From an uncultured Clostridia bacterium (GTDB taxonomy: Bacteria > Bacillota > Clostridia > Christensenellales > Borkfalkiaceae), in NCBI GenBank assembly GCA_947624445.1, contig CANQKF010000016.1:1-36415 (forward strand): a stretch of 36,415 nt of DNA, written 5' to 3'. This document shows positions 1 to 36,415 of the stretch, piece by piece. Both the position numbers and the translations under genes were made by a program. The notes below the pieces were generated by a model. The model was not told the origin of the DNA. It was given only the letters and a program-made list of their open reading frames with translations, and did not search any database. Within the stretch, counting starts at the first letter, position 1. Every line of letters starts with the position of its first letter.

Positions 1-36
1 CAAAAAAGGGACGAAAAAAATCAAAAGGAGAGAACT

Positions 37-2820
37 ATGAAACGTAACAACAAAACGCTTGCAAAGATCAAGCGCGGCTTCACACTCGTCGAGCTCGTGA
101 TCGTCATCGCGGTCATCGCGATTTTGGCCGCGGTGCTCATTCCGACGTTCATCACCGTCATCGACAGCGCGAACAACAGCGCGGATGTGCAGCTCGTGGC
201 GAACATGAACGCCGTCCTCGCGACCGATTTCGACGCCGATTCCACCGCCACGGCGGAGAACCTGCGCAAACTCATGAAGGACAACGGGATCGACAACTTC
301 GAGACCAAGAAGTCGGACAACGTGATACTTTATGATAAGTCCGCGAAGAAATTCGTGCTCATGAGCGACTTCGAGAAAAAGGTCAAAGCGGCGTCGCTTT
401 CTGCGGCGGGCAAGACGGGCGCGGCGAAGAATCTGGCGGCGAAACCGCTTGCCGAAGAGGGCGGCCTCACGCTCGACGAAAACGCCTATTCTCCCGAGGA
501 AATTTTCGACGGCTACATTATTACGAGCACCGGCGGCAACGATTTTGTCGAAGGGCTTTATAATTTACATAATCTATCTCAAGGGAATGAATTTTGGACG
601 TCGGCAGACGTGAAGAATGTACAAAAACTTTTTAATGGAATGAGCGGCGAGGCGAAAACGGCATTGATGAAAATCGTAAATTCATCATACTATATTGCCG
701 CAGATGGACAGATAGTAAACTTTTGGGTAGATACAACATTAGGGGTTCGTAAATGGTATTCCAATTCGGAGGACACACAAAACGATAAAGATAATCAGCC
801 TGTGAAAACCAGAGTTGTATTCAATGAAGGATTAAAGGATTTTTCCTTAAAAAATCTTATTGACGTTATAGGAGATCAATCCATTCTCGTAGTAATTCCT
901 CAAACCGTTGAACAAATCATTGATATCCCTGAAAATCAAGATCTCGGTATCATGTTATTGGGGAATACTTCTATCATTACCGACGAACAGAAGGCACCTT
1001 TATCAAAACTTGGTGTAGAAATTGCCCAAACTTCGCTTTCCGAGGTCAGAGAAGAACTTGTAAAAAGCGGTCCTGTGATTGCGAAGAGTGAATTCTATTT
1101 TGGAGAAGAGGACAATTTCGATCAAGGGAAATATAACGATCTTCAAGTTGCATTGGACGATGCCGGGATTTCTTCAAAATATTCGGGATTGGCGCGCTCG
1201 GTGATCATAACGCTCAAAAACTATACAATCAATCAAAATATAACCGTGCCGAAAGGCGTCACTTTGGAAATTCCATTCTGTGATCAAAATTCCTCTTCGG
1301 ATTTCTTGGATAACGATACGTTAAGCGATTTGAGCAAGAATTGCCGACAATATAGCGATGGTACGAAGAATTATTATTGCGGTGAGGGCGCAGGTTATCC
1401 AACGGCGGCGGTTGGCGGCATGGATATTTTTACTCCCAGCAAAACGATTGCACCAGAGAATAAAAAACAGTATGAAGTTACAATCGCTCAAGATGTGACC
1501 GTCACTGTGAATGGAACGATTCGAGTTGGTGGGGTGATCGGGTATACGGAAGGTAGTGCATCAAGTTTGAGTACAGCGGATTCTTATCAAGGGCACACCT
1601 CGGGCAATTACGGGCAGATCACCAACAATGGTACGATCGCAGTCGAAGGCGGCAAACTCGATGTTTGGGGATTTGTGAAAGGAGAGGGCTCCGTTGTTGC
1701 CGATAACGGCACCGTGTGCGAGCCATTCGTTGTCACCGACTTTATGGGCGGTACCAATACCGTTAATTTTTACTATAAATCACAATATACGCCGTTCAGA
1801 GAGTATGGAGTAGTGAATATTCAATGCCCGATGACGATCAATTACGGCGCAAACCTCATGGCACATTGTAATTTGTTTGCCATAATCTACAATCGAACGG
1901 ACGCATATCTTATTACATCTAATCCGACCGCGGAAGCAGTAATTAAATTAAAAGAAGGGGCATCAGCAACAACGACGTATGATCCTTCAAAGTCCGTCGA
2001 GGAAGGAATTGGCAAAGTATCGCTTAAAGTGATGGGACAGGCAGAAACGGGAGTTTTATCACTTGAAATAACGTTTGGGCAAATGAACGTGGCAACCGTA
2101 TCCACCGATACAGTTTTGTTCCCGATGCCGTATAACTTTGATTTGACGATCGAAGGACACTTTACCGTGAAAAATCAATATACGATCCTCCCCGGGGCTT
2201 CGGTCACGGTGAACGGCACATTGGAAGTTGCAAGTGGTGCAAAGCTCTACGTTCTCGATTGGATGCCTTCGAATGTAGAAATCGTAGGAGCACAGTATCC
2301 CGACGCGGCCATGTTAAAAAATGAGGGTTATAATAGTTACGGAGAGTTGAAAGTCAACGGGACTATGATCGTAGATGAAGGAGGCCATGCGGGCGGTTTG
2401 ATTTCTTCCGAAAAGCAAGGTGCAAAGCTCGAGGTCAAAGCGGGCGCCCAGGTTGCCGATAAGGATATCCGAATTGGCGGCGTTGCTTCGGACGCTACAA
2501 ATAACGTCAATATCTATACGGATTTGGCATTGCGGCTTGTTTCGGCAGAAGGAGCGATCACAAGTGCAGTGGCAGGGAAAACCTACACCATGGGGGAAGT
2601 AAAAACAGCGCAGAGAACGTTCTCGGACATCAAAACATTGGTTAAAGTTGATAGTGCAAATGAAGATACAATTGAGATAAAATATTATAAAGATGAGTGG
2701 GCAGCAATAAGCGGTGCCATGGCTGGCGGCACGGGAGGAGAGTCGGCGTATTTCAACAAACAAGACACGACGGCGCCCCAAGACGCCGCAATAATTTCAG
2801 GCGGCTGGACAACGACCTGA
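37..2820 (+). CDS. Large prepilin-like surface protein with beta-helix-like C-terminus
   Basis: The protein has 927 residues. Its start carries a class III (type IV pilin) signal: basic residues, then a prepilin peptidase site at Gly14|Phe15, a glutamate at the +5 position (Glu19) and a hydrophobic helix to about residue 38. A GGAG ribosome binding site lies just upstream. The first 170 residues resemble a pseudopilin stem. The rest is very long for a pilin, which usually has 130-200 residues, and contains repeated VTVNGT-like and GAKLxV-like strands (near residues 485-515, 715-740 and 770-800) that suggest a beta-helical or adhesin-like exposed region. From about base 540 the DNA becomes AT-richer than the first part of the gene. 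No pilus assembly ATPase or prepilin peptidase is in the window. The signal is clear; the function of the large domain is unknown. Confidence 0.8.
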   Translation: MKRNNKTLAKIKRGFTLVELVIVIAVIAILAAVLIPTFITVIDSANNSADVQLVANMNAVLATDFDADSTATAENLRKLMKDNGIDNFETKKSDNVILYDKSAKKFVLMSDFEKKVKAASLSAAGKTGAAKNLAAKPLAEEGGLTLDENAYSPEEIFDGYIITSTGGNDFVEGLYNLHNLSQGNEFWTSADVKNVQKLFNGMSGEAKTALMKIVNSSYYIAADGQIVNFWVDTTLGVRKWYSNSEDTQNDKDNQPVKTRVVFNEGLKDFSLKNLIDVIGDQSILVVIPQTVEQIIDIPENQDLGIMLLGNTSIITDEQKAPLSKLGVEIAQTSLSEVREELVKSGPVIAKSEFYFGEEDNFDQGKYNDLQVALDDAGISSKYSGLARSVIITLKNYTINQNITVPKGVTLEIPFCDQNSSSDFLDNDTLSDLSKNCRQYSDGTKNYYCGEGAGYPTAAVGGMDIFTPSKTIAPENKKQYEVTIAQDVTVTVNGTIRVGGVIGYTEGSASSLSTADSYQGHTSGNYGQITNNGTIAVEGGKLDVWGFVKGEGSVVADNGTVCEPFVVTDFMGGTNTVNFYYKSQYTPFREYGVVNIQCPMTINYGANLMAHCNLFAIIYNRTDAYLITSNPTAEAVIKLKEGASATTTYDPSKSVEEGIGKVSLKVMGQAETGVLSLEITFGQMNVATVSTDTVLFPMPYNFDLTIEGHFTVKNQYTILPGASVTVNGTLEVASGAKLYVLDWMPSNVEIVGAQYPDAAMLKNEGYNSYGELKVNGTMIVDEGGHAGGLISSEKQGAKLEVKAGAQVADKDIRIGGVASDATNNVNIYTDLALRLVSAEGAITSAVAGKTYTMGEVKTAQRTFSDIKTLVKVDSANEDTIEIKYYKDEWAAISGAMAGGTGGESAYFNKQDTTAPQDAAIISGGWTTT

Positions 2821-2839
2821 TAAATTTTCGATTTGTGCG

Positions 2840-2868
2840 GGCCCCCCGATCGCAAGATCGGGGGGGCC
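2840..2868. terminator. Bidirectional intrinsic terminator between convergent genes
   Basis: A GC-rich inverted repeat (GGCCCCCCGATC, loop GCAA, GATCGGGGGGGCC) lies between the stops of the prepilin-like gene and the convergent minus-strand gene. The tails are only moderately T-rich, so efficiency is uncertain. Confidence 0.6.
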
Positions 2869-2874
2869 GCCTTG

Positions 2875-3750
2875 TTATCCGAGCGGCAAAATGTTATCGA
2901 TCTTCCCGTCCGCGCGCGTCACGCGGAAGTAGCGCACGTCGTAGATCCCCGCGCAACGGGGGTAAACGAGCCCGACTTCATCCTGCCGTTCGGTGAGGAC
3001 GACGGAGACGAAATTGCCGAGATATCGACCTATGTCCCCCGCCTTTTCCACGAGATTTTGGGCGAGGAAGGGGACGGGGTCGGCGCCGATGAGCACGGAT
3101 TCGAAGAGCGCGAGGGCGAAGGTGGCGGCGGTCGGGGGCGACGCGGCGCGGATCTTGCAGGAGAGGAGCTTGCCCGCGGCGTATTCGCACACGGCGGTGT
3201 GGCGGGAGCTATCGCGGAATTGGAGCTCGGCGACGACGGTCGCGCCCGCGGAGAGGACCTTGCCGTCGGCGCGGGTGAGCACTTCGCCCGTGCGGGAGAG
3301 GATGCAGAAGGTGCCGTCGCCCTCGAGGAGGAGATCGTCGCCCGCCGCGGAGAGGGCGGCGTTTTCGAAGGAATCGGGGAGATCGACGAGGTGGGCGCCC
3401 GTTTCGTTTTCGAGGAAGAGCTGCACCTTGCCCTGGAGATAGAGGGTCATGCGCGTGCGGGCAACGGTGGCCTGGCGCACGACGCGCATGGCGGCGTCCT
3501 CGCGGAGGTAGTCGTGGCAGTAGACGGCGACGCCCTTGCGGGTGAAATAGAGTGCGACGCGGGGCGGGGGCGCGGCGAGGAAGGCTTCGTCGAAGCAGAA
3601 CTTCACGGGCAAAAAGCCGCAGGGGGCGACCTCGCAGAAGGCGCCGTCGGGCGGGAGCTCGGCCGTGCGCTCGAAGCCGTCAATCATTCCGAGCTGTGCG
3701 CCGCCCACGGTCAGCATGGCGGGGCGGTCGGATAAAAAAAATACACGCAT
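2875..3750 (-). CDS. Unrecognised 291-residue protein
   Basis: I do not recognise a family. The protein starts MRVFFLSDRP and has many short beta-strand-like stretches, no signal peptide and no obvious membrane segment, so it is probably a soluble, beta-rich cytoplasmic protein. The frame is open across 876 bases with codon use like the housekeeping core, although several antisense frames are also open here because of the high GC content. No Shine-Dalgarno motif precedes the ATG, while a promoter-like pair (TTGACA and TACATT, 16 bp apart) would start transcription only about 5 bases before it. It is convergent with the prepilin-like gene and divergent from the Myb-like gene. It could be a secretion- or sporulation-linked hypothetical, but nothing in the sequence shows this. 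Confidence 0.6.
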   Translation of the reverse strand: MRVFFLSDRPAMLTVGGAQLGMIDGFERTAELPPDGAFCEVAPCGFLPVKFCFDEAFLAAPPPRVALYFTRKGVAVYCHDYLREDAAMRVVRQATVARTRMTLYLQGKVQLFLENETGAHLVDLPDSFENAALSAAGDDLLLEGDGTFCILSRTGEVLTRADGKVLSAGATVVAELQFRDSSRHTAVCEYAAGKLLSCKIRAASPPTAATFALALFESVLIGADPVPFLAQNLVEKAGDIGRYLGNFVSVVLTERQDEVGLVYPRCAGIYDVRYFRVTRADGKIDNILPLG

Positions 3751-3761
3751 TTACTTTAATC

Positions 3762-3789
3762 AATGTATAACCGCCGCGGATTATGTCAA
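3762..3789 (-). promoter_or_regulatory. Candidate sigma-A promoter, minus strand
   Basis: Read on the minus strand, TTGACA (plus 3784-3789) and TACATT (plus 3762-3767) are separated by 16 bp. The predicted transcript start falls within about 5 bases of the ATG at 3750. Confidence 0.45.
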
Positions 3790-3810
3790 CAATTTGCCCG
3801 AGGTGATGTT

Positions 3811-4377
3811 ATGAACAAAATCAACGGCTACACGGAAGAGGAAGCCACGGGGCTCATCGAATACATCTATGCGGGCAGAAACGAGGGGAAAACGCTCTCG
3901 TATCTCTTCGAGACGTATGCGGGCACGCACAGCCGCGCCAAGGGGAGCGTGCGCAACTACTACTACGCCTTCCTGAAGCGCAGGAGCGATTCGCGCGTCG
4001 AGCGCATCCTTGCGGGGAAGGACCTCTCCGCAGGGACGATCAAGCCCTTCACCGAGGAGGAGACGGACGAGCTGCTCGAGAAGGTCCTCGAGGGCAAGCG
4101 GCGCGGGCTCTCGGTGCGCAGGAGCATCATGGAGGCGGCGCACGGCGACGAAAAGCTCATGCTCCGCATGCAGAATAAGTACCGCAATCTCCTGAAGAAG
4201 CAGCCCGAGCGCGTCGAGCGGGCGGCGCGGGCGGCGGGGGTCGCGCCCGACTTCCTGCAAAAGCGGCTGGAGCGGGAGATCGACGCCCTCTACGGCAGGA
4301 TCGCCGAGGAACTCAAGCGGGAAAACGAACGTCTGCGCGCCGAGTTGGAAAAATTAAGAAGCCGCGGCGAGGCATAA
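3811..4377 (+). CDS. Two-repeat Myb/SANT-like protein with C-terminal coiled coil
   Basis: The 188-residue protein starts at ATG 3811, five bases after an AGGTGA ribosome binding site. Two related segments begin GYTEEE (about residue 6) and PFTEEE (about residue 70). Each runs about 50 residues and ends in a basic patch (NYYYAFLKRR; NKYRNLLKKQ). This spacing resembles paired Myb/SANT-type helix-turn-helix repeats, as in RsfA-like regulators of Bacillota. Residues 145-188 form a charged heptad-like helix (ELKRENERLRAELEKLRS) suited to dimerisation. A DNA-binding or sporulation-linked regulator is the most likely role, by analogy only. The next gene, a YtxH-like protein, follows 41 bases later and may share the transcript. 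Confidence 0.6.
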   Translation: MNKINGYTEEEATGLIEYIYAGRNEGKTLSYLFETYAGTHSRAKGSVRNYYYAFLKRRSDSRVERILAGKDLSAGTIKPFTEEETDELLEKVLEGKRRGLSVRRSIMEAAHGDEKLMLRMQNKYRNLLKKQPERVERAARAAGVAPDFLQKRLEREIDALYGRIAEELKRENERLRAELEKLRSRGEA

Positions 4378-4418
4378 CCCGCGTATTCTTTCACAAACTG
4401 ATGACAACGGAGGACGAT

Positions 4419-4622
4419 ATGGAAAAGATGTTTTGTCTCGGCGTCGTGCTCGGTGCGATCGGCGGCGCGCTCCTCGTTGCAAACAGCTACAAGGCGCGTT
4501 CGCTCGTCAAGAAGAGCCAGGCGGAAGTCATGCAAAAGGTGGACGAAATGATGGATGAACGCCTCAAAGCATGCGAAAGCGGCGAGAACGGCGAAGAAAA
4601 GAAAAAGCAGACCAAGAAATAA
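4419..4622 (+). CDS. Small YtxH-like membrane-associated protein
   Basis: This predicted 67-residue protein begins MEKMFCLGVVLGAIGGALLV. A short glycine-rich hydrophobic segment (about residues 5-21) is followed by a highly charged, lysine-rich tail. That layout matches YtxH-like small proteins, which hold a single membrane anchor and a cytoplasmic helical tail. GGAGGA at 4409-4414 supports the ATG at 4419; an in-frame ATG at 4401 has no comparable ribosome binding site. A strong hairpin follows the stop. The function is unknown; YtxH proteins are often linked to general stress responses. Confidence 0.55.
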   Translation: MEKMFCLGVVLGAIGGALLVANSYKARSLVKKSQAEVMQKVDEMMDERLKACESGENGEEKKKQTKK

Positions 4623-4644
4623 AGACGTACGGTCCGCCCAAAGA

Positions 4645-4678
4645 GGCCCCGCGGAGGAATCCGCGGGGCCGATCTTTC
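4645..4678 (+). terminator. Intrinsic terminator-like hairpin
   Basis: A perfect 11-bp stem (GGCCCCGCGGA at 4645-4655 and its complement at 4660-4670) closes a GGAA tetraloop and is followed by a short mixed T-rich stretch. It probably ends the 3811-4622 transcript. Confidence 0.65.
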
Positions 4679-4764
4679 GTCTGAATGAAAACCGCGCGCT
4701 CGTCGCGGCCCAAGAGAGACCTTGCCGATGAACAGAAATAAGCAGCGCAACGGGAGGGGATTTC

Positions 4765-5190
4765 CCCGCACCCCAAGCCCTACCCCTTTTGGGGGGAGGG
4801 TGGCACGGCGTAGCTGTGACGGATGGGGGGAACGCCGCACGCCCCCAAGCCCTACCCCCTTTTTTTTTGGGGGGGGGGTGTCATTCAGAGGGGGCCCTGT
4901 TTCCTTGTCATTCAGAGGGGGCGCAGCCCCCGAAGAATCCCGCTGGCCGATGTTGGAAATCGGACTTCGTACCTCGGGATCCTTACTTCGCACTTCGTGC
5001 TCGTGCCGCGCTTGGTAGAAAACAGTGCGGGCGGGGCACATTCGTTCAGGATGACGGGGGCTGCGAACTTCGTACCGCCGCTTCGGCTCAGGATGACAGG
5101 AAAACAAAAAGCGGCAAATCACATACAACCCCACCCCCATCGGGTGGGCAAATGCAAAATTCCTCCCCCAATGGGTGGGTTTGGACAAAG
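4765..5190. repeat. Composite block of short intergenic palindromic repeats
   Basis: This 0.4-kb stretch holds at least three repeat types and no convincing gene. (1) Two copies of CCCCAAGCCCTACCCC followed by T and G runs (4771-4800 and 4843-4878); the first continues into GGTGGCACGGCGTAGC and TGACGGATGGGG. (2) TGTCATTCAGAGGGGG twice (4879 and 4906) on the plus strand, facing TTCAGGATGAC and CTCAGGATGACAGG (5045-5099), so the element has inverted ends. (3) Two hairpin-forming CCCCCATCGGGTGGG-like units near 5135 and 5165. Similar short GC-rich palindromes are widespread between genes in gut Clostridia and other bacteria. The element is probably non-autonomous. Confidence 0.65.
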
Positions 5191-5295
5191 ACCCGTTCGC
5201 GGGTAACAAGGAGTAATCGCATAACTATCAGGTCGTCATATGCGCGGCGGGCATGCGGCGCGGCGCCCTTCGGCCAAACCGTATACGGCGGCACC
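5191..5295. other. Remainder of intergenic region with no recognised content
   Basis: Together with the repeat block this completes a gene-poor stretch from 4623 to 5295. It contains small GC hairpins (for example GGCGCGGCGCCCTTCGGCC) that may end the minus-strand XRE transcript. No start codon with a ribosome binding site was found. Confidence 0.4.
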
Positions 5296-5502
5296 CTATT
5301 CGTCTTTTAAGCCCAAAATGTAGTCGGCGGAGAGGTCGAGCTCCTTGCACAGCCGCGCAAAAGTATCGAGTTTGGGCAATTTTTTGGTCGTTGTGTACTG
5401 CGTGACCATCTCGGGCGAGATCCCGACCCGCCGCGCGATCTCCACCGTCGTCAGCCCGCTCGCCTTGATCTCTTCCCGCAGCCGCTCTTTTATCATGTCC
5501 AT
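5296..5502 (-). CDS. XRE-family HTH transcriptional regulator
   Basis: The 68-residue protein is essentially one Cro/C1-type helix-turn-helix domain: VEIARRVGISPEMVTQYTTT forms helices 2-3 and LPKLDTFARLCKELDLSADY the following helices. The length is typical of a stand-alone HTH_3 repressor. It reads away from a lipoprotein gene, and the shared 100-bp region holds two near-identical partial palindromes, one of them inside the lipoprotein promoter. Repression of the lipoprotein and of itself is therefore likely. AAAGGAA upstream serves as the ribosome binding site. An internal ATG at codon 3 is an alternative start. The nearby repeats and small size also fit a relic of a mobile element. Confidence 0.8.
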   Translation of the reverse strand: MDMIKERLREEIKASGLTTVEIARRVGISPEMVTQYTTTKKLPKLDTFARLCKELDLSADYILGLKDE

Positions 5503-5531
5503 ATCGTAGTTCCTTTGTATAAAAAATATAA

Positions 5532-5571
5532 CTAACGGTTAGAAAATGCTTGACTTATAACCAACAGTTAG
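5532..5571. promoter_or_regulatory. Two operator-like sites for the XRE regulator
   Basis: CTAACGGTTAG (5532-5542) is an exact palindrome around a central G. CCAACAGTTAG (5561-5571) differs from that palindrome by one base. Both sit in the longer match TAACYAACRGTTAG. The first lies just before the -35 of the lipoprotein promoter; the second fills the spacer next to the -10. The arrangement predicts steric repression. Confidence 0.6.
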
Positions 5572-5578
5572 ATATAAT
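5550..5578 (+). promoter_or_regulatory. Strong sigma-A promoter of the lipoprotein gene
   Basis: TTGACT (5550-5555) and TATAAT (5573-5578) are exactly 17 bp apart. The transcript should start near 5585 and reach the GGAGGA ribosome binding site at 5590-5595. Confidence 0.8.
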
Positions 5579-5603
5579 GATAGAAAAACGGAGGAAAAAG
5601 GAC

Positions 5604-6041
5604 ATGAAAAAATTTTTTTCGTTGATGATCGGTTGCATGCTTGCGGTAGGCGTATGGACCGCGTTTGCGGGCTGCGACATGTTGGGCTCGGGCGGGCAAA
5701 ACACGGGCGGCGGAGGCTCGGGCGGCGGTCAGATCGAGGATCCGTCGGAGAAAGAGGGGCTCCAAACGGTGACGGAGCCCGAGGCGACCTTCGAATATAA
5801 CGAGTTTCTCGGTTATCAAGTGAAAATCAAGGGCGCGCTCAAAAATACAGGGAAGCGAAAATATTCCTATGTCAGCATCAGCTTTACCCTCTACGACGCC
5901 GAAGGCGCAAACATCGGGCAGGCGGTGGACAACATGAATTATCTGGACGTAGGCGAAGTGTGGAAATACGAGGCGAATTCTTTGGGATTTTTTGAAGAAA
6001 AACCCGCCTCGTGGAAGATTTCGGAAATCACATATTTTTGA
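5604..6041 (+). CDS. Lipoprotein with FxLYD-like domain
   Basis: The 145-residue protein has a lipoprotein signal: KK, a hydrophobic core, and a lipobox AFAGC with the lipidated cysteine at position 24. A Gly/Ser-rich linker (about residues 27-46) follows. The rest carries VKIKGALKNTGKRKY and SISFTLYDAEGANI, the pattern of FxLYD-type beta-sandwich domains of secreted Gram-positive proteins. ATG 5604 is chosen because earlier in-frame ATGs lie inside or before the promoter. The protein should sit on the outer face of the membrane. Divergence from the XRE gene and the operator-like sites suggest it is the main target of that repressor. The ligand is unknown. Confidence 0.8.
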   Translation: MKKFFSLMIGCMLAVGVWTAFAGCDMLGSGGQNTGGGGSGGGQIEDPSEKEGLQTVTEPEATFEYNEFLGYQVKIKGALKNTGKRKYSYVSISFTLYDAEGANIGQAVDNMNYLDVGEVWKYEANSLGFFEEKPASWKISEITYF

Positions 6042-6210
6042 TTATTTCGCAGCGTCTTGCCCGTCTGCGGCCGTTCCGCGGGAGGAAGTATTTGCGCACC
6101 GCACATGGCATTTCCGCGGGAGGCGGCGCGGAAAGATCTGCGGCGCGGTCTCCAAAATGGCAGATAGACATGCTTTGCGAGAAAAAATTCCATTCTGCGG
6201 GCAAAATCCT

Positions 6211-6239
6211 TTGACATCTTTTGCGGAATGTGGTATCCT
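6211..6239 (+). promoter_or_regulatory. Sigma-A promoter of rpsO
   Basis: TTGACA (6211-6216) and TATCCT (6234-6239) are separated by 17 bp. The predicted start near 6246 gives a leader of about 88 bases before rpsO. Confidence 0.75.
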
Positions 6240-6245
6240 AATAGC

Positions 6246-6333
6246 CGACGTACGCGAGGAATTGCGCTCTCCACGCATCTCTTGGCGTGCGCGGCATGCC
6301 GCAAAGGCAAATTCCATAGGAGGATAAACGCAA
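6246..6333 (+). promoter_or_regulatory. rpsO 5' leader with two hairpins
   Basis: The leader contains CACGC/GCGTG (6272-6289) and the palindrome GCGGCATGCCGC (6291-6302) shortly before AGGAGG (6318-6323). S15 represses its own translation through varied leader structures in several bacteria; whether this one does so is inference. Confidence 0.4.
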
Positions 6334-6588
6334 ATGGAAAAGAACGAGATCATCGCGAAGTATGCCCAGCATCCGGGGGACACGGGGTCGCCCGAGGTCC
6401 AGATCGCTCTCCTCACCGAGCGCATCAACCACCTCAACGAGCACCTCAAGATCCACAAGCAGGATAATCACTCCCGCCGCGGGCTCTTGAAGATGGTCGG
6501 CAAGCGCCGCGGGCTCTTGGACTATCTCAAAGCGAAGGACATCGAGCGTTACAGGACCATTATCGAACAGCTCGGGCTTCGGAAGTAA
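6334..6588 (+). CDS. rpsO: 30S ribosomal protein S15
   Basis: The 84-residue protein is full length for S15. It shows the conserved [19 protein letters not shown] segment, the HxxxHxxDxHSRRGL-like rRNA-binding stretch ([19 protein letters not shown]) and the final [14 protein letters not shown]15 binds 16S rRNA early in assembly of the small-subunit platform. AGGAGG lies 10 bases before the ATG. An intrinsic terminator follows directly, and pnp lies downstream, the usual rpsO-pnp order of bacteria. Confidence 0.98.
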
Positions 6589-6599
6589 CAACAAAACAG

Positions 6600-6626
6600 G
6601 GGCGGGCTTTTTGCCGCCCTTTTTTG
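6600..6626 (+). terminator. Intrinsic terminator after rpsO
   Basis: The stem GGGCGG...CCGCCC closes over a T-rich loop and runs into TTTTTTGTTG. Because pnp follows in the same direction, some read-through is likely. Confidence 0.85.
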
Positions 6627-6983
6627 TTGACGCCCCGCCCGCGCCTCCAAACACGTTGTCCGCGCATCGGCAAGGGGAGCGCAGATTATCCGCCTCGAAG
6701 ATCCTGCCGCCGTTTGGCGCAGGAAGAAGCGTTTCCCACACAATAGCGGAAGCCGTGCTGCGCGAGGTGACGCGAATAAGTCGGGGGATGTGGGCGATAA
6801 AACGGGGATTGTGGCGCTATCCTCACGATTAAACGGGGAAATGCAACGCTACCCATCAGGATTTTTCCATGAGACCCGCAGGGTGGGCCGATCGGAAGCG
6901 ATCCGCGACTTCATCACAGAAATTCGTCCGCAGCCACGGGGCTCCGGACAAAAGAAATAGGAGCAGAAAGGAGAAACAAAGCA
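6627..6983 (+). other. Gene-free spacer between rpsO and pnp
   Basis: About 360 bases without a supported gene. No clear promoter, riboswitch or repeat was seen. The last bases carry AAAGGAG, the pnp ribosome binding site. The region may contain a processing site of the pnp message. Confidence 0.4.
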
Positions 6984-9080
6984 ATGACACCAAATTATCG
7001 TGAATTCAAATTCGAGGTCGGCGGCAGAGAAGTCGTCGTCGAGACGGGCAAGTATGCCGAACAGACCAACGGCAGCTGCGTCGTAAGATGCGGCGAGACG
7101 GCCGTCATGGTCAACGTGTGTATGTCCGAAACGCCGCGGGACGGGATCGATTTCTTCCCGTTGCAGGTGGACTACGAAGAGAAGATGTATGCCGTCGGCA
7201 AGATCCCGGGCGGCTTCAAACGGAGAGAGGGCAGAGCTTCGGATAAGGCCATCCTCACGGCCCGCCTCATCGACCGCCCGCTTCGCCCGCTCTTCCCGAA
7301 GGGGCTCTTCAACGACGTCGTCGTCGTGGCGACGGCGCTCTCCGTCGAGCCCGACGTCGCCCCCGAGCCCCTCGCCATGATCGGCTCCTCCATCGCCCTC
7401 GCGATCTCGGATATTCCCTGGGCGGGCCCCACGGGTTCGGTCGTCGTCGGCCTCGTGGACGGGCAGTACGTCATCAATCCCGATAGCGCGCAGCGCGAGA
7501 AGAGCACCATCCATCTCAACCTCGCGGGCTCGAGAGACGCCATCCTCATGATCGAGGCGGGCGCGAACGAAGTCTCCAACGATGAAATGGTCGGCGCGAT
7601 CATGTTCGGACAGGCCGAGATCTCCAAGATCTGCGCCTTCATCGAGGAAGTCATCGTTCCCGCGGTGGGCAAGCCCAAGCGCGCGATCGAACTCTACCAC
7701 ATTCCCGAGGAGATCGACGCGGCCGTCCGCACTTTCGCGGGCGAAAAGCTCGACTGGGCGCTCGATACCTTCGACCGCGGCGAACGTCAGAAGCGGCAAG
7801 ACGCGGTGGACGCCGAGACCTTGGAGCACTTCAAAGACATCTATCCCGAGAACACGCGCGAGATCAAGGATAGCCTCTACTACCTCACCAAGGAGAAAGT
7901 CCGCGCGAAGATCTTCGATCACGGCGTCCGTCCCGACGGCAGAGGACTCAAGGACGTCCGTCCCATCTGGTGCGAGCGCTCCGTTTTGCCCCGCGCGCAC
8001 GGCTCGGCCGTGTTCACGAGAGGACAGACGCAGACCCTCACCACCTGCACCCTCGATATGCTCGCCGCGGCGCAGAAGCTCGAAGGGCTCGACGACGAGA
8101 CCGAGAAGCGCTACATGCACCAATATAACTTCCCCGGTTACTGCACGGGCGAAGCCAAGGCGCTGCGCAGCCCCGGCCGCCGCGAGATCGGGCACGGCGC
8201 CCTTGCGGAGCGCGCGCTCATCCCCGTCATTCCTCCCGTAGAGGAATTCCCTTATGCCATCCGCGTCGTCAACGACATCCTCTCTTCCAACGGTTCTTCG
8301 TCGATGGCCTCCGTGTGCGGCTCGACGATGGCGCTCATGGACGCGGGCGTGCCGATCAAGGCGCCCGTCGCGGGCGTCGCGATGGGGCTCATCAAAAACC
8401 AGGAGACGGGCGAATTCCGCGTCATGACGGATATCCAGGGCCTCGAGGACTTCCTCGGCGACATGGACTTCAAGGTCGCGGGGACCCAGAAGGGCATCAC
8501 CGCCATCCAGATGGACATCAAGATCAAGGGCATCTCCGAGGAGATCATGCACACCGCGATCGAGCAGGCGAATGAGGGCCGCGAGTTCATCCTCTCCAAG
8601 ATGCTCGAGTGCGTGCCCGAGGTCCGTCCCGAGCTCTCCAAGTACGCGCCCCGCATCATCTTCTTCAAGATCGACCCCGAGAAGATCGGCGACGTCGTGG
8701 GCAAGCAGGGCAAGGTCATCAACTCCATCATCGCCGAGACGGGCACCAAGATCGACATCGAGGACGACGGCACCGTCTGCATCGCCTCCTACGGCGACGC
8801 CAAGGCGGCGGAGAAGGCGAAGGCGATCGTCGAGAGCATCGTGCACGATCCCGAAGTCGGGGATATGTTCCTCGGCAGGGTCGTCCGCATCCTCTCCACG
8901 ATGGGCGCGTTCGTCGAGTTCGCCCCCGGCAAAGACGGCATGATCCACATCTCCAAGCTCTCGGATAAGCGGGTGGAGAAGGTGGAGGACGTGCTCGCGA
9001 TCGGCGACCTCGTGAAGGTGAAGATCATCAAGATCGGCGAGAAGGGCATCGACTTCAAGCTCATGGAAAAACTTTCCTGA
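6984..9080 (+). CDS. pnp: Polyribonucleotide nucleotidyltransferase (PNPase)
   Basis: The 698-residue protein has the full PNPase layout: first RNase PH domain (about residues 5-215), alpha-helical linker, second RNase PH domain (about 300-540) with FTRGQTQTL and SMASVCGSTMALMDAGVPI, a KH domain with the loop GKQGKVI near residue 575, and a C-terminal S1 domain (GDMFLGRVVRI to GIDFKLM). It degrades RNA 3' to 5' with phosphate, releasing nucleoside diphosphates, and acts in mRNA turnover in the cytoplasm. AAAGGAG precedes the ATG. It ends at an intrinsic terminator. The gene is intact and ordinary in composition. Confidence 0.98.
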   Translation: MTPNYREFKFEVGGREVVVETGKYAEQTNGSCVVRCGETAVMVNVCMSETPRDGIDFFPLQVDYEEKMYAVGKIPGGFKRREGRASDKAILTARLIDRPLRPLFPKGLFNDVVVVATALSVEPDVAPEPLAMIGSSIALAISDIPWAGPTGSVVVGLVDGQYVINPDSAQREKSTIHLNLAGSRDAILMIEAGANEVSNDEMVGAIMFGQAEISKICAFIEEVIVPAVGKPKRAIELYHIPEEIDAAVRTFAGEKLDWALDTFDRGERQKRQDAVDAETLEHFKDIYPENTREIKDSLYYLTKEKVRAKIFDHGVRPDGRGLKDVRPIWCERSVLPRAHGSAVFTRGQTQTLTTCTLDMLAAAQKLEGLDDETEKRYMHQYNFPGYCTGEAKALRSPGRREIGHGALAERALIPVIPPVEEFPYAIRVVNDILSSNGSSSMASVCGSTMALMDAGVPIKAPVAGVAMGLIKNQETGEFRVMTDIQGLEDFLGDMDFKVAGTQKGITAIQMDIKIKGISEEIMHTAIEQANEGREFILSKMLECVPEVRPELSKYAPRIIFFKIDPEKIGDVVGKQGKVINSIIAETGTKIDIEDDGTVCIASYGDAKAAEKAKAIVESIVHDPEVGDMFLGRVVRILSTMGAFVEFAPGKDGMIHISKLSDKRVEKVEDVLAIGDLVKVKIIKIGEKGIDFKLMEKLS

Positions 9081-9108
9081 TCCGAAGAGAACCAAAAATT
9101 CCAAAAGG

Positions 9109-9131
9109 CCCCCGCACGGGGGTCTTTTTTT
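9109..9131 (+). terminator. Intrinsic terminator after pnp
   Basis: CCCCC (9109-9113) pairs with GGGGG (9118-9122) across a GCAC loop and is followed by TCTTTTTTT. Confidence 0.85.
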
Positions 9132-9190
9132 GCGCTTCCGGGGCGCGCGGGGCAAGCCTCGGGCCGCGCCGAAAAAGTTCGAAAAAAGAT

Positions 9191-9219
9191 TTGACAAGGG
9201 CGGGCGCGCGGTGTATAAT
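9191..9219 (+). promoter_or_regulatory. Sigma-A promoter of the riboflavin transporter
   Basis: TTGACA (9191-9196), 17-bp spacer, TATAAT (9214-9219): an exact consensus match. The start near 9226 places the FMN riboswitch at the very 5' end of the message. Confidence 0.9.
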
Positions 9220-9234
9220 ACAGGCAATCGAATA

Positions 9235-9347
9235 TTCTTTGGGGCGGAGTGAAAGTCTCCACCGGCAGTAAAGTCTGCGAAGAGCCAAGGCTCCCGAACG
9301 GGTGCGATTCCCGTACCGACGGTCATAGTCCGGATGAGAAAAGATGC
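9235..9347 (+). ncRNA. FMN riboswitch (RFN element)
   Basis: The sequence follows the RFN consensus in order: TTCTTTGGGGCGGAGTGAAA, the ACCGGCAGTAAAGTCTGCGA helix, the GCC/GGC arm, the GGGTGCGATTCCCGTACC helix and the closing GACGGTCATAGTCCGGATGA segment. It binds flavin mononucleotide. An intrinsic terminator follows it, so high FMN should stop transcription before the transporter gene. Confidence 0.95.
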
Positions 9348-9354
9348 AATCTTT

Positions 9355-9382
9355 CGCCCCCGTGTTTTCGGGGGCGTTTTTT
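9355..9382 (+). terminator. Riboswitch-controlled intrinsic terminator
   Basis: CGCCCCCG (9355-9362) pairs exactly with CGGGGGCG (9369-9376), followed by six T. It lies 8 bases after the FMN aptamer and 40 bases before the transporter, the standard expression platform. Confidence 0.9.
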
Positions 9383-9421
9383 GCGGCGTACAGGGAATAC
9401 TCGAAAAAAGGAGGGGACCCT

Positions 9422-10165
9422 ATGCAAAAAGAACGGTATTTCAGTACGACGCGCATCGTGATGATCGCGCTCTTCGGCGCGCTTGCGGGGGTTTTGCACA
9501 TCTTGAAATTCCCGCTGCCCTTCGCCTTCCCGGGCTTTCTCGAGTTCGACTTCTCGGATATCCCGCTCTTCATCGGCACCTTTGCCCTCGGACCGCTCTC
9601 GGGATGTCTCATCGTCGTTGTGAAGCTGCTCATCAAGCTCGTCTCGGTGGGCACGGCGAACGCCTTCGTCGGCGAACTCGCGAATCTCCTTATCGGATTC
9701 GGCTTCGTCATCCCCGCGGGGCTCATCTATCGGCGCCTGCGCACGATGAAGGGGGCGATCCTCGCCCTTGCCGTGGGATCGCTCTCCTCGATCGCCGTCG
9801 CGATCCTCGCTAACCGCTTCCTGCTCATCCCGTTCTATGTGAACATCATGTTCGGCGGAAGCTGGGAGCCCCTGCTCGGCATGATGCGCGGGCTGTTCCC
9901 GAACGTCACCGAAAACAGCTTCTATGCCGTCTATCTGTGGGTTTCGGTGCTGCCCTTCAACGCGCTCCGCTGCCTCATCGCAAGCCTTGTGAGCTTCTTT
10001 GTGTACAAGCATATCTCCCGCCTCATCGCGCGGCTCAACCGGAAACTCGCCCCCGCGGAGGAGGGCAAGGCCTCGGGGCGGGATACGGCGGTCGTGATCA
10101 TCGTCGTTGCCGCCGTGCTTCTTCTGGCGCTGTTCGCGCTGCTGCGGTACTTCCTCTGGTCGTAA
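9422..10165 (+). CDS. ribU: Riboflavin ECF transporter substrate-binding subunit
   Basis: The 247-residue membrane protein begins TTRIVMIALFGALAGVLHIL and continues with about six hydrophobic segments, the fold of ECF-transporter S components. FPGFLEFDFSDIPLFIGTFALGP matches the conserved loop and helix of RibU. It should bind riboflavin at the cell surface and work with a shared EcfA/EcfA'/EcfT energising module encoded elsewhere. The FMN riboswitch directly upstream confirms the substrate class. ATG 9422 follows AAGGAGGGG. The protein is somewhat longer than usual (about 190-210 residues) because of a loop near residue 165 (MFGGSWEPLLGMMRGLFPN) and a final hydrophobic segment after residue 220. 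Confidence 0.9.
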   Translation: MQKERYFSTTRIVMIALFGALAGVLHILKFPLPFAFPGFLEFDFSDIPLFIGTFALGPLSGCLIVVVKLLIKLVSVGTANAFVGELANLLIGFGFVIPAGLIYRRLRTMKGAILALAVGSLSSIAVAILANRFLLIPFYVNIMFGGSWEPLLGMMRGLFPNVTENSFYAVYLWVSVLPFNALRCLIASLVSFFVYKHISRLIARLNRKLAPAEEGKASGRDTAVVIIVVAAVLLLALFALLRYFLWS

Positions 10166-10281
10166 AGAACGACCACAGGGTGCCGCGTTTTGCCTCATGG
10201 AACCGCATGCGTCGCTGTTGCGCCGCGGAAAATCGCGCCGCTTCCCGGCGGGAATTTTGCCGCAAATGTGCCGCGAAACGG

Positions 10282-10310
10282 TTGACTTTTTCCCGCAAAT
10301 GGGATACTAT
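10282..10310 (+). promoter_or_regulatory. Sigma-A promoter of mgtE
   Basis: TTGACT (10282-10287), 17-bp spacer, TACTAT (10305-10310). The predicted start near 10317 gives an unusually long leader of about 148 bases before mgtE. Confidence 0.7.
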
Positions 10311-10316
10311 GATAAT

Positions 10317-10464
10317 GAGACCGAATTAGGAGGAATGCGCCGTGAAAGGACGAAGTAGCGTGGTAGACATATCCGCGGGCAATGTGCTTTGCGGCGCCGC
10401 CGCATAGGGTCGCACATAGCCCGTCTCTTGCTGCATGCCTTGTATTTTGCGCGGAGGGACTGCT
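10317..10464 (+). promoter_or_regulatory. Structured mgtE leader with possible leader peptide
   Basis: TAGGAGG at 10327-10333 lies 8 bases before GTG 10342, which opens a 21-codon frame ending at TAG 10405-10407 (starting MKGRSSVVDIS). The end of that frame lies in a large hairpin: GCGGGCAATGTG (from about 10375) faces CACATAGCCCGT (to about 10424), with GCGGCG/CGCCGC inside. No match to the M-box Mg riboswitch was found. Control of mgtE by translation of the small frame is inference. Confidence 0.45.
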
Positions 10465-12144
10465 ATGAATGAAGAATTGAAGAAACTTCTCGAGGAGAAG
10501 GATTATGAGAGCGCTGCCGCATCGGTAAAGAAGCCCGATGAGGCGGCGCATATTTTGTCGGAGATGGCGGAGGACGACGTTCTCCCCTTCTGCCGCGCGC
10601 TCGACAGCGATTTTCTCGCCGACGTCATCGTCTTGCTCGACGCCCCGCTGCAACAGAAGATCCTCTCGGGGCTGCACGACGACGAGCTCGAAGAGGTCAT
10701 GGAGGACGTCTCCGTCGACGACACCGTCGACATCATCGAGGAGATGCCCGAGGAGATCGCCCGCAGGATCGCCGAGGAGGAGGAGATCCTCGCCCTTTTG
10801 GAGGAGCGGAACTTCGCCGTCCTGAAGCCCCTGCTCGCTTCGATGAACGAGATCGACCTCGCCGAAGTCTTTGAAAACGTGAAAGAGGAGGACCTGCCCA
10901 TCCTCTTCCGCATCCTGCCCAAGGACCTCGCCGCCGAGATGTTCGTCGAGATCGACAGCGACACGCAGGAAAAGCTCTTGAAGGCGCTCTCCGACCGCGA
11001 GATCAAGGACGTCATGGACGAACTCTTCCTCGATGATACGGTGGACCTCATCGAGGAGATGCCCTCGAGCGTCGTCAAGCGCCTGCTCGCCCAGAGCGAC
11101 AGCGAGACGCGCGCCTACATCAACGAACTTCTGAAATACCCCAAGGACAGCGCGGGCAGCATCATGACGATCGAGTTCGTGCGCTTTTTGCCCACCATGA
11201 CGGTGGAGGAGGCCTTCGACCGCATCCGCGAGACGGCGATCGACAAGGAGACCATCTACACCTGTTATGTGACGGATACGGCGAATAAGCTCATCGGGCT
11301 CGTCACGGCGAAGGAACTCATGCTCGCCGATAAGGGGAAGCAGATCTCCGAGATCATGGAAGATAACGTCATCTACGTGAACACTCTCGACGACAAGGAG
11401 GAGGTCGCGCGGAAGATCTCGGATTACGGCTTCCTCGCCATTCCCGTCGTGGATATCGAGCGGCGGCTCGTCGGCATCGTCACCGTCGACGACGCAATGG
11501 ACGTCATCGAAGAGGAGACGACAGAGGATATCGAAGGGATGGCAGGTATCGTCCACGACAACAAGCCCTACTTAAAGACGAGCGTGTTTTCGATCTGGAA
11601 GAACCGCGTGCCGTGGCTGCTCATCCTCATGATCTCGGCGACGTTCACGGGGCTCATCATCAACACCTTCGAGGCGAAGCTCAATGCGATCAGCCCCGTG
11701 CTCTTCGCGTGCATCCCCATGCTCATGGATACGGGCGGAAATTCGGGCTCGCAGGCCTCCGTCACCGTCATCCGCTCCCTCGCCCTCGGCGAACTATCGA
11801 CGCGGGATACGTGGAAGGTTTTATGGAAGGAAGTGCGGGCGTCGCTGCTCCTCGCCGCGACCCTCGCCGTCGCCTGCTTCGCAAAACTCATGCTCATCGA
11901 CAACCTGCTCTTCGGCATGTTCATGCCCGGGAACAGGGCGTATACGCCCGATAAGTGCGCCGTCGTTTCGCTCGCGCTGTTTGCGACGGTCGTGGTGGCG
12001 AAGATCGTCGGGTGCATGCTGCCCATGTTCGTGAAGAAGGTGGGGCTGGATCCCGCCGCCGTCGCCTCGCCCTTTATCACGACGATCGTCGACGCCGTTT
12101 CGCTCATCCTCTTCTGCGGGCTCTCGATCGCCATCCTCGCATAG
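10465..12144 (+). CDS. mgtE: Magnesium transporter MgtE with duplicated N-domain
   Basis: The 559-residue protein is a MgtE-type Mg2+ channel. Order: two related cytoplasmic N-domain units (about residues 5-105 and 109-210), two CBS domains (about 215-365) that sense Mg2+, then a C-terminal pore domain with five helices (from about 385), including LMDTGGNSGSQASVTVIRS. The two N-units align with an offset of 105 residues (DTVDIIEEMPEEIARRI at 86 and DTVDLIEEMPSSVVKRL at 191). Most MgtE proteins have about 450 residues and one such unit. ATG 10465 follows GGAGGG; an earlier in-frame ATG at 10435 has no good ribosome binding site. The long leader upstream suggests control at the RNA level. Confidence 0.93.
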   Translation: MNEELKKLLEEKDYESAAASVKKPDEAAHILSEMAEDDVLPFCRALDSDFLADVIVLLDAPLQQKILSGLHDDELEEVMEDVSVDDTVDIIEEMPEEIARRIAEEEEILALLEERNFAVLKPLLASMNEIDLAEVFENVKEEDLPILFRILPKDLAAEMFVEIDSDTQEKLLKALSDREIKDVMDELFLDDTVDLIEEMPSSVVKRLLAQSDSETRAYINELLKYPKDSAGSIMTIEFVRFLPTMTVEEAFDRIRETAIDKETIYTCYVTDTANKLIGLVTAKELMLADKGKQISEIMEDNVIYVNTLDDKEEVARKISDYGFLAIPVVDIERRLVGIVTVDDAMDVIEEETTEDIEGMAGIVHDNKPYLKTSVFSIWKNRVPWLLILMISATFTGLIINTFEAKLNAISPVLFACIPMLMDTGGNSGSQASVTVIRSLALGELSTRDTWKVLWKEVRASLLLAATLAVACFAKLMLIDNLLFGMFMPGNRAYTPDKCAVVSLALFATVVVAKIVGCMLPMFVKKVGLDPAAVASPFITTIVDAVSLILFCGLSIAILA

Positions 12145-12160
12145 ATCCGAACGGTCAAGG

Positions 12161-12193
12161 GCGCGCCCGCCGCTTCTGCGGCGGGCGCGCGTT
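12161..12193 (+). terminator. Intrinsic terminator-like hairpin after mgtE
   Basis: A perfect 13-bp stem GCGCGCCCGCCGC / GCGGCGGGCGCGC with a TTCT loop lies 17 bases after the mgtE stop. The T tail is weak (GTTCTATG). Confidence 0.6.
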
Positions 12194-12266
12194 CTATGAT
12201 CGCCGCGCCTTGTTTTCGTCCTCCTGCGGGGCGGCTCGAAGATTTTTCGCGATCCCGTAAAAACTC

Positions 12267-12295
12267 TTGCAAAATCCTGTCGTATGCAGTATAAT
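12267..12295 (+). promoter_or_regulatory. Sigma-A promoter of the tsaE operon
   Basis: TTGCAA (12267-12272), 17-bp spacer, TATAAT (12290-12295). The predicted start (about 12302) is 3-5 bases before the tsaE ATG, so the message may be leaderless. Confidence 0.75.
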
Positions 12296-12305
12296 TGTCC
12301 CGTAT

Positions 12306-12701
12306 ATGGCAGTTTTTTCTTCTCGCTCCGCGCAGGAGACGTACGCCTTCGCCATGGCGTACGCAAAGACCCTGAAGCGGGGGGACGTGGTACTTTTAGA
12401 GGGCGAAATGGGCGCGGGAAAGACGGTGCTCGCGCAGGGCATCGTGCGCGGGCTCGGCATTTTTGAGGAAGTCACGAGCCCGACGTATGCCTATGTCAAC
12501 GAATACGGCTTCGTCTTTCACTTCGATTGCTACCGCGTCCAAAGCGTCGCGCAGGCGCTCTCGCTCGGGCTGGCCGATTATTTCGGCCGCGGCGGGATCT
12601 GCCTCATCGAGTGGGGGGAAAACATCGCGGAGCTTCTTCCCGAAAACGTCAAGCGCGTCCGCATTACGGGAACGGGGGAGACGCGGGAGGTCGAATATTG
12701 A
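12306..12701 (+). CDS. tsaE: tRNA t6A biosynthesis ATPase TsaE
   Basis: The 131-residue protein has the P-loop LEGEMGAGKTVLAQGI (about residues 36-51), the SPTYAYVNEY switch segment and FHFDCYRV, all diagnostic of the TsaE (YjeE) family. TsaE drives the TsaB-TsaD complex that adds threonylcarbamoyl to A37 of ANN-decoding tRNAs. ATG 12306 gives the normal family N-terminus. It has no Shine-Dalgarno motif and sits a few bases from the predicted transcript start. The stop overlaps the TTG start of tsaB. tsaD, often in the same operon, is not in the window. Confidence 0.95.
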   Translation: MAVFSSRSAQETYAFAMAYAKTLKRGDVVLLEGEMGAGKTVLAQGIVRGLGIFEEVTSPTYAYVNEYGFVFHFDCYRVQSVAQALSLGLADYFGRGGICLIEWGENIAELLPENVKRVRITGTGETREVEY

Positions 12702-13297
12702 ATTTTCTTGCCGTAGATACGAGCGGCGCGCAGCTTGCCGTCGTCGCATATCGCGGGGGGATGTCCTCGATCATTACGCCCGAAGCGGGCGCGCGGGAGC
12801 ATTCCGTCGTACTCATGGACGCCATCGACCGCGCATCCAAAGCGGCGGCGCTCTCCCTTTCCGAATGCGATTTTTTCGCCGTCTCGGTGGGGCCGGGGTC
12901 GTTTACGGGTATCCGCATCGGCATCGCGACGGTGAAGGGGCTCTGCCTCGCCTGCGGGAAGCCCGCGCGCGCCGTCACCTCGCTCGATTGCGTCGCATAT
13001 GCTGAAGAGAGCGGAAAGCGGCTGGCGCTCGTCGACGCGGGGCACGGCTGTTTCTATGCCGCGGCATACGCAGAAGGGGGCGTCGAGGTCCCGCCCGCAT
13101 ACTGCACGGCGGAGGACGTCGGCAAGCTCATCGGCATGGGCTATGCGCCCTGCGCGGCGGAAGAGATCGCGGGGGCGAAGCGGGTCGACGGCGCAAACGG
13201 CCTGCTCCGCGCGGTGCTCCGCGCCACGGGGACCTGCCCTGCGGGCGCGCTCACGGCGCTCTATTTGCGGAGATCCTCGGCGGAGGAGAGACGATGA
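12698..13297 (+). CDS. tsaB: tRNA t6A biosynthesis protein TsaB
   Basis: The 199-residue protein begins at TTG 12698, which overlaps the tsaE stop and lies 7 bases after GGGAGG. This start gives the expected MNFLAVDTSG phosphate-1-like motif of the ASKHA fold. The strongly conserved SVGPGSFTGIRIGIATVKGL follows at about residues 65-84. TsaB is a catalytically dead paralogue of TsaD and serves as its partner in t6A formation. The length is slightly below the usual 220-230 residues. It is translationally coupled to tsaE upstream and rimI downstream. Confidence 0.93.
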   Translation: MNFLAVDTSGAQLAVVAYRGGMSSIITPEAGAREHSVVLMDAIDRASKAAALSLSECDFFAVSVGPGSFTGIRIGIATVKGLCLACGKPARAVTSLDCVAYAEESGKRLALVDAGHGCFYAAAYAEGGVEVPPAYCTAEDVGKLIGMGYAPCAAEEIAGAKRVDGANGLLRAVLRATGTCPAGALTALYLRRSSAEERR

Positions 13298-13728
13298 ACG
13301 GAAGAGCCTGGACGATGAACGATCTCGAGGACATCGCCGCCCTCGAAAAGGAGTGCTTCTCCGACCCGTGGACGTGGCGGATGCTCACCGAGAGCTTCCT
13401 TTCGGACCGCTTCTTCGGGACGCTGCTCGAAGAGGACGGCGGCATCGTCGCCTACGGGGGCGTGGGGATCGCCGCGGACGAGGCCGAGATCCAGCTCATC
13501 GCCGTGAGCGAGATGTACCGCCGCTGCGGGAGAGGGAGGAAGGTCCTCGAAGATCTTCTGCATATCGCCGCGGAAAAGGGGGCGAAGCGGGTCTTTCTCG
13601 AGGTCCGCGTCTCCAATGCCGCCGCGCAGATCCTGTATCTCAAATGCGGATTTACGGGGCTCTATTGCCGCACCCGCTACTATCCCGACGGGGAGGACGC
13701 CATCGTGATGAAGAAGGAGCTCGCTTGA
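13294..13728 (+). CDS. rimI: Ribosomal-protein S18-alanine N-acetyltransferase RimI
   Basis: The 144-residue protein is a GNAT acetyltransferase. EIQLIAVSEMYRRCGRGRKV carries the acetyl-CoA binding R-x-x-G-x-G/A motif, and LEVRVSNAAAQILYLKCGF with GLYCRTRYYPDGEDAIVMKK matches RimI. It acetylates the N-terminal alanine of S18, although family members may act on other N-termini. Its ATG overlaps the tsaB stop (ATGA), and tsaE-tsaB-rimI is a conserved order in Bacillota. The following hydrolase starts inside its stop codon. Confidence 0.92.
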   Translation: MNGRAWTMNDLEDIAALEKECFSDPWTWRMLTESFLSDRFFGTLLEEDGGIVAYGGVGIAADEAEIQLIAVSEMYRRCGRGRKVLEDLLHIAAEKGAKRVFLEVRVSNAAAQILYLKCGFTGLYCRTRYYPDGEDAIVMKKELA

Positions 13729-14429
13729 GGCTCTCCTACATCCGCAAAGGAGGGGGCAGGGACCTCGTATTTTTACACGGGTACCTCGCTTCCAAGGAAA
13801 ATTTCTTGCCGCAGATCGACTATTTCTCGCAGTTCTACCGCGTGACGGCGCCCGATTTTCCCGGCATGGGGGCGGCGGAGCCCCTTCCAGCGCCCTATTC
13901 GGTCTCCGACTACGCGGATTGGACGGAGCGCGCCTTCCAAGTGCTCGGGATTTGCGATCCGCTGCTCATCGCCCATTCCTTCGGCGGAAGGGTGGCGATC
14001 AAGCTCCTCGCGCGGGGAAAAGCGGCGGGCGCCGTGCTCGTCGGATGCGCAGGCGTTGTGCCCAAGCGAGGCTTAAAATATAAATTTAGGGTGGGGACGT
14101 ACCGCGTTTTTCGCAGGATCGCCCCCCGTTTTGCGGAGGCGCACTTCGGCAGCCGCGACTACCGCGGGCTCTCCCCCGTCATGAAGGAGAGCTTCAAGAA
14201 GATCGTAGGGGAGGACCTTCGGGCGGAGGCGCATGCCATTGCCCGCCCCGTGCTCTTTCTCTACGGCGACCGCGACCGCGAGACGCCGCCCGCGCAGGGG
14301 AAGCTGCTCGCGGAGAGCGTCCCCGGGGCGAAGTTCATGCTCCTTAAAAATTGCGGACACTTTGCACATCTCGAAAATCCGCTTGCCTTCCGGCTCGCGG
14401 TGGAGGATTTTTACCATGCCGACGCCTGA
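13725..14429 (+). CDS. Alpha/beta hydrolase
   Basis: The 234-residue protein starts at TTG 13725, overlapping the rimI stop, 5 bases after AAGGAG. It has the oxyanion-hole HGYLAS segment (about residue 18), the nucleophile elbow AHSFGG, an acid in LYGDRDRETP and a histidine in NCGHFAHLENP, so the Ser-Asp-His triad is complete. The lid region (about residues 110-165) is short and basic. It resembles lipase/esterase or MhpC-like hydrolases; the substrate cannot be told from sequence. Its 3' end overlaps the start of the murF-like gene, so the two are probably translationally coupled, which may hint at a cell-envelope role. Confidence 0.88.
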   Translation: MRLSYIRKGGGRDLVFLHGYLASKENFLPQIDYFSQFYRVTAPDFPGMGAAEPLPAPYSVSDYADWTERAFQVLGICDPLLIAHSFGGRVAIKLLARGKAAGAVLVGCAGVVPKRGLKYKFRVGTYRVFRRIAPRFAEAHFGSRDYRGLSPVMKESFKKIVGEDLRAEAHAIARPVLFLYGDRDRETPPAQGKLLAESVPGAKFMLLKNCGHFAHLENPLAFRLAVEDFYHADA

Positions 14430-16002
14430 ACTCTATTTAACGTTTGCGGCATACGCGATTGTCATCGCGCTCCTTACGACCTTTGCGGCGCAACCACTCT
14501 TCGGCATCCTGCAACAGGAGGGCTACGGGGAGCGCGCCATGCTCAAATGGTATTTCCGCCGCGGCAACGAGCTGTGGCGCAGATACGCCCTCTTATCGCT
14601 CTGCGCGCTGCTTCTCTCCGCGCTCTTTGCGCTCGTCTTTTCCTTCGCGGGAACGGGGTACGCCGTGTTCTTCGGGCGTCTCGCCATCGCGGGCATGCTC
14701 GCGCTCTTCCTCTTTTCGTTCAAGACCGCGCTCAAAGTCCCGCTCGTGCGCACCGCCCGCGCCGTGCGGCTCGGCGCCGTGTTCTATTTGCTCTATGCCG
14801 CGCTCCTGTTCGGCGTGGAGACGGGGCTCTGGTTCCTCACGGAGGCGATCGGGCACCCGCTCGCCTCGGCAATGCTGCGCGCCGCGGTCCCCGCGCTCAT
14901 GCCGCTTTTCGCCGTCTTTGCGGTCGCGCTTGCGGGGCTTGTCGCCAAGGTCTACGAGATCCCGCACAGCCGCAAGTATATCCGCCGCGCAAGGGAAGCG
15001 CTCGCCGCGAGCCCCTGCGTCAAAGTGGGCATCACGGGGTCGTTCGGAAAGACGACGGTCAAACATTTCGCCGCCCACATGCTCGGGGAGAAGTACCGCG
15101 TCCGCATGACGCCCGCTTCCTACAACACGCCCATCGGCATCGCGCGCTGCGTGAACGGCGGCGGGCTCGACTGCGACATCTTCCTCGCCGAGATGGGCGC
15201 CCGCAGGACGGGGGACATCAAGGAGCTCTGCGCGATGGTCGCCCCGACCTACGGCGTCGTCACGGGGATCTGCGCCCAGCACCTCGAGACGTTCGGCTCG
15301 GTGGAGGCGATCGCCGCGGAGAAGGGGATCCTCGCAAAGACGGCGCGGTTCGTCGTGCTCGGCGAGACGGCGCACGTCCCTGCGGAGCACGCGCTCATCG
15401 CGGGCAAGGATTTCGGCGCCGAAAACGTCGTTCTCTCCGAGGGCGGCGTCGAATTCGATCTCCGCTTACCGGGCGCCTGCATCCGCGTGCACAGCGCGCT
15501 GCTCGGGCGGCATGCCGCGGAGGACATCGCGCTCGCCGCGGCGCTCTGCGTTTCGCTCGGCATGACGGCGGAGGAGATCGCCGCGCGCATCCCGACGCTC
15601 GAAGCCGTCCCCCACAGGTTGCAGCGCATCGAGGAGAACGGCGTGACCGTGCTCGACGATTCCTACAACTCCAACGTGCGCGGGGCGCAGAACGCCATCG
15701 AGGCGCTCCGCTGCTTTGCGGGCAGGAAATACGTCGTCACCCCCGGGCTCGTGGAGCTCGGCGAACTCGAGGCGCGCGCGAACGCGCAGCTCGGCGCGGA
15801 GCTCGTCGGGCTCGACGTCATCCTCGTCGGGGAGACGCGCGTCCTCTCCGTGCGGCACGGCTATCTGGAAGCGGGCGGCGAGGAGGCAAGGCTGCGCATT
15901 GTGCCCGATCTCGCCCACGCGCAGAAGTTCCTCGCCGAGGAGCTTTCGTCGGGGGACGCTGTGCTTTTTTTGAACGATCTGCCCGATAAATACAGGGGCT
16001 GA
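14416..16002 (+). CDS. MurF-like Mur ligase with N-terminal membrane domain
   Basis: The 528-residue protein has about five predicted membrane helices in residues 1-180, then a Mur ligase core. The P-loop GITGSFGKTT is at 205-214. MurF-like segments follow: YNTPIG, LAEMGARRTGDIKELC, ICAQHLETFGSVEAIAAEKG, and DDSYNSN at 414-420, with the C-terminal ligase domain after it. Classical MurF (about 450 residues, soluble) adds D-Ala-D-Ala to UDP-MurNAc-tripeptide and has an N-terminal UDP-binding domain. Here that domain appears replaced by membrane helices. The ddl gene next door supplies D-Ala-D-Ala, which supports a MurF-like reaction. A PgsB/CapB-type ligase is a less likely alternative. The start at ATG 14416 overlaps the hydrolase gene. 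Confidence 0.82.
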   Translation: MPTPELYLTFAAYAIVIALLTTFAAQPLFGILQQEGYGERAMLKWYFRRGNELWRRYALLSLCALLLSALFALVFSFAGTGYAVFFGRLAIAGMLALFLFSFKTALKVPLVRTARAVRLGAVFYLLYAALLFGVETGLWFLTEAIGHPLASAMLRAAVPALMPLFAVFAVALAGLVAKVYEIPHSRKYIRRAREALAASPCVKVGITGSFGKTTVKHFAAHMLGEKYRVRMTPASYNTPIGIARCVNGGGLDCDIFLAEMGARRTGDIKELCAMVAPTYGVVTGICAQHLETFGSVEAIAAEKGILAKTARFVVLGETAHVPAEHALIAGKDFGAENVVLSEGGVEFDLRLPGACIRVHSALLGRHAAEDIALAAALCVSLGMTAEEIAARIPTLEAVPHRLQRIEENGVTVLDDSYNSNVRGAQNAIEALRCFAGRKYVVTPGLVELGELEARANAQLGAELVGLDVILVGETRVLSVRHGYLEAGGEEARLRIVPDLAHAQKFLAEELSSGDAVLFLNDLPDKYRG

Positions 16003-16065
16003 CGCGCAAATAAGATCGCGCCAAAGAAACGCCAAAGAGGAAAAAATTCTTCGGAGGTGTTTTTT

Positions 16066-17154
16066 ATGCCCGATTTTACCGTTGCCGTCTTTTTCGGCGG
16101 GAGATCCAGCGAGCGGGAGATCTCCGTCATCACGGGGATGCTCGCCGCCAATCTGCTCGCCTCCCGCTACCGCGTCGTCCCCGTCTATCTGCCGCCCGAG
16201 GGGGGCATGGAGACGGGGGACTTCACCTCCCCGAAAGACCTCGCCGAAGGGTCGAAAAAACACCGCGTCCCCGTCCGTCTCGAGGGGCGCCGCCTCGTCC
16301 GCGTGCGGGGCGGGCGGACGCTCTGCACGGTCGGCTGCGCGCTCAACTGCTGCCACGGCGGCATGGGGGAGGACGGCACGCTCTCGGCACTGCTCGCCTT
16401 CCACGGTGTTCCCTCCGCCTCGCCGAGCATGCCTGTCTCCGCCGTGTTCATGGATAAGAGCCTCTCGAAGCTCGTCCTGAAAGGGCTGGAAATCCCCACC
16501 CTGCCCTCTTTTTCCGCCGAGGAGGGGGACACCGATACGGCGCGCAGGGCGGCGGAGCTCGGGTATCCCGTCGTCGTCAAGCCCGCGCGGCTGGGCTCGA
16601 GCATCGGCATCAAGGTCGCGAACGGGGAGGAGGAGCTCTCCCGCGCGCTCGAACTCGCCTTCCGCCTCGATTCACGCGCCCTCATCGAGCCCTATCTCGC
16701 GGGCAGGCGGGATATCAACTGCGCCGCATGGAGGAGGGGAGACGAGATCTGCCTCTCCCCCCTCGAGGAAGTCTTTTCGGAGAGCTCCATCCTCACCTTC
16801 GCCGAGAAATACGAGCACGCGCCGCAGCCGAGCAAGATCCCCGCGGAGCTGCCCGAGGCGGTCGTGCGGACGATACATAGCGCGACGAAAACCGTGTATG
16901 CGGCGTTTTCCTGCCGCGGCGTCGTGCGGGCGGATTTCTTCGTTGCGGGGGAGCAGGTGTACTTCAACGAGCTCAACACCGTGCCCGGCTCGCTCGCCTG
17001 CCATCTGTTCGGGCGGAGCCTCAGAGCGCGCCGCGATTTCCTCGTCTCCCTGATCGAGGAGGGGAAAACGCTCCCGCCGCAGCGGGAGATCGTCTCCTCG
17101 GGCATCCTCGAGAGCGATCTCTTTACGGGCGGAAAGGGGGCAAAGCGGCGATAA
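16066..17154 (+). CDS. ddl: D-alanine--D-alanine ligase
   Basis: The 362-residue protein is an ATP-grasp ligase of the Ddl family. It shows VFFGGRSSEREIS near the start, CCHGGMGEDGTLSALL, the ATP-binding VVVKPARLGSSIGIKVA, EPYLAGRRDINCA, and the metal-binding FNELNTVPGSL at the end. It joins two D-alanines in the cytoplasm for MurF. ATG 16066 follows GGAGGT by 7 bases. A 63-base gap separates it from the MurF-like gene. EPYLAGRRDI replaces the more common EExIxGRE pattern, so a variant amino-acid preference is possible. The stop lies beside a terminator that serves the opposite strand. Confidence 0.92.
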   Translation: MPDFTVAVFFGGRSSEREISVITGMLAANLLASRYRVVPVYLPPEGGMETGDFTSPKDLAEGSKKHRVPVRLEGRRLVRVRGGRTLCTVGCALNCCHGGMGEDGTLSALLAFHGVPSASPSMPVSAVFMDKSLSKLVLKGLEIPTLPSFSAEEGDTDTARRAAELGYPVVVKPARLGSSIGIKVANGEEELSRALELAFRLDSRALIEPYLAGRRDINCAAWRRGDEICLSPLEEVFSESSILTFAEKYEHAPQPSKIPAELPEAVVRTIHSATKTVYAAFSCRGVVRADFFVAGEQVYFNELNTVPGSLACHLFGRSLRARRDFLVSLIEEGKTLPPQREIVSSGILESDLFTGGKGAKRR

Positions 17155-17177
17155 AAAAAGCCCCGCATGCGCGGGGC
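17153..17177 (-). terminator. Intrinsic terminator of the zinc peptidase gene
   Basis: On the minus strand GCCCCGC-GCAT-GCGGGGC is followed by seven T. It overlaps the ddl stop codon, so the two convergent genes are tightly packed. Confidence 0.85.
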
Positions 17178-17201
17178 AAGCGGGGGGACGTATGGCGATG
17201 A

Positions 17202-17921
17202 TCAGTCTCTCCGCGTGAAGGAGAGCACGATGAAGAGATAGCGCAGGAAGTAGACGAGCCCGATGAGCAGGGAGGCGACGTAGGTCATCGCGGCGGCGGA
17301 GAGCACCTTCTTCGCGCCCGGCAGTTCCTCCTCGGTGATGATGCCCTCCTCGAGGAGCATCTTTTTGGCGCGCGAAGAGGCGTTGAGTTCGACGGGCAGC
17401 GTCATGAGCATGAAGAGCGTGGAGGCGCCGTAGAGGATGATGCCCGCGATCATGATCCACTGTCCCGCGGAGGAGCCCGTGGCGGCGAAGAGGAAGAGAT
17501 CGAGCAGGATGCCGATCATGATGAGCGGCAGGGCGAAGCGCGAGCCGATCGTGGCGATGGGCACGAGCGCGGCGCGGATCTTATAGGGGAGGTACCCCTC
17601 TTTTTTCTGCATCACGTGCCCGATCTCGTGCGCCGCGACGGCGACCGCCGCGACCGAAGCCGAGCCGTAGGTGCTCTCGGAGAGGTTGACCTGCTTCTTC
17701 GCGGGATGGTAGTGGTCGGTGAGCCGCCCGCCGACGCGGTTCACCGTGATATCGTCGACGCCGCCCCGCGCGAGCAGACGCACGGCGGTATCGTAGCCCG
17801 TCATGCGGGAGGAGTTCACAACTTCGTCGAAGGCGCGGTACGTGGAATTGACTTTTGCGCTTGCCCAGCCCGAAAGGATGATGAGCGGCACGAGGAGAAG
17901 CAAGAAGAGCAAGTAATCCAT
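17202..17921 (-). CDS. YugP-like membrane zinc metallopeptidase
   Basis: The 239-residue protein belongs to the Zn_peptidase_2 (YugP) family. An N-terminal hydrophobic helix (about residues 3-20) precedes the catalytic part, with VAAHEIGHVMQ holding the HExxH zinc motif at about residue 97. NLSESTYGSASVAAVAV comes just before it, and LPVELNASSRAKKML carries the conserved downstream glutamate/asparagine segment. Three further membrane helices follow. It is probably an integral membrane protease; the substrate is unknown. Its promoter is TTGTAA-16 bp-TACAAT and GAGGT serves as ribosome binding site. It diverges from obg. Confidence 0.92.
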   Translation of the reverse strand: MDYLLFLLLLVPLIILSGWASAKVNSTYRAFDEVVNSSRMTGYDTAVRLLARGGVDDITVNRVGGRLTDHYHPAKKQVNLSESTYGSASVAAVAVAAHEIGHVMQKKEGYLPYKIRAALVPIATIGSRFALPLIMIGILLDLFLFAATGSSAGQWIMIAGIILYGASTLFMLMTLPVELNASSRAKKMLLEEGIITEEELPGAKKVLSAAAMTYVASLLIGLVYFLRYLFIVLSFTRRD

Positions 17922-17940
17922 AATTTATAACCTCATTTCT

Positions 17941-17968
17941 ATTGTAACGCAAAATCCGCGGATTACAA
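17941..17968 (-). promoter_or_regulatory. Promoter of the zinc peptidase gene
   Basis: On the minus strand, TTGTAA (plus 17963-17968) and TACAAT (plus 17941-17946) are 16 bp apart. Confidence 0.6.
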
Positions 17969-18073
17969 CACTTTTCCGCAGAATTTTCGCAAAAAATCAT
18001 CTTTTGCTTCGCAGATCCCGCAAAAAACCCTTCGATTCTCCTCTTTTTTTGCAAAAAATTTTCCGCGAGCATC

Positions 18074-18102
18074 TTGCAAAACCCGTGAAAGTCTGCTATA
18101 CT
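18074..18102 (+). promoter_or_regulatory. Sigma-A promoter of obg
   Basis: TTGCAA (18074-18079), 17-bp spacer, TATACT (18097-18102). The expected first base of the transcript (about 18108-18110) coincides with the obg ATG at 18109. Confidence 0.75.
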
Positions 18103-18108
18103 TTTGTC

Positions 18109-19383
18109 ATGGCAACCAATGGGTTTACCGATCGGGTGAAAATCACGGTCAAAGCGGGCGACGGGGGAGACGGCATGAACTCCTTCAAGGCATATAAGGG
18201 CAAGCCCGCCTGCGGACCGGACGGCGGCGACGGCGGCGACGGGGGCGACATAATTTTTTGCGGCGACAGGAACATGCACGACTTGCTTCCCTTCCGCTAT
18301 ACCGCCAAATACTACGCGGAAAACGGTGAACGCGGCGGTTCCAACAAGTGCTTCGGGAAGCGCGGGGCGGACGTCGTGATCAAGGTCCCCTGCGGGACGC
18401 TCGTCCGCGACGCCGAGAGCGGGAAGATCGTCTGCGACGTCTTTGCGGACGGGGAGACGCACATCCTCCTGCACGGCGGCAGGGGCGGGAAGGGCAACGT
18501 CCGCTTCACGACGGCGCGCCGCCATGCCCCCAACTTCGCCCAAAAGGGGCAAAAAGTGCTTCCGCACGCCCTCATCCTCGAGATGAAGGTCATCGCCGAC
18601 GTCGGGCTCGTGGGCTTTCCCAACGTCGGAAAGAGCACCCTGCTCTCCAAAATTTCCTCGGCGAAGCCCAAGATCGCCGATTATCATTTCACGACGCTCT
18701 CGCCCAACCTCGGCGTCGTCTCCTATTACGACAACACCTTCATCGCCGCCGATATCCCCGGGCTCATCGAGGGCGCGGCGCAGGGCGCGGGGCTGGGGCA
18801 CGACTTTTTGCGGCACATTGAGCGCACGCGCATGCTGCTGCACGTGGTGGATATTTCGGGCGTCGAGGGGCGGGATCCCCTCGCCGATTTCGAGACGATA
18901 AAGGCCGAGCTTGCGGCGTATTCCGCAAAGCTCGCCGCCCTTCCCTCCGTCGTCGTGCTCAACAAGTGCGACATCGCGGGCGCGGAGGAAAACGCCGCGC
19001 GGTTTACGGAAAAGTACGGGGACGTATGCGATATTTGCAGGATCTCCGCGATCCGCGGCGAGGGCACCGCGCAGATGCTCGCCAAAGTCTGGGCGAAGCT
19101 CTCCGCCCTTCCGCCCGCCGAGCGCATCCCCGCGGACGAATTCGAATTCGAAGAAGAGGACAACACGCAGTTCGAGATCTTCCTCGATGAAAACGGCGCC
19201 TATGTGATCGTGGGCGGGCTCGTCGATCTCCTCTGCCGCAACGTCGTCCTGAACAATCCCGATAGCATGAATTATTTCCAGCGCGTCTTGAAGCTCCGCG
19301 GCGTATTCAAGGAGCTCGAGAAGATGGGCTGCAAGGCGGGCGACACGGTGGTCGTCGGCGAAGTGGAATTCGAATACGTTTGA
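18109..19383 (+). CDS. obg: GTPase Obg (CgtA)
   Basis: The 424-residue protein has all three Obg domains: a glycine-rich N-domain (DRVKITVKAGDGGDGMNSF, GPDGGDGGDGGDIIF), a GTPase domain with GFPNVGKST (about residue 166), DIPGLIEGA, NKCD and SAIRG, and the C-terminal OCT domain from about residue 345 (DNTQFEIFLDENGAYVIVGG). Obg binds the 50S precursor and couples ribosome assembly to growth and stress. MATNGFTDRV is the expected family start; the ATG has no upstream ribosome binding site and lies on the predicted transcript start. yhbY, another 50S assembly factor, follows. Confidence 0.96.
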   Translation: MATNGFTDRVKITVKAGDGGDGMNSFKAYKGKPACGPDGGDGGDGGDIIFCGDRNMHDLLPFRYTAKYYAENGERGGSNKCFGKRGADVVIKVPCGTLVRDAESGKIVCDVFADGETHILLHGGRGGKGNVRFTTARRHAPNFAQKGQKVLPHALILEMKVIADVGLVGFPNVGKSTLLSKISSAKPKIADYHFTTLSPNLGVVSYYDNTFIAADIPGLIEGAAQGAGLGHDFLRHIERTRMLLHVVDISGVEGRDPLADFETIKAELAAYSAKLAALPSVVVLNKCDIAGAEENAARFTEKYGDVCDICRISAIRGEGTAQMLAKVWAKLSALPPAERIPADEFEFEEEDNTQFEIFLDENGAYVIVGGLVDLLCRNVVLNNPDSMNYFQRVLKLRGVFKELEKMGCKAGDTVVVGEVEFEYV

Positions 19384-19483
19384 GCCCCGTGCGGGCCCCA
19401 CGTCACGGAGGAACAGATCGGGCAGCCGATCGAACATAAAGAAAAATAATTTTACGCGGCAAAAAAATGAAAGGAGGAACATT

Positions 19484-19774
19484 ATGACAAGTAAGGAGCG
19501 TGCGAATCTCCGCTCTCTCGCGGCGGTGATCAAGCCCGTCGCGCAGGTCGGAAAGGACGGGATCGGGGAAAATCTCGTGCAGGGGCTCTCGGACGCGCTC
19601 GAGGCGCGGGAGCTCATCAAAGTGACGCTTTTGCCCGCCGCAGGGGAGAAGGGGGAACCCATCGCCACCGCGCTTGCAGAGGCGCTCAAAGCGGAGCTCG
19701 TCGCCGTCATCGGCAGAAAGGCGATCCTGTACAGAAGGTCCTCCCGCGAGGAGATCGAGCACATCAAATTCTGA
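19484..19774 (+). CDS. yhbY: YhbY-type CRM-domain RNA-binding ribosome assembly protein
   Basis: The 96-residue protein is a single CRM domain, full length for the family. KERANLRSLAAVIKPVAQVG and the GKDGIGENL loop carry the conserved positions, and VIGRKAILYRRS ends the domain. YhbY binds the 50S precursor. An AAAGGAGGA ribosome binding site precedes the ATG. The obg-yhbY pairing is frequent in Bacillota. A roughly 100-base gap after obg holds a small GC hairpin, but co-transcription is likely. Confidence 0.94.
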   Translation: MTSKERANLRSLAAVIKPVAQVGKDGIGENLVQGLSDALEARELIKVTLLPAAGEKGEPIATALAEALKAELVAVIGRKAILYRRSSREEIEHIKF

Positions 19775-19792
19775 TCTTCGGAAAACGCGGCG

Positions 19793-19840
19793 CTCCCTTT
19801 CCGGGGGAAGCGCCCGCGCCGTTTGGTCTTTGTTTGCGCT
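19793..19840 (+). terminator. Possible terminator after yhbY
   Basis: An imperfect GC hairpin (GGCGCTCCC facing GGGAAGCGCC) is followed by GCCGTTTGGTCTTTGTTT. The tail is interrupted, so support is weak. Confidence 0.35.
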
Positions 19841-19974
19841 TGCCGCCCATCCCGTGCGGGGGTGGGTAGGGATTTTTTGTCTCGGAAAGCCGTCCGCGCG
19901 GGCAAGTTTTGCCCGCATTTTTTGCATGGACGAGAAATTTTTCGGCGGAACGCCCGTAATTCCCGCGCGAACTC

Positions 19975-20003
19975 TTGTATTTCCGAGAAAAATGTGGTAA
20001 AAT
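19975..20003 (+). promoter_or_regulatory. Promoter of the Fe-S scaffold/GGGtGRT operon
   Basis: TTGTAT (19975-19980), 17-bp spacer, TAAAAT (19998-20003). A leader of about 40 bases with GGAGG just before the ATG at 20052 follows. Confidence 0.65.
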
Positions 20004-20051
20004 ATTTCCCGCATATCCCATGTAGGGAAGAATCAGTATGGAGGAAGAAAA

Positions 20052-20753
20052 ATGCAATATTCACGCGAAGTGGAAAACATGATCTGCGTTGCGAAGGGTC
20101 CCAAGCACGATCCTGCGCCCATTCCCGAAGAGGGGAAGTGGGTCTGCGCAAAACAGATCACAGACATCAACGGATTTACGCACGGCATCGGTTGGTGCGC
20201 TCCGCAGCAGGGCGCCTGCAAGCTCACGCTCAACGTCAAGGGCGGCGTCATCCAGGAGGCGCTCATCGAGACGATCGGCTGCTCGGGCATGACGCACTCC
20301 GCGGCGATGGCGGCGGAGATCCTGCCCCACAAGACCATTCTCGAGGCGCTTAACACCGACCTTGTGTGCGACGCCATCAACACCGCCATGCGCGAGCTCT
20401 TCTTGCAGATCGTCTACGGCAGGACGCAGTCCGCGTTCTCCGACGACGGGCTCACGATCGGCGCAGGGCTCGAGGACCTCGGCAAGGGGCTGCGTTCGCA
20501 GGTCGGCACGATGTACGGCACCGCCGCGAAGGGCGTGCGCTATCTCGAGATGGCGGAGGGCTACGTCACCCGCCTCGCGCTCGATAAGGACGACCAGGTC
20601 TGCGGCTACGAGTTCGTCTCCCTCGGCAAGATGACCGACTTCGTGAAGAAGGGGCTCACGCCCAACGAAGCATGGGAGAAGGCGCTCGGGCACTACGGCA
20701 GATTCGCAAAAGAACAGGGCGCGGTCAAGTATATTGACCCCCGTAAGGAATAA
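20052..20753 (+). CDS. IscU/NifU-like iron-sulfur scaffold protein
   Basis: The 233-residue protein contains a NifU_N/IscU-like fold. Conserved residues include Cys49 and Cys56 around APQQGACKLTLNVKGG and Cys77 in LIETIGCSGMTHSAAMAAEI, with Cys12 and Cys32 nearby. It is longer than IscU (about 130 residues) and keeps a distinct C-terminal half (YGTAAKGVRYLEMAEGYV). Such proteins are annotated as iron-sulfur assembly scaffolds and occur next to GGGtGRT proteins in anaerobes; here the pair is 12 bases apart. No SufBCD or IscS gene is nearby, so a specialised role is likely. GGAGG upstream supports the ATG. Confidence 0.88.
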   Translation: MQYSREVENMICVAKGPKHDPAPIPEEGKWVCAKQITDINGFTHGIGWCAPQQGACKLTLNVKGGVIQEALIETIGCSGMTHSAAMAAEILPHKTILEALNTDLVCDAINTAMRELFLQIVYGRTQSAFSDDGLTIGAGLEDLGKGLRSQVGTMYGTAAKGVRYLEMAEGYVTRLALDKDDQVCGYEFVSLGKMTDFVKKGLTPNEAWEKALGHYGRFAKEQGAVKYIDPRKE

Positions 20754-20765
20754 GGAGGTGCAATC

Positions 20766-21767
20766 ATGGCTTTGTTCGAAGGATATGAAAGAAGGATCGA
20801 CAAGATCAACAAGACCCTCAAGGAATACGGGATCTCTTCCGTCGAGGAATGCAGGGAGATCGCACTCTCCAAAGGCGTCGACTGCGATAAGATCGTCCGC
20901 GGCACCCAGCCCATCTGCTTCGAGAATGCGGTTTGGGCATACACGGTAGGCGCGGCGATCGCCATCAAGAAGAGCTGCACGCGGGCGGCGGACGCGGCGG
21001 CGGCGATCGGCATCGGCCTGCAATCGTTCTGCATCCCCGGCTCCGTCGCCGAGAACCGCAAAGTCGGGCTCGGGCACGGCAACCTCGCTTCCATGCTCCT
21101 CTCCGAGGAGACCGAATGCTTCTGCTTCCTCGCGGGGCATGAATCGTTCGCGGCGGCGGAGGGCGCCATCTCCATCGCGCTCAATGCCAACAAGGTCCGC
21201 AAGAATCCCCTCCGCGTCATCCTGAACGGGCTCGGCAAGGACGCTGCGATGATCATCTCCCGCATCAACGGCTTCACCTTCTGCGAGACCGTGTTCGATC
21301 CCTACACCGAGACGGTGGAAGTCACCAACCGCATCTCCTATTCGGACGGCCCGCGCGCCAAGGTCAACTGCTACGGCGCGGACAACGTTCCCGAGGGCGT
21401 CGCGATCATGAAGCTCGAGAAGGTGGGCGTCTCCATCACGGGCAACTCCACCAACCCGACGAGATTCCAGCACCCCGTCGCGGGCACCTACAAGAAGTGG
21501 TGCGTCGAGAACGGCGTGAAGTACTTCTCCGTGGCAAGCGGCGGCGGCACGGGCAGAACGCTCCATCCCGACAACATGGCGGCGGGTCCTTCCTCCTACG
21601 GCATGACGGACACGATGGGCAGGATGCACTCTGACGCGCAGTTCGCAGGCTCCTCCTCCGTTCCCGCGCACGTCGAGATGATGGGCCTCATCGGCATGGG
21701 CAACAACCCGATGGTCGGAGCTACCGTCGCGGTCGCGGTCGCCGTCCAAGAGGGCATGACGAAGTAA
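20766..21767 (+). CDS. GGGtGRT family protein
   Basis: The 333-residue protein contains the family signature SGGGTGRTLHPDNMAAGPSS near residue 260 and is full length. Other conserved parts include CFLAGHESFAAAEGAI and NSTNPTRFQHPVAGTYKKW. It has no membrane segment and is presumably cytoplasmic. The biochemical role of the family is unknown; its constant link to an IscU-like scaffold suggests that it receives or needs an Fe-S cluster, possibly through conserved cysteines such as those in ETECFCF. AAGGAGG precedes the ATG. A strong bidirectional terminator follows. Confidence 0.92.
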   Translation: MALFEGYERRIDKINKTLKEYGISSVEECREIALSKGVDCDKIVRGTQPICFENAVWAYTVGAAIAIKKSCTRAADAAAAIGIGLQSFCIPGSVAENRKVGLGHGNLASMLLSEETECFCFLAGHESFAAAEGAISIALNANKVRKNPLRVILNGLGKDAAMIISRINGFTFCETVFDPYTETVEVTNRISYSDGPRAKVNCYGADNVPEGVAIMKLEKVGVSITGNSTNPTRFQHPVAGTYKKWCVENGVKYFSVASGGGTGRTLHPDNMAAGPSSYGMTDTMGRMHSDAQFAGSSSVPAHVEMMGLIGMGNNPMVGATVAVAVAVQEGMTK

Positions 21768-21781
21768 CGGAAACGAAATCC

Positions 21782-21814
21782 AAAAAAAGGATGGCGCCTG
21801 CCATCCTTTTTTTC
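21782..21814. terminator. Bidirectional intrinsic terminator
   Basis: AAAAAAAGGATGGC / GCCATCCTTTTTTT around a GCCT loop. T runs on both strands fit termination of GGGtGRT (plus) and of the six-gene membrane operon (minus). Confidence 0.9.
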
Positions 21815-21925
21815 TGCCCGTACGGCCGAATGAACTACATACGTCCCCATACTTTTCCGCCTGCGCACCGCAGAGACATGAAAATCGCGGCAGGACCGTT
21901 TCGGCCTTCCCCGCTTTTGCGCTGT

Positions 21926-24340
21926 TTATTGCGCTCCCCCGTAGGGCGCGAGCCAGCGTAGGGTGCCGCAATGCAGCACGATCTCGTAATTATTTGTTAC
22001 GTCCCTCGACTTTTCATAGATCGCAACCTCGCCGAAGGTGTTCTCGGCTTCCGCAGCGGCGGGGGAGAGCGATCCCGTGATCTCAACGGAGAGTTCCTGC
22101 CCCTCGACCAGCGAACCGAGGGAGACGCGATAGCTTTTTTCTGTGAGCGGGGTCTCGCCCCGGATTTTCGCCGCGGAAGCGCTGGTGAGTTCGATCCTGC
22201 GCGGAAGGACCTTGAGCGCCCCGCCCACAAAATCGACGCGGTGTCCCTCGGGGCACTGCGTCACCGCACAGCCGCGGAGGAGCTCTGTTCCCGTCACCTC
22301 GCCCGCGTCGACGATGTGCGCGCCCGCCACACGGATCCCAAGCTCCGCAGCCGTGACGTCGGGAGGCATTTGCGTGATCCTATACGCATTTTCGGGGTAG
22401 ACGAGCGGCATGCCGTCGTATTGCTTTTGATAGGAGAACAGGGTGACGACGATGGGGGATTTCACACGAAGCGTGCCCCAGCCGCCGAGGAATTCATAGT
22501 TCGCGGAGACGTCGCCCGTTGCGTTTTCGACGGCAAAGGAGAGGATATTCTCGCGCGTGCCGACCGCGTTCGCGCTGTCCGTGATCGCGGTGACGCCCGC
22601 GCCCCATGCCCGCACGATGTCGTCGCCCGCGAGCAATCCGTCGCCGCCCTCCGCAAGCGCGTAGTCATCCAGGCGCTTTGGAGTACCGTCGTAAACAAAC
22701 TCCGCCGAGCCCGTCGTCACATACACCGTCCGCTTTTTCACGGTGAGGGTGCCGAATTTCTCGATGATGTGATAATTTTTCGTAACGTCGGTCTCCGCCG
22801 CCGATATCGTGACGGCCGCACGGTTTGGCACGGTCCCCGCCGCGCGCACCTGTGTGCCCATATGCACCGAGACGCTGTGTCCCGCAAGCACGTCCTCGCC
22901 CGCGGCAGGCGTGAGCGTGTAGCCTTCCTGTTCGTGCGGCATGCCGTCGTAGAGGAATTCCGCCGAGGCGGTCGTGATCGTCAGGGTGCGCTGCAATATG
23001 GTGAGGGTGCCGAAGTGCGTCGTGACGGCATAATTTCCGGTGACGTTCTCCCCGTCCGCATAGACTGCGACAGAGACGGTATTGGGGTACGTGCCCGCTT
23101 CCGTCCCTTCAGGAGACGCGCCGAACACAACTTCCTCCCCCGCGGCGATGCCCTTCGCGGTCGGGACGTCCGGAACGCGGTGCGGGGTGCCGTCATAGAG
23201 GAATTGGGCAGATCCCGTCGTGACGGTGAGCGGACATTTTTCCACCGAGATCGTTCCGTATGCGACGGAGATCTCGTAATTATCTGTCACATCCTCCCCC
23301 GTTTGCAGGACGCGGGGGGTCAGAAAAGCGCGGTTTTCGGCCGTGCCCACGGTGGTGCGCTCCGTCCAATCGCTGCCGCCGTATTCCAGCGTGTGCCCAT
23401 CAAGAAGCCCCTCCGCCGTGCACCCGTGGGCGCCGTGGGGTGTGCCGTCGTAAGGGACGGACACGCTATTGGTCGTTATGGTGAGCGGACGCTTTTCTAT
23501 CGCGATCTCGCCCCAATTTCCCGTGATATCGTAGAACCGCGTGACGTCCTCTTCGCCATCGAAAACGGTGATACGCGGTGCGTTTTTTGCGCTTCCCGCC
23601 TCGGTGATCTCGGGAAATTCCGCGCGGATGACATGCCCCTCGAGCAGCCCGTCGCCGCCCGGGACCGAAAAGCGCTCCTCGCGGTGCGGCATGCCGTCGT
23701 AGACCCAAGTCTTTGAGGGAGTTGTGATCTCAAGGCTGCGGGGGATAGGCAGGAAGGTCCGTTGCGGGGCGCAGAGCGCATAGCAATCCGTGACGTCGTC
23801 GCCCCCGCTGCCGAGGATCCGCACGCGCCCGAGATCGGCGCAGACGGAAAAAAAGCCGTCGGTCTTTTCCTCAAAGAGGAAGCGATCCGCATGCAATTCG
23901 TCGTCGTAGACGAGCGAAGCGTATACCTCGGGCGTCTCCCCGTAGCGCAGATCGTCGTCCCCGATCCTGATTTCCGCCGTACGGGGGAGGATAGAAAAGG
24001 GGATCGCCCGCCCGTAGGAAGGCGTTCCGCCGAGACGGGAAGAGACGGCGCGCATCTCGAAATTTCCACAGCGTAGTGGCACTTCTTCCGACCAATCCCC
24101 GCCTTCGGTGCGGTATTCAAAGCGCGTTTTCCGGAAGAGGGCGTAGCCCGTGGGCGCAGGGGTTTCTCCATAGACGACGGAGGCGATCTCCGCATGGAAC
24201 ACGACGCCGCACAGCCCCAAGAGCAGGGCGGCAACGACAAGCAACAGCGCACCCGCAAGCAGGAGCGCGCGCCATTTCCAGAGCCCGAGCAGGAAGCGTT
24301 CCCTGCGGGCAAGTTTTTCACGGTATTTTGTGCAAAGCAT
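21926..24340 (-). CDS. Membrane-anchored surface protein with about eight MBG/YDG-like repeats (operon gene 6)
   Basis: The protein has 804 residues from ATG at 24340, which lies 7 bases after GGTGA; a TTG two codons earlier is an alternative. Residues 1-22 are basic and cytoplasmic, about 23-48 form one membrane helix, and the rest is outside. From about residue 105 the chain consists of about eight units of 80-90 residues following LTITTxSAxFxYDGTPH ... DVTxNYxI ... GTLTVxKR. These resemble MBG/YDG-type beta-domains of Bacillota surface proteins. No LPxTG sorting signal ends the protein, so it stays anchored by its N-terminus. Its gene overlaps the stop of gene 5, which carries two units of the same kind, so the two products may act together as an exposed filament or sensor. 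Confidence 0.8.
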   Translation of the reverse strand: MLCTKYREKLARRERFLLGLWKWRALLLAGALLLVVAALLLGLCGVVFHAEIASVVYGETPAPTGYALFRKTRFEYRTEGGDWSEEVPLRCGNFEMRAVSSRLGGTPSYGRAIPFSILPRTAEIRIGDDDLRYGETPEVYASLVYDDELHADRFLFEEKTDGFFSVCADLGRVRILGSGGDDVTDCYALCAPQRTFLPIPRSLEITTPSKTWVYDGMPHREERFSVPGGDGLLEGHVIRAEFPEITEAGSAKNAPRITVFDGEEDVTRFYDITGNWGEIAIEKRPLTITTNSVSVPYDGTPHGAHGCTAEGLLDGHTLEYGGSDWTERTTVGTAENRAFLTPRVLQTGEDVTDNYEISVAYGTISVEKCPLTVTTGSAQFLYDGTPHRVPDVPTAKGIAAGEEVVFGASPEGTEAGTYPNTVSVAVYADGENVTGNYAVTTHFGTLTILQRTLTITTASAEFLYDGMPHEQEGYTLTPAAGEDVLAGHSVSVHMGTQVRAAGTVPNRAAVTISAAETDVTKNYHIIEKFGTLTVKKRTVYVTTGSAEFVYDGTPKRLDDYALAEGGDGLLAGDDIVRAWGAGVTAITDSANAVGTRENILSFAVENATGDVSANYEFLGGWGTLRVKSPIVVTLFSYQKQYDGMPLVYPENAYRITQMPPDVTAAELGIRVAGAHIVDAGEVTGTELLRGCAVTQCPEGHRVDFVGGALKVLPRRIELTSASAAKIRGETPLTEKSYRVSLGSLVEGQELSVEITGSLSPAAAEAENTFGEVAIYEKSRDVTNNYEIVLHCGTLRWLAPYGGAQ

Positions 24341-24342
24341 GG

Positions 24343-25509
24343 TCAATTCACCGAGAGCGTGCCGAAGCGGAGGTCGATCTCGTAATTTTGGGTCACATCG
24401 ACGTTTTCGGCATTGAAGATACGGACGGTCGCGGTGTTGTCGCTCGTCCCGCGCGCCGTTTGGGCGCCCGTGTAGGAGATATCGATGCGGTCGCCCGCGG
24501 CGAGTCCGCTCTCTTCGAAGGAGTGCGCGGTGAGCGTTGCGCCGTCATACGTTTTTTCGGCGGAGCCCGTCGTGATCGTAAGTTTCCTGTGCGCGAGCGT
24601 GAGCATACCGAAGTGAAGCTCGACGACATAGCGGTCCCCGACATCCTCGCCCTCCGCATCGGTGATCGAGACGGTGAAAACGTTATCCGCCGAGCCCACG
24701 AGCGGCAGGGAGGCATAGTGCGCGGTAAGGGTGTGCCCGGGGAGCAGGAAGCCTGCCTCCACGGTGAAGTGTTCTGCCGAGAGCGGCGCGCCCGCATATT
24801 CGGCCTCCGCGCTGCCGCTGCGCAGGATGAGCCGCACCCGTTTGCAGATCGTGCAGTAGCCGTCGGCGGCGAACATGTGGATATGTTCGGGCGGTTCGAC
24901 CCACGCGTAGTGCTCGAGATCGTCCCAGGGGACCTCCGCCCACGGATAGTCCTCCGGCAGCTCTTTCCATGGGATCTGCCCCCAAGGGACTTCGCTCCAA
25001 GGCGTGTCGTCGGGAAGATCCTTCCAAGGCACATCTGCCCACGGAACCTCTTTCCACGGCGTGGTTTCGGGCAGTTCTTCCCAAGGGACATCCTCCCACG
25101 GAACGCCTTTCCACGGCGTGGTTTCGGGCAGTTCTTCCCAAGGGACATCCTCCCACGGCAGGCTGTCATACGGGAAGTCCTCGGGCAGTTCTTCCCACGG
25201 GACAGATTCCCAAGGGATCACGTCGACGGAGCTCTCGGGGATCTTCTCCCAAGGGATCTCTGTCCACGGGAGCGTTTCCCAATCGGTATCGCTCGGAAAG
25301 CGTTCCCAAGGCACGGCGTCCCAGGGGAAATCCTCGGGGAACTCCCGCCACGGGACCCTGTTCCACGGGATCCCGTCCGGAAGGTCGGGACGGGGCTTTT
25401 CGACGACGTTCGCATGCGTTACGATATCATATCCGAGCACCGTGACGACGGCGAATACGAGAAGGATGAGGATCCCGAAAAAATAGAGGAAGGAACTGCG
25501 TTTAGGCAT
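24343..25509 (-). CDS. Membrane-anchored protein with Pro-Trp pentapeptide stalk and two MBG-like domains (operon gene 5)
   Basis: The 388-residue protein has one N-terminal membrane helix (about 7-29). Residues 48-195 form a tandem array of PWxxV-type pentads, mostly grouped as PWxxVPWxxVPWxxLPxxT units of 19 residues; 22 tryptophans fall in this stretch. Then come HIHMFAADGYCTICKR, with a CxxC pair at Cys219/Cys222, and two MBG/YDG-like domains (about 225-305 and 306-388) like those of gene 6. In the DNA, 51 bases repeat exactly at 25051-25101 and 25108-25158. I know no family with this stalk. An outside location is inferred from the helix and the repeats. The start lies one base after the stop of gene 4. 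Confidence 0.8.
   Translation of the reverse strand: MPKRSSFLYFFGILILLVFAVVTVLGYDIVTHANVVEKPRPDLPDGIPWNRVPWREFPEDFPWDAVPWERFPSDTDWETLPWTEIPWEKIPESSVDVIPWESVPWEELPEDFPYDSLPWEDVPWEELPETTPWKGVPWEDVPWEELPETTPWKEVPWADVPWKDLPDDTPWSEVPWGQIPWKELPEDYPWAEVPWDDLEHYAWVEPPEHIHMFAADGYCTICKRVRLILRSGSAEAEYAGAPLSAEHFTVEAGFLLPGHTLTAHYASLPLVGSADNVFTVSITDAEGEDVGDRYVVELHFGMLTLAHRKLTITTGSAEKTYDGATLTAHSFEESGLAAGDRIDISYTGAQTARGTSDNTATVRIFNAENVDVTQNYEIDLRFGTLSVN
25000..25160 (-). repeat. 57-bp tandem repeats encoding the Pro-Trp stalk
   Basis: The unit of 57 bases encodes 19 residues. Two adjacent units share an identical 51-base stretch (25051-25101 and 25108-25158); flanking units are diverged copies. This suggests recent expansion and possible length variation between strains. 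Confidence 0.8.
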
Positions 25510-25510
25510 C

Positions 25511-26896
25511 CTATACCTCCCGTCCGCACAGCGCCGCGAGATATTTGCGGCTCTTTTCCATGCGTCCCGCGCCGAACAGCGCCGTGAGCTCTTCCATGAG
25601 CGCAGAGATCTCCCCGCGGATCCTGCCGGTATCCCCCGCTTCGAGCTTGCGCAGGATCTTTGCGGAGAGAATATCGTCGAGCGCGTCCGTGCGGTCGCCG
25701 CCGCAAGCGGCGTAGAAGGAGAGATAGGTGCCGATCTGTTTGCGGATGCGGTTGCCGAAGGTCAGGCGGAGGGTGCGGATGAGGGTCGCGTCGAGCGCGG
25801 CGAGTTTTTCTGCGAACTGCTGCGGGAGCGGGAAGTCCCGCTCCGCCGCGGCGACCATCTCCGCAAAGTGCGCATAGGAGAGGCACGCGCAGGCATCCGC
25901 GCCCGCAAAGGGAGGGCACGCCTCGCCGAGCGTGAGGACCATCGCGCGGTCAAAGACTTTATCCGAAATAGGGTTTTGTGCCTCGCCGTCGACCGTGCCC
26001 ACGAACCAGATGTTTTCGGGCAGACGCAGGGCGCCGTTTTCAAACTGTTGCGGATCGCTCGCGCGGGCGTCGGGGACGATGGGGAGCAAACGGAGCTCGG
26101 GATCGGGGATCTCCATCAGCGAGAGGAACTCGGCGAAGTAGTACTCCACGCGCGCAAGATTCATTTCATCGAGGACGACGAGATACATCTTGTCGCTCTT
26201 GCCCGCCTCGTAAATTTTCTTGAAGAGCGGGGTCTCGTTGTATTTTTTCGTGAATTCGTTGTAATACCCGATGAGGTCCGCCCGCTCTTTCCATGTCGGC
26301 TGGACGGGGATGACGGTGGCGGGAGTTTGGAGGAATTGCCCGAACGCGTAGGGGAGGGAAGTCTTTCCCGTGCCCGAAGCGCCCTGCAGGAGGAGTAGAT
26401 GGGAAGTCGCAAGCCCGGCGATGAATCCGCGGATCTCGCGCAGACCGAAGTAGAGCCTGCGTCCCGCCGCAAAGGCGCGGAAGCGCGTGCAGAGCTCCGC
26501 GGGCGAGACGATTTCATCGAAGGTTTCGTTGGGGCTGTCGTCCCGCACGGTGAAGCGCACGGTATCGCGGGCGGCGGCGAGTTTTTCGCGTTCGTTGCGC
26601 AGCGCTTCGTCCATTCCCGCCTCCCAAACTTCCGCGACCTTCTTCACCCGCTTTTTGCGCAGCAGCATGAAGATGAGGAAGGCGATCAACAGAAGAGGGA
26701 GAAGCAGCGCCCAAAAGAAGAAGATCGTGCTCCTTCCGCCCGTGTTGAAGTAGGCGAACAGCGCCGAGAAGGTGGCTTCGAGCAGGCCGTTGACAGAGAG
26801 ATAGATGATGACGACGATCGCCGTCACCGCGAGAAGGACAATGAGCGCCAGAAGTATGATGGGCAGGAGATGGAGTTTATTTCGTCTCGTTTTCAT
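25511..26896 (-). CDS. Membrane-anchored McrB-like AAA+ NTPase, second copy (operon gene 4)
   Basis: The 461-residue protein has two membrane helices (about 9-33 and 57-79), a basic stop-transfer KKRVKKV, then a cytoplasmic AAA_5/McrB-like domain. Walker A GASGTGKT is at 172-179, Walker B LVVLDEMNLARVEYYFAEFL at 239-258, and a sensor/arginine segment GTVDGEAQNPISDKVFDR at 300-317. The linker WKERADLIGYYNEFTKK is typical of McrB-like ATPases. The McrB GTPase signature MNxxDR is not kept, so nucleotide choice is open. It is closely similar to gene 2 throughout the AAA part and in the C-terminal FGNRIRKQIGTYLSFYAACGG segment. It overlaps the end of gene 3 by 20 bases. The two paralogues may form a mixed hexamer at the membrane. 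Confidence 0.85.
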   Translation of the reverse strand: MKTRRNKLHLLPIILLALIVLLAVTAIVVIIYLSVNGLLEATFSALFAYFNTGGRSTIFFFWALLLPLLLIAFLIFMLLRKKRVKKVAEVWEAGMDEALRNEREKLAAARDTVRFTVRDDSPNETFDEIVSPAELCTRFRAFAAGRRLYFGLREIRGFIAGLATSHLLLLQGASGTGKTSLPYAFGQFLQTPATVIPVQPTWKERADLIGYYNEFTKKYNETPLFKKIYEAGKSDKMYLVVLDEMNLARVEYYFAEFLSLMEIPDPELRLLPIVPDARASDPQQFENGALRLPENIWFVGTVDGEAQNPISDKVFDRAMVLTLGEACPPFAGADACACLSYAHFAEMVAAAERDFPLPQQFAEKLAALDATLIRTLRLTFGNRIRKQIGTYLSFYAACGGDRTDALDDILSAKILRKLEAGDTGRIRGEISALMEELTALFGAGRMEKSRKYLAALCGREV

Positions 26897-28196
26897 CCGT
26901 CCGCCTCCCCTTTGCGAATGTCTTTGCGCGCAGATCGCGATAGAACTGCCGCCGCATTTCGCGCCGTACGCCCTTCCAGTCGCGGTTGAGCGCGCGGGTG
27001 AGCGTCTCGCAGTCGGCTTCGAGGCGCGCGATTTTGTCCTCGTCGGCGGGATCGCCCTCCTGCAACCGCTCGCGGGCGGCAAGCAGTTGTGCGGAAAGAA
27101 TTGCCACGTCCTCCCGCGTTTTGGCGAGTTCGGCGCGCAGAAGCGCGGTCTCTTCGGTGAGCGCTTCGAACTCCAGGCGCTTATTCTTTTCCGCTGCGTC
27201 GAGCTTTTGTTCGGCCTCCGCCTTCGCCGCGTCCGAGGCCGCGAGCGCGTGTGTGAGGGCACGGATTTTTTCTTCGAGCTCTGCCGCCCTCCGCTTGGGA
27301 CCCGTGAGGCCGCGCGCGTATTCTTCCGAGAGTTCTTCTTCGAGCCCGCAGGCATAGGTTTCAAGCAGAGACCACTGCAGGGCGGCGGGCAGTGTGATGG
27401 AAAGGCTGCCCGCGCTTGCGAGCGGGATATCTTGCCGCTCCACCGTGACGCCCGTCCCGGAGAACTCCTGCAAAAATTCATAGAGGGAGACCGCTTCGCG
27501 GAAATTCTTGTCGTGACGGAGCACGTTGGTCTTGGTGAGATGCCGGATCCTGTCCCCCTGCGCGACAGACGCCATGAGCGGAGTTTTGAGCAGTAGCGAA
27601 GCGGAACGGATCACCGCTTCGATCCGCTCGAGGTCGGCGTTCGGGCGTGGGGTTTCGCTGCGCAGTTTGAGGTCGTAGGAAAGTTTCCGCCCGCCCGCCG
27701 TCATATCGGCGCGGAGGATCGCCTCGCCGCAAACGACGCCCGCGCCCTCCATCTCGATGCGCCTTTCCTCGGCAAATTCACGGATGAGGAGCAGGAGGGT
27801 ATAGAGGAATCTGTTTTCGTAGGTCGCGTAGTCGGTGAGGCGCTCCACCGTGTAGAGCTTTTCGGGCTTGATCGTCCCATCGGCCTCCTCGCCGAGGAGC
27901 TCGCTGTGCCCCGAGAGATGGCGGACGGATTCCTTGGAGACCCGCTTGACCTTCTCAATGGGGAGGACTTCCCCGTTCGAAAGGATAAATTGCCGTTCTT
28001 CGCCGATCGCGTCCGCAACGGCGGAGAGGCCCCGTTCGATCGCGGGAAGCCAGCCGCCCGAGGCGCGGCAGACCGTTGTCGTTACCGTGACGCGGCAGAC
28101 CTCCGAGAGGTCGCGCAGGAGCTGCTTCAAGGCGGGCAGCTCGGCGAGGGGAGCAAGTTCGGTGAATGCACCGAAGATCGCGCAGCGTTCATCCAT
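26877..28196 (-). CDS. Coiled-coil protein resembling the DUF2357/McrC N-terminal region (operon gene 3)
   Basis: The 439-residue protein starts at ATG 28196 after GGTGAG, overlapping nothing but lying 4 bases from the stop of gene 2. Residues 1-290 form a mixed domain with VRHLSGHSELL, YTVERLTDYATYENRFLYTLLLL and VLRHDKNFREAVSLYEFLQEF. The YENRF-type motif and the place between McrB-like genes recall DUF2357 proteins, which partner McrB-like ATPases and normally carry a PD-(D/E)XK nuclease. Here residues about 295-415 are instead a long charged coiled coil (AELEEKIRALTHAL, EALTEETALLRAELAKTRED), followed by a very basic tail. No nuclease motif is visible. It is predicted to be a cytoplasmic partner of the two AAA+ proteins. 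The family link is moderate in certainty. Confidence 0.65.
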   Translation of the reverse strand: MDERCAIFGAFTELAPLAELPALKQLLRDLSEVCRVTVTTTVCRASGGWLPAIERGLSAVADAIGEERQFILSNGEVLPIEKVKRVSKESVRHLSGHSELLGEEADGTIKPEKLYTVERLTDYATYENRFLYTLLLLIREFAEERRIEMEGAGVVCGEAILRADMTAGGRKLSYDLKLRSETPRPNADLERIEAVIRSASLLLKTPLMASVAQGDRIRHLTKTNVLRHDKNFREAVSLYEFLQEFSGTGVTVERQDIPLASAGSLSITLPAALQWSLLETYACGLEEELSEEYARGLTGPKRRAAELEEKIRALTHALAASDAAKAEAEQKLDAAEKNKRLEFEALTEETALLRAELAKTREDVAILSAQLLAARERLQEGDPADEDKIARLEADCETLTRALNRDWKGVRREMRRQFYRDLRAKTFAKGRRTDENETK

Positions 28197-28200
28197 ATGC

Positions 28201-29445
28201 TCACCCGTTCCGTGCGAGCTTCGCAGCGCACGCCTCACATTTTTTCATGGTCCCCGCACCGAAGAGCGCCTTGAGCTTTTCGGTGAGTTCCTCTGCGTCC
28301 TTGCCTTTGAACGAGACAGTCTCGAGTTTGCGGAACACCTTTTTGGAGAGGATGTCGTCGAGCGCGTCGAGTTCGGTGCCGCCGCAGGCGACGTAGACGG
28401 GGAGATATTTCCCGATCTGCTTCATGATGCGGTTGCCGAAGGAGATCTTATACCGCCGCGAGAGATATTCGTCGAGCGCGGAGAGACGCTTCATCGTCGC
28501 GTCTTCGACGCCCCGCCGCATCGCCTCCTCCGAAAGTTGCCGCAGCTGCGCATAAGAGAGGGGGACGGGGGTCGTTTTTTCGGCCTTGAAGGGCTCCGCT
28601 TTGCTGTCGAAGTCGAGGACCATCGCGCGGTCGTAGACCTTATCCGAGATGGCGAACGTCGAATCGTCGTTGTTCGCCGTGCCCAAAAACCATATGTTCT
28701 CGGGGAGACGGATACAGCCGTTTTTCAGGCGCACGGGGTCGTCGTCCCGTTGATCGGAGACGATCTCGAGATAGCGGGATTCGGGGTTGGGGATCTCCAT
28801 GAGCGATAAAAATTCCGCGAAGTAATATTCTACGCGGGCAATGTTCAGCTCATCGAGGACGGTCACAAAGATCCGCCCGTCGCCGTTCGCCTCATACATC
28901 TTTTGCAGGAGGCGGGTCTCATTAAATTTTTTAGTGAATTCGTTGTAATAACCGAGGAGATCGCTCCGCTCCTTCCACATCGGCTGGACGGGCACGATGA
29001 GAGAGGGATTCGAGAGGAACTCCCCGAGGGCGAAGGCGAGCGAGGTTTTTCCCGTGCCCGACATGCCCTGCAAAATGATGAAATTGGAGACCGCCATTCC
29101 TGCCACCAGCTCGCGCACGGAGGCGATCTCGTAATATAACCCGAGCTCATCCGCAGCGTAGCTTCTGAGCCCGTTACAAAAGCGCTCAAGCGTTATTTCC
29201 AGGGGGGGGGGTGCTAATTTGGGTTGTTCGTCGAGCGATTTGAGCATGCCAAAACGCGAACCGTCGTCGTCCGTGCTGTTCTGTTCGAGACGGGCGGTGA
29301 CGTTGTTGAACCGCCGCTCGTCGAGCATGGACATGATGACGATCAGCAGCATGAGCAAGACCATCACCGCGATGTAAACGATGGCAAAGACGGGCTGACG
29401 GATGAGGGACCAAATGTCGTTCCAAGAAGCAAGTAGTAGTATCAT
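28201..29445 (-). CDS. Membrane-anchored McrB-like AAA+ NTPase, first copy (operon gene 2)
   Basis: The 414-residue protein has one membrane helix (about 16-40), a linker with APPPLE at about 78-83, then a McrB-like AAA+ domain: Walker A GMSGTGKT at 127-134, WKERSDLLGYYNEFTKK at 158-173, Walker B VTVLDELNIARVEYYFAEFL at 194-213, and GTANNDDSTFAISDKVYDR at 255-273. The C-terminal part (FGNRIMKQIGKYLPVYVACGGTE) matches gene 4. A run of ten G on the plus strand (29202-29211) sits within codons 78-82; slippage there would switch the frame before the ATPase domain. It starts one base after the stop of gene 1. It is probably one half of a two-ATPase membrane machine. Confidence 0.85.
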   Translation of the reverse strand: MILLLASWNDIWSLIRQPVFAIVYIAVMVLLMLLIVIMSMLDERRFNNVTARLEQNSTDDDGSRFGMLKSLDEQPKLAPPPLEITLERFCNGLRSYAADELGLYYEIASVRELVAGMAVSNFIILQGMSGTGKTSLAFALGEFLSNPSLIVPVQPMWKERSDLLGYYNEFTKKFNETRLLQKMYEANGDGRIFVTVLDELNIARVEYYFAEFLSLMEIPNPESRYLEIVSDQRDDDPVRLKNGCIRLPENIWFLGTANNDDSTFAISDKVYDRAMVLDFDSKAEPFKAEKTTPVPLSYAQLRQLSEEAMRRGVEDATMKRLSALDEYLSRRYKISFGNRIMKQIGKYLPVYVACGGTELDALDDILSKKVFRKLETVSFKGKDAEELTEKLKALFGAGTMKKCEACAAKLARNG

Positions 29446-29446
29446 A

Positions 29447-30238
29447 TCAAAGTTCCTTTTCGATTACGGGGTCGAGGCGGCGGCGGGTACTGCGCCTGTG
29501 GAGGATGGCGGCGCCGGCGGCGCATGCCGTGAGCAGAATGGCGACCGATGCAGTCGAGCCGAAGATCACGCAGGTCGTTTCGAGCGCCAAAGCGTTCAGC
29601 CGCGCGATGAGCACGAAAAACGTGCAGAAGCAGATGAACAGCATGACCGTCGAAAATAAGAGGGGACCTGCATGCTTTTTTCGCCATAAAACGAGGGACG
29701 CGGCAATGACGCCCAGCCCTTCTGCGACGACGACCGCGAAGATGAGTTTTTTCGCGCGGACGATATTCAGGAGGCGGATGAGCAGGTGGTCGAATGCGGC
29801 GCCCACATAGAATGCGGTGCCGAGGATGGCAAGGAACAAAAGGATCAGCGTTGCGGCGCGGAGCAGCGTTTCCCGCTTGCAGGCAAGGGCGGGACGGGGG
29901 GCTGTCGCCGCAGGAGTTCGGCGGATCTGCCGGAGAAGCAGGGGGAAGAGGGCGGCGGAGAGGATGGGTCCCGCTGCCGTGAGCCAAAGGAGGGCGGGGC
30001 AGGGCAACGCTCCCAAGGGGAACTTCGTTGCCGCGGCGGCAAAAAAGAAGGCGCAGGCGAGAATGCCCACGTCGACTGTGACCGCCAAAGCGATACTAAA
30101 AGGAAACAAAACAAGAACGGTACGCGTTTGGGCGCCCGCCTGCTTGCGTGCGTTTGCATGAAGTTTGGGAAGCAGAAAACAAGATGCTGAAACCACGCAG
30201 AGTACGCCGGCGACCAGCAAAGTGATCCAATAAACCAT
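29447..30238 (-). CDS. Seven-helix membrane protein of unknown function (operon gene 1)
   Basis: The 263-residue protein starts at ATG 30238 after AAGGAA. It has about seven hydrophobic segments (near residues 3-25, 45-72, 80-103, 128-153, 166-187, 195-218 and 227-250), a basic loop after helix 3 and a charged C-terminal tail (HRRSTRRRLDPVIEKEL). I recognise no family or catalytic motif. It is the first gene after the operon promoter and is separated from the first AAA+ gene by one base, so it is very likely part of the same membrane assembly, perhaps as a base plate or channel; that role is only inferred. Confidence 0.7.
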   Translation of the reverse strand: MVYWITLLVAGVLCVVSASCFLLPKLHANARKQAGAQTRTVLVLFPFSIALAVTVDVGILACAFFFAAAATKFPLGALPCPALLWLTAAGPILSAALFPLLLRQIRRTPAATAPRPALACKRETLLRAATLILLFLAILGTAFYVGAAFDHLLIRLLNIVRAKKLIFAVVVAEGLGVIAASLVLWRKKHAGPLLFSTVMLFICFCTFFVLIARLNALALETTCVIFGSTASVAILLTACAAGAAILHRRSTRRRLDPVIEKEL

Positions 30239-30284
30239 AACATTCCTTTTTCGGGATCGGTGGATTTGCTTTGTTGCGAATTTT

Positions 30285-30313
30285 ATTCTATCATATCGCC
30301 CACGGAAAAGCAA
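30285..30313 (-). promoter_or_regulatory. Promoter of the six-gene membrane operon
   Basis: On the minus strand, TTGCTT (plus 30308-30313) and TAGAAT (plus 30285-30290) are 17 bp apart. The message would start near 30278, about 40 bases before gene 1. No further promoter was seen within the operon, whose genes are 1-4 bases apart or overlap. Confidence 0.65.
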
Positions 30314-30508
30314 TCGATTTCATCTTCCATTTTCCCCCAAATTCGTCAAAATTCGCCGATTTTTCGGCCATTTCACCCCATTTTTGCACAATTTCGCGCA
30401 GTGTTTACTTTTCCATAAAGGCCCCGATCTTCCTGCGCGGCCTTAAAAGCGCAGCGCAGCGAATTGCAAACCCGCGTTGCGGCAGATAAATTTTTTAAGG
30501 ATGGGCAG

Positions 30509-30526
30509 AAAACCCCGATGGCGGGG
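30509..30526 (-). terminator. Intrinsic terminator of the DUF2971 gene
   Basis: On the minus strand CCCCG-CCAT-CGGGG is followed by TTTTCTG, 14 bases after the stop codon. The stem is short, so moderate strength is expected. The rest of the 301-base gap 30239-30539 is AT-rich and shows only the operon promoter. Confidence 0.6.
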
Positions 30527-30539
30527 AGCGAAGATCCGA

Positions 30540-31862
30540 TCAACACAATTTTAACTTGAACCGGTCATCATCAATGCGAAACTGTGCGGATCCGATACCT
30601 TTGCGCCGCACAATTTCATCAAGCCGTTGTTTATTTTCCGTGCTGATATTTGCGCCGTAATAAACTTTTACAGCGATGTCCTCATAATATTTTTGTTCCC
30701 GTAGCATAGATCGATATCCAATCATGCGCCATTCGTTTTCATAGCTCCAAATATTACTTTTTGTAAGCAACGATACGATCAGATCGGGAATCCCGCCACT
30801 ACCGTTGGAAAGCCGAATATTGCCCAGATCATTGAAATCAAACATGGAGAGCGGGACAGTCGGTTTTTCGGTGGAATAAATCGCCGGAAATAGCATCAAA
30901 AGCAGGTTTTGCGACGTCATTTTTGTGAAATCATATTCAACGCAAAACCCGGAATGTTTCCCTGCGTAATGCGACCACATCAAAATGTTATCGGGGGTCT
31001 CCGAAAAACAGGTGATCGCAAAGTGTTCGTTGATCGTTTCTTTGATGCGCGGCAAGATGGGCTCCAATGTTTTTCTGGCGTTTGCAACCTCTGTTTTGAT
31101 GTCTATGCCGTGGAGGTTCGATGCCTCGGCGATCCTTTCGATCCTGTCAACGATCGACTCCTCCGCGGAAATGGATCGAATCACGGAAATGATATTCCTC
31201 GATGTATCATCAAGTTGAATTCCGCTCGATGCCAAAATTCCGGGATCATGTTGTATCAGCGAGAGAACCGCTTTCATGATATCACGCTCCGTGATGGATG
31301 CGGTATCTATTTTGGAAGGATCGGTGATGAGGGAAAAGAATCGGCTTGCAAAATCTTTATCGGCGAGCGCTTCAAGGAAACTTGCCTGCAATTCATCCTC
31401 TTGAATCGATTCGCCGCGGGACATCCTTTGGATCATATCGTTTGTTTTCGGATGCGAATATAATAAACCGATCAGTTTGATCGTAGGATCATCATACTCC
31501 GTTTCCGGGGCGTTGCCGCACAATAATTTTTCAACAAAATCTTTTATGACCGCGTTTTCCCCTTTGATGTTTATCTTATCATTGAGCAATTGCGGCAGCA
31601 TTTCTTTGAGTGCTTTCTCGATCGAAAAACCCAATGCGCAATCAAACGGATCGTTAAAATGCTCCGGCTTGGAAAAATATAGAATGCCGTTTTCCAGATT
31701 GTCCAAAGCGTGATTTGCATCGTTTTCACTGAACGAGAAATATTTATAGAGTTTCCCGTTGAAACGGCGTATTTTTTCTCGGATGAAGTCCTCGATGCTT
31801 TGATTCGTCGGATTTATGCCGAACATTTGCATCAGTTGCGGTTTTACCCATGAAACATCCAT
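30540..31862 (-). CDS. DUF2971 domain protein
   Basis: The 440-residue protein carries DUF2971 features at both ends: LYKYFSFSENDANHALDNLENG then YFSKPEHFNDPFDC (about residues 37-76), and ITCFSETPDNILMWSHYAGKHSGFCVEYD (about 285-313) with NIWSYENEWRMIGYR near residue 375. Between them is a longer helical insert than usual. DUF2971 proteins are cytoplasmic, of unknown function, and often occur among defence and toxin genes. The DNA is visibly AT-richer than the housekeeping part, which suggests transfer. It lies 27 bases after the histidine kinase, with AGAGGT as ribosome binding site, so it may be co-transcribed with the two-component genes. Confidence 0.85.
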   Translation of the reverse strand: MDVSWVKPQLMQMFGINPTNQSIEDFIREKIRRFNGKLYKYFSFSENDANHALDNLENGILYFSKPEHFNDPFDCALGFSIEKALKEMLPQLLNDKINIKGENAVIKDFVEKLLCGNAPETEYDDPTIKLIGLLYSHPKTNDMIQRMSRGESIQEDELQASFLEALADKDFASRFFSLITDPSKIDTASITERDIMKAVLSLIQHDPGILASSGIQLDDTSRNIISVIRSISAEESIVDRIERIAEASNLHGIDIKTEVANARKTLEPILPRIKETINEHFAITCFSETPDNILMWSHYAGKHSGFCVEYDFTKMTSQNLLLMLFPAIYSTEKPTVPLSMFDFNDLGNIRLSNGSGGIPDLIVSLLTKSNIWSYENEWRMIGYRSMLREQKYYEDIAVKVYYGANISTENKQRLDEIVRRKGIGSAQFRIDDDRFKLKLC

Positions 31863-31889
31863 ATTGACCTCTGTATCTTATCTGAACTA

Positions 31890-33902
31890 TTATGCGAGCG
31901 GGAGGGTGGCGGAAAAGACCGTATGATCCTCCTTGCGTTCATAGGTCAATTCGCCGTGCATCGCTTCGATCGCGTTCTTGGCGAGGAACAGGCCGAGGCC
32001 CGAATTATTTTCGGAGGGGCTGCCCGAAACGAAGGGCGCAAAGATGTTTTGCCCGGTCGCAATGCCCCGCCCGTCGTCGATGACGTCGAGGCGGCAGAAC
32101 CCCTTGCGCTTGGCGGCGGTCACGTTCAGATGGGAACAAGACGAGTGCTCGATCGCATTCAAAATCAAATTGAGGATCACGCTCTCAAGCGCCGCTCGTT
32201 TGGCGTACACATTCAGGATCTCGGGGACCGAAACCGTAAGAACGATCCCGTTTGCCTCGCAGTCGGGGCGCAATTCGTCGGCGACGCGTTTCACGATCTC
32301 GCTCAAATTCACCGCTTCGGACTGCTCTGCGACATAGTTTTGCCTGCCGTACGTTCCGATCTCGGCGAAGTCATTTTTCAGCTCCGAATTTTTCCGCAGC
32401 AGAAAATCCACTTTTGCAACCAGCTCGGGCGCCGTCAGCTTTTGGCGCAGGTCGGTCAGGGAATCGTTCATGCCGACGACGGTCCGCTTCATATCGTGGC
32501 CGACGTAGAGCAAAATTTTGTCCCGTTCGGCGAGGACGTTCTGCAAGCTCTGCGTCTGCTTCTTTACTTCCAGCTCCAGATTGGTGGTGAGATAGCGGTT
32601 GTGGATCTCCGTGGAGACAAATTCGCGAAGGCCGAGCACATGCGTGACGCCCAGCGCCCCGAGGCACAGCCAAAACGCGGGGGAGAACATGATGAAGGGG
32701 ATGGGCTGCGTCGCAAACAGGGCCATGACGGTCAAAACGCCCGCGATCATGGAATTGAGGCGCAGCCCCAGGGGCTTATTCCTGTAGACGTCGCGGACGG
32801 TGGCGCCGTAGATGACAAGGATGCAGGCAAACACCAGTACGATATAGGTGAGACAGACCGCCCGATAGGCGGCCGCGCCCGTGAAGAAGGGGGAGAGAAA
32901 CGCGAGCGCCGTTGCGATCGACGTGGCGGCGCCGATCGGATATAAAACGGGGACCTGTCCTATTTTTTTGGGGAGATAGAGCGCAGCGGCGAAGAGAATC
33001 AACCCGACCGAAAAGCGTCGGACCCCGAGCAGAAAATAGGGGACGGTCGTATACCCGAAGAGCGCGTAGGTGGGAAAAAGCACCGAGAAGATCCCGACGG
33101 CAAACAGGAGCTGCGGGATGAAGGAAAAGGACCGCTTCAGAATGCAGATCAGGAGGAAAAAGAGGAGGGTCGCCGCCCCGAGGATCGCGCCGATGAGAAG
33201 AATTGCGCGGTTCCCGTTGACGGCGCGATAGACCGCCGCCTCCTCGCCGATGAGGACGGGGCCCATGAATCCCACGAAGTTGTCGCTGTCCGCCTCGTAG
33301 TGGATGGTCACGGCGCACTCCCGCGAATATTTCCCGTCCGAAGAGATGGGGATATCGAGGAACATCGGCCGCGTTGCCGTTTGATGAAGGGCGGTTTCGT
33401 CGAATTCGGAGGGCGAAGAGTAATTGATGTAGTAGCCGATGTTGTATCTGTCGATCGTGCCGACGTAATCTTTGTTTTCGTACTGCACAAACACGCTGCA
33501 TGCGGCAAAGACGGGGGGAAGATACATCGTCAGATGCCAGTTCCCGTCGGGCTTTAAAAGGCCGCGCAAATTGCCGCTCGCCGCCCACTCTTCTTGGGTC
33601 AGCGTATCGATATAAAATCGGTACGTCCCCCGCCTTACGGGAGTTTCTCCCGCATTTTCGCAAGAGACGGCTTCGTTGAGTTCCGCAAATTCATTGGGGA
33701 GATAGTTGAAAGCCGTCATCTCCATCACGCCCTTCACGTCCGCAATGGAGACGGTGTTGACGGTGACGCCCGAGAGTTCTTTTTGGCGCACGGGCGCCCC
33801 GTCGACGGCGCCCCGCGCCGAGAGCAATAAGATCAGAGAAAACGTCATGCAGAGCAGGAACACGCCCGAAAGAACGAGCACGTTCCGCAGGTTCTTTCTC
33901 AT
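31890..33902 (-). CDS. Sensor histidine kinase with extracellular and seven-helix sensor region
   Basis: The 670-residue protein has a first helix or signal anchor (about 8-28), an outer domain (about 30-225), about seven membrane helices (232-425) in a 7TMR-DISM-like layout, a coiled region (430-460), a phospho-acceptor motif YVGHDMKRTVVG with His469, and a HATPase_c domain: N-box LNLILNAIEH (Asn582), G1 DDGRGI (609-614) and G2 GLGLF (635-639). The outer domain resembles DISM carbohydrate- or ligand-sensing folds; the ligand is unknown. The ATG overlaps the TGA of the response regulator when that gene's reading frame is restored, so the pair would be coupled. All catalytic motifs are intact. 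Confidence 0.9.
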   Translation of the reverse strand: MRKNLRNVLVLSGVFLLCMTFSLILLLSARGAVDGAPVRQKELSGVTVNTVSIADVKGVMEMTAFNYLPNEFAELNEAVSCENAGETPVRRGTYRFYIDTLTQEEWAASGNLRGLLKPDGNWHLTMYLPPVFAACSVFVQYENKDYVGTIDRYNIGYYINYSSPSEFDETALHQTATRPMFLDIPISSDGKYSRECAVTIHYEADSDNFVGFMGPVLIGEEAAVYRAVNGNRAILLIGAILGAATLLFFLLICILKRSFSFIPQLLFAVGIFSVLFPTYALFGYTTVPYFLLGVRRFSVGLILFAAALYLPKKIGQVPVLYPIGAATSIATALAFLSPFFTGAAAYRAVCLTYIVLVFACILVIYGATVRDVYRNKPLGLRLNSMIAGVLTVMALFATQPIPFIMFSPAFWLCLGALGVTHVLGLREFVSTEIHNRYLTTNLELEVKKQTQSLQNVLAERDKILLYVGHDMKRTVVGMNDSLTDLRQKLTAPELVAKVDFLLRKNSELKNDFAEIGTYGRQNYVAEQSEAVNLSEIVKRVADELRPDCEANGIVLTVSVPEILNVYAKRAALESVILNLILNAIEHSSCSHLNVTAAKRKGFCRLDVIDDGRGIATGQNIFAPFVSGSPSENNSGLGLFLAKNAIEAMHGELTYERKEDHTVFSATLPLA

Positions 33903-34578
33903 AAGGCCTCCCCCGTAAAACAGTATCCCTTGTTGAACTCGGTGCGGATGATACGTCCGCGGTGGCCTCCTTCAGCTTTCTGCGCAGGGAGGAAAGATGC
34001 GTGCGGATCGTCGTCGTGCCCAAACTCGGCGCGCACCAGATCTTCTCGTAGATCTCATCCGCGGTGAAATACGCGCCGCGGTGTTTGATCAGGAAGAACA
34101 GAATATTGAATTCGGAAGGCGTGAGGGGGATGGGCGTTCCCTTATATTTCACGGTGCGCTTGTTGGCGTCCACGGAAAAGGCCCCGAAGGTCTCCACCGC
34201 GTCCGCTTTGGGCAGGAGGCGTATGGCGATGTGCGTCTCCAGGAGGCGCATGGAACAGGGCTTCACCACATAATCCGCCGCGCCCGAGGTGAGCCCCGAG
34301 AGAATGGTGTCCTCGCCGTCGAGCGTGGAGAGAATAATGACGGGAGGGGATACCTCGGGGAGCCGTTGGAAGAGCTCCAGCCCCATGCTGTTTTTGAGGA
34401 TGAGATCCAAAACGATCGCGTCGAATCCGCCCTTTTCCGCCAAAATCTCGGCGGCTTCATCCACGTCCGACGCCGTAAAAACAGTGTTTTCCCGGGAGAA
34501 ATAGGCGACCATCTCCCGCTTGAATCCCTCGTCGTCCTCAACGAACAGCAGATTTCTTGCGCTAACCGTGTAATTCAT
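33899..34578 (-). pseudogene. OmpR-family response regulator, apparently frameshifted near its 3' end
   Basis: The receiver domain is intact: acidic pocket Asp15/Asp16, phospho-acceptor Asp58 in AIVLDLILKNSMG, and Lys106 in YVVKPC. A winged-helix domain starts near residue 130 (LTPSEFNILFFLIKHRGAYF, then TTTIRTHLSSLRRKLKEAT). After about residue 207 the frame is lost. In the neighbouring frame the expected ending (GRIIRTEFNKGYCF, TGEAL) runs to a TGA at 33899-33901 that overlaps the kinase ATG. As it stands, the open frame continues as unrelated sequence to 33691, deep inside the kinase gene. One missing base near 33957-33963 explains this; it may be a true mutation or an assembly error. Confidence 0.85.
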
Positions 34579-34959
34579 ATCGTTCTTCCGTTTTTCCCGC
34601 GGCTTTTTGTGATTTCCGCGGGACCCTATGTGATTTTATTATAGCAAAGAAAGGCATTTCATGCAAGCGGGGGAGGATTTTTTGCCCAAAGAATCGTGTG
34701 AAGAATTGTTAAAGATTGGTTTTGGGGCGGATGTTGCTTTTCGAACAAAATGAAAATATCATACCACCGCCGCGCCCGCATGGGGCGTCCCCGAAAGTTC
34801 CTCGGAGGGGAAACGTCCGCAGAAGATAGCGAATGCCGCGAAGCATCTCCCTGAAGTGCAGGAGCGGCAAAGCGCAGACAAGCGCTTCCACGCCCAAATG
34901 AAAAAAACCAAGCCGCCACTTTGCGTTCAGGTTGAGAGTGGCGAGCTGTCATCGGTGTT
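34579..34959. other. Intergenic region without a supported gene
   Basis: The first part holds the response regulator promoter. Beyond it I see no gene: an open minus-strand frame across 34659-34988 lacks a ribosome binding site and any recognisable protein features. No repeat or RNA element was recognised. Confidence 0.4.
34638..34666 (-). promoter_or_regulatory. Sigma-A promoter of the two-component genes
   Basis: On the minus strand, TTGCAT (plus 34661-34666) and TATAAT (plus 34638-34643) are 17 bp apart, giving a leader of about 50 bases before the response regulator. Confidence 0.75.
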
Positions 34960-35334
34960 TCAATGGAAAAATTCAAGCCGACCTTCATTATCCACGAAAA
35001 TCATTTGAATTTTTGTGCGATTTTTTGCGAGCTCGGGCAAACGATTCCAAAGATTTAGATATTGTTTCATATACGGCAGTGCAATATAATATGAACAATC
35101 GGAATCGTCCATCCGTTGCAAAATCTCGCCCAAAATAGCGAGAAAATAATTTACGCGCATCGGCTGTCGAGACCCGCATCCCTTAACTTCGATAATAGCG
35201 CGCTCATCACCTTTTTGAGCAACGATGTCTGCTCCACGCGAATGTCGCCACGCAACAGTCGTGTGAAATCCACGTTCTGAAAGGTAATCGTTTATAAACT
35301 TCTTGACTTCCTCTTCTGACAAAAGTGCATCCAT
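34960..35334 (-). CDS. Small PD-(D/E)XK nuclease-like protein
   Basis: The 124-residue protein shows the core of a restriction-endonuclease-like fold: an N-terminal helix (EEEVKKFINDYLSERGF), then RGADIVAQKGDERAIIEVKG, where the Asp and the ExK motif match catalytic D-(D/E)xK positions, followed by FLAILGEILQRM and a final AKNRTKIQMIFVDNEG. Similar small proteins occur singly in Clostridia. It could cut DNA or act as an inactive binding module. GAGGGAG serves as ribosome binding site. The DNA is AT-richer than the core genes, and the neighbours suggest an accessory or defence setting. Confidence 0.75.
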   Translation of the reverse strand: MDALLSEEEVKKFINDYLSERGFHTTVAWRHSRGADIVAQKGDERAIIEVKGCGSRQPMRVNYFLAILGEILQRMDDSDCSYYIALPYMKQYLNLWNRLPELAKNRTKIQMIFVDNEGRLEFFH

Positions 35335-35374
35335 ATTTTCTTACTCCCTCTTTTGCATCTATATGTAATAAAAT

Positions 35375-35409
35375 AGTCTAATCCGAATGTGAAATATTCG
35401 GATTAGACT
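35375..35409. repeat. Perfect 14-bp inverted repeat
   Basis: AGTCTAATCCGAAT (35375-35388) and its exact complement (35396-35409) flank a 7-base loop. No T run follows on either strand, so it is unlikely to be a simple terminator. It sits 40 bases upstream of the nuclease-like gene. The rest of 35335-35701 is AT-rich with no other gene. Confidence 0.7.
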
Positions 35410-35625
35410 GACTATGGTGAGGTGGACGTTAATTATCCGAACACCGTTTTTCCCGTAAAAGACGGCTTCGGCTTCGTGATTCGGCTTAAAAACCTATAAA
35501 AACGACTGATTTTCCGCAAGAAGTGAGAAAAATATCCTCGGGAGTCACTTCATTTCTCGCGGATTTCATCATGAAAATATCAAAAAATGGGCTTGAAATC
35601 AGCCCTGTCTCATAAAATTTTTTGT

Positions 35626-35663
35626 TTTTGCCCACGATGTCATAGTTTTGTCCACGATTTTAT
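35626..35663 (+). promoter_or_regulatory. Tandem direct repeats beside the glycohydrolase promoter
   Basis: TTTTGCCCACGATGTCAT (35626-35643) and TTTTGTCCACGATTTTAT (35646-35663) match at most positions with a 20-bp offset, about two helix turns, directly before the -10 element. This placement suits a dimeric regulator. Confidence 0.5.
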
Positions 35664-35671
35664 GTTATAAT
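35663..35671 (+). promoter_or_regulatory. Extended -10 promoter of the glycohydrolase gene
   Basis: TGTTATAAT is a TGn-TATAAT extended -10. No good -35 lies 17 bp upstream, which fits activator dependence. Confidence 0.55.
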
Positions 35672-35701
35672 AGAAGAAAAGGGATTTTTAGGAGCGCAGT
35701 G

Positions 35702-36397
35702 ATGAAGCAAGAGCAATTTTTCGAGAAAGTCAAAGCAATTATTTTCGGGCACGCTGTGGGAGATGCGGTCGGCGGCCCCGTGCAGTTTGAGGAACGGGAA
35801 GTGCGCGACAGATTTCCCGTCACCGATATGATGCCCTTCGGCAATCCGCGTTTTCCAAAAGGCGCATGGTCGGACGACACAAGCATGTCGCTCTGCGCAA
35901 TGGACGCGCTCACAAAACACGAGCTTGATTTCAGAGAGGTCATGGAAAATTTCAAAAAATGGCTCTTTGAAAACGAATTTACGCCGACGGGCGTAACATT
36001 CGATGTCGGCAGAACCTGCTTCCGATCGGTCGAAGAATTCTCCCGTAAAGCGATGACTGCGGAGGGGCACGGACGTTGCGGCGAACATGAAAACGGAAAC
36101 GGGTCTCTAATGCGCATTTATCCGTTCTCCCTCTATCTCTATTGTTCCGATTTCCCGTTGGATGGAAAGATTGCCTATATCCACCGCGCTTCCGCGCTCA
36201 CCCACGCCCACCCGAGAAGCTGTATCGGCTGCGGGATCTATTCTTTCATCTTATGGGAACTTCTCAAAAACCCCACCAAGCAAGGGATAAAAGATGGTTT
36301 GAAGAACGCGAGGATATATTATCAAGGGGAGCCCGAATTAGACGCTGTATTTCGTTCTCTTTGGAAAATTGATTTTTCCGCACCTGAGATACAATGA
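35702..36397 (+). CDS. ADP-ribosylglycohydrolase family protein, apparently truncated
   Basis: The 231-residue protein starts at ATG 35702, 7 bases after AGGAG. It shows the family's first half and middle: AIIFGHAVGDAVGGPVQFEE, the metal-binding KGAWSDDTSMSLC, GHGRCGEHENGNGSLMRIYP and ASALTHAHPRSCIGCGIYSF. DraG-type enzymes remove ADP-ribose from proteins or nucleic acids and need a second metal motif (GDDTDT-like) near residue 250-280. That part is missing: the frame ends at TGA 36395-36397, where related proteins continue. The gene may be broken by a nonsense or frameshift mutation; the window ends 18 bases later, so the remainder could not be checked. Confidence 0.8.
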   Translation: MKQEQFFEKVKAIIFGHAVGDAVGGPVQFEEREVRDRFPVTDMMPFGNPRFPKGAWSDDTSMSLCAMDALTKHELDFREVMENFKKWLFENEFTPTGVTFDVGRTCFRSVEEFSRKAMTAEGHGRCGEHENGNGSLMRIYPFSLYLYCSDFPLDGKIAYIHRASALTHAHPRSCIGCGIYSFILWELLKNPTKQGIKDGLKNARIYYQGEPELDAVFRSLWKIDFSAPEIQ

Positions 36398-36415
36398 GGT
36401 GCCATTTTTCCATAT

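Follow-up and report, generated by a model that had tools for sequence, protein, structure and literature searches.

Among published systems, the operon analysed here is closest to the CoCoPALMs, a name introduced by Bell et al. (eLife 2024; PMC11090510). In CoCoPALMs as described there, a membrane anchor precedes a McrB-type domain of the NxD branch, the McrC homologue has a coiled coil, and exported proteins are linked to the system; the present operon shares all of these. The paper also states that a CoCoNuT lacking an active McrC nuclease invariably has a different nuclease nearby (PMC11090510). An AAA tree placed both the CoCoPALMs and our operon apart from a CoCoNuT-like outgroup. Our best reading is that the operon is not a restriction system. 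We propose that it is a membrane motor of restriction origin whose task is to assemble or cross-link surface proteins, a proposal for which we see an about even balance of probability.

Organisation of the six-gene operon

The window is the whole stretch of DNA analysed, 36,415 nucleotides from an uncultured Clostridia bacterium. Gene calls confirmed a locus of six minus-strand genes within 21926-30313:

30285..30313, minus strand: possible sigma-A promoter TTGCTT-N17-TAGAAT, found by eye
29447..30238, minus strand: g1, seven-helix membrane protein, 263 aa
28201..29445, minus strand: g2 (AAA1), McrB-like AAA+ protein with one N-terminal helix, intact Walker A and NNDD signature
26877..28196, minus strand: g3, DUF2357/McrC-type N-terminal bundle (about 1-285) and C-terminal coiled coil (286-438)
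25511..26896, minus strand: g4 (AAA2), McrB-like AAA+ protein behind a two-helix hairpin
24343..25509, minus strand: g5, N-terminal anchor, proline-tryptophan-acid repeats and one clear MBG/YDG-like unit
21926..24340, minus strand: g6, N-terminal anchor and at least six MBG-like repeats
21782..21813, minus strand: intrinsic terminator after g6, 14-pair stem and T-run

With the called starts, the genes were 1-4 bases apart or overlapped (g3 and g4 by 20 bases), as the initial annotation had described. Its helix counts agreed with the Kyte-Doolittle prediction for g1 to g6 (7, 1, 0, 2, 1 and 1), and its single terminator was found as a strong signal at 21813-21782. The claim of a single promoter was not confirmed: the promoter scan detected none upstream of g1, and the candidate at 30313-30285 was recognised by eye. 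For g1, the start at 30238, behind AAAAAGGAATGTT, is more likely than that at 30313. All six reading frames were open, and the gene order went beyond chance, recurring in dozens of loci. In the window, a second candidate defence gene (DUF2971/PDC-S31) adjoins the operon, and a histidine kinase is encoded two genes upstream of it.

McrB-like motors and their nuclease-free partner

The two AAA+ proteins proved to be paralogues, as had been proposed, with 52% identity over residues 85-409 of g2. g2 matched Pfam AAA_5 (E 1.5e-5) and McrB in the PDB (E 4e-4), and when the AAA profile was compared with the PDB, McrB was the sole match within E 0.01 (best 8e-5). Together with the anchors predicted on g2 and g4, these matches upheld the earlier idea of McrB-like motors in a membrane setting. 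At the N-termini of g2 and g4 no modified-base reader was found; membrane helices occupy this position instead, with no other Pfam match above the cut-off. Positive-inside counts predicted the motors, and the GH3-like domain of related operons (see below), to be inside and the repeats outside. NNDD was present in 65/65 AAA1 proteins, all of which kept their motifs intact; g4 keeps Walker A and Walker B and has lost the NxD signature (VDGEAQ). Furthermore, the AAA1 and AAA2 cores were nearly identical in 18/57 loci while their anchors differed, with 189 synonymous versus 11 amino-acid codon differences, which suggests that one motor sequence is maintained on two distinct membrane anchors in those loci.

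g3 matched DUF2357 in Pfam, and its N-terminal model resembled McrC in structure comparison. A structure search with whole g3 gave coiled-coil noise, with McrC absent among the matches listed, and the N-terminal part was therefore folded alone; Foldseek with this model returned nothing at E 0.001, and McrC was absent from the 50 matches listed. The loops at residues 69-120 of g3 were highly conserved, with low confidence in the model of the protein by itself. The g3 profile gave only weak coiled-coil matches to PDB sequences, all from profile position 302 on. Residues 286-438 were modelled as three long helices, and neither the Pfam search nor the structure model revealed a nuclease family in g3, so that a hidden nuclease, which the initial annotation had named as a possible refutation of its reading, was rejected. 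As far as its sequence indicates, g3 is a McrC-type activator bundle in which the nuclease has been replaced by a coiled coil.

Such a core could also belong to a membrane-bound anti-phage system, in which the McrB/McrC-like proteins would sense infection in the cytoplasm and kill or arrest the cell via the membrane while the surface proteins sense or bind phage. For example, g2 and g4 matched the PADLOC candidate PDC-M26A (E 7e-44 and 5e-43), plasmid relatives lie in CoCoNuT-like operons, occurrence is patchy, and the DUF2971/PDC-S31 gene lies next to the operon; the first three of these points count against our surface-motor reading. However, the six proteins contain no nuclease, no other unassigned gene family recurred in more than 6/47 loci, and the CoCoNuT rule given above would call for a nuclease nearby. 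The surface proteins, which are long and rich in repeats, often include a transglutaminase, none of the 743 proteins encoded in the 80 loci was related to DUF2971 at E 1e-3, and a search of phage records with g2 gave only two distant AAA genes. We consider an anti-phage role unlikely.

Related operons, surface proteins and a possible function

The initial annotation had asked whether the six genes always co-occur, and the neighbourhood tabulation bore this out only for the surface genes. The usual order in related operons was A, B, C, AAA1, DUF2357 coiled coil, AAA2 and two surface genes. The seven-helix protein occurred in only 4/47 full-flank loci and most had A-B-C in its place (counts without L067, L090 and L103, where no g3 gene was recognised, and with some genes missed or split by our custom prediction script), so the six-gene set is a minority arrangement, reduced from a larger operon. 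The linkage to surface proteins did hold: an MBG-repeat or transglutaminase gene lay 3' of the motors in 47/47 full-flank loci (41 by automatic rule, the other six by inspection), and in two of these the downstream surface gene encoded a transglutaminase protein about 2,550 aa long.

C combines a GH3 glycosidase-like domain with membrane helices and with an AAA+ domain that lacks Walker A. The Lys-His pair and the nucleophile are important in GH3 enzymes. Neither the Lys-His pair nor Walker A was kept in any of the 49 C proteins. Loss of the nucleophile in all 49 was considered and failed, with an Asp aligned at that position in nine; the missing Lys-His pair is the only general feature. When g1 was compared with A and C as single sequences, no match was significant, and the family HMM alone showed the relation: residues 1-33 and about 155-228 of A, followed by the four-helix region of C, mapped consecutively onto g1, and no other polytopic protein gave a g1-family match. 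By this alignment, g1 would be a fusion of three membrane helices from A with four from C, in an operon that has lost B and the soluble domains. The clade of the window has neither B, nor the soluble domains of A and C with the GH3-like domain, nor the transglutaminase. These absences and the lost NxD signature of g4 could mark a decayed CoCoPALM-like operon, retained by chance and with no present function. However, the six frames are open, the AAA1 motifs are intact in 65/65 proteins, and seven other loci also have the short form, their gene order agreeing up to the ends of the contigs; decay is therefore highly improbable.

Enzyme domains without key residues often serve as sensors or scaffolds, and the 0/49 C proteins with a Lys-His pair or Walker A would fit a signalling device, in which the surface repeats, or the LRR of B, bind an outside ligand, the AAA+ ring and GH3-like domain relay inward and the surface gates the motors. 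One B homologue carries a BspA-type LRR (PF13306, E 1e-104), and the histidine kinase upstream in the window points the same way. However, no kinase or regulator recurred in the relatives' operons, and the same 743 proteins included none related to the window's kinase at E 1e-3; two active-looking motors are costly for a sensor, and transglutaminase is an output domain. Signalling thus appears to us a poor prospect, less probable than defence.

Long repeat proteins of the g5/g6 type, each with a single N-terminal anchor, directly follow the motors. g5 has 21 PW in residues 31-205 and tandem repeats of 57 bp. MBG-like repeats, which had been claimed for both surface proteins, were found by repeat pattern and alignment (one MBG/YDG-like unit in g5, six in g6), with Pfam scores below its cut-offs (YDG E 0.0036 in g5, MBG_2 E 0.044 in g6). 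Transglutaminase domains were present in the first surface gene in 22/57 loci, with Cys kept in 44/49 domains and His in 47/49. Since many related operons place transglutaminase domains in that protein, the ancestral system probably served to cross-link surface proteins covalently or to mature them. The window's first surface gene has no such domain, which counts against the surface-motor reading; in its clade the protein carries a proline-tryptophan-acid rod.

The operon is carried by some gut Clostridia, and in the genus it was patchy (7/19 listed genomes), as expected since defence or variable surface genes behave so. Beyond the order, 31/32 phylum matches were coiled-coil-only. The gene left of the operon was present in 26/26 genus genomes. 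No empty insertion site was found; mobility is not supported, because the sequence after the left gene differs and the right-hand neighbours tested were absent from 14 stretches (a fifteenth, of only 267 bases, stands outside the 14).

Nuclease-free, membrane-fixed restriction parts thus adjoin long surface proteins, so that building or remodelling the cell surface is probably a new use of a defence-type motor. Under this surface-motor reading, AAA1 and AAA2 would form a mixed ring, and the g3 bundle would sit in or on it, stimulating it as McrC does McrB. Nucleotide-driven movement may then pass through the membrane helices of g1, or of A and C, and reach the g5 and g6 anchors, and outer fibres would be exported, ordered, cross-linked or reshaped as a result. 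The motors, g3, the membrane setting and the surface linkage agree with the trans-envelope machine proposed at the outset; for the direction of action between ATPases and surface, we can only infer. The full version, a trans-envelope machine with a duplicated motor, a scaffold of two apparently dead enzymes and transglutaminase-dependent building of repeat fibres on the outer face of gut Clostridia, is offered tentatively, being somewhat more doubtful than the general proposal. If true, a defence engine has been turned into a surface-assembly engine, and a McrBC core functions at the envelope without a nuclease. The operon would then also supply defined genes with which to study the role of CoCoPALM-type systems. 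It contains a natural experiment: near-identical motors in many lineages, an apparently dead scaffold lost in one clade and a fused membrane-helix remnant. Anaerocaecibacter muris CLA-AA-M11 is a possible test strain because it carries the motors, C and a surface transglutaminase.

Comparison with known systems

The operon differs from CoCoPALMs in its two AAA+ genes, the GH3-like/AAA-like C and surface proteins with MBG repeats and transglutaminase. CoCoPALMs have an FtsB-like membrane and coiled-coil part; the AAA+ proteins of the operon have a membrane anchor. CoCoPALM-like AAA relatives in the same order lay beside SipW-type signal peptidases in 22/22 fetched loci. In contrast, no signal peptidase was found in the six window proteins, and an HMM of seven seeds, from five of the 22 loci, gave one weak match (E 6e-4) among the 743 proteins of the 80 loci. 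Exported proteins that we provisionally label TasA-like, with SipW-dependent signal sequences in mind, occurred in 15/22 CoCoPALM-like loci, and c-di-GMP enzymes in 10/22. These neighbours speak for the surface-motor reading; the exported proteins matched no family model, so their fibre role is unproven.

The operon shares the McrB-like AAA+ and the DUF2357/McrC bundle with McrBC type IV restriction but has no PD-(D/E)xK nuclease and no modified-base reader, is membrane-bound and includes surface proteins. In the CoCoNuT-like plasmid operons, assigned to that type by gene order only, the AAA+ protein was about 36% identical and stood beside a DUF2357 protein in 2/3 examined. However, they have a large AAA-domain protein and a further upstream gene, with no annotated membrane or surface parts, and the active nuclease of CoCoNuTs (PD-(D/E)xK, HEPN or other) is absent from our six proteins.

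Neither the MoxR nor the DUF58 family was found among the six window proteins. In MoxR-DUF58-transglutaminase (TgpA/PFNA) clusters (PMC6803598), a membrane transglutaminase and a surface protein resembling adhesins accompany a cytoplasmic AAA+ protein. Compared with that description, our AAA+ proteins are McrB-like, DUF2357 stands in place of DUF58, and the transglutaminase is fused to MBG repeats in the relatives and missing from the window. By analogy of arrangement, these clusters are likely a functional analogue of the operon.

The six-gene operon and its usual form in related loci

The operon lies on the minus strand, and its six genes (g1 to g6) overlap their neighbours or are separated from them by 1-4 bases.

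21926-30238, minus: the six genes, in the following order
g1, first, minus: protein with seven helices
g2, second, minus: McrB-like AAA+ protein
g3, third, minus: DUF2357 protein with a coiled coil
g4, fourth, minus: second AAA+ protein
g5 and g6, fifth and sixth, minus: a single anchor and MBG-like repeats in each
21813-21782, minus: terminator closing the operon

A promoter scan upstream of g1 was negative; a possible box, TTGCTT-17-TAGAAT at 30313-30285, was recognised there by eye only. Elsewhere in the window, the gene of a DUF2971 protein (30540-31862, minus; Pfam, 1.9e-9) lies in a stretch where GC drops to about 0.46, and its product matched the PADLOC candidate defence model PDC-S31 at 1.3e-49. 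The stretch 31890-34578 (minus) holds the gene of a histidine kinase together with a response-regulator ORF, the C-terminal part of which continues in a frame that overlaps the kinase start, through either a true overlap or a frameshift. The gene at the left end (37-2820, plus) encodes a protein of 927 aa whose N terminus resembles that of prepilins (GFTLVELVIVIAVIAILAAVLIP).

Related loci were taken as the best 80 of 164 g3 relatives from a scan with one genome per species. Judged by record title, nearly all came from MAGs of Clostridia, many of them from animal guts, and the named taxa were Gallimonas, Borkfalkia, Anaerocaecibacter muris and one Anaeroplasma. No relatives of the DUF2971 protein or the histidine kinase were found in the 80 loci at E 1e-3. 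Gene calls revealed a recurrent order, A-B-C-AAA1-g3-AAA2-surface1-surface2, in which A, B and C are upstream genes, AAA1 and AAA2 are the counterparts of g2 and g4, and the surface genes those of g5 and g6. The protein g3 was recognised in 77 of the 80 loci, and the 47 of these with sufficient flank were used for counting: 42 loci had both AAA genes, 40 had C or a shortened C, 33 had B, 32 had A and 4 had g1; two MBG proteins were found in 41 by an automatic rule. Among the loci without MBG by this rule, L081, L085 and L124 had the MBG genes slightly further along, L056 was apparently the contig of L033, where they are visible, and L089 and L097 each carried instead, directly after AAA2, the gene of a roughly 2,550-aa protein containing three transglutaminase domains. 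The AAA2 of L081 was overlooked by the gene-calling script; L113 and L125 seem genuinely to lack AAA1. Neighbouring genes were spaced by a median of 9 bases, with 208 of 282 gaps at 30 bases or less. The 193 unassigned genes in the 47 loci were clustered to look for missed operon members, and no family occurred in more than six loci; the two largest families look, from their first residues, like LRR proteins and ABC ATPases. One B homologue (L040:1543-4686, plus, apparently the same contig as L113) has a large BspA-type LRR ectodomain (PF13306, E 1.4e-104), indicating that B, too, can be located at the surface.

Protein C and the origin of g1

Residues 1-640 of C are GH3-like (3.7e-65 against beta-glucosidase 7ms2; PF01915 at 3.6e-32), and its final 440 positions align with g4, membrane helices included, at 1.9e-35. 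In a single MAFFT alignment of 49 C proteins, with columns mapped onto 7ms2, the Lys-His pair (KHF) was kept in none and the Asp aligned with the nucleophile of the SDW motif in nine, so that no protein kept all three; a pairwise alignment of another C placed an Asp at the nucleophile position with low confidence. Walker A (GK[ST]) was absent from the last 400 residues of all 49. Accordingly, C is probably, though not certainly, a scaffold built from two dead enzymes. Positive-inside counts predicted both soluble parts to be cytoplasmic in C proteins with two (n=18) or four (n=20) helices, and were ambiguous on the side for the nine with three predicted helices.

An HMM of eight g1 proteins (the window and seven loci), run on the 743 proteins of the 80 loci, matched at E <1e-4 those seven g1, 17 of the 42 A proteins and 15 of the 57 C proteins; it matched no other protein, and none of 42 other polytopic ones. 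Residues 1-33 of A map to g1 1-33, A residues of about 155-228 to g1 41-113, and the four-helix region of C to g1 at about 117-268. By this mapping, g1 matches what is left of A and C in the membrane once B, the soluble part of A and the GH3-like and AAA-like domains are cut out. In the midpoint-rooted AAA tree, g1-bearing loci grouped in a single clade among the AAA1 rows and again among the AAA2 rows (SH-aLRT 99; nine rows each, one being a locus with a cut upstream flank), and the sister was 21 rows whose C has at least four helices. This topology supports a single reduction event in the window's lineage; the window's own branches are long.

The two AAA+ motors

The g2 protein matched AAA_5 in Pfam (E 1.5e-5) and McrB in the PDB (E 4e-4), and McrB chains were the sole matches within E 0.01 (8.1e-5 to 1.7e-4) of a profile of 11 g2/g4 proteins among 177,635 distinct PDB sequences. 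Both g2 (6.9e-44) and g4 (4.8e-43) also matched the PADLOC phage-defence candidate PDC-M26A; that the operon is a defence system is the less likely reading, and we favour a machine acting on its surface proteins. As judged by sequence comparison, the motors are anchored and strongly constrained in their cores, the McrC-type partner has no nuclease and the surface genes are fixed in place.

Walker A and the NNDD signature were intact in all 65 AAA1 proteins, which fits the NxD branch described in passages of PMC11090510. By a strict pattern, NNDD was present in 57 of 67 AAA2 proteins; the others were one cut protein and nine of the short type (the reduced form with g1 in place of A-B-C) or its clade. 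The window belongs here, as g4 retains Walker A and B and has VDGEAQ where NNDD is expected. In 18 of 57 loci the cores of AAA1 and AAA2 (some 331 codons) showed no more than six residue differences, and in 13 of these none, whereas the N-terminal parts in the same 18 shared only 38-68% identity. Codon differences over the 18 loci were 189 silent versus 11 residue-changing (L124 56/1, L121 62/6, L120 37/0 and the named strain L095 13/1). Such silently differing copies are not MAG assembly errors, since these could fake identical copies only. The pattern is most simply read as gene conversion combined with purifying selection, which suggests that AAA1 and AAA2 work together within one ring. In the short type, core identity was down to 50-59%.

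Surface proteins, outside relatives and possible mode of action

Six first surface proteins, picked for their unusual look, were submitted to Pfam, and each proved to contain transglutaminase cores, at most five per protein (PF01841, E 1e-21 to 8e-106); that of L097 also had TgpA_N (1.3e-10) and 13 DUF1542 repeats. With an HMM seeded by these six, 22 of 57 loci proved to have the domain in their first surface gene. Across 49 domains, Cys was kept in 44, His in 47 and Glu or Asp in 48. The domain occurred in 15 of 22 loci whose C has two or three helices, in 2 of 20 with four or more and in 6 of 8 without a recognised C; the HMM found none in short loci (0 of 4 in this comparison, 0 of 5 in the HMM search) or in the window. 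The first surface protein is proline-tryptophan-rich (at least five PW) in the window and in 23 of 52 loci.

The g3 profile was matched in 78 of 297 genomes of the order. Of these, 13 reached at least 300 bits, and many weaker matches were of a second, CoCoPALM-like kind. Elsewhere in the phylum, 397 genomes gave 31 matches, all of them coiled-coil-only. The type-1 AAA rows separated from the CoCoPALM-like rows as a clade of their own (99/100), in a tree whose outgroup, three plasmid CoCoNuT-like AAA proteins, has a very long branch. Each of the 22 CoCoPALM-like loci examined (L044-L051, L187-L200) had a SipW-type signal peptidase, as detected by an HMM seeded with seven proteins from five of the same loci; in one of the 22, L197, the gene-calling script called neither AAA nor DUF2357. 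NCBIfam placed the peptidase above cut-off in L195 (TIGR02228) and just below it in L044. A two-sequence HMM found a TasA-like exported protein in 15 of the 22. EAL/GGDEF proteins in 10 of them suggest c-di-GMP control, and a c-di-GMP enzyme was also confirmed by NCBIfam. Exported proteins with TYAWF-type signal ends were seen in these loci as well. The 22 loci fit CoCoPALMs, which passages of PMC11090510 link to pilus assembly through signal peptidases, with a further paper announced. In the literature searched, only this eLife paper and its preprint concern CoCoPALM. The eLife paper was also the only relevant one among the papers listed for McrB-like proteins with signal peptidases, and two papers on MBG domains and surfaces dealt, by their abstracts, with other subjects. 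Neither the GH3-AAA protein nor the present operon was found described in the main texts searched. AAA relatives of g2 are also encoded in two unannotated records of human-gut phages, MT835511.1 (36% identity) and MT837127.1 (30%).

We propose that the AAA+ proteins assemble as a ring, which g3 would activate, and that force may be transmitted across the membrane to the surface proteins, the ancestral output possibly being cross-linking. The best analogue is found in the MoxR-DUF58-transglutaminase clusters, in which, according to passages of PMC6803598, a cytoplasmic AAA+ protein is accompanied by a transglutaminase on the outside and, in bifidobacteria, also by an adhesin.
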